Positions 1-64,000 of a DNA stretch of 64,000 bases are shown in pieces. The position numbers and the translations under genes were made by a program. The notes beneath the pieces are model-generated. The model searched no databases. It was given only the letters and a program-made list of their open reading frames with translations, and was not told where the DNA came from. How positions within the stretch are numbered: the stretch's first letter is position 1; each line of letters begins with the position of its first letter. Where the stretch lies: positions 248,001-312,000 of the forward strand of contig CACJXK010000001.1 of assembly GCA_902597335.1 (NCBI GenBank), in the 5' to 3' direction. This DNA comes from an uncultured Pelagibacteraceae bacterium. GTDB lineage: Bacteria > Pseudomonadota > Alphaproteobacteria > Pelagibacterales > Pelagibacteraceae.

Positions 1-410
1 ATTTATTATTAAAAGAATTTCCAGAAACTGATTTTGCAGAGGATGCCAAATTCAAACTTGAATTAATTCAGGAAATACTTGCATCAAAAGAAATTTATTT
101 AGCAAATTATTATTTAAGCAGAGAAAAGTGGATACCAGCAATGAATAGATATAAAAAAATCGTAAACCAATATGACACTACTATATTTATTGAAGAAGCT
201 TTGTATAGACTTGTTGAATTGAATTATAAAATTGGGCTTGAAGAAGAAGCAAAAAAATATACAGCTTTACTAGGTTATAATTATCAGTCAAGTGAATGGT
301 ATGAAAGGTCTTATGAAATTTTAAATAAGAATTATAGAAAAGTAGATCTTAAAACAGATAGTGACAATCAAGAATCTTTACTTAAAAGATTTAAAGAATT
401 ATTTAAATAA
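1..410 (+). CDS. bamD: BamD outer-membrane assembly lipoprotein, 5'-truncated by window edge
   Basis: The reading frame is open from base 3 to the stop at 408-410, so only the C-terminal ~135 residues are present; the lipoprotein signal lies outside the window. The ATG at 141 is internal (codes the Met of a WIPAMNRYK stretch), not the start. Visible TPR-type helices include YYLSREKWIPAMNRYKKIV, EEALYRLVELNYKIGL and YTALLGYNYQSSEWY, which match the conserved end of BamD/ComL. BamD is the essential TPR lipoprotein of the BAM complex that inserts beta-barrel proteins into the outer membrane. It sits 6 nt upstream of ligA; in many alphaproteobacteria recN lies between these two, so its absence here is a compaction. 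Identification is firm, completeness is not. Confidence 0.9.
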   Translation, partial: LLLKEFPETDFAEDAKFKLELIQEILASKEIYLANYYLSREKWIPAMNRYKKIVNQYDTTIFIEEALYRLVELNYKIGLEEEAKKYTALLGYNYQSSEWYERSYEILNKNYRKVDLKTDSDNQESLLKRFKELFK

Positions 411-416
411 TAATAA

Positions 417-2429
417 ATGAAAGAGTCTGAAATAAAAAAACTTTATAAAAATAAATTAAATGAATTAAAAAAACATAATAAAAACTACTTTGATAAAAAC
501 TCACCTACAATTTCAGACAAAGATTATGATAAAATTAAATTAGACGTATTTGATTTAGAAAAAAAATATACTTTTTTAAAAAGCACATATTCACCGTCAA
601 TTTCTTTGGGATATCCACCATCAAAAAATTTTGTTAAATCTAATCATCGGGTAAAAATGCTTTCTTTATCAAATGCTTTTAATAAAGATGATTTACTAAA
701 TTTTGAAAAAAGAATTTATAATTATTTAAATCAAAAGATAGAATTAGAATATAGTGTTGAACCAAAAATAGATGGTATTTCTGCTTCACTAACTTATAAA
801 AATGGTATGTTATTAATTGGCACCTCTAGAGGAGATGGTGTTACAGGTGAGGTAATTACCGAAAATTTAAAAACTATAAATGACATACCTCATGTAATAA
901 AAGATAAAGATTTTCCAAGTGATATAGATATTAGAGGTGAGGTTTTTATAAAAAAAAGTGACTTCGAAAATTTAAAAAGCAATTTTGCAAATCCAAGAAA
1001 TGCAGCATCAGGTTCATTGAGACAAAAAAACTCTGAGCAAACCAAAAAAATACCACTTAATTTTGTAGCATACACTTTTGGTTTTTTTAAAAATAAAAAT
1101 ATTAAGAAGCAATCAGAATTTTTAAGCTGCTTAAAAAAATGGGGATTTAAAGTAAGTGAACACAATAAAGTATTTAAAACAATTAATGATTTAGAAATTT
1201 TTCATAAAAAATTTGAGAAATATAGGTTTGATTTAGAATATGATGTTGATGGTTTAGTTTATAAAATAAATAGTCTTGAACTTCAAAACAGATTAGGTTT
1301 TACAGCAAACTCTCCAAGATGGGCTATAGCTCACAAGTTTTCAGCAGATAGTGCATACTCTCAAATAACCGAAATAAATATTCAGGTTGGTAGAACTGGG
1401 GCATTAACACCTGTAGCCAGAATAAAGCCAGTAAATATTGGAGGAGTAATCGTTTCTAATGCAACCTTACACAATGAAGATGAAATTATCAGAAAAGATA
1501 TAAGAGTTGGTGATACGGTTAAAATAGAGAGAGCAGGGGATGTGATACCACATGTAATACTTGTTGACTTAAAAAAAAGAGATAGAAAATCGAAAAAATT
1601 TATTTTTCCAAAAAATTGTCCTTCTTGTGGATCAGAAACAATTAAAGAGCTTAACAAAGTAACAAAAAAGTATGACGCAGTTAGAAGATGTATTAATGAA
1701 GGTTATGATTGCGAAAAAATTGCGATTGAAAAAATAAAACACTTTATATCCAAAGATGCTATGAATATTGATGGACTAGGCAAAAAAGTTGTTGAGAATT
1801 TTTGGGATCTAAACTTAATAAGATTTCCACAAGATATATATAATTTTAACTATAGCAAAATATCAAAATTAGAGGGTTGGGGAGAACTTTCAGTTTCAAA
1901 TTTAAAATATTCAATAGATCAATCAAAAAAAGTTTCTTTCGATAGATTTTTATATGCCATTGGGATTAGACATATAGGTATAGAAAATGCTAAATTAATT
2001 GCAGAATACACAAAGTCTATAAAAAATTTTATGGGTTATGTTAAGAAAAATAAAATTAATGAATTTTTGAATATTGATGGAATTGGTGATACTCAGATAA
2101 AATCTTTGAATAAATTTTTTAATAACAAATTGAATTATAGTGTTTTCGAAAAATTATCCTCAATATTAAGTATTTCTGACATTAAATTAAATAAAAATGG
2201 AAAACTTTTAAACAATACATTCATGTTTACTGGAAAATTATCAGGTATGAGTAGAGCTGAAGCTAAATCACTGATAGAAAAAAATTCAGGATCTGTTGTT
2301 AGTTCAATTAATAAAAAATTAAAATATTTAATAATTGGAGAAAAGCCAACAAATCGAAAAGTTGAGCAAGCTAGGGATTTAGGAATAAATATCTTATCCC
2401 AGAAAGATTGGCTTGATTTACTTAATTAA
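417..2429 (+). CDS. ligA: NAD-dependent DNA ligase LigA
   Basis: Seals nicks in DNA during replication and repair using NAD+. The 670-aa product has normal family length. The adenylation motif EPKIDG places the nucleophilic lysine at residue 117, followed by the RGDG motif. A four-cysteine zinc site follows (CPSC, then two more Cys in RRCINEGYDC), then helix-hairpin-helix repeats (NIDGLG and NIDGIG) and a C-terminal BRCT domain from about residue 592. It starts 6 nt after bamD and its stop overlaps the convergent pepP stop by 12 nt. Confidence 0.97.
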   Translation: MKESEIKKLYKNKLNELKKHNKNYFDKNSPTISDKDYDKIKLDVFDLEKKYTFLKSTYSPSISLGYPPSKNFVKSNHRVKMLSLSNAFNKDDLLNFEKRIYNYLNQKIELEYSVEPKIDGISASLTYKNGMLLIGTSRGDGVTGEVITENLKTINDIPHVIKDKDFPSDIDIRGEVFIKKSDFENLKSNFANPRNAASGSLRQKNSEQTKKIPLNFVAYTFGFFKNKNIKKQSEFLSCLKKWGFKVSEHNKVFKTINDLEIFHKKFEKYRFDLEYDVDGLVYKINSLELQNRLGFTANSPRWAIAHKFSADSAYSQITEINIQVGRTGALTPVARIKPVNIGGVIVSNATLHNEDEIIRKDIRVGDTVKIERAGDVIPHVILVDLKKRDRKSKKFIFPKNCPSCGSETIKELNKVTKKYDAVRRCINEGYDCEKIAIEKIKHFISKDAMNIDGLGKKVVENFWDLNLIRFPQDIYNFNYSKISKLEGWGELSVSNLKYSIDQSKKVSFDRFLYAIGIRHIGIENAKLIAEYTKSIKNFMGYVKKNKINEFLNIDGIGDTQIKSLNKFFNNKLNYSVFEKLSSILSISDIKLNKNGKLLNNTFMFTGKLSGMSRAEAKSLIEKNSGSVVSSINKKLKYLIIGEKPTNRKVEQARDLGINILSQKDWLDLLN

Positions 2430-4100
2430 ATTAGTCAACCATTTCTTTACATTTTTTTTCAAAAAAGGAGAAATAGTATTATAAACTTCAAAGTGATACT
2501 TAAATAGGTAATCTTTTTCCTTTTTATTGAGCATTTTAAAGTTAACCAAATCGATATCGATTGGTGCCAAAGTAAGATTCTCAAAAAATAATTTTGATTT
2601 AAATTTTTTAATAAAAACTAAATTTTCAATTCTTATACCAAAATCGTTTTTCTTATAAAATCCAGGTTCATTACTTAAAATCATCCCCTCTTTTAAATCT
2701 ACATAGTTATTTCTTGATATTCCTTGTGGACCTTCATGAACATTAAGAAATGCCCCAACTCCATGACCAGTTCCATGCCGATAATCAAGGCCAACAGAGT
2801 TGAGACTTTTTCTTGCAATTTTATCTATATTATGTCCATTTTTCTCTCTTTTAATATCTGATAATACAACAGCAATATGGCCTTTTAATACTCTTGTAAA
2901 TATATCTTTAATTTTATTCGAAACTTTTGAAAAACATACTGTTCTAGTTACATCTGTTGTCCCCCATTTATATTGTCCTCCAGAGTCAATAAGCAACAAA
3001 TCATTTTTTTTTAATTTTCTATCTGTATATCTATTGGACCTGTAATGAATTATTGCTCCATTTGGTCCTGATCCAGCAATAGTATCAAAGCTAGGATATA
3101 AATAATTTTTATTTTCTTTTCTAAAATTCTCTAATTTTTTCTCAATTTTTTTTTCTGTTAGATTTTTAATTTTATGGTTTTTTATCCAATACAGGAATTT
3201 TGTTAAAGCAACACCATCCTCAATGTGTGCATCAATCATATTTTTAATTTCGGTTTTATTTTTGACAGATTTTAAAATATAAATTGGGTCTTCTCTTTCA
3301 ATTATTTTAAAATTAAAATTTATTAAGCTTTCCTCGAAAACTGAACATGTTTTACTATCAATACAAAAATTTCCTTGTTTAAGATTAATCAAAGACTTCA
3401 AAATACTATTTTCTTCAAAAAAATATATTTTTAATTTTTTTAAAGTTTTTTTGATTTTGTTTATTTTATATTTATTAGCAAAAAAAAATATTTTTTTTTC
3501 TTTAGAAATTATTATTTTACAATTAGCTATGGGAGAATTTGGCAAATCTTTTCCTCTAATATTAAGAAGCCAACAAATATTTTCGCCAGCGCTTATGTAA
3601 GAATAATCAATTTTTTTTTTTATCATCAATTTAACTAAACGATTTATTTTTTTGCTAACACTTGCACCAGCAATACCTGCATCTAAGCTAAAAAATAAAT
3701 TATTTTTTTTATTTATTTTCTTATTTTTAAATTTATAATTTAAAGGAATTAGGAAATATTCATCTCCAAAATATTTATTTAAAGTTTCTTTCGTGAAAAG
3801 ACTTGGATCAAAACCAACTTTAATTTTTTTTTTTAATAAATTTTTAGGCCAAACATAAGGAATTTCACAAATTTTAAAGTTTTTACCAGACTCCTTTTCA
3901 GCTTGAATAGTGTATCTTCCATCAACAAATAAATACTTTTTATTCTTTAAAAAAATCGCAAAACCTGCTGATCCAGAAAATTTTGAAATTGATCTTAGAT
4001 TATTTATTTTAGAATATTCTGTAAAATAATGATCGTTTTTTGGTAGAATATACCCATCTAAGTTATTTGAGTTGATAATTTTGCTTATTTCAATGCTCAT
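2418..4100 (-). CDS. pepP: Xaa-Pro aminopeptidase (aminopeptidase P, M24B family)
   Basis: Cytosolic metallopeptidase releasing N-terminal residues before proline. An N-terminal creatinase-like half is followed by the M24 pita-bread domain. The metal ligands are visible in order: Asp in LLIDSGGQY, Asp in TTDVTRT, His in GTGHGVG, Glu in SNEPGFY and Glu in GIRIENL. The long form has an extra middle domain, as in eukaryote-type aminopeptidase P, and 560 aa fits. The frame is open to an earlier ATG at 4127, but the ATG at 4098-4100 overlaps the uvrD stop as ATGA, the usual coupled arrangement here, so that start is chosen. It is cotranscribed downstream of uvrD. Confidence 0.93.
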   Translation of the reverse strand: MSIEISKIINSNNLDGYILPKNDHYFTEYSKINNLRSISKFSGSAGFAIFLKNKKYLFVDGRYTIQAEKESGKNFKICEIPYVWPKNLLKKKIKVGFDPSLFTKETLNKYFGDEYFLIPLNYKFKNKKINKKNNLFFSLDAGIAGASVSKKINRLVKLMIKKKIDYSYISAGENICWLLNIRGKDLPNSPIANCKIIISKEKKIFFFANKYKINKIKKTLKKLKIYFFEENSILKSLINLKQGNFCIDSKTCSVFEESLINFNFKIIEREDPIYILKSVKNKTEIKNMIDAHIEDGVALTKFLYWIKNHKIKNLTEKKIEKKLENFRKENKNYLYPSFDTIAGSGPNGAIIHYRSNRYTDRKLKKNDLLLIDSGGQYKWGTTDVTRTVCFSKVSNKIKDIFTRVLKGHIAVVLSDIKREKNGHNIDKIARKSLNSVGLDYRHGTGHGVGAFLNVHEGPQGISRNNYVDLKEGMILSNEPGFYKKNDFGIRIENLVFIKKFKSKLFFENLTLAPIDIDLVNFKMLNKKEKDYLFKYHFEVYNTISPFLKKNVKKWLTNLIK

Positions 4101-6124
4101 TTTAATTTTTTTTGATATCGTATCCACCCTGGACTTCTAATTTCATTATCACCATCAAAATCTATGTCTTGATTAAATTCAAAATCTTCCTCTTTTTTGT
4201 CCATAAAATTATTATTTTTTTTTATATAATCATCAGGCAGTTCATCAACAAACCTTGACGCCATACTATCAATCCAATCACCCTGATAAAACCTGTTCAT
4301 AGAAAACGATATTTTAGCTAGTTTTTTTGCCCTAGTAATACCAACATACGCCAACCTTCTTTCTTCCTCTAGTCCACTTTCACCCTTTTCCTCAATACTT
4401 TTTTGGTGAGGAAACAATCCTTCTTCCCATCCTGGCAAGAATACCACATCGAACTCCAAACCTTTTGATGCGTGAATTGTCATCAAGTTCACCTTCTCAC
4501 TCTGCCAGTCTTGATCTAGTGATGTTGCAAGTGCAACATGCTCTAAAAAACTTTCCAAGTTGTCAAATTCTTTCATTGCATTTAATAATTCTTTTATATT
4601 TTCTAATCTATTTTCATTTTCTATATCCTTCTTATTTTTCAACATTTCACTGTACCCTGATTCATCTAAAATTGTTTGTAACAGTTTGTTATGATTCATT
4701 TTTTCACTTAAATCATTTCTCCATTTAGTTAAAAGATTTAATAATGAATTAAGTCCTATTTTGGTTTTAGGTTTAATTTTATTTTGTTCTATTAATTTTT
4801 TGGAAGCTACTTCTAGGGAACACTTATTTAATTTAGCAAAATTGTTAATTGTTTTTACTGTTGTATCACCAATAGATCTCTTTGGAACATTTAGAATTCT
4901 TTCAAATGATAAATCATCTTGTTGTTGATAAACAGTCTTTAAATACGCTACACAATCCTTTACTTCTGCTCTTTCATAGAATTTTATACCTCCTATAATT
5001 CTATAAGGTACACCAATTTTTAAAAATCTTTCTTCAAACTCTCTTGTTTGAAAAATAGCTCTTACTAGTATAGCAATTTGGTTTAATGAAAATTTACTTT
5101 TGAAATCCTCAATATTAGAACCAATTTCGGTTGCTTCATCTTTAACATTTCTGAAGCAATTTAAAGATACAAGTTCACCTTCTTCTTGGTCTGTAAAAAG
5201 TTTTTTTCCAACTCTATTTTGATTATTTTCAATTATATTTGACGCAACACTCAAAATATTTTGAGTAGATCTATAATTTTTTTCTAATCTAATTATTTTA
5301 GTATTTTCATAAACATTTTCAAATTGAAGAAAATTTTTTATTTCAGCACCTCTCCAACTATATATTGATTGATCATCATCTCCAACACAGCAAATATTTT
5401 GATTATACTCTGCTAGATACTTAAGCCATTCACTTTGAATAAAGTTTGTGTCTTGATATTCATCAACTAAGATATACTTAAACTTTTTAGAATACATATT
5501 TGAAATATCTTTATTCTTTTCAAAAATTTTTACAGTATGAAGAATTAAGTCACTAAAATCAGCAGCATTTAAATCAATAAGTTTCTTTTGATAAATTTTA
5601 TAAATACCAAGAAAGCTTTTTTCTAAAACATCCTTACGTTTTAGTATTACTTCATTCGGATAAAAACCTTTATTTTTCCATTTATCAATTATTGCCAAAA
5701 TATATCTAGGCGATATTTTTTTTGTATCTATGTTTTCAGATTTACAAATATTTTTAATCAATCTCACTTGGTCATCTTGATCAATAATTGAAAAATTTGA
5801 CTTTAGTTCAACTGCCTCTGCGTGCTTTCTTAATATTTTCGCACTAATTGAGTGAAAAGTACCTAACCAAGGAAGACCTGTTGCCTCTTTTTTTAAAAAT
5901 TTAGAGACTCTTAGTTGCATTTCTTTTGCTGCTTTGTTTGTAAAAGTTACTGCTAATATTTGATTTGGGAATGCCTTGTGCTGTTTTACTATGTGTGCAA
6001 TTCTTGATGTTAAAACTCTTGTTTTACCTGATCCTGCACCTGCAACAATCAAAAGCGGGCCATTTAAATGTAAAACAGCTTCTTCCTGACTTTTATTGAG
6101 ATTTGTTAAATAATCTAAATTCAT
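4097..6124 (-). CDS. uvrD: UvrD/PcrA-family superfamily 1 DNA helicase
   Basis: 3'-5' ATP-dependent helicase acting in nucleotide excision and mismatch repair. Walker A GAGSGKT is at residues 29-35, motif Ia in AVTFTNKAAKEM, motif II DEYQDT at 221-226, motif III in GDDDQSIYSWRGA, motif IV/Va in NYRST and TIHASKGLEF, and motif VI in RLAYVGITRAKK. The 675-aa length is slightly short of E. coli UvrD (about 720), with a reduced C-terminal tail. It is the first gene of a uvrD-pepP pair with a 4-nt ATGA overlap. A divergent AsmA-like gene begins 36 nt away, so the promoters of both must lie in or around 6125-6160. Confidence 0.95.
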   Translation of the reverse strand: MNLDYLTNLNKSQEEAVLHLNGPLLIVAGAGSGKTRVLTSRIAHIVKQHKAFPNQILAVTFTNKAAKEMQLRVSKFLKKEATGLPWLGTFHSISAKILRKHAEAVELKSNFSIIDQDDQVRLIKNICKSENIDTKKISPRYILAIIDKWKNKGFYPNEVILKRKDVLEKSFLGIYKIYQKKLIDLNAADFSDLILHTVKIFEKNKDISNMYSKKFKYILVDEYQDTNFIQSEWLKYLAEYNQNICCVGDDDQSIYSWRGAEIKNFLQFENVYENTKIIRLEKNYRSTQNILSVASNIIENNQNRVGKKLFTDQEEGELVSLNCFRNVKDEATEIGSNIEDFKSKFSLNQIAILVRAIFQTREFEERFLKIGVPYRIIGGIKFYERAEVKDCVAYLKTVYQQQDDLSFERILNVPKRSIGDTTVKTINNFAKLNKCSLEVASKKLIEQNKIKPKTKIGLNSLLNLLTKWRNDLSEKMNHNKLLQTILDESGYSEMLKNKKDIENENRLENIKELLNAMKEFDNLESFLEHVALATSLDQDWQSEKVNLMTIHASKGLEFDVVFLPGWEEGLFPHQKSIEEKGESGLEEERRLAYVGITRAKKLAKISFSMNRFYQGDWIDSMASRFVDELPDDYIKKNNNFMDKKEEDFEFNQDIDFDGDNEIRSPGWIRYQKKLK

Positions 6125-6160
6125 CGTTTATTTTTTTTCAATTTAAGCGATATTAAATCA

Positions 6161-7534
6161 ATGGAAAAAACAGGCAAACTCTCTTTATTTGTAAAAAGTA
6201 TTTTTTTATTAATTATACTATTTTTTTTGTTTGGCATTTATTTATCAATACCAGTTTTATTTAATTATAAAAGTATAGAAAATATCATTGAGAAAAAATT
6301 TTATTCAAATTTTGATATTAAAATAAATATAAATGGTGACATAAAGTATCAATTATTGCCAAAACCGCATTTGTTAATTAATAATTCGTCTTTATCAATA
6401 GACGATAAAAGTGCTGGGGAAATGTCAATTGATATTGAGTCATTAAAAGTTTTTCTAGACACAAATAAACTGTATCCAAAATCTAAAATAAGTTTCGAAA
6501 AAATTGAATTACAAGAGAACAATTTTTCACTAAAAAAAAAAGAATATAATATTTTGAGAAATTATTTTCATAATAGTAATAGCAAACCAATTCATATCAA
6601 AAAAAGTAAAATATTTATATTAGATGAAAATGGTGAGACAATTGTAATTTCTCCAATAAAAAAATTAGTTTTTACAACTTCTCAAAAAGACAACATTAAA
6701 AAATTAAACATCAATGGAAATATTTTTGACTTAGATTTTGTATCTATTTGGAAAAAAGAATTTATTTCAAAATTTAATTCACAAATAGAAATAAATTTTA
6801 AAAATCCTAATATATTTATTAAAAATACATTAAATTATGAAAATAGTTCAAACTTTAAAGGATCAACATTTATAAATTTTTTAAACCAGGATATTGAGGT
6901 TAATTATCTATTTAAAAATAATACAATAACTTTAAAATCACCACAAAATAATAATGATATAAATTTAGACTCTATAATTGAGCTTAACCCATTTTATTTA
7001 AATTCAAATATAATTTTGAATAAGCAAAATTTAAATTTTTTAATTGATAATTTAGTTTACTCAATACTTAATTTAAAATCTGATTTAATAGGAAATTTAA
7101 ATGGAGACTTAAAACTTTCTTTAACCAATCTTAAAAATGAAATTATAAGTGATGGTTTTATAAACTTTAAAATTTCAGAAAGGTCTATTGTTTTAAATAA
7201 AGCAATACTTAATCTAGGAGATGCAGGTTCGATTGTGTCTGAAATCAAATATCAAAATGAAGATGGAGAAATAATGTTAAATTCATCAAATGTAATTACT
7301 ATTAAAAATAAGAGAAATTTTGCAAAGAAATTTCAATTAAATCTGAGAGAAGTTAAAAAAATAGATAAGATATATTTTAAAATAGACAAAAACATCAGTA
7401 CAGGCTTGATTTCAATCTTTGATATAAAAATCAATCAATTAGATAACCTTCATAAAACTGAGGACGACTTACCTTATAATTTTAGAAAACTTCAAGAATT
7501 TAAATCAATTGTTAAAAGAATTTTAAGTAATTAG
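6161..7534 (+). CDS. AsmA-like inner-membrane-anchored protein
   Basis: A hydrophobic segment at about residues 12-32 anchors the protein; the rest (to 457) is low in charge, rich in beta-forming I/N/L residues and likely periplasmic. The start of the soluble part, around [20 protein letters not shown], matches the AsmA N-terminal pattern in which a beta-rich groove follows a single membrane helix. AsmA-like proteins are thought to help move phospholipid between membranes. Family assignment comes from this layout and motif, not from a full-length match. Its stop overlaps the convergent fumC stop by 4 nt (TTAG). Confidence 0.65.
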
Positions 7535-8919
7535 AAAGGTCTTATCATTTTAAGTGGATCTACAATCTTATCGTAATCTTTTTCAGTAATAAGTCCTGTT
7601 TTCATAGCCTCTATTTTGAGGGTTGTTTTATTTTTTAAAGCATTTTTTGCAATTTTGGCCGCATTATCATAACCAATCACCGGTGATAAAGCAGTTACAA
7701 GCATTAAAGAATTATCTACCAAATCTTTAATTCTATTTTTATCTGCCTTTAATCCAGATATGCAATATTTCCCAAAACTTTTTGTGCTATCAGATAATAA
7801 TTGTATGGATTGAAGTACATTATGAATTATTAAAGGTTTGAAAACATTAAGTTCAAAATGTCCATGCGATCCGGCCATAGTAATCCCGTTATGATTTCCA
7901 ATTACTTTAACACAAACCATTGTCACAGCTTCACATTGAGTAGGATTTACTTTACCAGGCATTATAGAAGATCCTGGTTCATTTTCTGGAAGTATCAATT
8001 CACCATATCCGGCTCTAGGTCCTGATCCTAAAAATCTTATATCATTGGCAATCTTCATTAGACAAACTGCAGTTGTATTTAATGTTCCAGAGTAGTTTAC
8101 AATTGCATCGTGTGCAGCTAATGCTGCAAACTTATTTTTCGCAGGTTTAAATGGCAGTTTAGTTATTTTTTTAATTTCATTTACTATTTTTTTATCAAAA
8201 TTTTTTTTTGTATTAATTCCGGTACCAACAGCAGTTCCACCTTGAGCCAAGTAATATATTTCATTTAGCGAAACTTTAATTCTCGTAATGCATTCATCTA
8301 GTTGAGATTGATAACCTGAAAATTCTTGACCTAATGATAATGGTGTTGCGTCTTGAAGGTGTGTTCTTCCAATTTTTACAATTTTACTAAACTTTCTTAC
8401 TTTTTTTTTTAATTCATTATTTAATAATTCTAAACTTGGTAATAGTTTTTCTTTCGTCTCCATTGCTATAGCGATATGCATTGCAGTTGGAAATACGTCG
8501 TTAGTTGATTGTGATTTGTTTACATGATCATTTGGATGAACAGGTTTTTTTGTGCCTTTTTTTCCTTTTAAGATTTCAATAGCTCTATTAGATATTACCT
8601 CATTCACATTCATATTAGTTTGAGTACCAGAGCCTGTTTGCCAAACTTTAAGTGGAAAATGATTATCTAATTTCCCAGAGATTACTTCATTTGCAGCTCG
8701 GATTATTGATTTAAAAATCTTTGAATTAATATCTTTATTTTTAAAATTTGTTATTGCAGCAGCTTTTTTAATTATAGCTATAGATTTAATTAATTTAGGC
8801 CTAACCAATATATCTCCAATATCAAAGTACTTTTTTGATCTTTGTGTTGATGCACCCCAATATTTATCCACAGGTACATTTATAGAACCTATGCTGTCAT
8901 ATTCTTTTCTGAATTTCAT
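7531..8919 (-). CDS. fumC: Class II fumarate hydratase
   Basis: TCA-cycle enzyme interconverting fumarate and malate, iron-independent. The signature [11 protein letters not shown] is at 316-326, carrying the catalytic-loop serine. GSGTQTNMN and the active-site region [10 protein letters not shown] (His 188) are also present. The 462-aa length is normal for the homotetrameric class II enzyme. Monocistronic; divergent from the MazG-like gene with 67 nt between starts. Confidence 0.97.
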
Positions 8920-8986
8920 TATCTTATTTTGAGAGTATATTGAGATATTTATACATTAAAAAATATTAAAATCATATAGGAGTAAA

Positions 8987-9358
8987 ATGACAAATTTTGA
9001 AAAGGTTGGTTTCTTTATGAAAACTTTTAATCAAGAAGTAAAAGTTTCATCAAGCTTAGGCACTGAAAAGATTAATTCTTTGAGAATATCACTTATCAGT
9101 GAGGAACTTGAAGAGCTTAAACAAGCCATATCTGAAAAAAATTTAACAGAAGTTGCTGATGCTTTAACAGACATATTATACGTTACTTATGGAGCAGGGC
9201 ATGCATTTGGTATTGATTTAGACAGATGTTTTGATGAAGTTCAAAATTCAAATATGAGTAAGTTAGGAAAAGATGGCAAGCCCATATTTAATGAATTTGG
9301 AAAGGTAATGAAGGGTCCTAATTATTTCAAACCAGATTTGTCTAAATATATTAAATAA
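8987..9358 (+). CDS. MazG-like nucleotide pyrophosphohydrolase
   Basis: Short all-alpha NTP-PPase-fold protein of 123 aa. The metal-binding acidic helices are visible as EELEEL followed by ADALTDILYV, the EExxE...ExxD-like pattern of the MazG/phosphoribosyl-ATP pyrophosphohydrolase superfamily. Family members hydrolyse (d)NTPs, often aberrant ones, to monophosphates; the substrate here cannot be read from sequence. The start is supported by AGGAG at 8978-8982, at good spacing from the ATG. It abuts the convergent ygfZ gene with no bases between stops. Confidence 0.75.
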   Translation: MTNFEKVGFFMKTFNQEVKVSSSLGTEKINSLRISLISEELEELKQAISEKNLTEVADALTDILYVTYGAGHAFGIDLDRCFDEVQNSNMSKLGKDGKPIFNEFGKVMKGPNYFKPDLSKYIK

Positions 9359-10240
9359 TTAAAACCAAAATGGTTTAATAGCTTTAATATTTGCATCTCC
9401 ACATTTTAGATTTGCATCAAAATTAAATTTTTTATTCTCCAATTTTAATAAAGCAAATGGGGTTTTATTATTGATTAATAACTTTCCAATATTCTTATTC
9501 TCAAAAGTTATTTCTACACTATTGAGTTCACCATCTAAAACTTTAATTGCAAACAATCTCTTATTTAATTTATCTTTAAGCTTAATTCTTGCAGTGTTTT
9601 CTTGCCCAACATAACAACCTTTTTGAAAATCTATTCCATTTAGTTCTTCAAAGTTACACTCAATTCCAAAAATTTTATCCTGAAGATTTCTGGTATTAAT
9701 TTGAGGTATACCCAACTCGTGACTAAGATTATAGTATTCATTAACATCTGAAACTTCTAATCTTAATTTTTTTAGTGATAAATATAGTTTTTCTAAATTA
9801 ATAATTAATCTAGCTCCTAATTCTTTAGATCTCGGATCTAGAAGTATAGGATCTTCTCTAAATTTTATTGTAAAACCTTCTTCATTTTTAGAATTTTCTA
9901 TTTCTAGAAATTTTTCTTTATTTAGACTTGCTACAACAAACTCATTACTAAGATTTAATATCTCAACTTTTGACCTTAGTTTATATAAGTTTAATTGTTT
10001 ATATAAATCATCGATAATTTCCTTTTCACAATCTAAAAAAAAGCCTGATTTATGTTTAATAATTATAAAATCATAAAGATATTTTCCTTGGGGAGTTAAA
10101 AGAGCTGAAAAACAACTTCTATTTTCTGATACGTTTTCAATATTATTTGTAATTATATTTTGTAAAAACTTTTTTGCTTCCTCTCCATTTATGTAAAGAA
10201 GACCTCTATCCTCTAAAATGTAAACACTTCTCCTATTCAT
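9359..10240 (-). CDS. ygfZ: YgfZ/GcvT-fold folate-binding protein (Fe-S cluster assembly)
   Basis: Tetrahydrofolate-dependent factor that supports assembly or repair of certain Fe-S enzymes. The hallmark KGCYVGQE motif, with its reactive Cys, is in the C-terminal half, followed by ARIKLKDKLNKRL, a normal continuation of the YgfZ signature. The 293-aa length is typical. The start MNRRSVYILEDRGLLYINGEEAKKF resembles alphaproteobacterial YgfZ. It is divergent from pyrC with 42 nt between them. Confidence 0.9.
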   Translation of the reverse strand: MNRRSVYILEDRGLLYINGEEAKKFLQNIITNNIENVSENRSCFSALLTPQGKYLYDFIIIKHKSGFFLDCEKEIIDDLYKQLNLYKLRSKVEILNLSNEFVVASLNKEKFLEIENSKNEEGFTIKFREDPILLDPRSKELGARLIINLEKLYLSLKKLRLEVSDVNEYYNLSHELGIPQINTRNLQDKIFGIECNFEELNGIDFQKGCYVGQENTARIKLKDKLNKRLFAIKVLDGELNSVEITFENKNIGKLLINNKTPFALLKLENKKFNFDANLKCGDANIKAIKPFWF

Positions 10241-10282
10241 ATTGTAATACTATAACAAATGATATAATTACTTTTTTTAAAT

Positions 10283-11593
10283 ATGTTAGATCTTATTATT
10301 AAAAATGGAAAATGCTATATTGATAAAGATTTAAAAGATGTTGATATAGGCATTCAAAACAGCAAGATTAGTAAGATTGGAAAAATAGAAGAAGAAGCAA
10401 GTCAGATAATCGATGCAAGTGGACTTACAGTTTTGCCTGGTTGTATTGACACACAAACACATTTTAGAGAACCAGGATCAACAGATACTGAGGATTTACA
10501 TACTGGTAGTAGAGCAGCAATAGTTGGAGGTATAACCTCAGTTTTTGAAATGCCTAACACTAATCCTGCAACCACTAATCAAAAAGAATTTCAGAGAAAA
10601 ATAGATTTAGCAAAAAATCGAATGTTTTGTAACCATGCATTTTACTTTGGCGCCACTCCTACTAATCAAAATGAATTAGCAAGTCTTAAAGGCTTAGAAG
10701 GGTGTTGTGGTGTTAAATTATTTGCGGGCTCATCAACAGGAACTTTGTTAGTTCATAAAGAAGAAGATATAGAAAAAGTATTTGAGAGCACATCAAAAAT
10801 TGTTGCAGTTCATTCAGAAGATGAAGATATTTTAAATTTAAGAAAAAAATTAAGAGAAAAAGGAAATGTACATTCTCATCCAATATGGAGAGATGAGGAA
10901 TGTGCAATTTCATCGACAAGAAAAATTGTTAAAATTGCAAAAAGATTAGGTAAGAAAGCACACATTTTACATATTACCACCAAACAGGAAATAGATTTTT
11001 TATCTCAGAACAAAGGAAATATTACTTTTGAGATAACCCCGCAACATTTAACTATTTTTGCACCAGACTGTTATGATAAACTTGGAACATACGCTCAAAT
11101 GAACCCGCCATTAAGAGATAAAAGTCATTATGATCGTTTATGGTACGCAGTAAGAAATAATTACAACGATACAATTGGCTCTGATCATGCTCCACATCTA
11201 AAAGTGAATAAAGACAAAGAGTATCCTGATACGCCATCTGGAATGCCAGGAGTTCAAACCCTGATGCCTGTGATGCTTAATCATGTAAATGATGGTAAAT
11301 TATCTTTAGAGCAGTTAATGAATCTTGTCTGTGAGAATCCAGCTAAAATATTTGGAATTATAGGTAAAGGTTTTATAAAAGAAAAGTATGATGCAGACTT
11401 TACAATTGTAGATATGAATAAAGTTATTGAGATTAAAAATAATAAAATAGAGAGCAAGTGTGGTTGGTCGCCATTTGATGGATATAAGTTTAAGGGAACT
11501 CCAGTTTATACAATTATAAATGGAGACATTAAAATGAAAGATGGAAAAATTATAGGAGAACCATCTGGAAAACCAATTAAATTTGAAGATTAG
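10283..11593 (+). CDS. pyrC: Dihydroorotase, class I (pyrimidine synthesis)
   Basis: Closes carbamoyl-aspartate to dihydroorotate. The amidohydrolase motif appears as DTQTHFREPGSTDTEDL, the bridging-lysine region as CCGVKLFAGS, metal histidines in VAVHSEDE and HILHITTKQEI, and the catalytic Asp in GSDHAPH. At 436 aa it matches class I enzymes (about 430) rather than the short class II form. The first His of the canonical DxHxH is Gln; similar DxQxH forms occur in other bacterial dihydroorotases, so activity is still expected. Hydantoinase or allantoinase is a less likely alternative. A TATAAT at 10263-10268 may be its -10 element. Confidence 0.87.
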   Translation: MLDLIIKNGKCYIDKDLKDVDIGIQNSKISKIGKIEEEASQIIDASGLTVLPGCIDTQTHFREPGSTDTEDLHTGSRAAIVGGITSVFEMPNTNPATTNQKEFQRKIDLAKNRMFCNHAFYFGATPTNQNELASLKGLEGCCGVKLFAGSSTGTLLVHKEEDIEKVFESTSKIVAVHSEDEDILNLRKKLREKGNVHSHPIWRDEECAISSTRKIVKIAKRLGKKAHILHITTKQEIDFLSQNKGNITFEITPQHLTIFAPDCYDKLGTYAQMNPPLRDKSHYDRLWYAVRNNYNDTIGSDHAPHLKVNKDKEYPDTPSGMPGVQTLMPVMLNHVNDGKLSLEQLMNLVCENPAKIFGIIGKGFIKEKYDADFTIVDMNKVIEIKNNKIESKCGWSPFDGYKFKGTPVYTIINGDIKMKDGKIIGEPSGKPIKFED

Positions 11594-11599
11594 ATAAGT

Positions 11600-13498
11600 T
11601 TAGTTTTTGAGAATTTTATTTTCTATTAAACTTTGAGTAATTTCATCTAGAATTGCAGGATCATCAATTGTTGCTGGCATTTTATAATCCTCACCATCGG
11701 CTATTTTCCTTATAGTTCCTCTTAAAATTTTTCCAGATCTTGTTTTGGGTAATCTTTTAATTACTATCACAACTTTAAATGCTGCAACTGGTCCAATTTT
11801 ATCTCTAACCATCTTAATACACTCTTGGGAGATAGTGTCATTTTCTTTTTCAACTCCAGATTTTAAAACAACTAAGCCTATAGGTAATTGTCCTTTTAAT
11901 TTATCTGCAATTCCAAGAACGGCACACTCTGCAACTGACTGATGTTCAGATAAAACTTCTTCTATTGCTCCTGTAGATAATCTATGCCCAGCAACATTAA
12001 TAATATCGTCAGTTCTTGACATAATCCATATGTAACCATCATCATCAATATGTCCTGCATCATAGGTTTGATAGTAACCTTTATAATTAGACATATAATT
12101 TTCCTCATACCTTTTATCTGCATTCCAAAGTGTAGGAAAAGTACCTGGTGGTAAGGGTAACTTAACAACTATATCTCCCATCTCATTTGGTTTTGCAATT
12201 GAATGGTCTGGTTTAATAATTTTTACATCATAACCAGGTACAGCTTTACATGCTGAACCGTATTTAGTTTTTTGCATTTCTATACCAGTGCAGTTTGAGC
12301 TTATTGCCCAACTAGTTTCAGTTTGCCACCAGTGATCAATGACTGGAACATTTAAAAGATTTTCTGCCCACTTCAAAGTATCAGGATCAGCTCTCTCTCC
12401 AGCTAAGAACAAGGACTCAAATGAACTTAAGTCATATTTAGAAAAAAATTTTCCATCTGGATCTTCTTTTTTAATAGCTCTAAAAGCTGTAGGTGCAGTG
12501 AATAATGATTTTATTTTGTATTCAGAAATTATTCTCCAAAAAACACCTGCATCAGGAGTTCCAACTGGTTTACCTTCAAACAAAACAGTTGTGCATCCTT
12601 TAAACAAAGGAGCGTAAACAATATAAGAGTGTCCTACTATCCATCCAATATCACTTGCAGACCACCAAACATCATTTTCATCGATGTTATAAATATTTTT
12701 CATTGTCCACTTTAGAGCAACAATGTGACCACCAACATCTCTTACTATACCTTTTGGAATTCCCGTAGTTCCCGATGTATATAGAATGTATGCAAATTCA
12801 TTTGCTCCTATTTCAACACACTCTTTGTCTTTTGCATTTATAAGAGACTCTTCCCAACTTATCTCAAGTGGAGAGTTTAGTTTTACCTCATGGTCTTTTC
12901 TTTGAAAGAAAATTACTTTTTCAACTTTATGTTTTGCAAGTTTAAGTGCTCCGTCAACTAAAGGTCTATACTCAACTGTTCTTCCCGGCTCAAATCCACA
13001 AGAAGCGGTAATCAAAATCTTTGCTTTGCTATCATCAATTCTACTTGCTAGCTCATTTGATGCAAAACCACCAAAGACAACAGAGTGTATTGCCCCAATT
13101 CTTCCACATGCGAGCATCGCTATAACGGCCTCTGGTATCATTGGCATGTAAATGATTACTCTGTCACCCTTTTTAATACCTTGACTATCAAGTGCACCAG
13201 CAAATTTTGAAATTCTATTTCTTAATTCATTGTATGTGAACTTTGCTTTATTGTTTGTAATAGGGCTGTCATATATTAAGGCTGTCTTGTCACCATTGCC
13301 CTGATCAATATGAGTGTCAATTGCGTTATAACAGGTGTTCGTTACTCCATCTTCAAACCATTTATAAAATGGAGGTTTAGATTTGTTTAAAATTTTAGTT
13401 GGTTTTTTAAACCAAAAGATATCCTCAGACACATTTTGCCAAAAATTCTCGGGATCTTGGATTGATTCTTGATAAATTTTGTTAAATTTGCCTGCCAT
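11600..13498 (-). CDS. prpE: Propionyl-CoA synthetase (short-chain acyl-CoA synthetase)
   Basis: AMP-forming ligase activating propionate, probably also acetate, to CoA thioesters. P-loop YTSGTTGIPKGIV is followed by RDVGGHIVALKW, which is the PrpE/ACSS3 pattern rather than the Acs pattern. The acyl-binding DHWWQTETSW motif, the hinge region and the C-terminal adenylation lysine in RSGKILRGT are present. The 632-aa length is normal. No methylcitrate or propionyl-CoA carboxylase genes lie in the window. It is divergent from proteorhodopsin across a 215-nt regulatory region. Confidence 0.9.
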   Translation of the reverse strand: MAGKFNKIYQESIQDPENFWQNVSEDIFWFKKPTKILNKSKPPFYKWFEDGVTNTCYNAIDTHIDQGNGDKTALIYDSPITNNKAKFTYNELRNRISKFAGALDSQGIKKGDRVIIYMPMIPEAVIAMLACGRIGAIHSVVFGGFASNELASRIDDSKAKILITASCGFEPGRTVEYRPLVDGALKLAKHKVEKVIFFQRKDHEVKLNSPLEISWEESLINAKDKECVEIGANEFAYILYTSGTTGIPKGIVRDVGGHIVALKWTMKNIYNIDENDVWWSASDIGWIVGHSYIVYAPLFKGCTTVLFEGKPVGTPDAGVFWRIISEYKIKSLFTAPTAFRAIKKEDPDGKFFSKYDLSSFESLFLAGERADPDTLKWAENLLNVPVIDHWWQTETSWAISSNCTGIEMQKTKYGSACKAVPGYDVKIIKPDHSIAKPNEMGDIVVKLPLPPGTFPTLWNADKRYEENYMSNYKGYYQTYDAGHIDDDGYIWIMSRTDDIINVAGHRLSTGAIEEVLSEHQSVAECAVLGIADKLKGQLPIGLVVLKSGVEKENDTISQECIKMVRDKIGPVAAFKVVIVIKRLPKTRSGKILRGTIRKIADGEDYKMPATIDDPAILDEITQSLIENKILKN

Positions 13499-13632
13499 AT
13501 TGATTTGTTTTTTGACTCACTTTTATAATGATTTTATGTAACAGGTTGTATTTAATTTCACAAAGTAAGTAAAATCAATACTTTTTAGAGGTCAAAAACT
13601 CTTCAATAAACTAATTTTTTTTGCTATCTAAC

Positions 13633-13682
13633 CCTAACTTTAGGCTAATCATTAGATTAGTCTGTAGTTTAAATTTAAACTA
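13633..13682. promoter_or_regulatory. Three consecutive inverted repeats upstream of proteorhodopsin
   Basis: Within 50 bases there are CCTAA-ct-TTAGG (13633-13644), CTAATC-atta-GATTAG (13645-13660) and the perfect 18-bp palindrome TAGTTTAAATTTAAACTA (13665-13682). They end 31 nt before the chosen proteorhodopsin start, in the 5' leader or operator position. No clear -35/-10 pair could be fixed. They could be operators or leader hairpins; palindromes are commoner by chance in such AT-rich DNA, but three back-to-back is notable. Confidence 0.5.
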
Positions 13683-13702
13683 ATAAAAAAAACTAACTAT
13701 GA

Positions 13703-13707
13703 GGGAG
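13703..13707 (+). promoter_or_regulatory. Ribosome binding site deciding the proteorhodopsin start
   Basis: GGGAG lies 6 nt before the ATG at 13714 and downstream of the in-frame ATG at 13699, so the shorter protein with a clean signal peptide is favoured. Confidence 0.7.
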
Positions 13708-13713
13708 TTTTTT

Positions 13714-14478
13714 ATGAAGACAATGAAAATGTTAGCTTTAGCGGCAGTGCTTTTCGGAGCAACTACGGCAGCTAACGCAGCAACAGCCTTTTTAGCTACA
13801 GACGATTTCGTAGGTATTTCGTTTTGGTTAATTTCAATGGGTATGTTAGCAGCTACAGCGTTTTTCTTTATGGAACAGGCTAATGTCGGTTCTCAATGGA
13901 GAAAATCAGTAAACGTAGCTGGATTAGTAACTGGTATAGCATTTATTCACTATATGTATATGAGAGCAGTATGGGTTGAAACAGGTGATACTCCAACTGT
14001 TTACAGATACATTGACTGGTTAATTACTGTACCGCTACAGCTAGTAGAATTTTACTTAATTCTTTCAGCAGTAAGAAAAGTTGACACAAACATATTCTGG
14101 AGAATCTTAATTGGTTCACTAGTTATGTTAATAGGTGGATATCTTGGAGAAGCTGGATTCATTAACGCTACACTAGGTTTCATAATCGGTATGGCTGGAT
14201 GGATTTACATTCTTTATGAAATCTTTTCAGGAGAAGCAGGAAAAGTTGCTGCTAAATCTGGAAATAAAGCTTTAGTAACTGCATTTGGAGCTTTAAGAAT
14301 GATTGTTACTGTAGGTTGGGCAATTTACCCATTAGGTTACATTTTTGGTTACCTAACAGGTGGAATTGATGCTAACGCATTAAACGTTATCTATAACTTA
14401 GCAGACTTTGTTAATAAAATCGCATTTGGTTTAATTATCTGGTCTTGCGCAGTTTCTAACTCTACAAGAAGAGCATAG
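13714..14478 (+). CDS. Proteorhodopsin, blue-absorbing type
   Basis: Light-driven proton pump of the inner membrane binding retinal. Over 254 aa there is a cleavable signal (about residues 1-22), then seven membrane helices. The helix C motif RYIDWLITVPLQLVEFYLIL gives proton acceptor D101, spectral-tuning Q109 and proton donor E112 (D97, Q105, E108 in usual numbering); Gln at that site indicates blue absorption. His 79 and the retinal Schiff-base lysine K235 (DFVNKIAFG) are present. An ATG at 13699 is in frame, but GGGAG at 13703-13707 is correctly spaced only for the ATG at 13714, so that start is preferred. A strong terminator follows; no retinal-synthesis genes are in the window. Confidence 0.97.
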   Translation: MKTMKMLALAAVLFGATTAANAATAFLATDDFVGISFWLISMGMLAATAFFFMEQANVGSQWRKSVNVAGLVTGIAFIHYMYMRAVWVETGDTPTVYRYIDWLITVPLQLVEFYLILSAVRKVDTNIFWRILIGSLVMLIGGYLGEAGFINATLGFIIGMAGWIYILYEIFSGEAGKVAAKSGNKALVTAFGALRMIVTVGWAIYPLGYIFGYLTGGIDANALNVIYNLADFVNKIAFGLIIWSCAVSNSTRRA

Positions 14479-14499
14479 TAACAGTTAGTTACAATATAA

Positions 14500-14536
14500 A
14501 ATAGGGCAAGTTTAATTACTTGCCCTATTTTTTTTT
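14500..14536 (+). terminator. Rho-independent terminator after proteorhodopsin
   Basis: An 11-bp perfect stem, AATAGGGCAAG (14500-14510) with CTTGCCCTATT (14519-14529), has an 8-nt loop and runs into an uninterrupted T tract to 14536. It isolates the proteorhodopsin transcript from the ferredoxin gene that starts at 14554. Confidence 0.92.
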
Positions 14537-14553
14537 GTGCTTATATAAACTGA

Positions 14554-14873
<320 letters not shown>

Positions 14874-14874
<1 letters not shown>

Positions 14875-15887
14875 TGATTAAAACAGATGTTGTTATAATT
14901 GGTGCAGGCCCAACAGGATTATTTTGTGCGCATCAATTAGGAATCATTGGTTTGAAATGTGAAATAGTTGATAACTTAGATAAAATAGGTGGTCAATGTA
15001 TAGAACTCTATCCAGATAAACCCATTTATGATATTCCAGCAGTGCCCGAGTGTACTGGAGAAGAGCTTACAAATAATTTACTAGAACAAATAAAACCATT
15101 TAACTTCAATTTTCATTTGAATGACAGAGTTCAAGAATTAAAACAAGTAAATGAAAATTGGCTAGTTAAAACAACCAAAGGAAAAGAGTTTACAGCTCCA
15201 AATGTAGTAATTGCAGGCGGAGTAGGTTCTTTTGAACCTAGAAAATTTCCTACAAAAAGTGCAGAAAAATTTGATGGTACCTCTGTTCTGTATTCAATTA
15301 AGGACAAAACTATCTTTAAAAATAAATCAGTAGCAATTTTTGGAGGTGGAGATAGTGCACTTGATTGGGCAATTGAACTATCTAATACTTCAAATGTTTC
15401 ACTGATACATAGAAGAGATGAATTTAGAGGAGCACCTGCAAGCGTTCAAAAAATAAAAGAACTTAGTGAAAAAAATAAAATTAATTTATTTACAAAGTAC
15501 TCAATTAAAGATGTGAAAGGCAATGGCACTTTAGAGGAAGTCGAGATTAAAAGCGAAGAAGGTGAAAGCAAAACTCTAAAGGCAGATTATGTTTTAGGTT
15601 TTTTTGGTTTAATAATGCAACTTGGGCCAATTGCGGAATGGGGGCTTAATTTAGATAAAAAAACAATACCAGTTAATACAGAAAATTTTGAAACTAATAA
15701 AAAGGGTATTTTTGCTATCGGCGATATTTGTAATTATCCAGGAAAACTAAAATTAATATTATCCGGTTTTCATGAGGGAGCTTTAGCCGCTAGAGGATGT
15801 TTTAAATATGCAAGACCTAATGAGAAATATAGGTTTGAATTTACTACTGCATCTAACACTATAAAAGACAGATTAGGTGTTAAATAA
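14874..15887 (+). CDS. Ferredoxin-NADP+ reductase, thioredoxin-reductase-like (FNR2 type)
   Basis: FAD enzyme passing electrons between NADPH and ferredoxin. FAD-binding GAGPTG is at residues 10-15 and the NADP-binding GGGDSALDWA near residue 158. The redox CxxC of true thioredoxin reductases is absent after the NADP motif, and GGQCIELYPDKPIYDIP is characteristic of the bacterial YumC-like ferredoxin reductases. The 337-aa length fits. Start and stop each share one base with the adjacent genes, so ferredoxin-reductase-GST form one coupled operon. Confidence 0.9.
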
Positions 15888-16513
15888 TGATCGAGCTATT
15901 CTCAGCCGATACTCCTAATGGTTGGAAAATTAGCATAATGTTAGAAGAGATAAGCTTTGACTACAAAATTACCAAAGTAAACTTAAACAAAGGAGAACAA
16001 CATAAAGCTGAATTCAAAAAAATTAGTCCTTTCAATAAGATACCAGTGATCACTGATCACGAAAATAAAAAGTCAATATTCGAGTCAGGAGCAATATTGA
16101 TGTATTTGGGTGAAAAAAGTAAAATGTTTTATCCAGAAAATAATAGATTAGAGATAAATCAGTGGTTAATGGCCCAAATGGGTTTGATTGGTCCAATGAT
16201 AGGTCAACATCATCAGTTTCATTATTATCACCAAGGAAAAAGTGAATGGGGAGAGGAAAGATATTTTAAAATAACTAGAAAGTTATATGAAGATTTAGAA
16301 GCAAGACTATCATCAAGTGATTACTTAGCAGGTAAAGACTATTCTATTGCTGATATTGCGACATGGTCATGGATAGCACGTCACAAAAGACATGATATTG
16401 GATTAGAAAACTTTAAGGGGTTATCTAGATGGTTTGTTGAAATCGCAAAGCGTCCAGCAGTTATCAAAGGATTTAAAGTATTAAATAAAGATGCTGAAAT
16501 AGACTATCCTTAA
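15887..16513 (+). CDS. Glutathione S-transferase family protein
   Basis: The N-terminal thioredoxin-like fold includes LFSADTPNGWKISIMLEE and the conserved cis-Pro region NKIPVITDHEN with ESGAILMYL; a C-terminal all-helical domain follows (208 aa). The pattern is close to the YfcG/YghU (Nu class) bacterial GSTs, which reduce disulfides with glutathione; the substrate is not predictable. It is the last gene of the ferredoxin operon, with its stop overlapping the convergent dksA stop as TTAA. Confidence 0.85.
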   Translation: MIELFSADTPNGWKISIMLEEISFDYKITKVNLNKGEQHKAEFKKISPFNKIPVITDHENKKSIFESGAILMYLGEKSKMFYPENNRLEINQWLMAQMGLIGPMIGQHHQFHYYHQGKSEWGEERYFKITRKLYEDLEARLSSSDYLAGKDYSIADIATWSWIARHKRHDIGLENFKGLSRWFVEIAKRPAVIKGFKVLNKDAEIDYP

Positions 16514-16926
16514 ATATCAGCGTAAACTTTTTCTTCTTTTTCGTGTTTCTCTTGAGCTGATATACATAAAGTTGCAACTGGCCTTGCCATTAATCTTTTA
16601 AGACCAATTGGTTCCGCAGTTTCCTCACAAAAACCATATGTTCCGTCTTGAATTTTTTTTAAAGCTCCATCAATTTTTGAAATTAACTTTATTTGTCTGT
16701 TGATTGCTCTCATTTCAACATTTTTTTCTGTGTATGAACTTGCTTGATCAACAATGTCTGCTGAAGCACTGTTGTCATCCATTGAAGCATTAAATATTGC
16801 TTCATTATTTGTTCTCTTTAGATCTTTTTTCCAGTCCATTAATTTTTGTTTAAAATATGCAAGATGTTTTGCACACATGTATTTTTCAGTTTCTTTTGGA
16901 ATATATTTTTTAGAGATCTTTACCAT
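16510..16926 (-). CDS. dksA: DksA-family RNA polymerase secondary-channel regulator
   Basis: Coiled-coil regulator acting with ppGpp. The long helical hairpin includes MDDNSASADIVDQAS, which carries the acidic tip; the C-terminal zinc-finger region GTYGFCEETAEPIGLKRLMARPVATLC has two cysteines where the E. coli protein has four, a degenerate form common in alphaproteobacteria. A longer in-frame start at 16962 exists, but a good promoter (TTGACA, 16 nt, TATATT) overlaps it, so transcription should begin downstream and the ATG at 16926 (MVKISKKYIPKE, 138 aa) is chosen. Confidence 0.88.
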   Translation of the reverse strand: MVKISKKYIPKETEKYMCAKHLAYFKQKLMDWKKDLKRTNNEAIFNASMDDNSASADIVDQASSYTEKNVEMRAINRQIKLISKIDGALKKIQDGTYGFCEETAEPIGLKRLMARPVATLCISAQEKHEKEEKVYADI

Positions 16927-16948
16927 ACCCAATTTTATAAGTTCGGTG

Positions 16949-16976
16949 AATATATTCATCATTTATTAAGTGTCAA
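16949..16976 (-). promoter_or_regulatory. Sigma-70-type promoter for dksA
   Basis: On the minus strand TTGACA (16971-16976) and TATATT (16949-16954) are 16 nt apart, a near-consensus pair. The expected start of transcription falls near 16942, a short leader before the ATG at 16926. Confidence 0.7.
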
Positions 16977-17005
16977 GAATGCATTAATTGTATAAATTAA
17001 TAAAA

Positions 17006-18301
17006 ATGGCCATTTATAAAAAAAATATAAACAATTTATTTTATATTTTTATCACATCACACGTATTGATCTGGACATTGATTCCAACTTTTACAAATCA
17101 TAATTTGCCATTAGATACAATCGAAGCCTTAGCGTGGGGAAGCAACTTAGATTGGGGATTTAATAAACATCCTCCAGTAAGTGCTTTTTTGCCGGAAACA
17201 ATTTATTTTATTTTTGGACCGCAAGATTGGGCGTATTATTTATTAAGTCAAATTTGTATTTTAGTTTCATTCTTTGTTATTTTTAAGTTAGCAGAGGATT
17301 TTTTTGAAAATAAGATTCACTGTTTTCTTTCCGTCTTATTATTAGAGGGTATTTATTTCTATAACTTCACAACACCTGAGTTTAATGTAAACGTATGTCT
17401 TATTCCTTTTTGGTCACTTTCCATCTTTTATTTATGGAAAGGAATTAAAAGTAATAAAATATTAGATTGGATATTCCTTGGTCTTTTTGCTGGTCTTGGG
17501 TTTCTTTCTAAATATTTATTTGTCTATTTAGGTTTAGCAATAGCTGTTCTTTTAATTTATTTAATCATTAACAAAAAAACAAATTTTAAGTGTTTGGTAT
17601 CTTTAATTCCATTCTTTTTAATTTTATCTCCTCATGTTATTTGGCTATCTGAGAATGATTATGTAACTATAACTTATGGACTAATGAGAACTGGATCAGA
17701 TGAAGTTAATATTTTTAATCATTTAATGCACCCATTTATATTTTTACTAAAACAAATTGGAATATTGATACCATTCTTACTTATGATTTTAGTATTAATA
17801 AAAAAATTTAAAATAAATATTAATTTGAATGACGATAAATTATTATTTTTGTTATCAATAAACTTAATCCCTCTTTTATTTATTTTTTTAACATCTTTTA
17901 CTATGGGTGTTAAAATAAGAACTATGTGGATGACACCGTTTTATATAAGTTTTGGTTTGCTATTTGTTTATATTTTCAAATCTGAGATTAATTTTGAAAA
18001 AATGAAAGCTTTTACTTCTCTCTTTTTAGTCTTATTTTTAATTTCCCCAATTTTATATGCATATGTTTCTATTTCAAAAACTGACAAAAGAACTGATTTT
18101 AATGGAAAAAATTTAGCTAAACAGGCTAAAAATTTTTATGAAACAGAAGCAATTGATCTTGGAAAAATGGAATATGTTAAGGGTAATGAGTGGATTGCAG
18201 GTAATATATCTTATCATCTTCCAGAAAGACCAAAGTGGATTTATAGTTCAAAGGATATTTACATGTGCAATAAAGATATGGAGTGTATAAAATATAAATG
18301 A
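17006..18301 (+). CDS. GT39-family integral-membrane glycosyltransferase
   Basis: Polytopic membrane enzyme (431 aa, about ten hydrophobic segments) of the PMT/ArnT-like fold, which takes a sugar from a polyprenyl-phosphate carrier on the periplasmic side. The first-loop signature ALAWGSNLDWGFNKHPPVSA matches the family's DWGYFDHPP pattern, preceded by the acidic LPLDTIEA. A TTG in frame at 16988 is possible, but the ATG at 17006 is preferred. It overlaps the next small gene by ATGA. Acceptor and sugar are unknown; the context (GT2, secreted lyases) points to envelope or extracellular glycan. First gene of the accessory operon. Confidence 0.83.
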   Translation: MAIYKKNINNLFYIFITSHVLIWTLIPTFTNHNLPLDTIEALAWGSNLDWGFNKHPPVSAFLPETIYFIFGPQDWAYYLLSQICILVSFFVIFKLAEDFFENKIHCFLSVLLLEGIYFYNFTTPEFNVNVCLIPFWSLSIFYLWKGIKSNKILDWIFLGLFAGLGFLSKYLFVYLGLAIAVLLIYLIINKKTNFKCLVSLIPFFLILSPHVIWLSENDYVTITYGLMRTGSDEVNIFNHLMHPFIFLLKQIGILIPFLLMILVLIKKFKININLNDDKLLFLLSINLIPLLFIFLTSFTMGVKIRTMWMTPFYISFGLLFVYIFKSEINFEKMKAFTSLFLVLFLISPILYAYVSISKTDKRTDFNGKNLAKQAKNFYETEAIDLGKMEYVKGNEWIAGNISYHLPERPKWIYSSKDIYMCNKDMECIKYK

Positions 18302-18423
18302 AATTTCAATTGAACCAAAAAAATAAAAAACTTTTATTCATTATTGGAATAATTGCTTTAATAGAACTTTCAGGTTATGGTTTTTTTGCCTCTTTATTTA
18401 GGTTAATAGGTTCTGTGAGTTAA
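18298..18423 (+). CDS. 41-aa single-helix membrane microprotein between two glycosyltransferases
   Basis: Starts within the stop of the GT39 gene (ATGA at 18298-18301) and ends sharing a base with the GT2 start (TAATG at 18421-18425), so it is translationally linked on both sides. The product has a basic N-terminus (KFQLNQKNKK) and one hydrophobic helix (LLFIIGIIALIELSGYGFFA). No family is recognised. The exact fit between two stop/start overlaps argues that it is a real gene. It might assist the two glycosyltransferases, or be a remnant of a larger protein such as a GtrA-like flippase; that is inference. Confidence 0.6.
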   Translation: MKFQLNQKNKKLLFIIGIIALIELSGYGFFASLFRLIGSVS

Positions 18424-19292
18424 TGAATATTATAATATTAATTCCAGTCTTTAATGACTTTAGATCTACATCAAAATTAATTGAAGAAGTTGATAGCAGT
18501 ATTTCTAATTTGAATGCTTCATTTTCGGTAATAATAATTAATGATGCATCAACAGAAGAAAAAAATTTAGAAAATACAAATTTAACAAATATAAAATCTC
18601 TAAAATTAATAAATATGAGAAATAATAGGGGCCATGCAAGATGCATTGCTGCTGGACTAAAACATATTTCAGAAAATGAAGATTTTGATTATGTGATACC
18701 TATGGATGGTGATGGAGAAGATAGACCTGAAGAGATCAAAAACTTTGTAGAAAAGATTAAGGATAATCCTAATAAAAGTATTGTTGGAGAAAGAGTAAAA
18801 AGATCAGAAGGTTTAATTTTTAAAATCTGTTATTTTTTGCACAAAATAATTACTTTTACATTTACAGGAAAATTTATAAAATTTGGAAATTTCACTTGTC
18901 TTACAAAGGAAACTGTTAAGAAATTAATTGAAGAGAAAGCAACTTGGAGCAGTTTTTCAGGATCTTTGGCAAAAACTGAAAGTAATTTAATTAATTCTCC
19001 ATCAATAAGAGGCTCAAGATATTTTGGTCCTTCCAAGATGAGTTTTTTAAACTTAATAAAACATTCCTTAGCAATTATTGCAGTATTTAAATCTTCAGTG
19101 ATTTTTAGATCAATTGCATTTTATGCGATATATTTAATAATAATTGCTGATTATATAAGTGTAATTACAGCAATACCTTTGGCTTTAATCATTATTTTTG
19201 GTCTAGTTATTCTAAAAATCTCAGGACGAGAAAATATGACAGAATTTAATAATTGTTTAACAAATATTTCAGATATTGACATTTTAAAATAG
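18423..19292 (+). CDS. GT2-family glycosyltransferase (polyprenyl-phosphate sugar synthase-like)
   Basis: The N-terminal GT-A domain begins IIILIPVFNDFRSTSKLIEE; the nucleotide/metal motif appears in VIPMDGDGEDRPEE. Two C-terminal hydrophobic stretches (about residues 220-275) suggest membrane attachment, as in DPM1/GtrB-type enzymes that load a sugar onto undecaprenyl phosphate. That role would feed the GT39 enzyme encoded two genes upstream. The 289-aa length fits. It precedes the DUF1800 gene by 18 nt. Donor sugar is unknown. Confidence 0.82.
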   Translation: MNIIILIPVFNDFRSTSKLIEEVDSSISNLNASFSVIIINDASTEEKNLENTNLTNIKSLKLINMRNNRGHARCIAAGLKHISENEDFDYVIPMDGDGEDRPEEIKNFVEKIKDNPNKSIVGERVKRSEGLIFKICYFLHKIITFTFTGKFIKFGNFTCLTKETVKKLIEEKATWSSFSGSLAKTESNLINSPSIRGSRYFGPSKMSFLNLIKHSLAIIAVFKSSVIFRSIAFYAIYLIIIADYISVITAIPLALIIIFGLVILKISGRENMTEFNNCLTNISDIDILK

Positions 19293-19310
19293 TATATTTT
19301 AGAATTATTT

Positions 19311-20738
19311 ATGAAAAATTTTTATCGTAAAGTAGCATTTGGACTCGGACCAGACGATAAAATACCCTCTGACCCATTAATATGGGCAACAAATCAATTG
19401 AACGATATTCCTGAATTTTCTTGGAAGGGGAAAATTTTACCAGAGAAAGAACTTAGAAATTATTATCGAGATTACGTTTATGGAGATAGAAAAGTTCTAA
19501 GAAAAAAATTTAAAAATGACAAAGAAGGCTACAAAAGGGAAAAAAATAAGTTAAGGCATGCAACTGGTCAAAAATTTTGGTGGAACCTTGAACTTTGTAT
19601 AAGGTATTCAGAAGCATTAAAAAGTGAAACACCAGTTTTAGCAAAACTTTGGTACTTCTGGGGAAATCATTTCGCAATCAGTGAAAAAGATTTTTTGGCA
19701 CAGTATACAACAGGTGCTTACCAAAGAGAGATTATTAGAGCTAACATGAATCAAAACTTTGAAAAAATGGCCCAAGAGGCAACCATCGGTTGGTCAATGA
19801 TACATCATCTAGATAATGACCAGAACGTAGGACCTAAGAGTCAAGAAGCAAGGTGGGCAAGAGAGAAAGGAAAGACAAAAGGTGTAAATGAAAATCATGC
19901 AAGAGAACTTCTAGAACTTCACACTGTTTCCCCAGAATGTGGATATACACAAGAAGATATAATTCAAATGGCATATATAATGAGTGGATGGAGACCTAAG
20001 TGGGGAAAGAAAAGATTAGAGACAGGAGATGTTCATTTTAATCCTGATGCTCATGAGCCTGGTACTAAAATAGTTTTAGGTAAAAAATATAAAAGAGGTA
20101 GAAAAAGTTTATCAGTTGCAATTACAGATCTTGTTAATCATCCTTCCTGTAGAAAATTTATTGCTATGAAACTCTGTAGATATTTAATCACAGATAACCC
20201 AACTGAAGAAATGATGGAACCGATTATAAAAGCTTGGGAAAAATCAGATGGTTTTTTACCAGAGGTTCACAAAGCCGCTGTAGAAGTTGCTTTTAATTAT
20301 TCTGATAAATACAATAAATTCCAGAATCCAGAAAACTGGTTATTGCAAATGAGCAAAATGGCTGATGTTGATTTAATCCCTTCTCCTTCATTTATGGATC
20401 TTTATCAACTTGGAAATAAACCGATTAAGGATCAAAGAGCTTTAGAAAGGTTGATGGATGAGCTTGGACAACATCCTTATTTAGCAAAACAACCGAATGG
20501 GTGGTCAGATATTTCAGAGGATTGGATGTCACCAGAGTTACTAATTAGAAGGCTGGTTTATGCAAGAGAGGCTTATTACAAAAAGTCAGGCAAGTCACAG
20601 ACAAATGAATTTTATGAAGAAATGATTGAAAAAAATTATGATAATCCAAGGGAAATTTTACAAATTATAAATCAGCATAAAGAGCTTGTTCATAAACATG
20701 TAATATTATTTAATTTACCGGAGACGCTTAAATCATGA
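19311..20738 (+). CDS. DUF1800 family protein
   Basis: Recognised by the N-terminal FYRKVAFGLGPDD (family pattern RRAxFGP), the central YQREIIRANMNQNFEKMAQEA region and the highly conserved NENHARELLELHTV with GYTQEDIIQMAYIMSGW. 475 aa, normal length. No signal peptide is seen. The biochemical function is unknown. DUF1800 genes are usually found immediately upstream of a DUF1501 gene, as here (4-nt ATGA overlap), so the two probably act together; DUF1501 is exported by Tat, and DUF1800 might be co-exported with it or act in its maturation (inference). Confidence 0.88.
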   Translation: MKNFYRKVAFGLGPDDKIPSDPLIWATNQLNDIPEFSWKGKILPEKELRNYYRDYVYGDRKVLRKKFKNDKEGYKREKNKLRHATGQKFWWNLELCIRYSEALKSETPVLAKLWYFWGNHFAISEKDFLAQYTTGAYQREIIRANMNQNFEKMAQEATIGWSMIHHLDNDQNVGPKSQEARWAREKGKTKGVNENHARELLELHTVSPECGYTQEDIIQMAYIMSGWRPKWGKKRLETGDVHFNPDAHEPGTKIVLGKKYKRGRKSLSVAITDLVNHPSCRKFIAMKLCRYLITDNPTEEMMEPIIKAWEKSDGFLPEVHKAAVEVAFNYSDKYNKFQNPENWLLQMSKMADVDLIPSPSFMDLYQLGNKPIKDQRALERLMDELGQHPYLAKQPNGWSDISEDWMSPELLIRRLVYAREAYYKKSGKSQTNEFYEEMIEKNYDNPREILQIINQHKELVHKHVILFNLPETLKS

Positions 20739-21892
20739 AGATATCAAGAAGAAATTTTTTAAAAGGTTCAGCTACTACATTATTTTTAGCTGGCTTTAAT
20801 TTTCCAGTTTTAGCAAATACGGACAAGAAAAAAAATCTCGTTGTTATAATGTTAAGAGGTGGAATGGATGGTTTGTGTGCTGTTCCAATAATTGGAGATA
20901 AGAATTTTGAGAAAAGAAGAAAAGATTTGATTTTAGATGAAACACTAAAGTTAAATTCTGATTTCGCACTTCATCCTAAACTAAAAAATTTTCATAATTT
21001 GTGGCAAAATAATCTGGGAGCAATTGTTCATGCAACAAATATTCCATATACTAAAAGATCTCATTTTGATGGGCAAAACTTAATGGAGACTGGAGGTCAT
21101 ATCCCTTACTCCATAAAAACTGGTTGGTTAGGAAGAGGAATGAAATTAGCAGAATTGAAAGGTGATGGTCTTGCATTGGCATTACCAATGCCTCTACTTC
21201 TTAGAGGAATTCCTAGTAATGATAATTTTTATCCTTCAAAAAAAAGACTTCCAAGAACAGAACTTTTGCAACTTTTGAAATCAGTTTATGCAGATAAATC
21301 CGAACATGACTTAGCAAATATGATGGAGATAATTGCTAACAGATCTATGATGAATAATGGAGGCAACTCTATGTCTAGAAAGAATTCATCATTAGCCCAT
21401 AAGGCAGGTTTAGAACTTAAAAAAATCAATGGTCCAAGGGTTGCAGTTTTTGAAGTTGATGGATTTGATACACATGCCGCACAAGGCGGTGTGAATGGTT
21501 CACATTCAGATAGTCTGATTGAAATGGATTCAATTTTTAAAAGTTTAGAGAAAGGTCTAGGATCAGAGATAGAAAATACTCTAGTTTTAACTTTAACAGA
21601 ATTTGGAAGAACAATTAAACAAAATGGAGGTCGTGGAACAGAGCATGGTTATGGATCTGCAATTTTTATGGCAGGTGGTCTTTTAAAAAAATCTCAAGTT
21701 TATACAGACTGGCCAGGACTTAAGCGAAAGGAATTATTTGAAGGAAGAGATTTAAATTCAACAATTGATGCTAGATCTGTATACGCTTCAGCAATGTCTA
21801 CCGTTTTTGATATAGACTTTAAAAGAATTCAAAAAGAAGTTTTCTGGGGAGATAAACTCCAAGATTTATCTGACAAATTATTTAAAATTTAA
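20735..21892 (+). CDS. DUF1501 family protein with Tat signal (alkaline-phosphatase-superfamily fold)
   Basis: The N-terminus MKISRRNFLKGSATTLFLAG is a clear twin-arginine signal, so the folded protein is exported. The body has DUF1501 landmarks: VVIMLRGGMDGLCAVP near the start, VDGFDTHAAQG, TLTEFGRTIKQNGGRGTEHG, where Asp/His/Thr/Glu residues could bind metal as in sulfatases and phosphatases. 385 aa. It shares one base with the next gene (TAATG). Substrate unknown; with four secreted polysaccharide-lyase-like neighbours, a desulfating or dephosphorylating step on an acidic glycan is a reasonable guess. Confidence 0.88.
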   Translation: MKISRRNFLKGSATTLFLAGFNFPVLANTDKKKNLVVIMLRGGMDGLCAVPIIGDKNFEKRRKDLILDETLKLNSDFALHPKLKNFHNLWQNNLGAIVHATNIPYTKRSHFDGQNLMETGGHIPYSIKTGWLGRGMKLAELKGDGLALALPMPLLLRGIPSNDNFYPSKKRLPRTELLQLLKSVYADKSEHDLANMMEIIANRSMMNNGGNSMSRKNSSLAHKAGLELKKINGPRVAVFEVDGFDTHAAQGGVNGSHSDSLIEMDSIFKSLEKGLGSEIENTLVLTLTEFGRTIKQNGGRGTEHGYGSAIFMAGGLLKKSQVYTDWPGLKRKELFEGRDLNSTIDARSVYASAMSTVFDIDFKRIQKEVFWGDKLQDLSDKLFKI

Positions 21893-23025
21893 TGAAAAAA
21901 ATTTTCTTAATTTTATTAAGTATATTTTTATGTTTATCTGCTGAAGCAAAAGTTAAATCTAAAGATATATCTTTTCCTAAACATTTTTATATAGATAAGA
22001 TTAAATCATGCTCATATGTGGGTGCTGAGACTTTTAAATCTAAATATAAAAAAGCTAGAATTGAAAGCTTAATACGTTTAGATTGGATGAGTGAATGGGC
22101 GCTGGGTAATTCTAGAAGTGTAAATCACCTAAATCTAACTGGTCCAATGAGCTCATATGCTGTTGCTACCCATAATGCAATTGGTAATAATGATAAAACT
22201 GACATTGATGCCGCTAAAGGAATATTGATTAAAATAGCTAAAGCAAATGTTTTACTAGATACAATCGGTAAAGAAGAGTTAAAAAAGAAACCAAAATGTT
22301 GGAAAGATGGAAATCCCGAGGCACCTTGCTGGTATCATGCATATGAATTTGCAAGGGATGCTTTTACAAATTATTTGCTGATAGCAATTTATCTTAAAGA
22401 TTACTTAAGTGATAAAGAAATTAAAATTGTTAACAAGTATATTAAAAAAATGCATAAAAAATTTATTAAGCCTGAAGAATTTTTAGAGAAAGAAAAAGGA
22501 TTTTATGCAATGGGAAACGGAGGAATTCCAAACTTAGCTTATGCTCATTGGACAAACAATAAAAAACTAGCAGCAAAAGAATTCAATTTTAGATTTAAAA
22601 ATATAGAGGAAGTGTTTTATGATGATGGCTATATCAATAATAATTCTTTTAGAGGGTTTCGAGCCTTATGGTATCACTCTTATGGTTTAAATTCAGCTTT
22701 AGGTTACATCTATTTAGCTAAAAATTGGGGGGCTAAAGTTCCAGACTCAGTTATGAATAGAATTACTAAAGCAGCAGAAGTATTAAATTTAGGGATCACT
22801 GATTATGAAAGTTTCTCCTCAAGAAAATACGATGGTAAGCAAAAAAATAATCAATATAAAAAACATAATGCTAGAAAGCACACACATCAAGAGGCTATAG
22901 CTATTGATACCTTAATGGAACTGGTAACTGGAATAAAACATGAAAAAGATATTACTTATTTAGCCAAAAGATCAAAGTATGGCATAGACAATCTAATTGG
23001 ATTTAATGCTAATTGTATAAAATGA
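21892..23025 (+). CDS. Secreted alginate-lyase-fold (PL5-like) protein
   Basis: Signal peptide MKKIFLILLSIFLCLSAEA, then an all-helical protein of 377 aa. The segment NNNSFRGFRALWYHSYGLNSALGYIYLAKNWG resembles the PL5/AlgL region ERALHYHNYAL in which Arg and Tyr act in beta-elimination. Other AlgL-like features are the VNHLNLTGPMSSY and WYHAYEFARDAF helices. The canonical Asn-His pair is not obvious, so activity on alginate is unproven; the enzyme could cut another uronate-rich polymer or serve in polymer export, as AlgL does. Start shares a base with the DUF1501 stop. Confidence 0.65.
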   Translation: MKKIFLILLSIFLCLSAEAKVKSKDISFPKHFYIDKIKSCSYVGAETFKSKYKKARIESLIRLDWMSEWALGNSRSVNHLNLTGPMSSYAVATHNAIGNNDKTDIDAAKGILIKIAKANVLLDTIGKEELKKKPKCWKDGNPEAPCWYHAYEFARDAFTNYLLIAIYLKDYLSDKEIKIVNKYIKKMHKKFIKPEEFLEKEKGFYAMGNGGIPNLAYAHWTNNKKLAAKEFNFRFKNIEEVFYDDGYINNNSFRGFRALWYHSYGLNSALGYIYLAKNWGAKVPDSVMNRITKAAEVLNLGITDYESFSSRKYDGKQKNNQYKKHNARKHTHQEAIAIDTLMELVTGIKHEKDITYLAKRSKYGIDNLIGFNANCIK

Positions 23026-23933
23026 AAAAACTTTTAATTATCTTTTTTATTTTAATTTTATCATCTTTTGCTCAAGCAAAAGATCCGCCTAAAAAATATT
23101 TAGATGAAAATTATGTTTTTAAACACTCGAAATTTATAAAATGGCCAGAGAAAACAGGATCATGGGGTAAAATTGAAACACATGGACGTATCGCGCCAAA
23201 TCCTTGGAATTTAAGATATGAGACAAAAATTGTTAGAGATGGAAAATATTCATTACGTTTTGAAATGAGAGATGGTGATTGCCATCGACGAGATTGTGAT
23301 AGATCTAATAAAGCTGGACGGAGTGAAGTTATTTTTGAAGGAAATTATCCATCTAGTGCAAAAGGGCATATAGGAAATGTTTGGTATGCATGGTCTATGT
23401 ATATCCCCGAAGGTACAAATCATATTAGACCTGCCTATACAATCTTAGGACAATTTAAAATGCCAAGTGACTATACTAAGCAATTGAATAGAGTTAATTC
23501 TTCTGGTTTTGATGAAGATTGTCCCGAAATACCAATAGTGTTCAAATTAGAAAGAGAAGGAGTTACAATTGAAAAAGATGGAGTGCTCCAATGCGAAGGG
23601 TATGGAAGAGAATTAATTATACCTACAAAGGCTTTGCACAACAAATGGCATGATTTTTTAATGAACGTAAATTGGACTGATAAAGAGGATGGTTTCATTG
23701 ATTTATGGATTAATGATAAATTAGTTTATCAATCAAAAGGCAAAACATTTGGTAAGTTGCTCAAAAGAAAAAAAGATGGAAAAAAAATGGGACCTAGTTT
23801 TCGTTTTGGAATTTACAATGGAAAAAGAAAAATTCCTGTAAAAACACAAGTTGCTTATTATGATTCTTTTAGAAGTGGAAAAAAATGTAAGAAAACAGCC
23901 TTATTTCATGATTGTAATAATTTACCAAAATAA
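23022..23933 (+). CDS. Secreted polysaccharide-lyase-like jelly-roll protein 1
   Basis: Starts at the ATGA overlap with the preceding stop (the frame is open 9 nt further upstream). Signal peptide MKKLLIIFFILILSSFAQA, then about 284 residues of beta-rich sequence. Landmarks of the heparin-lyase/PL-like concanavalin fold are YSLRFEMRDGDC, AGRSEVIFEG, WYAWSMYIPEG, NVNWTDKEDGFIDLWINDKLVYQS and FRFGIYNG. A C-terminal KCKKTALFHDC cysteine pair is shared in form with the next two genes. Extra paired Cys (GDCHRRDC) suggest disulfides outside the cytoplasm. Substrate unknown; likely an acidic polysaccharide. Confidence 0.72.
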   Translation: MKKLLIIFFILILSSFAQAKDPPKKYLDENYVFKHSKFIKWPEKTGSWGKIETHGRIAPNPWNLRYETKIVRDGKYSLRFEMRDGDCHRRDCDRSNKAGRSEVIFEGNYPSSAKGHIGNVWYAWSMYIPEGTNHIRPAYTILGQFKMPSDYTKQLNRVNSSGFDEDCPEIPIVFKLEREGVTIEKDGVLQCEGYGRELIIPTKALHNKWHDFLMNVNWTDKEDGFIDLWINDKLVYQSKGKTFGKLLKRKKDGKKMGPSFRFGIYNGKRKIPVKTQVAYYDSFRSGKKCKKTALFHDCNNLPK

Positions 23934-23936
23934 TTT

Positions 23937-24941
23937 ATGAAAAAAATTTTAATCATTCTTCTATCTCTCTTGTTAATTCCATCATATTCGTACGCTGGTA
24001 AATGGCATACAAATATGAAAAAGCAAGAGAGGAAAGATTTTGCTAATTATGTACTAAAAGCTCAATCAGATAACAAAATGGTTTTTAATACAAGAAATAT
24101 TAAAAATCCGAATATTTATAAATTTTTTGACAAGCTTGAGGATAGAATGGGCGTTGCCGAAAAAGGAATAGAATTCGATTTAAAGTATTCATATGAAGGG
24201 CATAAACTTGATTGGAAAAGATTTGGCATTGAAGGTCATGCTCAAAGATTTCAAATCATGGAACCTTACAAAGAAACTACAAAAAAAAATAAAACAAAAT
24301 GGTATAGAGTTGGTTATTTTGTTCCAGAGGATATTAGGACTGATAAACATACGATATCTTTATTTGATTTTAAAAAACTTTACGGAAAAGGCGAAAAAAC
24401 CCATGATGGATCGTTTGCCATTGTAAATAATAGATTTACATGGAACTTTAACTCTCCAAATTATACAGCGTATGAAAATGAAGTGGTGGGCGCTGAATAC
24501 TTTTATCCAGAACATTATGTTGTTAATCTTGATCCTAACTTTTCTCCATTAAAAGGTAAGTGGGTAAATATTTTATTAAATATAAAGTGGGCTGAAAAAG
24601 GTTTTATGCATTTATGGATTGATGGTACTTTAAGATCCAGTTACTTCGGAGATACTTTAGCAGGAGCCTCAAGTGTTAGATTTAAATTTGGACCATACAG
24701 ACACCATATGCATCAGGCAACCAATGAAGGTTTAGAAGTTCCAGATCTTAAAATTAGATACTCTAACGTTGGTAAAGCTGACAAATGTGAAGATTTATGG
24801 AGTGGATGTAATGAAATTATAAGTCAACTATCAGATCAATCACAACTTAAAGGAGTTAGGGTTGTTGTATTATGTAAAACTGCTCCACAATCTAGTACTT
24901 GCAAAAATTTAGGCTACCCAAATAACCCAAGACCTTTTTAA
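23937..24941 (+). CDS. Secreted polysaccharide-lyase-like jelly-roll protein 2
   Basis: Signal peptide ending SYSYA and 334 aa in total. It has the same scaffold as its upstream neighbour: EGHAQRFQIME, TKWYRVGYFVPEDI, GKWVNILLNIKWAEKGFMHLW followed by IDGTLRSSYFGD, and VRFKFGPYRHHMH. The C-terminal KCEDLWSGC matches the paired-Cys signature of its paralogues, followed by a further ~45-residue tail with two more Cys. It follows the previous stop by 3 nt and shares a base with the next gene. Probably extracytoplasmic glycan binding or cleavage; catalytic residues cannot be assigned by eye. Confidence 0.7.
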   Translation: MKKILIILLSLLLIPSYSYAGKWHTNMKKQERKDFANYVLKAQSDNKMVFNTRNIKNPNIYKFFDKLEDRMGVAEKGIEFDLKYSYEGHKLDWKRFGIEGHAQRFQIMEPYKETTKKNKTKWYRVGYFVPEDIRTDKHTISLFDFKKLYGKGEKTHDGSFAIVNNRFTWNFNSPNYTAYENEVVGAEYFYPEHYVVNLDPNFSPLKGKWVNILLNIKWAEKGFMHLWIDGTLRSSYFGDTLAGASSVRFKFGPYRHHMHQATNEGLEVPDLKIRYSNVGKADKCEDLWSGCNEIISQLSDQSQLKGVRVVVLCKTAPQSSTCKNLGYPNNPRPF

Positions 24942-25900
24942 TGTTAAAAAAATTTTTGTTTGTAATATTTTTTTTCTTATTATCACATTTTGCTAATGCA
25001 TCTGAAAACCCTTACAAATTTTTAAAAAAGGAAGTTTTATTAGGAAAAGCTAGTTCAGAGTTGAAAAATGATACAAGATCTATTTCAAAAAAAAAAGCAC
25101 TTTCTATTTTTGAAGACACAGATGGTAAGGCAATAAAAATTACTTTAGATACTAAATTTAAAGGAAATAAAAAAGATTGGGAAAGAACAGGTGCAAGAAA
25201 TCAAAGATGGGAAATGGCAAATAAAAAAAAGCCAAGAAAATTTAAAAAGCCCGTTTATGTAAAATATACATTTAAGCTAAATGATTTTCCAATACATCCA
25301 GCAGTAGGAGGAAGTTTTTTTCAAGTTATTGCTAATAAAGGAAATTCGAGACTTTTGCCTTGGATGAAATTAGAATATAGAGGAAATTCTGTTGTTCATC
25401 AGTTAAACTTTACTAAAGAAGTTTTTTATTTAAAAGGCGATCCTGAAAATTCTAATTTTGATAAAATTTCATATAAATTTCCCTTGGGAACTGTTGATCA
25501 ATTTAAAAATTACAGAACTGTAAGTTTCAAAATATTAGCTTCAAAAGAGGATAACGGAGAGATAATAGCATGGGTTGATAATAAGAAAGTTTTTGAAGTA
25601 TATGGTCCAAACTTTACCATAGGTAATGGTTATACATTTAAATGGGGTTTTTATCGATGGCTTAAAGATGCATTTTTAAATGAAACTCCAACACAATCTT
25701 TAACAGTAAAAGAATTTGGTTTCAGCGATAAATGTGAGGAAATTTTAGATCAGGATAAATGCTCATACTTATCAGAAAATAAAGAGTCTATTTCATATGT
25801 TAGATATAGAAAAAGCAGTTATAGAATGCCTACTTACGGAAAAAAAATTACTAAATCAATTAAATGGACTAAGCCATTACCTGAAATTAAAATTAATTAG
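24941..25900 (+). CDS. Secreted polysaccharide-lyase-like jelly-roll protein 3
   Basis: Signal peptide [20 protein letters not shown] and 319 aa in total. Shares the layout of the two preceding genes: [58 protein letters not shown], then the paired-Cys motif [11 protein letters not shown]. It is the most divergent of the three and has a basic, Pro-containing C-terminal tail. Last gene of the accessory operon; its stop overlaps the convergent umuC stop by 8 nt. Confidence 0.65.
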
Positions 25901-27173
25901 CTCTAATCGTTGGTAGTAAGTAAAAATCAGCTGTATCTATTTTAGAAGAATGCTCTCTTCTCATGTTCCATCTTTTTTGAACACCAGCACTAGCAAGACT
26001 TAGCGTAGATCTTCCGTACCGGTAGTTAGTGTTATCAATAGACTTCATTAAACCCTTTATTTTCTCATCTTTTTCAGAAGAAAATAGGTTCTTGCTACCA
26101 TCTTCATTAGATAAACCAGTAAGCATTACACCTGCTTTTTGATAACGATAACCGTTTTTAAAGATAGAGTCTAAAGCAACCAAAGCAGTTTTAACTATTT
26201 CAATACTATTATTCGTTGAAATCGCAAAATCTATGGTTTTTGAGTTTGAATAATATCCAAATCTACTTTGAAAAGGACTTGTTCTAACAAAAACTGTAAT
26301 TGACTTTGCAATTAAAGACTCAGATCTGATTTTTTCAGACGCATTCAAACAATAATTTGCAACTGCTTCTTTTAATTCTTGATATTTTTCAATTCTTTGG
26401 CCAAAAGAACGAGATACAACACAGCTTTTTCTTTTTGTTTGTGTTGTCTCTAAATCAATACAAGGAACTCCTCTTAGTTCCATTGCAGTTCTTGAACCCA
26501 AAACATTAGAGTTTTTCTTTATCCAGGTATTTGATTTGTTTTTTAGTTGTTTTGCATTATAAATTCCGTTTTTATGGTAAAATTTTGTTAACTGTCTTCC
26601 CACACCCCATACATCGTTAATTTCAACTTTTTCTAATATTGGATCAATATTTTCAATTCCTATCAAACTTGTTACACCTGATTTTTTTTTCTTTGCAATA
26701 TGATTTGCAACTTTGCTTAAAGTTTTTGTCTTAGCAATACCAATACTAGTTGGAATACCTGTCCACTTTAAAACTGTCTCTCTGATTTCTCTTCCGACCT
26801 TTTCAACTTCATCATCTGAAAAATTCGATAAATCTAAAAAAGCCTCATCAATAGAGTAAACTTCAATAGCAGAATTAAATCTTTTTAGAGTTCTCATCAC
26901 TCTTCTAGATAAATCTCCATATAAAGAATAATTAGATGAAAAAACTTCAACTCTATTTTTAATAATAATATCTTTTGCCTTGAAGTAGGGCTCTCCCATT
27001 TTAATACCTAAAGCCTTTGCTTCTGTTGATCTTGAAATTATACAACCATCATTGTTAGATAAAACGACAACAGGTTTTTTTCTTATCTTAGGATTAAATA
27101 ATCTTTCACAAGAAACATAAAAAGAGTTACAATCAATAAGTGCTATTTTTTTAGTATACTGAATGGATGACAT
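25893..27173 (-). CDS. umuC: UmuC, Y-family translesion DNA polymerase subunit
   Basis: Catalytic subunit of Pol V-type error-prone polymerase. Palm motif [16 protein letters not shown] carries the first metal Asp; [17 protein letters not shown] and [11 protein letters not shown] (the SIDE catalytic motif) follow; then helix-hairpin-helix and little-finger regions, and a C-terminal [13 protein letters not shown] segment typical of UmuC. 426 aa, normal. The start lies 23 nt inside the umuD end, so the two are coupled. SOS control is indicated by the box upstream of umuD. Confidence 0.95.
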
Positions 27174-27546
27174 AAGTTACAACTCCCCAAATAAATATAT
27201 CTTCATCTTCATTAATTAAAATTCGATCTGTAAATTCTTTAGAACCTGATGTTAAAAATTTTTTATCTCTTTCTTGAACTAAACTTTTAACAACTAGCTC
27301 GTCATGAACATTTGCAATAACTGTTGAGAAATTTTTTGGTGTTAAACTCTTATCAACAACTAATAGATCGCCATCATTAATTCCCACATCCATCATCGAT
27401 TTTCCCTGAACTCTTATGATGAAGGTTGCTGGAACATTTTTGATTAAGTGAACATTCAAATCGATATCTTCCTCAATATAGTCTGTGGCAGGGGACGGAA
27501 AACCCGCACCAGCTTTGTGTAAATAGTAAGGTATAGTTAGCTTCAT
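27151..27546 (-). CDS. umuD: UmuD, LexA-type self-cleaving subunit of Pol V
   Basis: 131-aa S24 peptidase-fold protein. Cleavage region [14 protein letters not shown] puts the scissile bond at Ala14-Gly15 (Cys-Gly in E. coli), with a shorter N-terminal arm. Catalytic Ser50 is in GKSMMD and Lys87 in ELVVKSL. After RecA-stimulated cleavage it pairs with UmuC. An alphaproteobacterial LexA box lies only 4 nt upstream of its ATG. Confidence 0.95.
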
Positions 27547-27550
27547 AAAT

Positions 27551-27565
27551 GTTCTTATTTTGTTC
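27551..27565 (-). promoter_or_regulatory. LexA/SOS box upstream of umuDC
   Basis: GTTC-N7-GTTC on the plus strand (GAAC-AAAATAA-GAAC reading toward umuD). This direct repeat with a 7-nt spacer is the alphaproteobacterial SOS box. It lies just upstream of the umuD ATG, so LexA bound there should block initiation. Confidence 0.82.
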
Positions 27566-27657
27566 TAATTAATATCTAAGTTATTCAATAGTGTCAATCA
27601 GGTTGTATTTTGAGTCTGTAACTGAATCAAAAGTGAATCAAAACGTGAACATCGAAA

Positions 27658-27678
27658 CCACATGTTGTATACATGTGG
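27658..27678. promoter_or_regulatory. 21-bp palindrome between divergent umuDC and GFA genes
   Basis: Arms CCACATGT and ACATGTGG (8 bp, perfect) with TGTAT between. It lies 35 nt before the GFA-family ATG and 112 nt from umuD. It is more GC-rich than its surroundings and has no T tract, so an operator is likelier than a terminator. The regulator is unknown. Confidence 0.5.
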
Positions 27679-27712
27679 ATAACTTTAACCATAAATAGTT
27701 TGAATATAATAA

Positions 27713-28195
27713 ATGGAAAAAAAGGAAAGCTTAACTGGAAGATGTATTTGTGGTCAGGTTAAATATAGAATTACTGATAAACCTTTATTCACACAAGCTT
27801 GTCATTGTAAAGATTGCAAAATTATAACTGGGTCTTCCTATGTAATTAATACAAGCGTTTTAGATAACACTTTAATTATAGAAGGAGAAGTAGCATCAAC
27901 AGAACTCAAAGCAGGAAGCGGTGCCACTTCTAGTGCATATTTTTGTACCAAGTGTGGAACTTATATTTATACTGATTATGCCTCAGCTGTTGGTAGATTA
28001 ACAGTCAGAACTAAAACTTTAGATAATTCAGAAAGTTTTCCACCACAAGTCCATATTTTTACAAAAGATAAAGATCCATGGCTGAACCTTGCAGAGGATG
28101 TAATTTGTTTTGAAAAGATGTATGATCCTAAAAAAACATGGCCAGAGGAAAGTTTAAAAAGATACGGAGAATATTTAAAAGTTATTAATAAATAA
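27713..28195 (+). CDS. GFA/CENP-V domain protein 1
   Basis: 160-aa zinc-binding protein of the glutathione-dependent formaldehyde-activating (GFA)-like family. Metal cysteines are in GRCICGQVKY, ACHCKDCK and YFCTKCGTYIY, the family order. True Gfa joins formaldehyde and glutathione, but most family members have other or unknown substrates. It is followed at 20 nt by a second, shorter family member, so the pair is probably one unit. Confidence 0.85.
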   Translation: MEKKESLTGRCICGQVKYRITDKPLFTQACHCKDCKIITGSSYVINTSVLDNTLIIEGEVASTELKAGSGATSSAYFCTKCGTYIYTDYASAVGRLTVRTKTLDNSESFPPQVHIFTKDKDPWLNLAEDVICFEKMYDPKKTWPEESLKRYGEYLKVINK

Positions 28196-28215
28196 TTTTA
28201 TTAGGAGATTAAAAT

Positions 28216-28584
28216 ATGAAAAAGTTAACTTGTCACTGCGGAGCAATTGAAGCTGAAGTAAAAATTCCTATAGGTGGTGTTGAAAAAATCATGCGTTGTA
28301 ATTGTTCGATTTGTAAAAAAAAAGGTTACATTATTGGAGTGCTTGGTCCTGATGATTTTAAACTTACAAAAGGAGAGGATAAGTTAACACTTTATCAGTT
28401 TTATACTAATACAGCTAAGCATTATTTTTGTTCTATCTGTGGAATTCATACTCATAATAGACCTAGAAGCAATCCAAAAATATATGGTGTAAATATTGCT
28501 TGCATAGAAGGCGTAGAGCCATTCGAAATTGAAGATGTACCAGTAAACGATGGTAAAAATCATCCACTAGATCAAAAACAATAA
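28216..28584 (+). CDS. GFA/CENP-V domain protein 2
   Basis: 122-aa relative of the preceding gene. Cys pairs are in LTCHCGAIEAE, MRCNCSICKKKG and YFCSICGIHTHNRP, so all zinc ligands are kept. The C-terminal VNIACIEGVEPFEIEDVPVNDG is the usual ending of short bacterial GFA-like proteins. AGGAG at 28203-28207 supports the start. Function is unassigned; glutathione-linked C1 detoxification is a family-level guess. Confidence 0.85.
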   Translation: MKKLTCHCGAIEAEVKIPIGGVEKIMRCNCSICKKKGYIIGVLGPDDFKLTKGEDKLTLYQFYTNTAKHYFCSICGIHTHNRPRSNPKIYGVNIACIEGVEPFEIEDVPVNDGKNHPLDQKQ

Positions 28585-28592
28585 ATTTTTTT

Positions 28593-29519
28593 ATGCAACC
28601 AGTTGCAGATTGTTATAAAAAAGTAAGCAAAGATTGTTTTAAATTTATTAAATCTCAAGAAACATCCAAAGAAAAATTTAAAAATAAAGAAAAAATGATT
28701 AAATCATTTTTAATTCCAATAAGTTTCTGGATTTCAAACAGAGCAAAAAAATCTAAACCTTATTTAATTGGTTTGGCAGGAGGGCAAGGAACTGGAAAAA
28801 CAACTATTAGTTCAATTTTAAAAATCATTCTAACAAAATATTTTAAACTGAATGTTTTTAAAATTTCTATTGATGATTTATATAAAACTAGAAAAGATAG
28901 AATAGAGCTATCAAAAACAACTCATCCATTGTTAAAGACAAGAGGCGTTCCAGGAACTCATGATTTAAACTTTATGTTTAATCTTTTAAAAAAAACAAAG
29001 AGTAAAAGATTTAATAAGTATAGAATTCCTAAATTCAATAAGGCTATTGACGATAGACAAAAAAAAAAGTCTTGGTATTTAGTAAAAAGAGTACCAGATG
29101 TCATAATTTTCGAGGGTTGGTGTGTAGGAGCTAGAGCTGAAAAACAAACAACTTTAAAAAAATCTATAAATTCTCTTGAGAGACAAGAAGATAAAAATTT
29201 AAAATGGAGAAAATTTGTAAATTATCAATTAGAAAAAAAATATAAAAAACTATTTTCAAAATTAGACTGCTTGTTATTTTTAAAAGCTGGAAATTTTAAA
29301 TTATTGCAAACTTGGAGACTTAAACAGGAAGCACTACTAAAATTAAACTCAAAAAATAAGGCAAACAGCAAAGTAATGGATAAAAATGAAGTATTAAAAT
29401 TTATGCAGACATATCAAAGAGTTACTCAAAATATGTTTAAATTTGCCCCAAAATATTCTTCAATCGTACTAAATTTAAATAGAAATCATCAAATTAAATC
29501 AATAAAATATAATAAATGA
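28593..29519 (+). CDS. P-loop kinase, D-glycerate 3-kinase-like
   Basis: Walker A GGQGTGKTT is near residue 65; SIDDLYKTRKDR, TRGVPGTHDLN and VIIFEGWCVGAR are the hallmarks of the GLYK/Tda10/uridine-kinase-like group, in which plant GLYK phosphorylates D-glycerate to 3-phosphoglycerate at the end of photorespiration. 308 aa. A glycerate kinase would let the cell use glycerate/glycolate, an important carbon source for SAR11; the substrate is inferred, and pantothenate- or uridine-kinase-like roles are alternatives. Its stop overlaps the TolC-like start by 4 nt (ATGA). Confidence 0.75.
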   Translation: MQPVADCYKKVSKDCFKFIKSQETSKEKFKNKEKMIKSFLIPISFWISNRAKKSKPYLIGLAGGQGTGKTTISSILKIILTKYFKLNVFKISIDDLYKTRKDRIELSKTTHPLLKTRGVPGTHDLNFMFNLLKKTKSKRFNKYRIPKFNKAIDDRQKKKSWYLVKRVPDVIIFEGWCVGARAEKQTTLKKSINSLERQEDKNLKWRKFVNYQLEKKYKKLFSKLDCLLFLKAGNFKLLQTWRLKQEALLKLNSKNKANSKVMDKNEVLKFMQTYQRVTQNMFKFAPKYSSIVLNLNRNHQIKSIKYNK

Positions 29520-30814
29520 AAAAAATATCTTTAGTAGCTTTTTGTTTAATATCTTTTACGCTAACTGCTAGCGCAGCAACTTTAAGTGATGCATTAAAAA
29601 TTACTTTTCAAAACAATTTAGAGTTACAAGCTGAGAGAAAAAACCTGGAAGTTCAAACAGAAGTTTTAAATATTTCAAAAAGCGATTTTTTCCCAACATT
29701 GACTTTGTCTGGTACTAAAAATTTTGAAAATACAAATGAACTTACAAATCAAGATGGATCTGATGCATCGATCACAGATACGGATACTATGACTTCATCA
29801 GTAAAGTTAGAGCAAACTTTAATGGATGGTAGTGCTAGAAGTAATAAGTATGAAAAAAGCAAATTAGGTCTCAATCTTTCAGAGGCAAAGCTCATTAAAA
29901 AAGAACAAGATGTTTTTATGAAAGCAATTGAAGCCTATACAGGTCTAATACTTGCTTATGAAAAATTAAGTATAAATCAAGAAAATGTAAATTTGCTTCA
30001 AAGACAGTTTGAAATAGATAATGCTAGATTATCAAGAGCTCAAATTACTGCAACTGACCTAGCACAATCTCAATCTTCTTTATCAGGAGCACAAGCAGGC
30101 TACATTGGTGCACAAAACAATATTGTAACAAGTAAGCTAACTTATGAGAACATAATTGGACCAATCGATACTAATGAAAAATTGAAAAAAATATATAATT
30201 CAGAAGTTCCAATTCCATCAAGTTTGGTTGAAGCAAAAAAAATATCCGAACAAAAAAGTCCAGATCTTATAATCGCAGAAATAGAGTATGGACAGTCTGA
30301 ATTAGATGTAAAAATAGCAAGATCAGATTTATCACCGACTGCAAAACTTTCTCTTGAAAGATCATATACTGATGATTTAAGTGCTACCTATGATGAAAGA
30401 GAAAAAGATGTCCTTCAAGCAACAGTTAGTTGGCCTTTTCAATTTGGTGGAAAGAATAAGTCTAATATAAACAAAAATCTCCAGGTAAAAGGAATGAAAA
30501 AATTATTACTTGAAAATGCTTTTAGAAATAATACCCAGGGTGTTACAGCAGCTTGGTCTACTTTAGAGTCATCTAAAAGCCTTTTAAGAGCTGTTCAATC
30601 TCAAGTTAAGGCTGCTGAAATCGCAAATGAGGGAATTAGTTTTGAATATGAGAGTGGTTTAAACAGATCAACCTTCGATGTGCTTCAATCAAGATCAAAT
30701 TTAATTAACGCAAAAATAAATCTTGCAGAGGCTGAGAGAAACTATTTATTAGCTCAATATAGATTATTAAAGTCAGCCGGTTTGTTAAACAGTGATTACC
30801 TAAAACTTAGATAA
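29516..30814 (+). CDS. TolC-family outer-membrane efflux/secretion channel protein
   Basis: Signal peptide ending TASAA, then two internally similar helical halves typical of TolC/OEP: LSDALKITFQNNLELQAERKNLEVQ at the start and long helices with repeats of AEIANEGISFEYESGLNRSTFDVLQSR near the end. 432 aa. It would trimerise as an outer-membrane tunnel for type I secretion or RND efflux; partner inner-membrane pumps are not in the window, so it may serve several systems. Confidence 0.88.
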   Translation: MKKISLVAFCLISFTLTASAATLSDALKITFQNNLELQAERKNLEVQTEVLNISKSDFFPTLTLSGTKNFENTNELTNQDGSDASITDTDTMTSSVKLEQTLMDGSARSNKYEKSKLGLNLSEAKLIKKEQDVFMKAIEAYTGLILAYEKLSINQENVNLLQRQFEIDNARLSRAQITATDLAQSQSSLSGAQAGYIGAQNNIVTSKLTYENIIGPIDTNEKLKKIYNSEVPIPSSLVEAKKISEQKSPDLIIAEIEYGQSELDVKIARSDLSPTAKLSLERSYTDDLSATYDEREKDVLQATVSWPFQFGGKNKSNINKNLQVKGMKKLLLENAFRNNTQGVTAAWSTLESSKSLLRAVQSQVKAAEIANEGISFEYESGLNRSTFDVLQSRSNLINAKINLAEAERNYLLAQYRLLKSAGLLNSDYLKLR

Positions 30815-30854
30815 ATATAGACTTTTTCGCTTAATTCTAAAAAGATATTGCTAA

Positions 30855-30883
30855 TGAGAACAAAATGTGTACATTTATTCTCA
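30855..30883 (+). promoter_or_regulatory. LexA-box-like element within a dyad upstream of recA
   Basis: GAAC-AAAATGT-GTAC (30858-30872) is one mismatch from the alphaproteobacterial SOS box and shares its first nine bases (GAACAAAAT) with the umuD box. It sits in an interrupted palindrome TGAGAA...TTCTCA (30855-30883) with inner arms AAATGT/ACATTT. It lies 40 nt before the recA ATG, in the expected operator position. Confidence 0.6.
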
Positions 30884-30922
30884 TGATTCGATTGTTAAAA
30901 AACGTAAAAAAAGAGGCAAAAA

Positions 30923-32047
30923 ATGACTAAAAATAACTTAAAAGTGGTTAAAACCGCTAAAGATAAAGAATTGGAAAATAAGGAAAAAAATAAAGCATTA
31001 GACGCAGCAATTAGCCAAATTACAGATAGCTTTGGAAAAGGCTCTGTAATGAAACTTGGAGAACAAAAGGCTATGGACGTTGAGTCTGTTTCGACTGGAT
31101 CTTTAAGTCTTGATCTAGCACTTGGTATAGGAGGACTACCAAAAGGTAGAATTATTGAAATTTATGGACCAGAGTCATCTGGAAAAACTACATTAGCATT
31201 ACAAGTAGTTGCTGAAGCACAAAAAGCTGGTGGAATTTGTGGATTTGTTGATGCAGAGCATGCATTAGATCCAGTTTATGCAAAAAAATTGGGTGTTAAT
31301 ACTGAAGAACTGCTTATTTCACAACCAGATACAGGTGAACAAGCTCTAGAAATTACGGATACTTTAATTAAGTCTGGCTCAATGTCAGTACTTGTTGTTG
31401 ATTCAGTTGCTGCATTAACCCCAAGAGCTGAAATTGAAGGAGACATGGGAGATCATCATGTTGGTCTTCAGGCAAGACTAATGTCACAAGCACTAAGAAA
31501 ATTAACAGGATCAATATCAAGAACTAATACAATGGTTATATTTATTAACCAAATTAGAATGAAAATTGGTGTTATGTTTGGAAGCCCAGAAACAACATCT
31601 GGGGGTAATTCTTTGAAATTCTATTCTTCAGTCAGAATGGATATTAGAAGAATTGGCGCGATTAAAGATAAAGAACAAATAATTGGAAATACAACAAGAG
31701 TTAAAGTTGTTAAAAATAAAGTTGCTCCACCATTTAAAGTAGTTGAATTTGACTTAATGTATGGAAAAGGAATTAGTAAAGTAGGGGAACTAATCGACCT
31801 TGGTGCTAAAGCTGAGATTGTAGAAAAATCAGGAGCTTGGTACGCTTATAAAGGAGAAAAAATTGGTCAAGGTAGAGAGAACGCTAAACTTTACCTTGAA
31901 CAAAACCCAAAAGCTGCAGCTGAGATTGAAATGGCTATTAGAGAAAAAGCAGGCGTTATTTCAAAAAAGATAGAGGGAAACCCTTTAAGCGAAGAGAAGG
32001 TTGAGGCTCAGAAAAAAGAGGAAGAAGTTCCAACTAAAAAAAATTAG
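30923..32047 (+). CDS. recA: RecA recombinase
   Basis: Strand-exchange ATPase and SOS co-protease. Walker A GPESSGKT is at 82-89, Walker B in [11 protein letters not shown]2 region [11 protein letters not shown], and a Lys/Glu-rich C-terminal tail. The N-terminus carries an extra ~25 charged residues before the usual [13 protein letters not shown] upstream at 30911-30914 supports the start. Followed by a strong terminator. Confidence 0.99.
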
Positions 32048-32070
32048 CAGATAACTTTTAGTTATTAAGA

Positions 32071-32098
32071 AAAGGCGCTCAATTGGGCGCCTTTTTTC
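32071..32098 (+). terminator. Rho-independent terminator after recA
   Basis: Stem AAAGGCGCTC / GGGCGCCTTT (one G-T pair) around loop AATT, then a T run to 32097. One of the few GC-rich spots in the window, between recA and alaS. Confidence 0.93.
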
Positions 32099-32146
32099 CC
32101 TTCAGAAGTGTAGACATCATATAAAAATGCTGTATTTTGGCAATAT

Positions 32147-34810
32147 ATGGCTAAAACACTAAATGAAATTAGATCAGCATTCTTAGGTTACTTTGAGAAA
32201 AACGATCATAAAATAGTTGAGTCTAGTAATCTGGTTCCAAATAACGATCCAACATTGATGTTTGCGAATTCAGGGATGGTTCAATTTAAAAATGTTTTTA
32301 CTGGGTTAGAAAAAAGAGATTATCTAAGAGCTACAACTTCACAAAAATGTGTGAGAGCAGGTGGAAAACATAATGACTTAGAAAATGTAGGTTACACCCC
32401 AAGACACCATACTTTTTTTGAAATGCTAGGCAACTTTTCATTTGGTGATTACTTCAAAGAAAGAGCTATTGAGCTTGCCTGGAATTTAATAACCAAGGAC
32501 TTTGGTTTAGATAAAAATAGACTGTATGTAACTGTGTTCCATGAAGATGATGAAGCATTTAATTATTGGAAAAAAATTGCTGGTTTAAGTGAAGATAGAA
32601 TTATTAGAATAGCAACTTCAGACAATTTTTGGTCTATGGGTGAAACGGGGCCATGTGGACCATGCTCTGAAATTTTTTATGACCATGGAGATCACCTTGA
32701 AGGTGGTTTGCCTGGAACAAAAAATGAGGATGGTGATAGATACATAGAAATTTGGAATTTAGTCTTTATGCAATTTGAACAGATTTCAAAAGATAAAAGA
32801 ATAAATCTACCAAAACCTTCAGTCGATACAGGCATGGGTCTTGAGAGGATTGCTGCACTGCTTCAAGGAACTCATGATAATTACGAAACTGATCATTTCA
32901 AAAAAATAATAAATTCAGCGGCAGAAATTTTGAAAGTAAAACCAAATGATGGCAATTTAGCGAGCTTTAGAGTAATTGCTGATCATTTGCGAGCAAGCTC
33001 TTTTTTAATTGCTGAGGGAGTTTTGCCATCAAATGAAGGTAGAGGTTATGTTCTGAGAAGAATAATGAGAAGAGGAATGAGACACTCTCATTTACTAGGT
33101 TCAAAAGAACCTATTTTTTATAATATATTTAAAACGCTCAAAGATGAAATGAAGGGAAATTATTCTGAAATAGAAAGAGCAGAGTCTTTAATTAAAGAAA
33201 CATTAAAGATGGAGGAAGAAAAATTTTTAGTATTGTTAGACAGAGGTATTAAAATTTTAAATGATGAAATAGAAAAAATTGATAAAATATTGCCTGGAGA
33301 AGTAGCCTTCAAATTATATGACACTTATGGTTTTCCACTAGACCTAACTCAGGACATCTTAAAAAATAAATCTTTAACAATAGATATCGAAAAATTTCAG
33401 AGTTTAATGAAAGAAAGTAAAGAGCTAGCCAAGAAAAATTGGAAAGGATCAGGAGATAGTGCTGTTGATGATATATGGTTTTCAATTAAAGATAGACTAG
33501 GACCTTCAGAGTTCTTGGGATATGAGACAGATCAGGCCGAGGGAATTATACTTTCATTATTAAAAGATAATCAAGAGGTAGAAGAGCTTAAAGCAAATGA
33601 TGAGGGAATTATTATTGTCAACCAAACCCCTTTTTATGGTGAGTCTGGTGGACAAGTTGGTGATACTGGAGAGATAATTTCTGGTGATTTCAAATTTGAA
33701 ATATCTGATGTGCAAAAGAAATTAGGAGATCTATTTGTGCATTATGGAAAAGTAAAATCTGGAAGCATAAAAATTAAAGATAATGTTGAAATGAAAATTG
33801 ACGTTGAAAGACGAAATAATATAAGAGCATATCATTCAGCAACCCACCTTCTTCATGAGTCTCTTAGAAGAGTATTGGGGACACACGTTACTCAAAAGGG
33901 ATCACTGGTTACACCAGACAGACTAAGATTTGATTTTAGTCACATGAAACCGATTTCTGAACAAGAGATTGAAAAAATTGAGAGTCATGTTAATTCGATG
34001 GTAGACCGTAAATCGGAAGTCAAAACAAGAATAATGACCCCCAAAGAAGCAGTTGATAATGGAGCACTTGCACTTTTTGGAGAAAAATATGGAGAAGAGG
34101 TAAGAGTTTTGTCAATGGGCGATGAAAATGAAAAATATTTTTCTACAGAATTATGTGGAGGGACTCATGTGAGAAATACCGGTGATATTGGAAAATTCAA
34201 AATTATAAGCCAGTCATCTATAGCTGCTGGTGTTAGAAGAGTTGAAGCCCTTAGAGATAATCAACTAAATAACTTTCTTCAAAATAAAGAAAAATTATCT
34301 GATCTATCTGCACAAAAAGATGAGGAATTAATAAAAGATTTATCAAAACAAATTATTAACTTAGGTGGTAAACCAAATTTAGAGAATGAGGATAATAAAA
34401 GCTTAATTAAGGATTTATCAAAACAATTAGAGCAATTACAATTTAGATCAATTTTAAATGATAATTCTTTAAATAAAATTCAAAATAAGAAAATCAAAGA
34501 TATTAATATTAGATTTCAAAAAGTTGAAGGTCTTCCACCAAAAGAACTTCGAAAATTAGTTGATATAGGAAAAAAAGAATTAAAAAATGGAATAATTGTT
34601 GTATTTGCCAGTCTTGATGGAAAAGTAGGCCTTGCAGTTGGTGTAACAGAGGAATTAGTTGATAAATATGATGCTGTTAAATTTGCAAAAACAGGTTCTG
34701 AAGTAATAGGTGGTAAAGGTGGTGGTGGAAGAAAAGATTTCGCACAAGCTGGTGGACAGTTTAATAACAAAATTGATAAAGCTTTTGAAAAAATGATTAC
34801 TCTAATTTAA
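32147..34810 (+). CDS. alaS: Alanyl-tRNA synthetase
   Basis: Charges tRNA-Ala. Class II catalytic core from the N-terminus ([39 protein letters not shown]), editing-domain zinc motifs [13 protein letters not shown] and [15 protein letters not shown], and C-terminal domain ending in the glycine-rich [16 protein letters not shown]. 887 aa, normal. Its end overlaps the convergent icd stop by 9 nt. Confidence 0.98.
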
Positions 34811-36016
34811 TTTTTGTCTCAACTTACCATCAATTGTATCTAAGAATTGATTAGTAGTAAGATACTTGGTTGAAGGACCTATTAAAATAGCCAAGTCCTT
34901 TGTCATCGAACCCTCTTCAACGCAATCAACACAAACTCTTTCAAGAGTTTCTGCAAATTTTATCAATTCTTCGTTTCCATCTAGTTTTCCTCTATGAGCC
35001 AAACCTCTTGTCCAGGCAAAAATAGAAGCAATAGGATTTGTAGATGTTTCTTTTCCTTGTTGATGCATTCTAAAATGTCTGGTTACTGTACCATGAGCAG
35101 CCTCTGCTTCCATAGTTTTTCCATCTGGAGCAAGAAGAACACTTGTCATTAAACCTAAGGACCCATACCCTTGAGCAACAGTATCTGATTGAACATCCCC
35201 ATCATAATTTTTACAAGCCCAAATATATTTACCATGCCATTTCATGGCACAGGCGACCATATCATCAATTAATCTATGTTCATAAATAATTTTATTTTTT
35301 TCAAATTTATCTTTAAATTCTTTTTCAAAAACTTCTTGGAAGATATCTTTAAATCTTCCATCATATCTTTTTAAAATCGTATTCTTTGTAGATAGATACA
35401 CTGGCCATTTTTTTATTAAACCATAGTTGAAGCAAGATCTTGCAAAATCTTCTATTGATTTATCTAAGTTATACATAGATAAAGCAATCCCTGGACCAGG
35501 AAAATTGAATACTTCATACTTTCTTTCATCTGTTCCATCCTCAGCAGTCCATTTAATTTCTAATTTGCCTTTACCTGGAACAGTGAAATCTGTTGCTCTA
35601 TATTGATCACCAAAAGCATGTCTTCCAATAATTAACGGATCAGTCCAAGACGGCACAAGTTTTGGTATATTTTTACAAATGATAGGTTCTCTAAAAACAG
35701 TTCCTCCAATAATATTTCTAATTGTTCCATTTGGTGATCTCCACATTTTTTTTAAATTAAATTCTTTTACTCTAGCTTCATCTGGAGTGATGGTTGCGCA
35801 TTTGATGCCAACACCATTTTTTTTGATTGCATTAGCACATTCTATCGTGATTTTATCCTCAGTCTTATCTCTACTTTCCATACCCAAATCGTAGTATTCA
35901 ATTTTTAGATCAAGGTAAGTAAGGATTAGTTTATTTTTTATGAAGTCCCATATGACTCTAGTCATTTCATCACCATCAAGCTCTACAATGGGATTTTTAA
36001 CCTTTATTTTACTCAT
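34802..36016 (-). CDS. icd: NADP-dependent isocitrate dehydrogenase (eukaryote-like subfamily)
   Basis: Oxidative decarboxylation of isocitrate in the TCA cycle, giving NADPH. The N-terminal [33 protein letters not shown] and the metal-binding YDGDVQSD with [11 protein letters not shown] are diagnostic of the homodimeric eukaryote-like form common in alphaproteobacteria. 404 aa, normal. Monocistronic, with the divergent psd promoter upstream. Confidence 0.97.
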
Positions 36017-36037
36017 TTATTTGATGTATCTTAATAG

Positions 36038-36067
36038 TTGAATTTATCTTTTTTGTATACATATTAA
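36038..36067 (+). promoter_or_regulatory. Candidate promoter for psd-pssA operon
   Basis: TTGAAT (36038-36043), an 18-nt spacer and TATTAA (36062-36067) lie 27 nt before the psd ATG. Only a partial consensus match. Confidence 0.4.
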
Positions 36068-36094
36068 TTCAAAATTATCAATTATAGGATTGTC

Positions 36095-36739
36095 ATGAAT
36101 AAAATTTTTCCAAAATTACACAATGAAGGATACAAATTTATTATTATTTTTGCAATCGCAACTATAATTCTTTATTTCATAAATGGTTTTCTTGGCTTTA
36201 TCGGTTTGCTACTAACAATTTGGTGTTACTATTTTTTTCGTGATCCTGAAAGAACATCGATTGGAGATGATAACTATCTAACTAGTCCAGCTGATGGTGT
36301 TGTTCTGCAAGTAAAAGATACCAATGGCCCAAAAGAACTTGGTTTAGAAAATAAACAAATGAAAAAAGTAAGTATTTTTATGGATGTATTTGATTGCCAT
36401 GTTAATAGATCGCCGTGTTCCGGAGCAATATCTGAAATACTTTACAAACCAGGAAAATTTTTTAATGCATCATTAGATAAAGCAAGTGAGGATAATGAAA
36501 GAAACTATTACAGAATAAGAAACTCTGATGGAAAAGATATAATTGTTGTACAAATAGCAGGACTTGTTGCAAGAAGAATTGTGACTGAGGTCTCCAAAGA
36601 TGAGCTCGTAGATCAAGGTTCAAGAATTGGGATGATCAGATTTGGAAGTAGGGCAGATATGTATTTTGAAGACTATACACCTTTGGTAAAAGTCGACCAA
36701 AAAACAATAGCAGGTGAAACTCTTATCGCAAAAAAATAA
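36095..36739 (+). CDS. psd: Phosphatidylserine decarboxylase proenzyme (short form)
   Basis: Makes phosphatidylethanolamine. Two N-terminal membrane segments (residues ~12-48), YYFFRDPERTS, the catalytic-region FDCHVNRSPCSGAI, and the self-cleavage Gly-Ser in RFGSRADMYF, from which the pyruvoyl group forms. At 214 aa it is the short archaeal-like form found in alphaproteobacteria. It is upstream of pssA, the preceding pathway step. Confidence 0.95.
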   Translation: MNKIFPKLHNEGYKFIIIFAIATIILYFINGFLGFIGLLLTIWCYYFFRDPERTSIGDDNYLTSPADGVVLQVKDTNGPKELGLENKQMKKVSIFMDVFDCHVNRSPCSGAISEILYKPGKFFNASLDKASEDNERNYYRIRNSDGKDIIVVQIAGLVARRIVTEVSKDELVDQGSRIGMIRFGSRADMYFEDYTPLVKVDQKTIAGETLIAKK

Positions 36740-36743
36740 TTTT

Positions 36744-37541
36744 ATGCAGTCTAAGAATAAAGATATTAAATTGGTTTCAAATAAAAAGACTAGAGTTATT
36801 CTACCAAATATTTTGACACTTTTTGGAGTTTGCATTGGATTAACATCAATCAAATTTGCATTCGACGGAAAATTTGAATTATCAATTATTGCAGTAATAA
36901 TTGCTGCGATTATTGATGGACTGGATGGTAGAATTGCAAGATTAATTAAAGGAACTTCTAAAGTAGGTAAAGAGCTTGACTCGCTTACCGATGTAATTAG
37001 TTTTGGTGTTGCTCCAGCTTTTATAATGTATTTTTGGGCATTATCTGAAACAGGTAGAATTGGTTGGTTAATTTCTTTAATTTATGTTGTTTGTGTTGCA
37101 TTAAGACTTGCAAGATTTAATATTTCATCAAATGAAGAGAGTTCATGGAAGGATAATTTTTTTGAGGGAATACCCTCACCGGCTGGTGGAGTTTTAGTTT
37201 TAATGCCTCTAATTTTAAGTATTAGTGAATTTCAATTTTTAAATTTAAATTATCAAATTATTGTTCCTATTATGTTTATAATTGTTTCAATATTACTAAT
37301 AAGTAAAATACCGACTTATTCTTTTAAAAGAATAGCTGTGCCGAGAAGCGCATCAATATTTTTGCTATTTGGTATTATTTTATATTTTGGTTTAATTCTT
37401 GTTTATACATTTAATGCAATAATTATTTCAGGAGCAGTCTACTTGTTGATGATACCTATAAGTTCTATCCATTTTATGATGATTAAAAAAAGTGAAAAAA
37501 ATATGACGGACTATACTGATCATCATGAAGATGTATTATAA
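36744..37541 (+). CDS. pssA: CDP-diacylglycerol-serine O-phosphatidyltransferase
   Basis: Forms phosphatidylserine from CDP-diacylglycerol. The CDP-alcohol phosphotransferase motif reads DGLDGRIARLIKGTSKVGKE followed by LDSLTD, with all Asp residues in place. Multiple membrane helices follow; 265 aa. The frame is open to 36714 inside psd, but the ATG at 36744, 4 nt past the psd stop, gives a normal N-terminus before LPNILTLFGVCIG. Confidence 0.95.
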   Translation: MQSKNKDIKLVSNKKTRVILPNILTLFGVCIGLTSIKFAFDGKFELSIIAVIIAAIIDGLDGRIARLIKGTSKVGKELDSLTDVISFGVAPAFIMYFWALSETGRIGWLISLIYVVCVALRLARFNISSNEESSWKDNFFEGIPSPAGGVLVLMPLILSISEFQFLNLNYQIIVPIMFIIVSILLISKIPTYSFKRIAVPRSASIFLLFGIILYFGLILVYTFNAIIISGAVYLLMIPISSIHFMMIKKSEKNMTDYTDHHEDVL

Positions 37542-38444
37542 ATGAAGGAAAACGCAATTATTTCCCTTGCAGACGCAAATTACTTTGAATTATTAAATGA
37601 GTTAGTTGACTCAATTAACAGATTTGCGCAAAGTAAAAAATTAGACATATGCATAATGGATGCAGGATTAACAGATGATCAAGTAAAAATATTAGAAAAA
37701 AAAGTATTTAGTATTAAAAAAGCTAATTGGGATATAGAGGTTCCAGATTCGAAAGTTAAAGGAAAAGAATGGTTAAAAAGCCAGGTATCAAGAGCTTTTA
37801 TTCCAAAATATTTCCCTGGATATAAAAAGTATTTATGGATAGATGCAGATGCCTGGGTCAATTCATGGGAGTCTATTGATTTATATTTCAAAGGATGTGA
37901 AAATAAAAAGTTAGCAATAGCAACATCAGCTGATAGATCATATGGAAGAGTTTTAAGAGCTGATTGGATATTTGGGAGTTTGGCTAGAATAAAATCTCAA
38001 AACTATAAACATGCCAAGTCTTCTGGATTTTCTGAAAAAATTTCAAGAGAAGTAGCCCTAAAACCTCATTTGAATATTGGCTTGTTTAGTTTAGAAGCTG
38101 ATGCTCCACATTGGGAAGTTTGGCAAAAAAACTTAAGAAAAGCATTATCATCAGGAAAGATTTGGGGTTCAGAGCAAATTGCAATGAATATCACAATTTA
38201 TTCTGATAATTTAGAAGTAGAAATTTTACCAGCGTATTGTAATTGGACACATATTGATGCGATTAAATTTGATAAACAAAATGGAACTTTTGTAGAACCA
38301 TATTTACCAAATCATGAGATTGGAATTATCCATTTAGCAGGAAAAAATAATGATAACATAAGAAATGATAAAAATTATATTTCTAAGATTAAAACATTAG
38401 ATGGTGATATAATTGAAAAATCATTAAGATTTGAGAATAATTGA
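37542..38444 (+). CDS. Putative GT-A glycosyltransferase (GT8-like)
   Basis: 300 aa. It starts with an ADANYFELLNELVDSI nucleotide-sugar fold strand, has a DxD motif (D101-A-D103 in YLWIDADAWV) and later LNIGLFSLEADAPHWEVWQ and GIIHLAGKN, which resemble GT8 enzymes whose late HxxGxxK motif binds the diphosphate. The start directly follows the pssA stop, and its stop overlaps rlmE (TTGA). Substrate is unknown; position after phospholipid genes gives no clear clue. Confidence 0.65.
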   Translation: MKENAIISLADANYFELLNELVDSINRFAQSKKLDICIMDAGLTDDQVKILEKKVFSIKKANWDIEVPDSKVKGKEWLKSQVSRAFIPKYFPGYKKYLWIDADAWVNSWESIDLYFKGCENKKLAIATSADRSYGRVLRADWIFGSLARIKSQNYKHAKSSGFSEKISREVALKPHLNIGLFSLEADAPHWEVWQKNLRKALSSGKIWGSEQIAMNITIYSDNLEVEILPAYCNWTHIDAIKFDKQNGTFVEPYLPNHEIGIIHLAGKNNDNIRNDKNYISKIKTLDGDIIEKSLRFENN

Positions 38445-39052
38445 AAAAAAATAAATTTTCAAAAAATTGGATTATTAAACAAAATAGAGATATTTACGTA
38501 AAAAAATCAAAACTGGAGGGTTATAGATCTAGAGCAGTATATAAATTAATAGAAATTAACGATAAATTTAAATTAATCAAAAATAATTCTTTGGTTGTAG
38601 ATCTAGGTGCTGCACCTGGAAGTTGGTCTCAATATATTTCTAGAAATTTTAATAATTCAAAAATAATTTCAATTGATTTGAAAGAAATTGAACCAATCAA
38701 GAATTCAATACATATAAAAGGAGATTTCACGGAAGAGCATCAAAAACTAAAAATTCAAAAGTATTTTGAAAAAAAAGCGGATCTCATAATTTCTGATATG
38801 GCAGTAAATACAACTGGAAATAAAAGTGTAGACTCATTAGTTACGGGAGAACTATGTTTAGAAGCAATGAATTTTGCTTGTGAATTCCTTAATAAAAAAG
38901 GAAGCTTTGTTTCTAAAATCTTTATGGGATCAACATTTAACGAGATTGTCGCACTTGGAAAGAAATCATTTAACGAAGTAAACATTTTTAAGCCACCCTC
39001 AAGTAGAAAAGACTCTAAAGAAAATTTTATAATTTGTAGAAATCTTAGATAG
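38441..39052 (+). CDS. rlmE: 23S rRNA (uridine-2'-O-)-methyltransferase RlmE (FtsJ)
   Basis: Methylates U2552 of 23S rRNA. SAM motif VVDLGAAPGSWSQYI, with the K-D-K-E catalytic set expected in SRAVYKL, ISDMAVNTTG, SKIF and SKENF positions. 203 aa, normal. The start is TTG at 38441, overlapping the preceding stop as TTGA; no ATG gives a full N-terminal domain. Confidence 0.93.
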   Translation: MKKNKFSKNWIIKQNRDIYVKKSKLEGYRSRAVYKLIEINDKFKLIKNNSLVVDLGAAPGSWSQYISRNFNNSKIISIDLKEIEPIKNSIHIKGDFTEEHQKLKIQKYFEKKADLIISDMAVNTTGNKSVDSLVTGELCLEAMNFACEFLNKKGSFVSKIFMGSTFNEIVALGKKSFNEVNIFKPPSSRKDSKENFIICRNLR

Positions 39053-39091
39053 TAACTCTTTTATTTTTACAAGAATCATTTATATAAGGAC

Positions 39092-40156
39092 ATGGATAGT
39101 ATTAAAGAAGCATTAACATTTGATGATGTCACATTAGCTCCAAATTACTCAGAAATACTGCCTAGCCAAGTAAATACTTCTATAAATTTAACATCAAAAC
39201 TTAATATAAATATTCCTCTTTTATCATCTGCAATGGATACTGTAACTGAGTCACCGATGGGAATTGCTATGGCAAAAGCCGGAGGTATAGGAATTATTCA
39301 TAGAAATCTAACTATAGACGAACAAATTAAAGAAATACGAAAAGTAAAGTTAAAAAAACTTCTAGTAGGAGCAGCAGTCGGAGCAAGTGAAAAAGAATTT
39401 ATTAGAGCAAAGAAGCTCTTAAAAGAAAACTTAGATATTATTGTAATTGATACAGCTCATGGACACACAAAAAAAGTAGCAGATATAATAAAAAAAATTA
39501 AAAAATTACGACCTAAAAATACAGCAATATGTGCCGGAAATATTGCAACAACAGAGGCAGCAAAATTTTTAGTAAAATTAGGAGTAGATATTATTAAAGT
39601 TGGTATTGGTCCAGGATCAATTTGTACTACAAGACTTGTTGCAGGGATAGGAGTTCCACAGTTAAGTGCAATCTTAAATGTAAAAAAAGGAATAGGTAAA
39701 AGTAAAACGACACTAATTGCTGATGGGGGGATAAAATTTTCTGGTGATATTGCAAAAGCTTTAGCGGCCGGAGCTGATGCAGTTATGATAGGATCTTTAT
39801 TTGCAGGAACAGATCAAGCCCCAGGAAAAAAAATTAAAAAAAAAGGAAAATTATATAAATATTTTAGAGGCATGGGATCGATTGGAGCGATGAATAAAGG
39901 TTCTGCAGATAGATATTTTCAATCTAAACAAAAAGATACATCAAAATATGTAGCCGAAGGAGTAGAGGGATATATTAAATATAGAGGTAGCGTTGATAAA
40001 ATTATTTACAACCTAATAGGAGGTTTAAAGTCATCTATGGGATATTTGGGTGCAAAAAAAGTTACCGAACTAAGAAAAAATCCAAAATTTGTAAAAATTA
40101 CCAAGGCAGGTTTTTACGAAAGTATGGTACATAATATAGATCTAGTTAAAAAATAA
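39092..40156 (+). CDS. guaB: IMP dehydrogenase lacking the CBS (Bateman) domain
   Basis: Catalyses the committed step of guanine synthesis. The TIM barrel is complete: FDDVTLAPNYSEILPS, PLLSSAMDTVTE, GIGPGSICTTR with catalytic Cys177, and the flap YFRGMGSIGAMNKGSADRYF. The protein is only 354 aa against about 485-490 usual: GIIHRNLTIDEQIKEIRKVK runs straight into KKLLVGAAVGA near residue 88, with no CBS pair between. Loss of CBS domains implies loss of purine-nucleotide allosteric control. The join is clean, with the frame kept, so it is not a pseudogene. Upstream of a TPR gene and guaA. Confidence 0.96.
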   Translation: MDSIKEALTFDDVTLAPNYSEILPSQVNTSINLTSKLNINIPLLSSAMDTVTESPMGIAMAKAGGIGIIHRNLTIDEQIKEIRKVKLKKLLVGAAVGASEKEFIRAKKLLKENLDIIVIDTAHGHTKKVADIIKKIKKLRPKNTAICAGNIATTEAAKFLVKLGVDIIKVGIGPGSICTTRLVAGIGVPQLSAILNVKKGIGKSKTTLIADGGIKFSGDIAKALAAGADAVMIGSLFAGTDQAPGKKIKKKGKLYKYFRGMGSIGAMNKGSADRYFQSKQKDTSKYVAEGVEGYIKYRGSVDKIIYNLIGGLKSSMGYLGAKKVTELRKNPKFVKITKAGFYESMVHNIDLVKK

Positions 40157-40157
40157 T

Positions 40158-40586
40158 ATGAAATACTTTATTTTAATAATATGTTTTTTTTTATTTAATA
40201 CTATTGCAAAGACTAGTGAAAATAATTTTTTTAATGAAGCAAAGGATTTATTTGATAAAGAAAAATATGAGGACTCGAAGTTTTTATTCCAAAGAAATAT
40301 AGTTTATAATCCAAAGGACTCAGCATCATACTTATATTTAGCAAAAATATTTAAAATTGAGGAAGATCAAAGACAAGAGGAAAAAAATATAAATACAACT
40401 CTTCTTTTAGATCCAAAGAACGAGGAAGCAATGTATCTTCTAATAGATATAGAATTGGAAAGATCAAACTTCTCAAAAGCAGACGAGTTAAGTAAAGATT
40501 TTAAGAAAATATGTAAAGAGATGTGTAACAAAATTGGTTTAATTGAAAGTCGTTTAAAAGATTTTGAAAAAAAAGATGCGTCTTGA
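40158..40586 (+). CDS. Secreted TPR-repeat protein between guaB and guaA
   Basis: 142 aa with signal peptide (about residues 1-18, [20 protein letters not shown]), then three TPR-like helix pairs ([57 protein letters not shown]). Probably a periplasmic protein-interaction scaffold; no partner can be named. It starts 1 nt after guaB and overlaps the guaA start by 11 nt, so it is coexpressed with guanine synthesis without obvious functional link. Confidence 0.7.
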
Positions 40587-42138
40587 AGACAATCTTAATA
40601 AAATATTAATTGTAGATTTTGGATCTCAATTTACACAATTAATTGCTCGAAAAATAAGAGAATTTGGAATTTATTGTGAAATAACAAGCCATAAAAAAAT
40701 CAAAAGTTACATAAATTTTCATAAAAATATTAAGGGTATTGTTTTGTCTGGAGGTCCACTAAATGTTTATGAAAATAATAAAGTAAAATTTAATAGCAAG
40801 ATTCTTAAATTAGGTATCCCAGTTTTAGGTATTTGCTTTGGACATCAAATTATCTCTAAAGAATTAGGTGGAAGGGTTAAAAATTCAAAATATAGAGAGT
40901 TTGGTTTAGCTGAAGTAGAAGAGGTTAAAAAAAGTATACTTACAAAAAATTTCTTTTCTAAAGGTAAAAACAATGTATGGATGAGTCATGCAGATCAGGT
41001 AACCAAGTTACCAAAAAATTTTCATGTTCTAGCAAAGAGTAAAAACTCAAAATTGTGTATAATTGAACATCTAGAAAAAAAATTTTTTGGTATTCAATTT
41101 CACCCAGAGGTTAGTCATACCAATAAAGGAAAACAAATACTGAAAAATTTTGTATTTTCTATTTGTAAAATCAAAAGAAACTGGTCTTCAATTGATCAGA
41201 AGAAAAAACTGATAAACGAAGTTAGAAATCTAGTTGGAAATTCGAAGGTAATATGTGCATTATCAGGAGGCGTAGATAGCAGCGTTGTTGCAAAACTATT
41301 ATCAAATGCAATTGGAAAAAAATTGACTTGTATATTTGTTAATACAGGCCTTTTAAGAAAAAATGAAGAAATCCAGGTAGTGAATACATTTAAAAAAAGA
41401 TTTAAAATTAATTTAATATACGTAAACGCTGAAAATATATTTTTGAATAAATTAAAAAACGTTACAGACCCTGAAAAGAAAAGAAAAATAATTGGCAACC
41501 TCTTTATTAAAATTTTTGAAAAGTATGCCAAAAAAATAAAAAATGTGAAATTTTTAGCGCAAGGCACTCTATATCCAGATTTAATAGAGAGCAAATCTGT
41601 TACAGGAAGCCAAACATCAAAAATTAAATCTCACCACAATGTAGGAGGTCTACCAAAAAAAATGAATCTTAAGCTAGTTGAACCTCTTAAATATCTATTT
41701 AAAGATGAGGTAAGAAAATTAGGATTAGAACTTGGACTAAACAAAGAAATAATTTCAAGGCACCCTTTTCCTGGACCTGGACTTGCTATTAGGATGCCTG
41801 GCAAAATTACCAAAGAAAAAATAAAAATTTTAAAGGAAGCTGATAATTATTTTATTCAGTCTTTAAAAAATAATAATTTATATGATAAAATATGGCAGGC
41901 ATATGCAGCTTTATTGCCTGTAAAAACAGTTGGTGTAATGGGTGACAATAGAACTTATGAATACTTATGCCTTCTAAGAGCAATAACATCTGAAGATGGA
42001 ATGACAGCTGATTTCTATCAATTCAATAAGTCTTATATTCAATCAATTTCTAATAAAATTGTGAACAATATAAAAGGTATTAACAGGGTTGTTTACGATG
42101 TTACTTCTAAGCCACCAAGCACTATTGAATTGGAATAA
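40576..42138 (+). CDS. guaA: GMP synthase (glutamine-hydrolysing)
   Basis: Converts XMP to GMP. The N-terminal class I amidotransferase has the nucleophile in LGICFGHQ and His/Glu in [10 protein letters not shown]; the PP-loop of the synthetase is [10 protein letters not shown]; the C-terminal dimerisation domain ends [14 protein letters not shown]. 520 aa from the ATG at 40576, preferred over a TTG four codons earlier. Confidence 0.98.
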
Positions 42139-42159
42139 TAAGCGTATATAAAGAATTCT

Positions 42160-42579
42160 ATGAAATATTTACATACAATGATTAGAGTTTCTAATATCGA
42201 AGATTCTTTAAGATTTTTTTGTGAAGGTTTGGGATTAAAAGAGACAAGAAGGAAGGAAAGTGAAAAAGGTAGGTATACCTTAGTATTTCTAGCTGCTCCT
42301 AATGATAATGGAGCGGAAATAGAATTAACTTATAATTGGGATGGCGATAGTTTAGGTGAAGGATCAAGAAATTTTGGACATTTAGCATATAGAGTTGAGA
42401 ATATATATGAGACATGTCAAAGATTGAAAGACATGGGGTATACTATTAATAGACCCCCTAGAGACGGTCACATGGCCTTTGTAAGATCTCCAGATAAAAT
42501 TTCAGTTGAAATACTTCAAGATGGTTATTTAGAGCCTCTAGAACCATGGAAATCCATGGAAAATACAGGTACTTGGTAA
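42160..42579 (+). CDS. gloA: Lactoylglutathione lyase (glyoxalase I)
   Basis: Converts the methylglyoxal-glutathione hemithioacetal to S-lactoylglutathione. All four metal ligands of the family are visible: His5 (YLHTMIRV), Glu in [11 protein letters not shown], His in FGHLAYRV and Glu in ISVEILQDG. 139 aa, normal for the Ni-type bacterial enzyme. It is 21 nt after guaA. Confidence 0.93.
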
Positions 42580-42588
42580 TACATAATT

Positions 42589-43368
42589 ATGCTTACAAAA
42601 ATACGTAGGCTTACTTTAAAAAAAAAAATTAAATCAAAAATTGTTTGTTTAACTGCATATTCAAAAAACATAGCTGAAGAAATTGACCAACATGCTGACT
42701 TAATACTTGTAGGAGACTCGTTAGGTTCAGTTTTATATAATTTTGATACAACAAGAAAAGTTAATCTTAAGATGATGATAGAGCATTCGAAAAGTGTAAG
42801 AAAAGGTGTCAAGAAAAGCTTAATGATAGTTGATATGCCTTTCGATACTTATAAAAACAAATCTCAAGCTCTTAAAAATTGTAAAAAAGTATTAAAAGAA
42901 ACAAAATGTGATGGTATAAAACTAGAAGGTGGTAGAGAGCTAAATAAAATAATTAAGTATTTGGTTAATAATAAAATTCCAGTCATGGGGCACATAGGTA
43001 TAACTCCACAAACAATAAGAGGAAGATACAGATATAAAGGAAGAACAGCTTTTGAAAAAAAAAAATTACTAAAAGATTCTAAATCATTAGAGGAAGCAGG
43101 TGTATTTGCAATAGTTCTAGAATGTATTGAAAGAAAGTTGTCTCAAGAAATTACTAAAACTATCAAAATACCTACAATAGGAATTGGATCTTCAAAATAT
43201 TGCGATGGTCAGATTTTAGTTACAGATGATCTTTTAGGCTTGACAAACTCAAAAATGAAATTTGTTAAAAAATATATTAATTTAAAAAAAAATATAAGAA
43301 ACGCAGTAAAAAAATTTCAAACGGATGTTAAGAATGGTTCTTATCCATCAATAAAATACTCATATTAA
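42589..43368 (+). CDS. panB: Ketopantoate hydroxymethyltransferase
   Basis: First step of pantothenate synthesis, using methylene-THF. Metal-site LILVGDSLGSVLYNFDTT, IVDMPF, IKLEGG, PVMGHIGITPQ, and FAIVLECIE are all family landmarks. 259 aa, normal. panC is not in the window. Stop overlaps the convergent terC-family stop as TTAA. Confidence 0.95.
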   Translation: MLTKIRRLTLKKKIKSKIVCLTAYSKNIAEEIDQHADLILVGDSLGSVLYNFDTTRKVNLKMMIEHSKSVRKGVKKSLMIVDMPFDTYKNKSQALKNCKKVLKETKCDGIKLEGGRELNKIIKYLVNNKIPVMGHIGITPQTIRGRYRYKGRTAFEKKKLLKDSKSLEEAGVFAIVLECIERKLSQEITKTIKIPTIGIGSSKYCDGQILVTDDLLGLTNSKMKFVKKYINLKKNIRNAVKKFQTDVKNGSYPSIKYSY

Positions 43369-43979
43369 AAGTATTTTTTAAACTGTTCATTAATTCTTAA
43401 GATTTCTAAATCTACAAGTCCACCAATAATAAGTTGTATCGCAAGTAAAACAATAAATGCGATTCCTATATAAACAACCCATAAATGCTTTTGAATATAA
43501 TTAGCTAAATAAGTAGCCATTGCTCCAGTAAGAACTACAGATAAAATTAAACCAAAAATCATAAAGCCAAAGTTACCTTTAGAAGCCCCAACAACACCTA
43601 TAACATTATCAAAACTAATTGTGATATCTGCAAAAAGAACTTTGTACATGCCCTTTGCAAATGATGGTTCTAAAGATTTTTTTGTAGGTGATTTTATTTG
43701 CTTTTGAGCTTGTAATAGATCTTTTCTTAAATCATTTACTATCCAAATTAAAAGTAAACCGCCTAGAATTTTTATAAAGTAAAATTTGAACAAATATGTT
43801 GCAAATACTGCAAATAAAATTTTAAAAATTAAAGCTCCAACCACTCCCCAAAATATGATTTTTTTTCTATTTTTTGGTACAAAATTAGCTGCGATTAGAC
43901 CAATTATTATGGCGTTATCAGCTGCCAATATAATATCTATAAAGATAATTTGCAGTAAAATAAGGGCTTCTTCAATCAA
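43365..43979 (-). CDS. TerC family (YjbE-like) integral membrane protein
   Basis: 204 aa, about seven membrane helices. TerC landmarks are IDIILAADNAIIIGL near the N-terminus and the matching ADITISFDNVIGVVGA in the second half, each with intramembrane acidic residues likely used for metal ions. Relatives handle Mn2+ export or membrane metalation. No metal-sensing riboswitch was recognised upstream. Confidence 0.88.
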   Translation of the reverse strand: MIEEALILLQIIFIDIILAADNAIIIGLIAANFVPKNRKKIIFWGVVGALIFKILFAVFATYLFKFYFIKILGGLLLIWIVNDLRKDLLQAQKQIKSPTKKSLEPSFAKGMYKVLFADITISFDNVIGVVGASKGNFGFMIFGLILSVVLTGAMATYLANYIQKHLWVVYIGIAFIVLLAIQLIIGGLVDLEILRINEQFKKYF

Positions 43980-44082
43980 GATATCTATATAATAGTAACA
44001 ATTACTAATTTTTCAATAAATCTTGATAAAATTTTTATTGATTTAATAAATAATACATAATGAGATGTATTTTTTAAAAATT

Positions 44083-44089
44083 AAGGAGG
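44083..44089 (+). promoter_or_regulatory. Strong ribosome binding site for the TRAP solute-binding protein
   Basis: AAGGAGG, a full match to the anti-SD sequence, 4 nt before the ATG. It is the strongest SD seen in the window, consistent with high expression of a periplasmic binding protein. Confidence 0.85.
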
Positions 44090-44093
44090 ATTA

Positions 44094-45065
44094 ATGAAAA
44101 TTTTAAAAACTTTGTTTTCTATTTTATTTTCTGTCTTGTTAATAGCAAATGCAAATGCTTCTGAAAAGTGGGATATGGCTTTAGCTTATGGTGCGAGTAA
44201 CTTTCACTCAGCGAATGCAGCAGAATTTGCTAAAAACGTCTCAGAGAAAAGTGGAGGAAAACTAACAATAGTTACACATCCAGGTGGATCATTATTTAAA
44301 GGCGGAGAAATCTTTAGAGCAGTAAGAACTGGTCAAGCACAGATGGGTGAAAGATTTATGTCAGCGTTAGGAAAAGTTGACCCTATTCTTGAAATCGACT
44401 CACAACCTTTTTTAGCAACATCATATGACGATGCTATGAAATTATATCAAGCATCAAAACCAGCAATCATTGAAAGTTTAAATCAAAAGGGATTAGTATT
44501 TTTATATGCTGTTCCATGGCCTGCACAAGGACTATATAGTAAAAATGAAATCAATAGTGTTTCAGATTTAGAAGGTTTAAAATTTAGAGCTTATAATTCT
44601 GCAACAATTAGAATTGCAGAGCTTACAGGTATGGCTCCAACTAAAATTGAGGCGGCTGAAATCAGTCAAGCATTTTCAACAGGGGCAGTCGAAAGTATGA
44701 TTACATCGCCAACAACTGGTAAAAATAGTAAAATATGGGAGAACGGTGTTAAATATTTCTATGATATTGCTGCTTGGTTCCCAAAAAACATGGTTGTTGC
44801 ACATAGAGGATCTTGGAATAAGTTAGATGCAGATACTCAACTTTTAATTAAAAGAGAAGCTGCTGCTGCAGAAGAAAAAGGTTGGATGCTCTCTAGAGTT
44901 GGAAATATTGAAGATAAAAAAGCTCTAGCTGCTGCGGGAATGGTAGTAGGCAAAGTAAATGCTGATTTAGAAAAACATTTCCAAAAAGTCGGAAAAAAAA
45001 TGGCAAAAGAATGGAAGAAAAAGGCTGGCAAAACAGGAGCTAGCGTACTTGCCGCATACAAATAA
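44094..45065 (+). CDS. dctP: TRAP transporter periplasmic solute-binding protein (DctP family)
   Basis: 323 aa with signal peptide ending NANAS. DctP family features: AEFAKNVSEKSGGKLTIVTHPGG, the carboxylate-binding Arg in LEGLKFRAYNSATI, and FSTGAVESMITSP. Binds an organic acid or related solute and delivers it to the DctQM permease encoded next. Substrate not readable. A terminator hairpin follows directly, probably setting excess of binder over permease. Confidence 0.93.
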   Translation: MKILKTLFSILFSVLLIANANASEKWDMALAYGASNFHSANAAEFAKNVSEKSGGKLTIVTHPGGSLFKGGEIFRAVRTGQAQMGERFMSALGKVDPILEIDSQPFLATSYDDAMKLYQASKPAIIESLNQKGLVFLYAVPWPAQGLYSKNEINSVSDLEGLKFRAYNSATIRIAELTGMAPTKIEAAEISQAFSTGAVESMITSPTTGKNSKIWENGVKYFYDIAAWFPKNMVVAHRGSWNKLDADTQLLIKREAAAAEEKGWMLSRVGNIEDKKALAAAGMVVGKVNADLEKHFQKVGKKMAKEWKKKAGKTGASVLAAYK

Positions 45066-45078
45066 AATAATTATAATG

Positions 45079-45109
45079 AAAAAGGCCGTTTAAAAAAACG
45101 GCCTTTTTT
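45079..45109 (+). terminator. Intercistronic terminator/attenuator between TRAP dctP and dctQ
   Basis: Perfect 12-bp stem AAAAAGGCCGTT (45079-45090) / AACGGCCTTTTT (45097-45108). The T tract runs to the base before the dctQ ATG at 45110, leaving no room for a ribosome site between them. Confidence 0.92.
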
Positions 45110-45595
45110 ATGCTACAAAAAATAAACAAATCATTAAATAGTCTTTATAATTATTCAGGATATATAGCTGCAATTTTCTTAATTCTAATAGCAGTTTTTA
45201 TATTAACTGGAATTGCATCTAGAATTTTTGGTTTTTATATAAGGGGGTTAGCTGAATATTCAGGATACTGTATGGCTGCCTCATCTTTTTTTGCTCTTTC
45301 ATATACATTTGTAAATGGGGGCCATATAAGAATCACATTATTTTTAGAAAAATCTACAGGTTTTAAAAAAAAATTTTTAGAAGTCTGGAGCTTAGTCGTC
45401 ACAACAATATTCGCTGGTTATATGTCATATTATTTTATCAAAATGTTAAAAATTTCATACGAGTTTGAGGAAAGAAGTGAAGGTGCTGATGAAATTTTAA
45501 TATGGATACCTCAGTGTAGTGTCGCTATTGGAGCAACACTTTTTTTTATATGTGCCTTTCATTTACTAATCCTAAAAATTTTTAATAATGATTGA
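45110..45595 (+). CDS. dctQ: TRAP transporter small permease subunit (DctQ family)
   Basis: 161 aa, four membrane helices; the first is SGYIAAIFLILIAVFILTGIASR and NGGHIRITLFLEK is the family-typical loop. Works with DctM in solute uptake. The ATG is immediately after the T tract of a terminator and has no SD, so readthrough mRNA must be translated with little leader. Overlaps dctM by 8 nt. Confidence 0.88.
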   Translation: MLQKINKSLNSLYNYSGYIAAIFLILIAVFILTGIASRIFGFYIRGLAEYSGYCMAASSFFALSYTFVNGGHIRITLFLEKSTGFKKKFLEVWSLVVTTIFAGYMSYYFIKMLKISYEFEERSEGADEILIWIPQCSVAIGATLFFICAFHLLILKIFNND

Positions 45596-46898
45596 AATTT
45601 TATTAGCTATTTTTTTTATAACAGTTTTACTACTTTTTTTAAGCTCTGGAATATGGGTAGCAATAAGTATGATTGGGGTTTCTTCTATTGGAATGATTTT
45701 ATTTACTTCTCGACCAGTTGGAGATGCTATGGCCACAACAATTTGGGGCGCATCTTCATCATGGACTCTGACTGCATTGCCTCTTTTTGTATGGATGGGA
45801 GAAATTTTATTTAGGACTAAATTGTCAGAAAATTTATTTGAAGGGTTGGCCCCTTGGTTGCAGAAACTTCCTGGAGGTCTAATTCATGTCAATGTTGTTG
45901 GGTGTGCATTGTTCGCAGCAATATCTGGATCTTCAGCTGCAACAGTTGCCACTGTTGGAAAAATGTCAATACCAGAGCTAAGAAAAAGAAAATATCCAGA
46001 AAAAATATTACTTGGAAGTCTAGCGGGTTCAGGCACTTTAGGATTATTAATCCCTCCTTCAATTATTTTAATTATCTATGGAGTAACTGTTCAGGAGTCT
46101 ATTGCTAAACTATTTATAGCAGGAATTATTCCTGGAATAATGATTGCTCTAATATTTATGGGTTATGTAATCATTTGGTCATTATTAAATAAAAATAAAA
46201 TGCCCTTAACTGAAGAAAATTATTCATTTTTAAATAAATTAAGTAAATCAAAACAGTTAATACCTGTAATTTTATTAATCCTTGGTGTAATCGGCTCTAT
46301 TTATACAGGAATTGCAACAGCAACTGAGGCTGCATCTTTAGGTGTTGTAGGAGCTTTAATACTTTCTTATTTTCAAAAAAGTTTGAACTTGAAAACTTTC
46401 AAGGAGTCTTTGCTTGGAGCAACAAAAACTTCATGCATGATTGCTTTCATTTTAGCTGGAGCAACATTTTTATCACTCGCAATGGGATTTACTGGCCTTC
46501 CTAGAAATCTAGCTATTTGGATACAAAACATGGAATTATCGCCATACGTTTTAATTTTTGTATTAATGATTTTTTATATAATTTTGGGGATGTTTCTTGA
46601 CGGAATATCAGCAGTTGTTCTGACAATGGCAATTATAGAACCTATGATAAGGCAGGCAGGCTTTGATATGATTTGGTTTGGGATATTTTTAGTTATAGTT
46701 GTTGAAATGGCACAAATTACTCCACCAGTTGGTTTTAATTTATTTGTTTTGCAAGGTATGGCTAACAAAGATATGGGCTACATCGCCAAAAGTGCATTTC
46801 CGTTATTCTTGTTGATGATATTTGCGGTAATCTTAATTGTTTTGTTTCCTCAAATAGCCTTATGGATGCCTGAGCAAATGATTCAAAATATAAACTAA
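45588..46898 (+). CDS. dctM: TRAP transporter large permease subunit (DctM family)
   Basis: 436 aa with 12 or so membrane segments; landmarks are PLFVWMGEILFR, AISGSSAATVATVG, LAGSGTLGLLIPPSIILIIYG and GMFLDGISAVVLT, all conserved in DctM. It is the sodium-driven translocation subunit. The stop overlaps the convergent TPR gene stop as CTAA. Confidence 0.95.
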   Translation: MIEILLAIFFITVLLLFLSSGIWVAISMIGVSSIGMILFTSRPVGDAMATTIWGASSSWTLTALPLFVWMGEILFRTKLSENLFEGLAPWLQKLPGGLIHVNVVGCALFAAISGSSAATVATVGKMSIPELRKRKYPEKILLGSLAGSGTLGLLIPPSIILIIYGVTVQESIAKLFIAGIIPGIMIALIFMGYVIIWSLLNKNKMPLTEENYSFLNKLSKSKQLIPVILLILGVIGSIYTGIATATEAASLGVVGALILSYFQKSLNLKTFKESLLGATKTSCMIAFILAGATFLSLAMGFTGLPRNLAIWIQNMELSPYVLIFVLMIFYIILGMFLDGISAVVLTMAIIEPMIRQAGFDMIWFGIFLVIVVEMAQITPPVGFNLFVLQGMANKDMGYIAKSAFPLFLLMIFAVILIVLFPQIALWMPEQMIQNIN

Positions 46899-47380
46899 TA
46901 TTTTGATTTTCTTGATCCGTCTATAATTTCTTTTAATTCTTGATATTCTTCACAATTACAACTTTTTAAAACTTCTAATCTTTCTTTTGCCAAATCTATT
47001 CTGTTTGTAACGACATATAATTCACCTAAGTATTCATTTATTCCAACATGATTTGGTTCAACTTGTAAGCCTAGTAAGTAATATTTCTCTCCAGCTTCAA
47101 AATTTCCAAGTTTTCTAGTTGTAAAACCCAGATAATTTAAAGTATCAGCTTGTAATGGTTTTTTTTTATCTAATTCCAATAAAATTTTTTGTGCTTTTTT
47201 GTATCTTTTTAAAGCTTTGTCCATTTTATCTTTCGATTCATATTTTTTTGCAGCCTCAATCAATTTTACTGCATTTTTATAACTTGGTTTTTTATCTGAT
47301 GAACTTGTTCCAGCCGCAAAAGATTGAGCAGAAAAAGTCAAAAGTAAAAAAAAGGTCAAATATATTTTAATAATTTTCAT
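46895..47380 (-). CDS. Secreted TPR-repeat protein
   Basis: 161 aa, signal peptide ending AQSFAA, then TPR motifs (KLIEAAKKYESKDKMDKALKRYKKA, ADTLNYLGFTTRKLGNFEAGEKYYL, VGINEYLGELYVVTNRIDLAKERL). A paired Cys (SCNCEEY) lies near the end. Likely periplasmic scaffold. Lies downstream of pxpA with a 4-nt overlap on the same strand, so may be cotranscribed; function unknown. Confidence 0.72.
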   Translation of the reverse strand: MKIIKIYLTFFLLLTFSAQSFAAGTSSSDKKPSYKNAVKLIEAAKKYESKDKMDKALKRYKKAQKILLELDKKKPLQADTLNYLGFTTRKLGNFEAGEKYYLLGLQVEPNHVGINEYLGELYVVTNRIDLAKERLEVLKSCNCEEYQELKEIIDGSRKSKY

Positions 47381-48150
47381 AAAAATTTACTCATTTTATT
47401 TAAAGGTTTTAAATTTAAATTATTTTCTAATAAATTTTGTTTTACAAACATTGCGGTCTCTAAAGAATTTTGATTATCCCCATGTATGCAGATGGAGTCA
47501 ATTTCACAAGGTATTTGTTTACCGCTGTGACAATTAAGGGTTTGGTTTTTGACCATATTCAAAACGTGATTTTTAGCTTGATTAGGATCAGTTATTAAAG
47601 CATGAACTTTAGTTCTGGAAACTAAGGTTCCATCATCTTCGTAATTTCTGTCAGCAAATATTTCACAAGCAATTTTCATATTAAGTTTTTTTGCCGCCAT
47701 CTCCATTTTCGAACCAGTAGGAACTAAATAAATTATGTCTTTATCTATGTGATATATTGTTTTAGCTAAAGTTGTTGCTAATTCTAAATCTTCACAAGCC
47801 ATATTATTTAACGCGCCGTGAGGTTTAATATGTGAAACTTTTTCTCCATGAAGACTTGCTATATTCTGTAATATCTCATATTGATCAGTAACTAACTTGG
47901 TTATTTCACTAGCTGGCAGGTCCATTCTTTTACGTCCGAAATTCTCTGGATCCTTAAATGATGGGTGTGCCCCTATACTAACATTATTTTCTTTAGAAAT
48001 TTTCACTACTTCTTGCATTGTCTGCTCATCACCAGCGTGATAACCACATGCTACATTGGCAGAATTCACAATTTTGAGTAGCTCAGGATCATTTTCATTT
48101 GAATGATGCTTTGATTTTTCACCTAAATCACAATTTAAATTAATTTCCAT
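47377..48150 (-). CDS. pxpA: 5-oxoprolinase subunit A (LamB/YcsF family)
   Basis: Part of the PxpABC ATP-dependent enzyme that opens 5-oxoproline (pyroglutamate) to glutamate. Start motif MEINLNCDLGE, then NSANVACGYHAGDEQTM, SIGAHPSFKDPENFGR and SICIHGDNQN, all family marks. The frame extends to 48174, but the ATG at 48150 gives the normal N-terminus (257 aa). Divergent from pxpB with 27 nt between starts, an unusual split of the pxp genes. Confidence 0.93.
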   Translation of the reverse strand: MEINLNCDLGEKSKHHSNENDPELLKIVNSANVACGYHAGDEQTMQEVVKISKENNVSIGAHPSFKDPENFGRKRMDLPASEITKLVTDQYEILQNIASLHGEKVSHIKPHGALNNMACEDLELATTLAKTIYHIDKDIIYLVPTGSKMEMAAKKLNMKIACEIFADRNYEDDGTLVSRTKVHALITDPNQAKNHVLNMVKNQTLNCHSGKQIPCEIDSICIHGDNQNSLETAMFVKQNLLENNLNLKPLNKMSKFL

Positions 48151-48177
48151 ACCTAACAGCTTAAAGTATAACATGAC

Positions 48178-48852
48178 ATGATAAAAAATATATCAAATCT
48201 TGGTGACGCAGCCTTATACTGTGACTTTGGAAATGATGTAAACAAGGAAATAAATTCAAACGTAATACAATTTTTTAAAAATATACAGAAAAGCAAAATC
48301 CCCGGTGTTATTAATATTACACCAAGTTATAATAAATTAATAATTAGTTTTGACCTAAACATTACCAACTTTGATAAAATTAAAACAGAGGTTGAACAAT
48401 TAAATTTCAAAAATGAAATAGCTAATGTAGGCAAACTCATCAAAATACCTGTCTGCTGTGATAACGATTTTGCTCTAGATATAAAAAGATTAGAAAAATT
48501 ATTAAAACTTGAAAAAGAGGAAATTTATAAAAAATTTTTTTCTAAAAAATATTATTGTTATATGACAGGTTTTATTGCTGGTATGCCATTTTTGGGAGAT
48601 TTGGATGATTCTTTATATGCTAGACGTTTAGACACACCAAGGGTTAAAGTGCCAAGAAACTCCATAGGCTTAACAGAGCAATTTTGTAATATTTATAGTT
48701 TTGAAAGTCCTGGTGGATGGAACATAATTGGAAAAACACCTTTAGATATATTTGATAATAAAAATAATTCCTCACCAAATCTAATAAATCCAGGTGATAC
48801 AATATCATTTTTTCAAATATCAAAATCAGAGTTCGAAAAAAAATATGACTGA
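48178..48852 (+). CDS. pxpB: 5-oxoprolinase subunit B
   Basis: 224 aa of the allophanate-hydrolase-subunit-1/KipI family. YMTGFIAGMPFLGDLDD, LDTPRVKVPRNSIGLTEQF and the ESPGGWNIIGKTP motif are conserved. Acts with PxpA and PxpC on pyroglutamate, a spontaneous product of glutamine. It overlaps pxpC by 8 nt. Confidence 0.93.
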   Translation: MIKNISNLGDAALYCDFGNDVNKEINSNVIQFFKNIQKSKIPGVINITPSYNKLIISFDLNITNFDKIKTEVEQLNFKNEIANVGKLIKIPVCCDNDFALDIKRLEKLLKLEKEEIYKKFFSKKYYCYMTGFIAGMPFLGDLDDSLYARRLDTPRVKVPRNSIGLTEQFCNIYSFESPGGWNIIGKTPLDIFDNKNNSSPNLINPGDTISFFQISKSEFEKKYD

Positions 48853-49792
48853 AAATTATTTTGAAGTTTTAAGACCAGGTATAAATACAACTTTCCAAGA
48901 TAATGGTAGAAAAAATTTCTATCATATAGGGATACCTTTTAGTGGTGCGATGGATAATAGAAATTTTGTTATAGCTAATGCTCTTTTAGATAATAAAAAA
49001 AATAATCCTGTTATAGAATTTGCATTACAAGGGCCAAAATTGAGATTCAAAGGTGATAAAGTTTATTTTAATGTCACTGGTGATGTAAACTTTCAAATAT
49101 TACGAAAAAATAAAATAGAAGAGGGAGTTTGTTATCAAAATATTGTTTTAGAAAATAATGATTGTTTAGACCTTATATCTACCAATAGGTCTGTTTATGG
49201 TTATTTATCAGTAAATGCGTCATTTAAGATAGATTTTTATCTTGATAGCTGCTCAGTAAATACGAAAGCAGAAATTGGCGCTAATAACGGAAAAATATTA
49301 GAAAAAAATCAAATAATTGAAATAGAAAATATAACAAAAAAGTATTCTCTGAATAAATTAGATTACATAAATTCAAAAATTGAGAATATACGAGTGATAA
49401 AAGGACCACACTTCGATTATTTTTCTAAAACCGCAAAAGAATTATTTTTTAAAGAGAAATTTAGTGTAACCAAATTGACTGATAGAATGGGAATTAGATT
49501 AGACGGACCAAAAATTGAAAACATTAAAAATACAAACATCAAATCTGAGGGATTAGTTAAAGGAACAATTCAAATAACAGCTGATGGCAACCCAATTATT
49601 ATGCTTTCCGATCATGGGACTATTGGTGGTTATCCCAAAATTGGAGTTGTTATAAGCGCTGATTACGATAAGTTAGTTCAAATACCTCCTGGAAGTAAAA
49701 TTAAATTTAAAGAAATCAATTTAAAAGACGCTGAGATTATTTACAAACTTTATGAAATGGAAACCCAAAATTTAATATCCAAAACTAAATGA
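48845..49792 (+). CDS. pxpC: 5-oxoprolinase subunit C
   Basis: 315 aa of the allophanate-hydrolase-subunit-2/KipA family: LRPGINTTFQDNGRKNFYHIG, SGAMDNRNFVIANALL, TDRMGIRLDGP and HGTIGGYPKIGVVI. The frame is open to 48794 but the ATG at 48845, 8 nt inside pxpB, gives the standard N-terminus. Overlaps the following transporter gene by 4 nt, so pxpBC and the exporter are one unit. Confidence 0.93.
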   Translation: MTENYFEVLRPGINTTFQDNGRKNFYHIGIPFSGAMDNRNFVIANALLDNKKNNPVIEFALQGPKLRFKGDKVYFNVTGDVNFQILRKNKIEEGVCYQNIVLENNDCLDLISTNRSVYGYLSVNASFKIDFYLDSCSVNTKAEIGANNGKILEKNQIIEIENITKKYSLNKLDYINSKIENIRVIKGPHFDYFSKTAKELFFKEKFSVTKLTDRMGIRLDGPKIENIKNTNIKSEGLVKGTIQITADGNPIIMLSDHGTIGGYPKIGVVISADYDKLVQIPPGSKIKFKEINLKDAEIIYKLYEMETQNLISKTK

Positions 49793-50667
49793 ATTTAATT
49801 TCAAAATTACCTGGACCATTATTAATTTTTCTTGGTGCATTTTGTCTTAGTTTTGGAGGTTTAATTGTAAAATCGTTTGAAGGGTCAACTTTATGGCAAA
49901 TATTATTTTGGAGACAAGTTTTTTTTATAATTACTGTAACTATATTTTTATACTTTAATTATAAAAAGAATGTATTTAGCAAAATTTACTTATCAGGAAT
50001 TCCAGGATTAATTGGAGGAATTATTCTTGGTATTGGATTTAGTAGTTATGTTTTTGCCATGTATAATACTACAGTTGCAAATACTAATTTTATTATACAG
50101 ACACAGACAATCTTTTTAGCAATTTTTGGTTATTTTTTTTTAAAAGAAAAAATTTCAAAAATTACATTGGCATCAATTATTTTAGCAATATCAGGTTTAA
50201 TACTTATGCTTGGAAATACTCTTTCAAGTGGTCAAATGTCAGGAAATATTGTTGCTTTTGTAATGCCTATTACTTTTGCAATTTTAATTTTAATTGTAAG
50301 AAAATATCCGACTGTTGATATGGTACCTCTTCAACTAGTAGCAGGTGTAGTTGCAATGATTATTGGTTTCTTAGCATCAACTAAAATTTCTATATCTATG
50401 TATGATATATTTTTAGCATTTATATCAGGCACATTTCAAATTGGGCTTGGTTTTATATTTATAACAATTGGAGCTAAAAAAACATTATCTGCAATGGTTG
50501 GCATAATTATGCTTACAGAAGCAATTTTAGGTCCTTTGTGGGCATGGCTTTTTGTAAATGAAAATCCATCATTCTACGTGTTAATTGGTGGTGGGATAAT
50601 AATATTTGCAGTTTTTCTACAATTTGTCTCATCATTTAAAGGCGAAAATAAATATAATCCTCAATAA
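49789..50667 (+). CDS. DMT-superfamily EamA transporter
   Basis: 292 aa, ten membrane helices as two EamA repeats (first repeat ends FLAIFGYFFLKEKISKITLASIIL, second ends TEAILGPLWAWLFVNENPSFYVLIGGGII). Usually exporters of metabolites or amino acids. Coupled to pxpC at its start and sharing a base with the FAD oxidase gene at its end (TAATG). Confidence 0.85.
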   Translation: MNLISKLPGPLLIFLGAFCLSFGGLIVKSFEGSTLWQILFWRQVFFIITVTIFLYFNYKKNVFSKIYLSGIPGLIGGIILGIGFSSYVFAMYNTTVANTNFIIQTQTIFLAIFGYFFLKEKISKITLASIILAISGLILMLGNTLSSGQMSGNIVAFVMPITFAILILIVRKYPTVDMVPLQLVAGVVAMIIGFLASTKISISMYDIFLAFISGTFQIGLGFIFITIGAKKTLSAMVGIIMLTEAILGPLWAWLFVNENPSFYVLIGGGIIIFAVFLQFVSSFKGENKYNPQ

Positions 50668-51905
50668 TGAAATTAGCAATTATAGGATCTGGTATTTCAG
50701 GTCTAAGCTCAGCATACTATCTTTCGAAAAATCATAAAGTTGATCTTTTTGAGAAAGAAGATCACTTCGGTGGACACTCTCATACTATAGATATTAAAAT
50801 TCAAGATAATATTATACCAGTAGATATTGGTTTCATTGTTTTTAACAAAAAAACTTATCCTCATCTTATTAATTTTTTTGAAGAAAATAATATAGCTATA
50901 GAGAAAAGTAATATGTCATTTTCAGTATCGGTTAGAGACTCAGAAATTGAATATTGTGGGAAAGGAATATCAGGAATATTTAGTAATAAATTAAATTTAT
51001 TTAATATTAAATTTTTAAAAATGTTTTTTACAATAATTGATTTTTATAAAAAAAGTGAAAATAAGAGCTTAATTAATGAAAATATTAATTTAGGCGAGTA
51101 TTTAGAGCAATTGAATGTTTCAGATTATTTTATAAAATTTCATATTATCCCAATGGTGTCAGCTATATGGTCAATGCCACCTTATGAGGCAAAACAGATG
51201 CCACTAGGTTTTTTTTTAAAATTTTTTCAAAATCATGGTCTTTTTAAATTAAAAAATAGACCTCAATGGTTCACAGTTTCAAACAGAAGCAGAACATACG
51301 TTGATAAAATACTTAGTAATATAAGTGGTGAATATTTTAAAAATTATCACATAAATAAAATTAAAAGAATTCAATCTGGTATTCAGGTTTATTATGGCGA
51401 TAAAAATGAGTATTTTACTTATGATAAAGTCATACTAGCCACACATGCCGATCAAGCTCTTTCAATAATTGAAGATCCAAATGAAATTGAAAAAAAGATT
51501 TTAAGTAATTTTAAATATAAAACAAATGAAGCTGTCATTCATGAGGATATAAATTACATGCCAAAAAATAATAAAGCCTGGTGTTCTTGGAATTCCTCAG
51601 TAAAGGCAGAAAACAGTGAGCAAAATTCTATTACTTACTGGTTAAATTTATTACAGAATCTAGATATTTCTAAAAATATATTTTTGACATTAAATCCATA
51701 TTTAAAAATACCTGAAGAAAAAATATTTAAGAAAGTACAATTTACACATCCATATTTTGATCAAAAAGCGATTGATAGTCAAAAGGATCTACATTTAATT
51801 CAAAATAAAAATAATATTTTATTCTGTGGAAGTTATTTTGGTTATGGTTTTCATGAAGATGGTATAAAATCATCATTAGATATGATGAAGTATATTAATG
51901 CTTAA
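50667..51905 (+). CDS. FAD-dependent amine-oxidase-like oxidoreductase (cfa-linked)
   Basis: 412 aa. FAD motif IIGSGISGLSSAYYLSKNHKV with VDLFEKEDHFGGHSHTID, SAIWSMPPYEAKQMP and a C-terminal GSYFGYGFHEDG. It is the flavoprotein routinely found next to DUF1365 and a Cfa-like methyltransferase, a set that in Rhodobacter belongs to the singlet-oxygen response and has been linked to lipid modification. Probably acts on membrane acyl chains (inference). Overlaps DUF1365 by 8 nt. Confidence 0.85.
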   Translation: MKLAIIGSGISGLSSAYYLSKNHKVDLFEKEDHFGGHSHTIDIKIQDNIIPVDIGFIVFNKKTYPHLINFFEENNIAIEKSNMSFSVSVRDSEIEYCGKGISGIFSNKLNLFNIKFLKMFFTIIDFYKKSENKSLINENINLGEYLEQLNVSDYFIKFHIIPMVSAIWSMPPYEAKQMPLGFFLKFFQNHGLFKLKNRPQWFTVSNRSRTYVDKILSNISGEYFKNYHINKIKRIQSGIQVYYGDKNEYFTYDKVILATHADQALSIIEDPNEIEKKILSNFKYKTNEAVIHEDINYMPKNNKAWCSWNSSVKAENSEQNSITYWLNLLQNLDISKNIFLTLNPYLKIPEEKIFKKVQFTHPYFDQKAIDSQKDLHLIQNKNNILFCGSYFGYGFHEDGIKSSLDMMKYINA

Positions 51906-52674
51906 AAACTCAAAGATTTATATTGGAAAAGTAATTCACAGAAGATTTAAACCTAAAAATCACCATTTTAAATATAGGGTATTTTCATTGTTAATTGACC
52001 TTGATGATTTAGAGGAAATTAATAATAAAATGACAATGTTTTCTTATAATAAATTTAATATTATAAGTTTCTTTGATAAAGATCACGGCGCACGTGATGG
52101 AACATCTTTAAAAAATTGGGTTAAACAAAATTTAAACAATATTGGCATTGACGAAACTGAAGTCAAAATTAAATTACTATGCTATCCAAGAATCTTTGGC
52201 TACGTATTTAATCCTTTAAGTGTTTTCTTTATTTACAATAAATATAACAAAATAATTTCAATTTTCTATGAAGTTAAAAATACCTTTGGAGAGCAGCATA
52301 CTTATATTTTTAAAACACAAGATACTGAGATTATAAAAAATAGCTGTGTAAAAAAATTCCATGTATCACCTTTTATAGAAATGGAGTGTATTTATAAATT
52401 TAGAGTGAACAAACCTTCTGATAAAATATCTGTTATAATAGACCAATCTGATAAAGAAGGTAAATTGTTATTTGCATCGCAAGACGGTATCGTAAAAGAT
52501 TTTAGTGAAAAAAATTTGTTCTTTTCTTATATTTTTCACCCGTTAATGACATTTAAAGTTATTGTCGCAATCCATTATGAAGCATTTAAATTATGGTTAA
52601 AAGGAATAAGGTTTATTAAAAAAAAGTTAAAAATTAAAAATAATATTTCAGTAGAAAAAAATGAATTTAAATAA
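51898..52674 (+). CDS. DUF1365 family protein
   Basis: 258 aa. Recognised by IYIGKVIHRRFKPKNHHFKYRVF, FNIISFFDKDHGARDG and KLLCYPRIFGYVFNPLSVFFIY, then VKNTFGEQHTY and the KKFHVSPFIEM motif. Molecular function is not known. Always neighbours the FAD oxidase and Cfa genes, as here (overlaps of 8 and 14 nt), so it is likely a component of the same lipid-modifying pathway. Confidence 0.9.
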   Translation: MLKNSKIYIGKVIHRRFKPKNHHFKYRVFSLLIDLDDLEEINNKMTMFSYNKFNIISFFDKDHGARDGTSLKNWVKQNLNNIGIDETEVKIKLLCYPRIFGYVFNPLSVFFIYNKYNKIISIFYEVKNTFGEQHTYIFKTQDTEIIKNSCVKKFHVSPFIEMECIYKFRVNKPSDKISVIIDQSDKEGKLLFASQDGIVKDFSEKNLFFSYIFHPLMTFKVIVAIHYEAFKLWLKGIRFIKKKLKIKNNISVEKNEFK

Positions 52675-53833
52675 ATTTTCAGACAAGATCGTTTTTAGTT
52701 CGCTTAAATATATTAAACATGGAAAGTTAAAGATAATCAATCATGATGGGGAAGTTTATAATTTTGGAAATGAAAATGAAAAATTACACGCTCATTTAAA
52801 AATTAATAAGCCAGGACTTACTCTAAAAATAATTAAAAATGGTAGCATCGGTTTAGCAGAAGCGTACATGGATAATTGTTTTGAAACTGAAAATTTGACT
52901 AATCTGATAGAGTTAGCTGCTAAAAATATAAAAATAATTCATAAATTTTCTGGATCTTTTGACCTTGCAATACTTAACAAGATTAAAAATTTCTTTGTTA
53001 AAAATAATAAATCTAGAAGTAAAGAAAATATAAGAAAACATTATGACTTAGGAAATGAATTCTTTTCATTATGGCTTGATAAAACATTAACATATTCGAG
53101 TGCAATTTTTGAAGAAGGGAATAATTTAGAGGAAGCTCAAATAAATAAATATAAGAAACTTTCAAATCTAGTAAGGCCCAAGTCTGGTGATAAGATGCTT
53201 GAGATAGGATGTGGTTGGGGAGGTTTTGCAGAATATATTGGCAAAAATTATGATGTAAAATTAGATTGTATTACTATTTCAAAAAAACAATATGAATTTT
53301 CAAAGGAGAGAGTTCATAAAAATGGTTTAAATGAAAAGATAAATATACAAATGCTAGACTTTAGAGACATTAAAAATAAATATAATTCAATTGCATCAAT
53401 AGAGATGATTGAGGCTGTTGGTCACAACTATTTAAAAAATTATTTTAATACTATAAAACAAAATCTATTAGACGGTGGGACTGCAGCCATTCAGGCAATC
53501 ACAATTGATGATAGTATTTACGATAGGTATAAAAATAAGACCGATTTCATTCAAAAATACATTTTCCCTGGTGGTTTTTTACCAAGCAAGAATGAGTTAA
53601 TTTCTTTATCAAATCAATCAGGACTCAAATTTGAACAATGTAGTTCTTACGGAGATCATTACTCAAATACACTAAGCATTTGGCGAGATGAATTTTTCAA
53701 AAAATGGGATCAAATATCATCTCAAGGTTTCGATAACACATTTAAAAGAATGTGGAATTTTTATTTGTCTTACTGTGAAGCTGGATTTAAATCCAAAAAT
53801 ATTGATTTAATACAATTTGCTCTTCAAAAATAA
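52661..53833 (+). CDS. cfa: Cyclopropane-fatty-acyl-phospholipid synthase family methyltransferase
   Basis: 390 aa. SAM site MLEIGCGWGGFAEYIG, substrate region RKHYDLGNEFFSLWLDKTLTYSSA, SIEMIEAVGHNYLKNYF, and IDDSIYDRYKNKTDFIQKYIFPGG are all typical. Adds a methylene or methyl group to unsaturated acyl chains in membrane phospholipids. With its FAD and DUF1365 partners it may make a modified lipid other than a plain cyclopropane, such as a furan or methylated fatty acid (inference from Rhodobacter). Confidence 0.93.
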   Translation: MNLNKFSDKIVFSSLKYIKHGKLKIINHDGEVYNFGNENEKLHAHLKINKPGLTLKIIKNGSIGLAEAYMDNCFETENLTNLIELAAKNIKIIHKFSGSFDLAILNKIKNFFVKNNKSRSKENIRKHYDLGNEFFSLWLDKTLTYSSAIFEEGNNLEEAQINKYKKLSNLVRPKSGDKMLEIGCGWGGFAEYIGKNYDVKLDCITISKKQYEFSKERVHKNGLNEKINIQMLDFRDIKNKYNSIASIEMIEAVGHNYLKNYFNTIKQNLLDGGTAAIQAITIDDSIYDRYKNKTDFIQKYIFPGGFLPSKNELISLSNQSGLKFEQCSSYGDHYSNTLSIWRDEFFKKWDQISSQGFDNTFKRMWNFYLSYCEAGFKSKNIDLIQFALQK

Positions 53834-53837
53834 CTTC

Positions 53838-54374
53838 ATGAAATTAAAATATTTTTTGTTGATAATAATTGCTGTATTGATTACAAATTGTTCATCTAAT
53901 CAAGGCATGAAACCAGAAGATTTTAAAAACCAAAAACCTCGACTGATAATTGAGGAGTATTTATCCGGAAATGTAAAAGCTTGGGGTATTTTACAAAACA
54001 GATCAGGGAAAGTTACTCGGCAGTTCTCTGCAGATTTGAATGGTAAGTGGGATGGTAAGCAATTAATACTTGATGAGAAATTTATTTGGAATGATGGAGA
54101 AATACAAAATAGACAGTGGACCATAGATAAGATTGATGAACATAACTATGCGGGTACTGCTGGAGACGTAGTTGGAACAGCAAAAGGATACTCTTATGGG
54201 CCTGCTTTTAAATTTGAATATGTATTACTTGTGCCTGTAAAAGGAAGAGAAATTAAAATTACGTTTGATGATTGGATTTTCATGCAAGATGAAAGAGTAG
54301 CAATCAATAGAGCTAAAATGACAAAGTTTGGAATTAAAGTTGCAGAATTAACAGTGATGTTTGTTAAAGACTAA
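53838..54374 (+). CDS. DUF3833 family lipoprotein
   Basis: 178 aa. The lipobox LITNC at about residues 15-19 marks a lipoprotein; the frame is open to 53817 but the ATG at 53838 gives a proper signal. DUF3833 features: FSADLNGKWDGKQLILDEKFIWNDGE, GYSYGPAFKFEYVLLVPV and IKITFDDWIFMQDE. A lipocalin-like barrel is expected. A known companion of cfa/DUF1365 clusters; function unknown. Nearly meets the convergent SDR gene (2 nt). Confidence 0.87.
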   Translation: MKLKYFLLIIIAVLITNCSSNQGMKPEDFKNQKPRLIIEEYLSGNVKAWGILQNRSGKVTRQFSADLNGKWDGKQLILDEKFIWNDGEIQNRQWTIDKIDEHNYAGTAGDVVGTAKGYSYGPAFKFEYVLLVPVKGREIKITFDDWIFMQDERVAINRAKMTKFGIKVAELTVMFVKD

Positions 54375-54376
54375 AA

Positions 54377-55132
54377 CTATTTTTTTTGTAATTTAGTCAT
54401 TTTTTTTACTAAATAAAAATAAAATCTGTCTGGAATAATTTTAAAAAATTTTAATACAAGAGTTAACGATTTTGGAAAATGTATTTCAAATTTATTGCTT
54501 TTAATTAGACCATCATAAATTTTATCCGCAGAATATTCTGGTGTTTTAAGAAATGGCATTTTAAAATCATTTTTATCAGTCATAGGTGTTTTTATAAAGC
54601 CAGGAGAAACTAAACATACTCTCACACCGTATCTTCCAAAATCAAAGTAAAGACTCTCTGCAAGATTATTTAAAGCAGCTTTTGATGGACCATAGCCAGT
54701 AGAGTTTGGCAGACCTTTGTAACCTGCAATAGAGGAAACTATTGTTATTATTCCATTTTTCCTATTTCTAAAATGATCTTCAACAGCTTTAATACAATTG
54801 AGAGTTCCAAAAAAATTTACTTTAAATACATTTTCAATTTGCTCAACATCAATTTCTTTTTCTTTTTTAGGGTCCCATGTGCCTGTAGAAAAGAAACAAA
54901 TATCAATATCTCCAAACTTATCTTTTATATTGTTCATAATCTCAAAACATTTTCCCTTATCATTTACATCTAAAGGAAATGATTTGATGTTTGGATTGAT
55001 GCCCTCAACCTCTTTTAAAATATTTTCTCTTCTTCCAGAAATCGCAACATTCCAACCTTGATTTGCAAACTTAATTGCTACTGCCTTTCCTATTCCAGTG
55101 CCACCACCAGTTATCCAAATTACTTTTTTCAT
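54377..55132 (-). CDS. Short-chain dehydrogenase/reductase
   Basis: 251 aa with classical SDR motifs: cofactor GGGTGIGKA, catalytic Ser in IVSSIAGYKG and YxxxK in GYGPSKAAL. The basic residue after the glycine motif and GRR in SGRRENIL suggest NADP. A C-terminal hydrophobic/basic tail (LVLKFFKIIPDRFYFYLVKK) may attach to the membrane. Similar SDRs are standard members of cfa/photolyase islands; substrate unknown. Confidence 0.9.
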   Translation of the reverse strand: MKKVIWITGGGTGIGKAVAIKFANQGWNVAISGRRENILKEVEGINPNIKSFPLDVNDKGKCFEIMNNIKDKFGDIDICFFSTGTWDPKKEKEIDVEQIENVFKVNFFGTLNCIKAVEDHFRNRKNGIITIVSSIAGYKGLPNSTGYGPSKAALNNLAESLYFDFGRYGVRVCLVSPGFIKTPMTDKNDFKMPFLKTPEYSADKIYDGLIKSNKFEIHFPKSLTLVLKFFKIIPDRFYFYLVKKMTKLQKK

Positions 55133-55169
55133 CTATATTTAACGTTTTATCATATAAAAATACTTAGAC

Positions 55170-55463
55170 ATGCGACAAGAATTGAATAGTATTAATTATA
55201 ATGAGAATTATATCAGGTTTATGTTTAAAATTATAATTGTATATGAATTAATTTTTGTATTGTTTTGGAATATTCTTTATTATTCTAATTCAGGTGTTGA
55301 GAATTGGTTCCAAGAAAAAATTTTAACAGCTATATTTGTTTTTCTATCGACAATGGCTTTAGGACTTACCCTAATTTATGTAATTTACTACAGTTTGAAA
55401 ATTACTGGATTATCAAAAATACTAAAATCTTTAAAAGATCCTAGAAAGAGTAAAACTCAGTAG
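55170..55463 (+). CDS. Small two-helix membrane protein, unrecognised
   Basis: 97 aa with two hydrophobic helices (FKIIIVYELIFVLFWNILYY and LTAIFVFLSTMALGLTLIYVI) joined by a short loop, and a basic tail (KSLKDPRKSKTQ). Not matched to a family. Lies alone on the plus strand inside the photo-oxidative island, and its stop abuts the convergent DUF2256 stop. Confidence 0.6.
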   Translation: MRQELNSINYNENYIRFMFKIIIVYELIFVLFWNILYYSNSGVENWFQEKILTAIFVFLSTMALGLTLIYVIYYSLKITGLSKILKSLKDPRKSKTQ

Positions 55464-55592
55464 TTAATTATTTGAAGCACATTTCTTTGAACAATATTTT
55501 ACTTTATCCCAGTTAAGCTTCCACTTTTTTCGCCAAGCAAAAGGACGATTACAAATTTTACAAATCTTAGTTGGCAAATTTTGTTTCTTCAT
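55464..55592 (-). CDS. DUF2256 small zinc-ribbon-like protein (42 aa)
   Basis: Begins KKQNLPTKICKICNRPFAWR, and WKLNWDKVKYCSKKCASNN follows two lysines later, which matches the DUF2256 pattern of two CxxC-type pairs around an RKKW core. The ATG overlaps the DCC-protein stop (ATGA) and the gene fills the gap exactly. DUF2256 genes are commonly next to photolyase-related genes, as here (one gene away). Molecular function unknown; likely binds one Zn2+. Confidence 0.85.
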   Translation of the reverse strand: MKKQNLPTKICKICNRPFAWRKKWKLNWDKVKYCSKKCASNN

Positions 55593-55939
55593 TTTAATTG
55601 TTTCCTATTTTTTAAAAATAAAAAATAAGCTGCAATTTCATAAAGATAGTGAAAAATAAAAAATAATGGTTTTATTGAGAAAATTTTAGATAAAAATTTA
55701 TATTTTGGTATTTTTGACCAAATAATAATAAAAGCTTTAGCTCCGCCAATAACTTCTCCATCAACTATAACATGCAATCTTCTAAGTAATTCTTTTTGAG
55801 ATTTAGATGTAATTTTAACAGCATCTTCGTTATTGGTAATATCAACCCACTCTAAATCAGTATTAGCAATTTTTTTATAGTGGTTAATTTCCATCCTACA
55901 AATATTACAAGAATTGTTAAAATATACTTTAGTTCCCAT
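55589..55939 (-). CDS. DUF393/DCC-type thiol-disulfide oxidoreductase-like protein
   Basis: 116 aa. The N-terminal VYFNNSCNICRMEINHYK has the CxxC of the thioredoxin-like DCC family, although the usual leading DGDC Asp is Asn. Then WVDITNNEDA and RLHVIVDGEVIGGAKAF are family features; a hydrophobic C-terminus follows. Overlaps the photolyase-related gene (11 nt) and DUF2256 (4 nt), forming a three-gene minus-strand operon. Confidence 0.83.
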   Translation of the reverse strand: MGTKVYFNNSCNICRMEINHYKKIANTDLEWVDITNNEDAVKITSKSQKELLRRLHVIVDGEVIGGAKAFIIIWSKIPKYKFLSKIFSIKPLFFIFHYLYEIAAYFLFLKNRKQLK

Positions 55940-57425
55940 ATGTATTCATCTTAATAAATTTATCTGCCTCTGATAAGATTAATTTTTTTCGATCTTCCTT
56001 CATTTTATCAAAAATCCTCACCATCATTGATAGTCTAGGATTTTTTAAAAAAAACTTTCTATTTCTATCTATGAAACGCCAGTAAAGACCATCCATAATA
56101 TTGCACCAACTGCCTCTTTTAAAGTCCATCATTTTCATGAAATAACTAGAACCACATATGTAAGGTTTGGTAGCAAATATACCACCATCACTAAACAACC
56201 CCATACCGTAAACGTTTGGTACCATTACCCAATCTGACGAGTCAACAAACATCTCCATAAACCACTTATAAACTGATTTTGGTTCAACTTCGCACAAATT
56301 CATTATGTTCGATAATATCATTAATCTTTCAATATGATGTGACCATCCAAACTTATCAGCATTTTTAATAGAGTGATCCAATGGATCCAAGCCAGTAGTG
56401 CCATTGTAAAATGAAATTTTCATTTTTCTAGAATGTTTAAAGAAATTTCCATTTTCCATTTCTTTGTTATAATTTTGGTATATTCCCCTCATAAATTCCC
56501 TCCAACCAATAATTTGTCTTATAAAGCCTTCTAAGGAATTGAGTCTTACACCTTTAGCATGATGAAAATTCATAACTTTTTGCATAATAATATCAGGTGT
56601 AATTAAACCTAAATTTAGATAGGGACTAAGTGCGCTATGAAACAAAATATTATTTTTTTGATCGACTGCATCTTCGTAATCTCCAAATAAGTTAAGTTTT
56701 TCTTTTATAAAAAAATCAAGCAGTTTCAAAACATCATTATATTCAGTAGCAAACCAAAAATTTTCTGTATGACCAGGATGTTTATTAAATAATTTTTGAA
56801 TAACAGGTTTTAGATTTTTTGTATGACTACTTTCTTTGATATTTGGTTGTTTAGGAATGGAAATATTTTTTGGTAATTTTTTTCTATTATCCTCATCAAA
56901 GCTCCATTTTCCACCCTCAGGTGAACCATCTTTGTTTAATAAAATATTTAATCTTTCTCTTTTGTCTTTATAATATTTTGCCATAAAGGGCTTTTTTGTA
57001 ATTGATAAATATTTCTTAAAATCCTCACGACTATCTAGAAACATAGGGGATTGTAAAATATTCCATTTTACATTCTGTTTGTTTAAAAAATTTTTTATTT
57101 TTGCTTCAAAAAATTTATCCTCTATTTCGAAACTTGTGACTTCATTTATTTTATTTTTTTTTAAAATTAATTCTAATTTTTTAGTATAATCTTTTTTAAA
57201 ATCACTCGAATCGACCTTTGAATAATTGAGTTTAAATTTGTTATCTTTCAATCTGTCTGCGTAGGACCTCATTGAAGACAAAAATAATAGAATTTTCAAT
57301 TTATGGTGTCTCTCATACGTGCACAATTGGTAGTCTTCCGACATAAAAAAAAGGTGGTCTTTTTTGTAGCGGTCAAGGTTTTTTAATGGAAATAATTGAT
57401 TTCCAAGTATAAAAAATAATTTCAT
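55929..57425 (-). CDS. Deoxyribodipyrimidine photolyase-related protein (FeS-BCP/PhrB-CryB lineage)
   Basis: 498 aa. N-terminal antenna-binding fold (KLFFILGNQLFP) and C-terminal FAD domain: GFIRQIIGWREFMRGIYQN, GWSHHIERLMILSNIMNL and MVPNVYGMGLFSDGGIFATK are diagnostic of the iron-sulfur bacterial cryptochrome/(6-4) photolyase group. Family members bind FAD and usually a 4Fe-4S cluster through four Cys, but here the loop between KMMDF and WCNIMDGLYW is shortened and only Cys378, 424 and 441 occur in the region, so the cluster may be absent. Light-driven DNA repair or light sensing is likely; first gene of the minus-strand operon, 10 nt from a divergent SDR. Confidence 0.88.
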   Translation of the reverse strand: MKLFFILGNQLFPLKNLDRYKKDHLFFMSEDYQLCTYERHHKLKILLFLSSMRSYADRLKDNKFKLNYSKVDSSDFKKDYTKKLELILKKNKINEVTSFEIEDKFFEAKIKNFLNKQNVKWNILQSPMFLDSREDFKKYLSITKKPFMAKYYKDKRERLNILLNKDGSPEGGKWSFDEDNRKKLPKNISIPKQPNIKESSHTKNLKPVIQKLFNKHPGHTENFWFATEYNDVLKLLDFFIKEKLNLFGDYEDAVDQKNNILFHSALSPYLNLGLITPDIIMQKVMNFHHAKGVRLNSLEGFIRQIIGWREFMRGIYQNYNKEMENGNFFKHSRKMKISFYNGTTGLDPLDHSIKNADKFGWSHHIERLMILSNIMNLCEVEPKSVYKWFMEMFVDSSDWVMVPNVYGMGLFSDGGIFATKPYICGSSYFMKMMDFKRGSWCNIMDGLYWRFIDRNRKFFLKNPRLSMMVRIFDKMKEDRKKLILSEADKFIKMNTYGN

Positions 57426-57435
57426 TATTATTTAT

Positions 57436-58146
57436 ATGGCAGAAAAATATCTAATTGTCGGTGCGACAGGTTCTATCGGTTCTAATTTATCAGAGCAATT
57501 GTACTTTTCAGGCAATAAAGTACATTTAGTTGGTAGAGACGAGAGTCAATTAAAAATCTTATCTGAAAAATTGAATTCTCAATATACTGTCACAGATGTG
57601 TTAGACGATGGGTTTGTAGAAAAAATAAAATCAGATATTTCAGATATTAAAGGTTTGGCTTACTGCGTTGGATCAATTGATCTAAAACCTTTAAAGAATA
57701 CAACAGAGAATGATTTTAATAAATGTATGAAACTTAATTTTTATTCTGCTGTAGATTTAATAAAAGGCTTTCAAGATAATCTTAAACAAAATAGTGGCTC
57801 AATAGTCTTATTTTCAACTGTTGCAGCTCAAAGGGGATTCACAAATCATTCAATAATTGCATCAACAAAAGCTGCAATTGAGGGATTAACAGTATCATTA
57901 GCAGCTGAATTTGCGCCAAACATTAGAGTAAATAGTGTTGCATTAAGCTTATCAAATTCAAAAATAGCTCATCCAATTTTAAAAAATTCGGCTATAGCAC
58001 AAGGAATAGCTAAAGCACATCCTCTTAAGAGATTGGGAGAGGGCAAAGATGGAGCTGCACTTGCAAAATTTTTACTTACTGAAGAAAGTTCTTGGGTAAC
58101 AGGACAAATAATTGCAGTTGACGGAGGAAGATCAAAACTTTCCTAA
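57436..58146 (+). CDS. SDR-family protein with catalytic Tyr replaced (IxxxK)
   Basis: 236 aa Rossmann protein: cofactor motif GATGSIGSN, Ser in LFSTVAAQRG (S127), Lys145 in IASTKAAIEGL. The usual YxxxK tyrosine is Ile141, so standard SDR redox chemistry is doubtful. The C-terminus VTGQIIAVDGGRS is normal. Similar Tyr-less SDRs occur beside photolyase/cfa clusters. It might bind NAD(P) without catalysis or use another acid. Divergent from photolyase by 10 nt. Confidence 0.82.
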   Translation: MAEKYLIVGATGSIGSNLSEQLYFSGNKVHLVGRDESQLKILSEKLNSQYTVTDVLDDGFVEKIKSDISDIKGLAYCVGSIDLKPLKNTTENDFNKCMKLNFYSAVDLIKGFQDNLKQNSGSIVLFSTVAAQRGFTNHSIIASTKAAIEGLTVSLAAEFAPNIRVNSVALSLSNSKIAHPILKNSAIAQGIAKAHPLKRLGEGKDGAALAKFLLTEESSWVTGQIIAVDGGRSKLS

Positions 58147-58147
58147 G

Positions 58148-59212
58148 GTGAAAATAAATTTCTTAATTATAATTTTATCTTTAATATTTATATCAAATTC
58201 TTATTCTGAAAAAATTGTTTTAGAAAAATTAGTTGAATTAGATTCTCCTTGGGGATCTTCTTTCATTAATAATAATGAAATTATTGTAACAGAAAAAAGT
58301 GGAAAAATTAAAATAGTTGATATTTCATCGAAAGAAATTCAAGAAGTCAGTCACGAATTGAACTTTGTGGTTCATGGTCAAGGAGGATTGTTAGATATTA
58401 TACATAAAGATAATATAGTTTGGATTTCATATACTGAGGATAGAGGCAATTACAAGACTAGTACATCAATAGCTAGATCGGAATTAAATAAAAAAAAATT
58501 AAATTTTAAAAATATCTTTCAGGCCAATCCACCTATTGACTCAGGATATCATTTTGGTTCGAGACTTGCGATAAAAGACAACTATATATATGCATCCGCT
58601 GGTGAAAGAGGACAAGGAATGATTGCGCAAGACGCATCAAAGCATCCTGGAAGTATAATTAGAATACATTTAAATGGAGATATTCCAAAAGATAATCCAA
58701 AGTTTGAGGGCAACTCTGATTGGTTACCAGAAATTTACCAAATTGGAATAAGAAATCCTCAAGGGATGGCACTTTCTAAATTTGATGGAAAAATTTATAT
58801 AAGTAATCATGGTGCTAAGGGAGGCGATTGGTTTGGAGAGGTTAAAAAAGGAGAAAACTATGGATGGAAAATACTTGGATGGGGTGGAAAAAATTATTCT
58901 GGAATTCCAATTGGTCCAAAATGGAAACCTGGTTTCACCAAAGCCATTCAGTATTGGGTACCATCAATTGCTACTAGTGCAATAACAATATATGAAGGTG
59001 AGGAGTTCAAAGAATGGAATGGTCATGCTTTAATAACTTCACTTAAAGACAAGTCCTTGAGAAAATTGATATTTGATGATTTATCAAATGTTAAGGAAGA
59101 GATTATTTTTAAAAATAAAATTGGAAGAATAAGAGACATTCAAGTTCATCCATCCACTGGTAAAATTTACTTTTTAAGTCAGGATGCTATGTGGTTAATG
59201 CAAAAAAAATAG
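58148..59212 (+). CDS. PQQ-dependent aldose sugar dehydrogenase-type beta-propeller (secreted)
   Basis: 354 aa, signal peptide KINFLIIILSLIFISNSYS then the soluble PQQ glucose-dehydrogenase-like propeller: VVHGQGGLLDI, HFGSRLAIKDNYIYASAGERG, IGIRNPQGMAL and SNHGAKGGDWFGEVKKGENYGW. Oxidises aldoses in the periplasm. GTG at 58148, one base past the SDR stop, is chosen; an upstream TTG at 58112 would overlap the SDR by 35 nt. PQQ synthesis genes are not in the window. Confidence 0.85.
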   Translation: MKINFLIIILSLIFISNSYSEKIVLEKLVELDSPWGSSFINNNEIIVTEKSGKIKIVDISSKEIQEVSHELNFVVHGQGGLLDIIHKDNIVWISYTEDRGNYKTSTSIARSELNKKKLNFKNIFQANPPIDSGYHFGSRLAIKDNYIYASAGERGQGMIAQDASKHPGSIIRIHLNGDIPKDNPKFEGNSDWLPEIYQIGIRNPQGMALSKFDGKIYISNHGAKGGDWFGEVKKGENYGWKILGWGGKNYSGIPIGPKWKPGFTKAIQYWVPSIATSAITIYEGEEFKEWNGHALITSLKDKSLRKLIFDDLSNVKEEIIFKNKIGRIRDIQVHPSTGKIYFLSQDAMWLMQKK

Positions 59213-59227
59213 TGTATAATAGGCATT

Positions 59228-60331
59228 ATGGATGATGTAATTATAGTTGGTGGGGGCATTATTGGCACTGCAACGGCTTATTTCATGTCTTTGGATGGCA
59301 GAAAAGTCAAGGTAATTGAAAGAGATCCGACTTATAAGACTGCATCATTTCCACTATCACTAGGTGGGTTTAGGAGGCAATTTTATCAGAAAGAAAATAT
59401 TCTATTAGGTAAATTTGCAAGAGAGTTTATTTTTAAAATTCCTGAACTTCTTAAAACAAAAAAAAATCCAAATCCAACAGCCAGCATGGTCCCTAATGGC
59501 TATCTATTGATGTTTGGACCAGAACACGCAGAAGAACAGTACAGAGCTTTAGAAAATCATAAAGAATGTGATGCTGGTACAAAAAATATAAAGGGTTCAG
59601 AATTAAATAAAATTTTTCCTTATATTAATAATGAAGGGATAGAAACAGCTACTTATACTGATAACAAAAGTGAGGGATGGATAGATCCTTTTATGTTTCA
59701 TAGTGCTTTAAAAAGTAAGGCTATAGAGCTTGGTGCTGAATTTATAAAAGGTGAAGTTAAAGATTTATCTGAGCTTAATGCAAAGACTATTATATCAGCA
59801 GCAGGTTGCTGGACAAAAGAACTTTTATCAGATATCCCAGTCGAACCACAAAAACATACAGTCTTTAGAGTCAAATGTCCTAAACATTTTCCCGATATGC
59901 CTTTGACAGGCGACTTAACCACAGGTGTTTATTGGAGACCAGAGGGGAAGGAATTTTTAGCTGGATCACCAATATCTGTATTTGATGCAAAGGATTTAGA
60001 GCCAGCATGGAATGATTTTGAGGAACTTGTTTGGCCTGCTCTTGCAAAAAGAATACCAGCTTTTGAGGAACTTAAATTGACAGGGGGTTGGGCAGGATTT
60101 TATGATTGTAATAAGTTAGATAACAATGCAGTTGTTGGAAAACATCCAAAATATGAAAATGTTTATTTAGCTTCTGGATTTACTGGAAGAGGATTAATGC
60201 AAGCTCCAGGAATTGGTAGAGCACTTACTGAATTAATAAACACTGGCAGTTATCAATCAATAGATATAAGTGTTTTTGATGTTGAGAGAGTTTTAAAAAG
60301 TAACGCTAGACCTGAGCCTTACGTATTATAA
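59228..60331 (+). CDS. FAD-dependent DAO-family oxidoreductase
   Basis: 367 aa. FAD motif VIIVGGGIIGTATAYFMSLDGRKVKVIERD, and the C-terminal VYLASGFTGRGLMQAPGIGRAL of D-amino-acid-oxidase-like enzymes (sarcosine, glycine-betaine derivative or D-amino acid oxidation). LGGFRRQFYQKENI near the N-terminus suggests a substrate carboxylate pocket. Substrate unassigned. Its stop overlaps the end of a convergent 59-aa gene by 6 nt. Confidence 0.88.
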   Translation: MDDVIIVGGGIIGTATAYFMSLDGRKVKVIERDPTYKTASFPLSLGGFRRQFYQKENILLGKFAREFIFKIPELLKTKKNPNPTASMVPNGYLLMFGPEHAEEQYRALENHKECDAGTKNIKGSELNKIFPYINNEGIETATYTDNKSEGWIDPFMFHSALKSKAIELGAEFIKGEVKDLSELNAKTIISAAGCWTKELLSDIPVEPQKHTVFRVKCPKHFPDMPLTGDLTTGVYWRPEGKEFLAGSPISVFDAKDLEPAWNDFEELVWPALAKRIPAFEELKLTGGWAGFYDCNKLDNNAVVGKHPKYENVYLASGFTGRGLMQAPGIGRALTELINTGSYQSIDISVFDVERVLKSNARPEPYVL

Positions 60332-60505
60332 TTTTTTAATATAAAAACCTAAAAAACCATTAAAGGTAGATACGGCTAAAATTAATAATTGTCCCTTAAA
60401 TGAATAAAATTCAAAAGATGGGTAGAAACTTATCCCAATAGAAAAAAAAAGATAAGTTAAAATGAATGGTCGGTAGAACTTTTTTAAAAAAAAAATAATT
60501 TTCAT
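60326..60505 (-). CDS. 59-aa small membrane protein downstream of EamA transporter
   Basis: ATG at 60505 follows directly the stop of the EamA gene (TAA-ATG, no gap), and the stop at 60326-60328 overlaps the convergent DAO gene. Product starts KIIFFLKKFYRPFILTYLFF and contains two hydrophobic segments with a polar turn (FYPSFEFYSFKGQ), ending in IKKL. No family recognised. Perfect fit to the gap supports a real gene, but AT-rich DNA makes such frames easy to find. Confidence 0.5.
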   Translation of the reverse strand: MKIIFFLKKFYRPFILTYLFFSIGISFYPSFEFYSFKGQLLILAVSTFNGFLGFYIKKL

Positions 60506-61354
60506 TTACTTTCTTGTTGCAATATAAACTCCTATAGTTGCCATTATAAAACCTACCACATCAATATTTGATAGTTTCTCTCCTAAAAATAAATATGCCA
60601 TAACAGCTGTTGTAGGTGGAACAAGAAAAAATAATGTTGAGGTCTTACTTACAGAACCTGCTTTGATTAAAAACATTAAAATTGTAAAAGCTCCGAAAGA
60701 TACCAGTATGATTTGATGTGTCATTCCTAGTATAAACCCTGTTGTGAAATTAATATAAGGAGTTTCTAAAATTAGTATTAAAATTAGATTAAAAAAACAG
60801 CCTCCAAACGCTTGAAAGCCATTATTTACTGACAAAGGAACATTTCCGCTTAATTTTTTTTGCCAAAGGGTTCCTGCAGTGATTGCGGTAAGAGCAATAA
60901 AACAAGTAATAATCCCATCTTTAGGAAATTCATTTCCAAAATCAATTCCAAGAACCATTAGAGAACCAACAAATCCAAAAACTATACCAACCCACTGTCT
61001 CCATCCTATAACCTCTTTATAGATTGGTCCTGATAACAAGTTAGTTAAAATTGGCTGAAGAGTAACAATTAATGCAACTACACTTGCAGGAACTCCTACA
61101 TGAAAAGCATACCAACAACCACCAAGATATAATCCATGGAATAACACACCAGTAGTTATGCTTTCTAGGATAAATCTTATCTTTGTAAAAATTATTTCTT
61201 TTTTAAGTAATGCAAATAAAAAAAAACCGATAGTTACAATTCCAAATCTAAAGGCAAGTGCTGCAAAAGGTGAGGCATTTTGAACTATAATATCACCAGA
61301 TATGAAAGCCGAAGACCATAATAATATAAATAGCAATGGAAAAGTTTTTATCAT
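60506..61354 (-). CDS. DMT-superfamily EamA transporter
   Basis: 282 aa, ten membrane helices in two EamA halves. LPLLFILLWSSAFISGDIIVQ at the N-terminus, then FALLKKE, VALIVTLQPILTNLL and at the end FFLVPPTTAVMAYLFLGEKLSNIDVVGFIMATIGVYIA, the second repeat's signature. Probable small-metabolite exporter. Starts 33 nt after the MDR reductase gene on the same strand. Confidence 0.88.
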   Translation of the reverse strand: MIKTFPLLFILLWSSAFISGDIIVQNASPFAALAFRFGIVTIGFFLFALLKKEIIFTKIRFILESITTGVLFHGLYLGGCWYAFHVGVPASVVALIVTLQPILTNLLSGPIYKEVIGWRQWVGIVFGFVGSLMVLGIDFGNEFPKDGIITCFIALTAITAGTLWQKKLSGNVPLSVNNGFQAFGGCFFNLILILILETPYINFTTGFILGMTHQIILVSFGAFTILMFLIKAGSVSKTSTLFFLVPPTTAVMAYLFLGEKLSNIDVVGFIMATIGVYIATRK

Positions 61355-61387
61355 TATGAAGGATTTATATTGCCATAAATTTTTAAA

Positions 61388-62395
61388 CTAAATTTTGACA
61401 AGCATTTTACCAATATTTTTTCCCTCTAATAAATCGATAAATGATTTCGGAGCACTTTCTAATCCCTGATAAATAGTTTCTTTAAATTTTACTTTGCCTT
61501 CAGATAACCATTTTAACATATCAGTTTCAAATGGCTCTCTTTCATTTTCATGATCAAATATTAAAAATCCTTTAATTGTAAGTCTTTTGACAAGTACGTA
61601 TGCCATATTTTTGATTCCAGATCCTGGTGTAGTCACATTCATTTGAGAAATTCTCCCACAAATAACTATACGACCATAATTTTTCATTTGAAAAATTGCA
61701 GACTCTAAAAAATCGCCACCAACATTATCAAAGTATATATCAAACCCATCAGGACAAATTTCTTTGAAATGTACAACAAGGTTTTCCACCTTTTTATAAT
61801 TAAATGCATAATCAACTTTTAATTCATCTTTTAACCATTTAACTTTTTCATCTGAACCAGTGCTAGCAACAACTTTACAACCAAAATTTTTTGCAATTTG
61901 ACAAACTGTTGAGCCAACACTCCCTCCAGCTGAAGAAACTAAAACTGTCTGTCCAGCTTTTAATTCTCCATGTTTTAATAATCCGATATATGCAGTATGT
62001 CCTGTCATACCAAGAGGACCCAAATAAGACTGTATGGGCATGTTAATGGGCTTAAGCTTTTTAAGTTGATTAGCATTACAAACAAAATTATCTCTCATAC
62101 CATGGTTACTAAATACTAAATCTCCAACATTTAAACTGTTATCATTTGAAACCTCTACTTTTCCAATTGCATATCCTTCCATTTCCTCACCAATCTTAAA
62201 AGGTGGTTTATAATTTTTTCTTTCAGTCATTCTTGCCCGCATGTAGGGGTCAACTGATATCCATGAATTTGATACCAAAATATTATTTTTTTCATTAATT
62301 GAGATTTCTTTTGATTTTATTTCAAAATCTGTTTCTTTTGGTAAGCCAGTTGGAATATAATTTTTTAAAGCTACAAATTTGCTGATTATAGCCAC
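61388..62395 (-). CDS. Zinc-independent MDR reductase (NADP-dependent, CurA/PTGR-like)
   Basis: 335 aa. SWISVDPYMRARM and the cofactor motif SSAGGSVGSTVCQIAKNFGCKVVAS are typical of the leukotriene-B4-dehydrogenase/CurA group of alkenal reductases; YFDNVGGDFL and IVICGRISQMN follow. Reduces alpha,beta-unsaturated carbonyls with NADPH, a plausible detoxification of lipid-peroxide products. 1 nt after msrA on the same strand. Confidence 0.9.
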   Translation of the reverse strand: MAIISKFVALKNYIPTGLPKETDFEIKSKEISINEKNNILVSNSWISVDPYMRARMTERKNYKPPFKIGEEMEGYAIGKVEVSNDNSLNVGDLVFSNHGMRDNFVCNANQLKKLKPINMPIQSYLGPLGMTGHTAYIGLLKHGELKAGQTVLVSSAGGSVGSTVCQIAKNFGCKVVASTGSDEKVKWLKDELKVDYAFNYKKVENLVVHFKEICPDGFDIYFDNVGGDFLESAIFQMKNYGRIVICGRISQMNVTTPGSGIKNMAYVLVKRLTIKGFLIFDHENEREPFETDMLKWLSEGKVKFKETIYQGLESAPKSFIDLLEGKNIGKMLVKI

Positions 62396-62396
62396 T

Positions 62397-62975
62397 TTAA
62401 GACCCCCAAATATTATTTAATGTTGCCTCACGCCTACATGCTTTTTTATATCTTAAATAATTAACAAAATTTATTTGGTAATAATCTTGATGGAAAGCTT
62501 CTGCTTTGTAAAATTTTTCAAACTTTCTAACGTAAGTTACCACTTTTTTTTTAAATTTTTTTTCTATTTCTTTAATACTATTTTCTATTAAATCTTTTTG
62601 GTTTTCATTTTGATAAAATGCAACTGATCTGTAACTATATCCTTTGTCACAAAACTGTCCTGCAGCATCAAAGGGATCGATGTTTACCCAGAATTCTTCT
62701 AAAAGTTTTTCATAGCTGACAACTTCTGGAACATATATAACTTCAATAACTTCAAAATGGCCTGTATTTCCATACGTTACTTCCTTATATGTTGGGTTTT
62801 CTGTAGTGCCACCAGAGTATCCTGAAATAACTTTTGAAACTCCAAGAATGTTTTCAAAAGATTCTTCCATGCACCAAAAGCATCCTCCTGCAAAATAAGC
62901 TTTCTCAAAACTTGGTGAGTTTGCAAAGCTTGTTGAAGACAGAAATAAGAATATTATTGATAAAAATTTTTTCAT
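62397..62975 (-). CDS. msrA: Peptide methionine sulfoxide reductase MsrA, exported
   Basis: 192 aa. N-terminal signal peptide MKKFLSIIFLFLSSTSFA, then catalytic GGCFWCMEESFE, VISGYSGGTTENPTYKEVTYG, HFEVIEVIYVP and FCDKGYSYRSVAFY. Repairs methionine-S-sulfoxide; the signal places it in the periplasm, which is less usual than cytosolic MsrA. A hairpin directly precedes its start. Confidence 0.94.
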   Translation of the reverse strand: MKKFLSIIFLFLSSTSFANSPSFEKAYFAGGCFWCMEESFENILGVSKVISGYSGGTTENPTYKEVTYGNTGHFEVIEVIYVPEVVSYEKLLEEFWVNIDPFDAAGQFCDKGYSYRSVAFYQNENQKDLIENSIKEIEKKFKKKVVTYVRKFEKFYKAEAFHQDYYQINFVNYLRYKKACRREATLNNIWGS

Positions 62976-62976
62976 T

Positions 62977-63012
62977 AAAGGTAGCTATCTAACTTAATTA
63001 TAGCTTACCTTT
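62977..63012 (-). terminator. Hairpin between fdh and msrA: possible terminator or msrA leader
   Basis: AAAGGTAGCTAT (62977-62988) pairs with ATAGCTTACCTTT (63000-63012) with one bulged base and an 11-nt loop. On the minus strand the 3' arm ends 1 nt before the msrA ATG and no U tract follows, so it might be a weak fdh terminator or a structure limiting msrA translation. Confidence 0.45.
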
Positions 63013-63032
63013 AATGATTTGTATTTAAAACT

Positions 63033-64000
63033 TTATTTTTTTTGGTATTTTGCCGCTTCTTCAGAACCGCCAGTAGCACTTCCTTTACTATAAGAATGTG
63101 CACCCATACCTGCTAATTGTCCATCTTTAACAATTAAGTATTGGTTACGTATTTCACGACCCTCAAAGAAACATTCCAAAATCTCTCTAACACCATCAGC
63201 ATATCTAGCTTGTGCAGAAAGTGAAGTTCCAGAAGTATGTGGCGTCATTCCATGATTTGGCATCGTTCTCCAAACGTGATCATTTGGTGCTGGTTGTGGA
63301 AACCATACGTCTCCAGCGTATCCACTTAATTGGCCACTTTTTAATGCTTTAGCAATGGCGTCTCTGTTACAAATTTTACCACGAGCAGTATTTACGATGT
63401 ATGCACCTTTTTTCATCTTACTAATCATTGCATCATCAAATAAATTCTCTGTTTCAGGGTGTAGTGGACAGTTTATAGTTACCACATCACAAACCTTAAC
63501 CATTGACTCAACTGTTTCATGAAAAGTTAAATTTAATTCTTTTTCAACTGACTCAGGTAATCTATGTCTATCAAAGTAATGAAGATGGACATCGAAAGGT
63601 TTCATTTTTCTCAAAGCATCTAGTCCAATTCTTCCAGCTGCAACTGTTCCAATATGCATTCCTTCAACGTCATATGATCTTTGAACAGCATCTGCAATGT
63701 TCCAACCACCCTCATTAACTATTCTGTGTTGATTATGGTAATCTCTTACCAAAGATACAATCATCATTACAATATGTTCGGCAACTGATCTTGAGTTACA
63801 GAATGTGACCTCTACAACATCGATTTTATTATCCATTGCTGCTTGAAGATCTACGTGGTCAGATCCAATTCCTGCAGTGACTGCCATTTTTAAATTTTTT
63901 GCTTTTGCAATTCTTTCTTTGGTCAAATAATAAGGGAAGAAAGGTTGAGAAATCACTATATCTGCATCTACGATGTGTTTATCAGCCTCACATCCTTCAC
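63033..64000 (-). CDS. fdh: NAD-dependent formate dehydrogenase, 5'-truncated by window edge
   Basis: D-2-hydroxyacid-dehydrogenase-fold enzyme oxidising formate to CO2 with NADH formation, in C1 metabolism. The frame is open to the window end (upstream codons continue EADKHIVDADIV), so the real start is outside. Landmarks: TAGIGSDHVDL, EVTFCNSRSVAEHIVM, cofactor motif GTVAAGRIG, NCPLHPETENLFD, NTARGKIC, AGDVWFPQPAPNDH and the catalytic His region MTPHTSGTSLSAQARYA. Second Gly of GxGxxG is Ala. About 322 residues present of ~400. Confidence 0.93.
   Translation of the reverse strand, partial: EGCEADKHIVDADIVISQPFFPYYLTKERIAKAKNLKMAVTAGIGSDHVDLQAAMDNKIDVVEVTFCNSRSVAEHIVMMIVSLVRDYHNQHRIVNEGGWNIADAVQRSYDVEGMHIGTVAAGRIGLDALRKMKPFDVHLHYFDRHRLPESVEKELNLTFHETVESMVKVCDVVTINCPLHPETENLFDDAMISKMKKGAYIVNTARGKICNRDAIAKALKSGQLSGYAGDVWFPQPAPNDHVWRTMPNHGMTPHTSGTSLSAQARYADGVREILECFFEGREIRNQYLIVKDGQLAGMGAHSYSKGSATGGSEEAAKYQKK

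Follow-up and report, generated by a model that had tools for sequence, protein, structure and literature searches.

The window, a stretch of 64,000 nucleotides from an uncultured member of the Pelagibacteraceae (SAR11), was taken from a genome of 1.27 Mb that is 87% complete. SAR11 bacteria are among the most abundant bacteria of the ocean, and their genomes are heavily streamlined. The locus considered here holds a small gene, termed micro2, that is overlapped on both sides by glycosyltransferase genes:

15887-16513, plus strand: GST-family gene that converges with dksA; the dksA/GST junction is a site of micro2 in relatives
16510-16962, minus strand: DksA-family gene; in many relatives, micro2 lies downstream of dksA with a second microprotein between them
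17006-18301, plus strand: PMT_2/GT39-type membrane glycosyltransferase, 431 aa from the ATG (PF13231, E 1.5e-31)
18298-18301, plus strand: ATGA overlap of the micro2 start with the GT39 stop, read from the sequence and kept in the clade
18298-18423, plus strand: microprotein gene micro2, an ORF of 41 aa (evidence from sequence conservation, dN/dS, profile and structural model)
18421-18425, plus strand: TAATG overlap of the micro2 stop with the GT2 start, read from the sequence and kept as TAATG or TGATG in nearly all of the clade
18423-19292, plus strand: GT2-type glycosyltransferase, 289 aa (Glycos_transf_2, PF00535, E 6.7e-14)

The initial annotation had placed an open reading frame at 18298-18423 with an ATGA overlap upstream and a TAATG overlap downstream, and the sequence agrees with it exactly: the ATG of micro2 (18298-18300) is interlocked with the TGA of GT39 (18299-18301), and its TAA (18421-18423) with the ATG of GT2 (18423-18425). 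The product, MKFQLNQKNKKLLFIIGIIALIELSGYGFFASLFRLIGSVS, combines a lysine-rich N terminus, a hydrophobic helix, a conserved IE-x-SG-x-G hinge and a C-terminal helix. GT39 has an alternative TTG start 18 nt upstream that would extend it to 437 aa. GT2 is weakly ArnC-like (NF007986, far under the cut-off of that family), and C-terminal hydrophobic segments of its own are apparent by eye in its sequence. Farther to the left of the glycosyltransferase genes, the window encodes DksA, GST, a pyridine nucleotide-disulphide oxidoreductase (which we read from its sequence as ferredoxin reductase-like), a 2Fe-2S ferredoxin and a bacteriorhodopsin-family protein. Straight after GT2 lies a DUF1800/DUF1501 gene pair (19311-21892), a variable insert that is present in L195, L196, L201, L147 and L158 and unseen after GT2 in L193, L194 and L197-L200. 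A search of the window's genome to E 1 found no second copy of micro2.

Relatives of the locus were collected by the GT2 protein, and the best 80 of 524 confirmed contigs (L061-L140) were compared. Every one of these 80 loci has the micro2 ORF beside GT2. The single frameshifted copy is that of L100, where a poly-T run (around 3956-3965) is one T short and the frame shifts near the C terminus; this is either a sequencing error or a real loss. All 53 loci of the window's clade (L061-L113) retain the ATGA overlap, and 51 of them have a TAATG or TGATG overlap, the exceptions being L113 (ATGA) and the frameshifted L100, so that the overlaps are indeed beyond chance, as the initial annotation had supposed. 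The sister clade (L114-L140) keeps the ORF in 27 of 27 loci and has, in place of both overlaps, short spacers of 2 nt upstream (all 26 measurable cases) and 4 nt downstream; these spacings were read from the sequence, and apparent values of -17 and -22 stem from in-frame upstream ATGs.

The amino acid sequence is under stronger constraint than its surroundings. By the Nei-Gojobori method with Jukes-Cantor distances, the 48 usable micro2 sequences of the window's clade (45 of them distinct; 53 loci in all) give a dN/dS of 0.056, and the 27 of the sister clade (19 distinct) one of 0.039. In the window's clade, the stretches of 41 codons next to the ORF reach 0.136 in GT39 and 0.227 in GT2. Since the dN/dS of micro2 is lower than that of the flanking enzyme ends, selection acts on the peptide itself and not merely on the DNA or the overlap. 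The variable columns at codon positions 1, 2 and 3 number 17, 5 and 36 in the window's clade and 8, 0 and 21 in the sister clade. For the copies linked to dksA, pN/pS is about 0.24-0.28, in comparisons that are saturated. The micro2 ORF is thus a genuine gene: beside the same flanking genes, its protein is conserved in both clades and its frame is disrupted in one copy of 80. A chance ORF might be suspected in such AT-rich sequence: by composition only, 2.8% of 20,000 random draws leave a stretch of 39 codons free of stops. The low dN/dS and the matches of a micro2 profile across the family, which reveal a protein conserved across genera, refute this explanation, and the probability that we leave to it is practically nil.

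We identified micro2 with a profile built from alignment A1 in 80 of the 101 genomes sampled from the window's own genus, g1 (counted by hand), and in many genomes of genus g4, and by single-sequence search also in genera g3, g7, g8, g9 and g14. At E 0.01 or better, profile A1 matches 188 of the 297 genomes of the order. A class-wide profile search matched three of 289 genomes, two of them from the window's genus, including the window's own; the outlier, G545 (E 0.004, inside a frame of 142 aa), is attributed to chance. So far, micro2 has been found only in the Pelagibacteraceae. Convincing profile matches are absent from the single-contig genomes G017, G026, G063, G078, G005, G009, G022 and G040, and no convincing copy was found in any tested genome of g5, g6 or g12 or in the tested complete genomes of g9. 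Weak first-pass matches (G001, G017, G078, G152, G200 and several in g2) gave no full-length profile match where tested, and the four g1 genomes among the five named were scored as lacking micro2. Ten g1 genomes with a GT2 match (G224 by a weak match only) are without micro2, which is therefore dispensable.

The libraries searched contain no obvious counterpart. None of 20 members of the micro2 family matches a Pfam or NCBIfam family above its cut-off. The best sub-threshold NCBIfam candidate, TIGR04527, reached E 0.0026 in one member; with the window's protein it scored 12.5 bits, where its cut-off is 125, and it was dismissed as chance. PADLOC gave no match, and PHROG gave matches at chance level only. 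Searches of the PDB by sequence or fold returned nothing beyond chance (four xanthan lyase matches at E 0.28), and no paper on micro2 was found by title or abstract opening in the open-licence literature searched.

The genes that adjoin micro2 differ widely between lineages. We examined 81 genomic contexts, comprising 80 fetched relatives and the window. The position between GT39 and GT2 accounts for 17 of them, and 37 have micro2 beside dksA and/or GST. The remainder place it on the nadA-like or ygfZ-like side (10), on a transporter-like or thioesterase-like side (4), or beside rpoH-like (3), glutathione-peroxidase-like (3), carB-like (1) or other genes (6). The names DksA, GST, GT39, GT2 and folate-binding (ygfZ-like) derive from library matches of the window's homologues, while nadA-like, transporter-like, rpoH-like, glutathione-peroxidase-like, carB-like and the remaining neighbour names were read from sequence. 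In the nadA-like group, a tRNA-Leu intervenes in L146, and tRNA-like sequence was seen by eye in L244, L245 and L258. The commonest geometry (50 of 81 contexts) is an upstream gene on the same strand and a convergent downstream gene, and upstream neighbours of the glutathione-peroxidase-like, rpoH-like and CBS-domain-like kinds are also overlapped by 4 or 1 nt. The copies of genus g4 share the signature IELSG[YH]GILASLSRL in differing surroundings, a pattern that suggests vertical inheritance and relocation instead of transfer. The GT39/GT2 position spans several early g1 branches in a tree of the GT39, GT2, reductase and GST proteins (79 rows), which was built by a quick method and includes linked enzymes, so that it serves as a guide only. 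The GT39/GT2 position may be ancestral in g1, in which case the dksA position would be derived.

The initial annotation had suggested that the microprotein could stabilise or couple the two glycosyltransferases, and as a dedicated role this is not supported by the comparison. To begin with, micro2 lies beside other genes in 64 of the 81 contexts. We further examined 49 GT39/GT2 loci, of which 8 are without one of the enzymes, 4 have micro2 between them, and 37 (in 33 genomes, four of them represented twice) have readable junctions without micro2. At these junctions, GT39 and GT2 are directly adjacent in 36 of 37 loci (32 of 33 genomes), at spacings of -4 to 17 nt and with an ATGA overlap in 16 genomes; the exception is L053, with a gap of about 1 kb. 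The pair is also intact in nine of the ten g1 genomes that have a GT2 match and are without micro2, the tenth (G224) having merely a weak, paralogue-like GT2 match. GT39 and GT2 are thus usually coupled to each other without micro2, and linking the two enzymes is at best one possible mechanism. The same observations count against the related proposal that micro2 is a dedicated accessory subunit of the pair, similar to DPM2/DPM3, with the relocated copies acting in trans; so do the apparent hydrophobic segments in the C terminus of GT2. This proposal draws on the early-branching g1 lineages with micro2 at GT39/GT2, a position that may be ancestral in the genus, on the overlaps kept in 53 and 51 of 53 loci, and on the GT2 match in 248 of 297 genomes of the family. 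On balance, we consider it rather unlikely.

Tight overlaps at both ends would also be expected if translation of the ORF alone mattered, as a relay between GT39 and GT2, and the peptide did not. Amino acid conservation that exceeds that of the flanking enzyme ends, and that persists away from the glycosyltransferase genes, argues against such a relay; the dN/dS values and the relocated copies largely refute it, leaving it very improbable. The variety of neighbours instead indicates that micro2 probably has a job of its own rather than that of linking GT39 and GT2. It is best read as a free-standing gene that borrows its expression from whichever gene it adjoins.

The members of the family are 31-42 aa long and share the core motif IExSGxGI..[ST]L.[RK]L. 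All 70 distinct core sequences (from the 81 contexts) have the residues I22, E23, S25, G26 and G28; position 32 admits only S or T and position 35 only R or K, and lysine predominates at positions 10-11. An AlphaFold2 model of micro2 contains a helix at residues 7-24, a break at SGYG and a second helix at 29-40 (mean pLDDT 80.9, pTM 0.42). With 41 aa, one long modelled helix (7-24) and its column-wise hydropathy, micro2 has the size and the helix of the small single-pass membrane proteins (less than about 50 aa, one hydrophobic helix). A conserved helical face was considered and set aside: its score was weak (P 0.04), and the break predicted at residues 25-28 speaks against it. From the sequence and the model, micro2 would consist of one membrane helix with a cytoplasmic N terminus, a hinge and a short interface helix; the low pTM calls for caution with respect to this topology and to the membrane location itself. 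The claim of a membrane microprotein stands in the form of a real, conserved and probably single-pass protein whose gene has translation-coupling overlaps and for which the family libraries searched gave no match above their cut-offs.

A small, hydrophobic, patchily lost and wandering protein could also be a membrane toxin or a phage-exclusion peptide of the type I toxin or holin-like kind, and one of the 20 members did match a holin PHROG, though no better than by chance (E 0.15). The very low dN/dS speaks against this explanation, as do the placement of micro2 as a coupled cistron between two enzyme genes in the window's clade and the separation of micro2 from the second microprotein in some lineages. 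PADLOC gave no match, Pfam, PHROG and NCBIfam remained at chance level, and no phage or viral relative was found in our searches, so that we reject a phage origin and consider a toxin quite improbable.

The second microprotein (micro1, KKYIxYYxFFW) is encoded by an ORF of 37-45 aa directly upstream of micro2 in 36 of the 81 contexts, mostly with a 4-nt overlap. Where it follows dksA, its start lies within the end of dksA in several cases. All 17 sequences of alignment A3 have K22, Y27, Y28 and W32, and the model is a single helix at residues 14-41 (mean pLDDT 79.4). The micro1 profile was widened stepwise (A2, A3, A4), and the A4 matches in g2, g3 and g8 have drifted too far to be trusted; the copies of the window's clade and of g4 were found only with the widened profiles, in which drift is possible. 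The sister clade has micro1 alone ahead of an arginase-family gene, with a 4-nt overlap. In the window's genome, a weaker relative of micro1 at G000:C5:76429-76533 (locus L415, frame from 6394) matches A3 at E 6.6e-7. In the window's clade this relative lies between genes for a dehydrogenase-like protein of 740 aa and an arginase-family protein, the interval that also holds micro1 in the sister clade, and its copies are without the tryptophan that is invariant in A3. Other g1 lineages carry a divergent form ahead of an aldehyde-dehydrogenase-like gene. The arginase-family gene of the window's genome (G000:C5:77966-78910, L361) contains one in-frame TAG, either a recent decay or an assembly error, and the other near-identical copies listed are open.

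Among the 101 g1 genomes, 77 have both microproteins, three have micro2 only (G069, G210, G222), seven micro1 only and 14 neither; a micro1 match in G182 (E 0.008, with an internal stop) was scored as absent. Removal of 13 genomes without a GT2 match leaves 88, with 75, 3, 2 and 8, respectively. Counting against a link, G212 and G220 carry micro1 without micro2, and G222 the reverse. Fisher's test on these 88 genomes gives p of about 1e-7, a value that ignores relatedness. A tree-based test on the 64 rows with both traits is borderline: it yields six independent pairs, on average 5.3 in the same direction, 0 in the opposite direction and 0.7 without difference, for a median p of 0.0625 (range 0.03-0.125). 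Absence of both microproteins corresponds to six changes on the 79-row tree. Much of the co-presence is due to the physical linkage of the two genes in many genomes. Where micro2 sits at GT39/GT2 and micro1 is not adjacent, 27 of 29 genomes have micro1 when its weaker forms are counted, and this setting offers no unlinked absence for comparison. A partnership of micro1 and micro2 is therefore plausible and not proven.

Further small ORFs were noticed in other genera. In g4, a micro1-like ORF of about 44 aa lies between the rhodopsin gene and ferredoxin in L424, L429, L430, L436, L437 and L446, ending 3 nt ahead of ferredoxin in L424, L429, L430 and L446. Genera g2, g3 and g8 have ORFs for lysine-rich single helices (PFTVRGYxxYY) close to genes of the thiolase-like or dehydrogenase-complex-like type (L451, L452, L454, L457, L152, L155); their relationship to micro1 is uncertain. 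Because the dksA/GST and ygfZ-like positions of micro2 flank the rhodopsin locus, and the g4 ORF adjoins rhodopsin, proteorhodopsin was considered as a partner; this idea was rejected, as rhodopsin-bearing genomes without either microprotein exist (L193, L194).

As the best explanation, which we hold with moderate confidence, micro2 is a genuine single-pass inner-membrane microprotein that acts in trans in the role of a small subunit, accessory or regulatory, often probably together with micro1. Its lysine-rich N terminus would be cytoplasmic, and its one hydrophobic helix would end at the invariant glutamate, followed by the Ser-Gly-x-Gly break and a short second helix whose conserved Arg/Lys would lie at the outer membrane face. 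In this form, micro2 may pack onto a larger membrane protein in the manner of CydX or AcrZ, and would probably often work with micro1 as a single-helix partner that overlaps it upstream in many relatives. The GT39/GT2 overlaps would then mainly supply micro2 with ribosomes through translational coupling. A bolder reading, which we offer tentatively as a minority possibility, is that the IExSGxG and KKYIxYYxFFW proteins form a two-part minimal inner-membrane device special to SAR11, whose genes migrate together or apart, come to rest at the margins of unrelated genes, which they often overlap by 4 nt, and depend on these genes for their translation.

Streamlined SAR11 genomes thus retain a gene for 31-42 aa under strict selection while relocating it. 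A tight operon overlap is here a poor guide to function, as the genes to which micro2 is coupled in sister lineages are unrelated. If the pairing with micro1 is true, the two make up a two-helix membrane system that can be tested and that is probably overlooked by annotation pipelines. In any case, micro2 deserves annotation.

Three known systems offer comparisons. DPM1 is a GT2-type enzyme. DPM2 and DPM3 are described as small membrane subunits of dolichol-phosphate mannose synthase, a glycosyltransferase that makes lipid-linked mannose (PMC5526996). They have 80-90 aa and two helices, in contrast to the 41 aa and the one long and one short modelled helix of micro2, and they serve a catalytic subunit without helices, whereas GT2 here seems to have its own. 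Nor does micro2 keep such constant company, since the GT39-GT2 pair is intact in nine g1 genomes without it and adjacent in many that carry it elsewhere.

CydX is a subunit of 37 aa of cytochrome bd oxidase that, like CydY and CydZ, has a single helix and fewer than 50 aa and is easily missed by annotation (PMC4325964). Micro2 and CydX share a single hydrophobic helix within fewer than 50 aa, the nature of an extra small cistron, and a few highly conserved residues. The two differ in that CydX is mostly encoded with cydAB, whereas micro2 changes its neighbours, and no sequence relation appeared in Pfam or NCBIfam for the 20 micro2 members. Among those neighbours of micro2 that were read, cydAB did not come to notice. 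AcrZ, in turn, is encoded away from its target. This small transmembrane protein acts on the AcrB pump, itself a large membrane protein (PMC7267776). No sequence relation between AcrZ and micro2 was found; the likeness that we propose would lie in being small, transmembrane and acting on a larger membrane protein.
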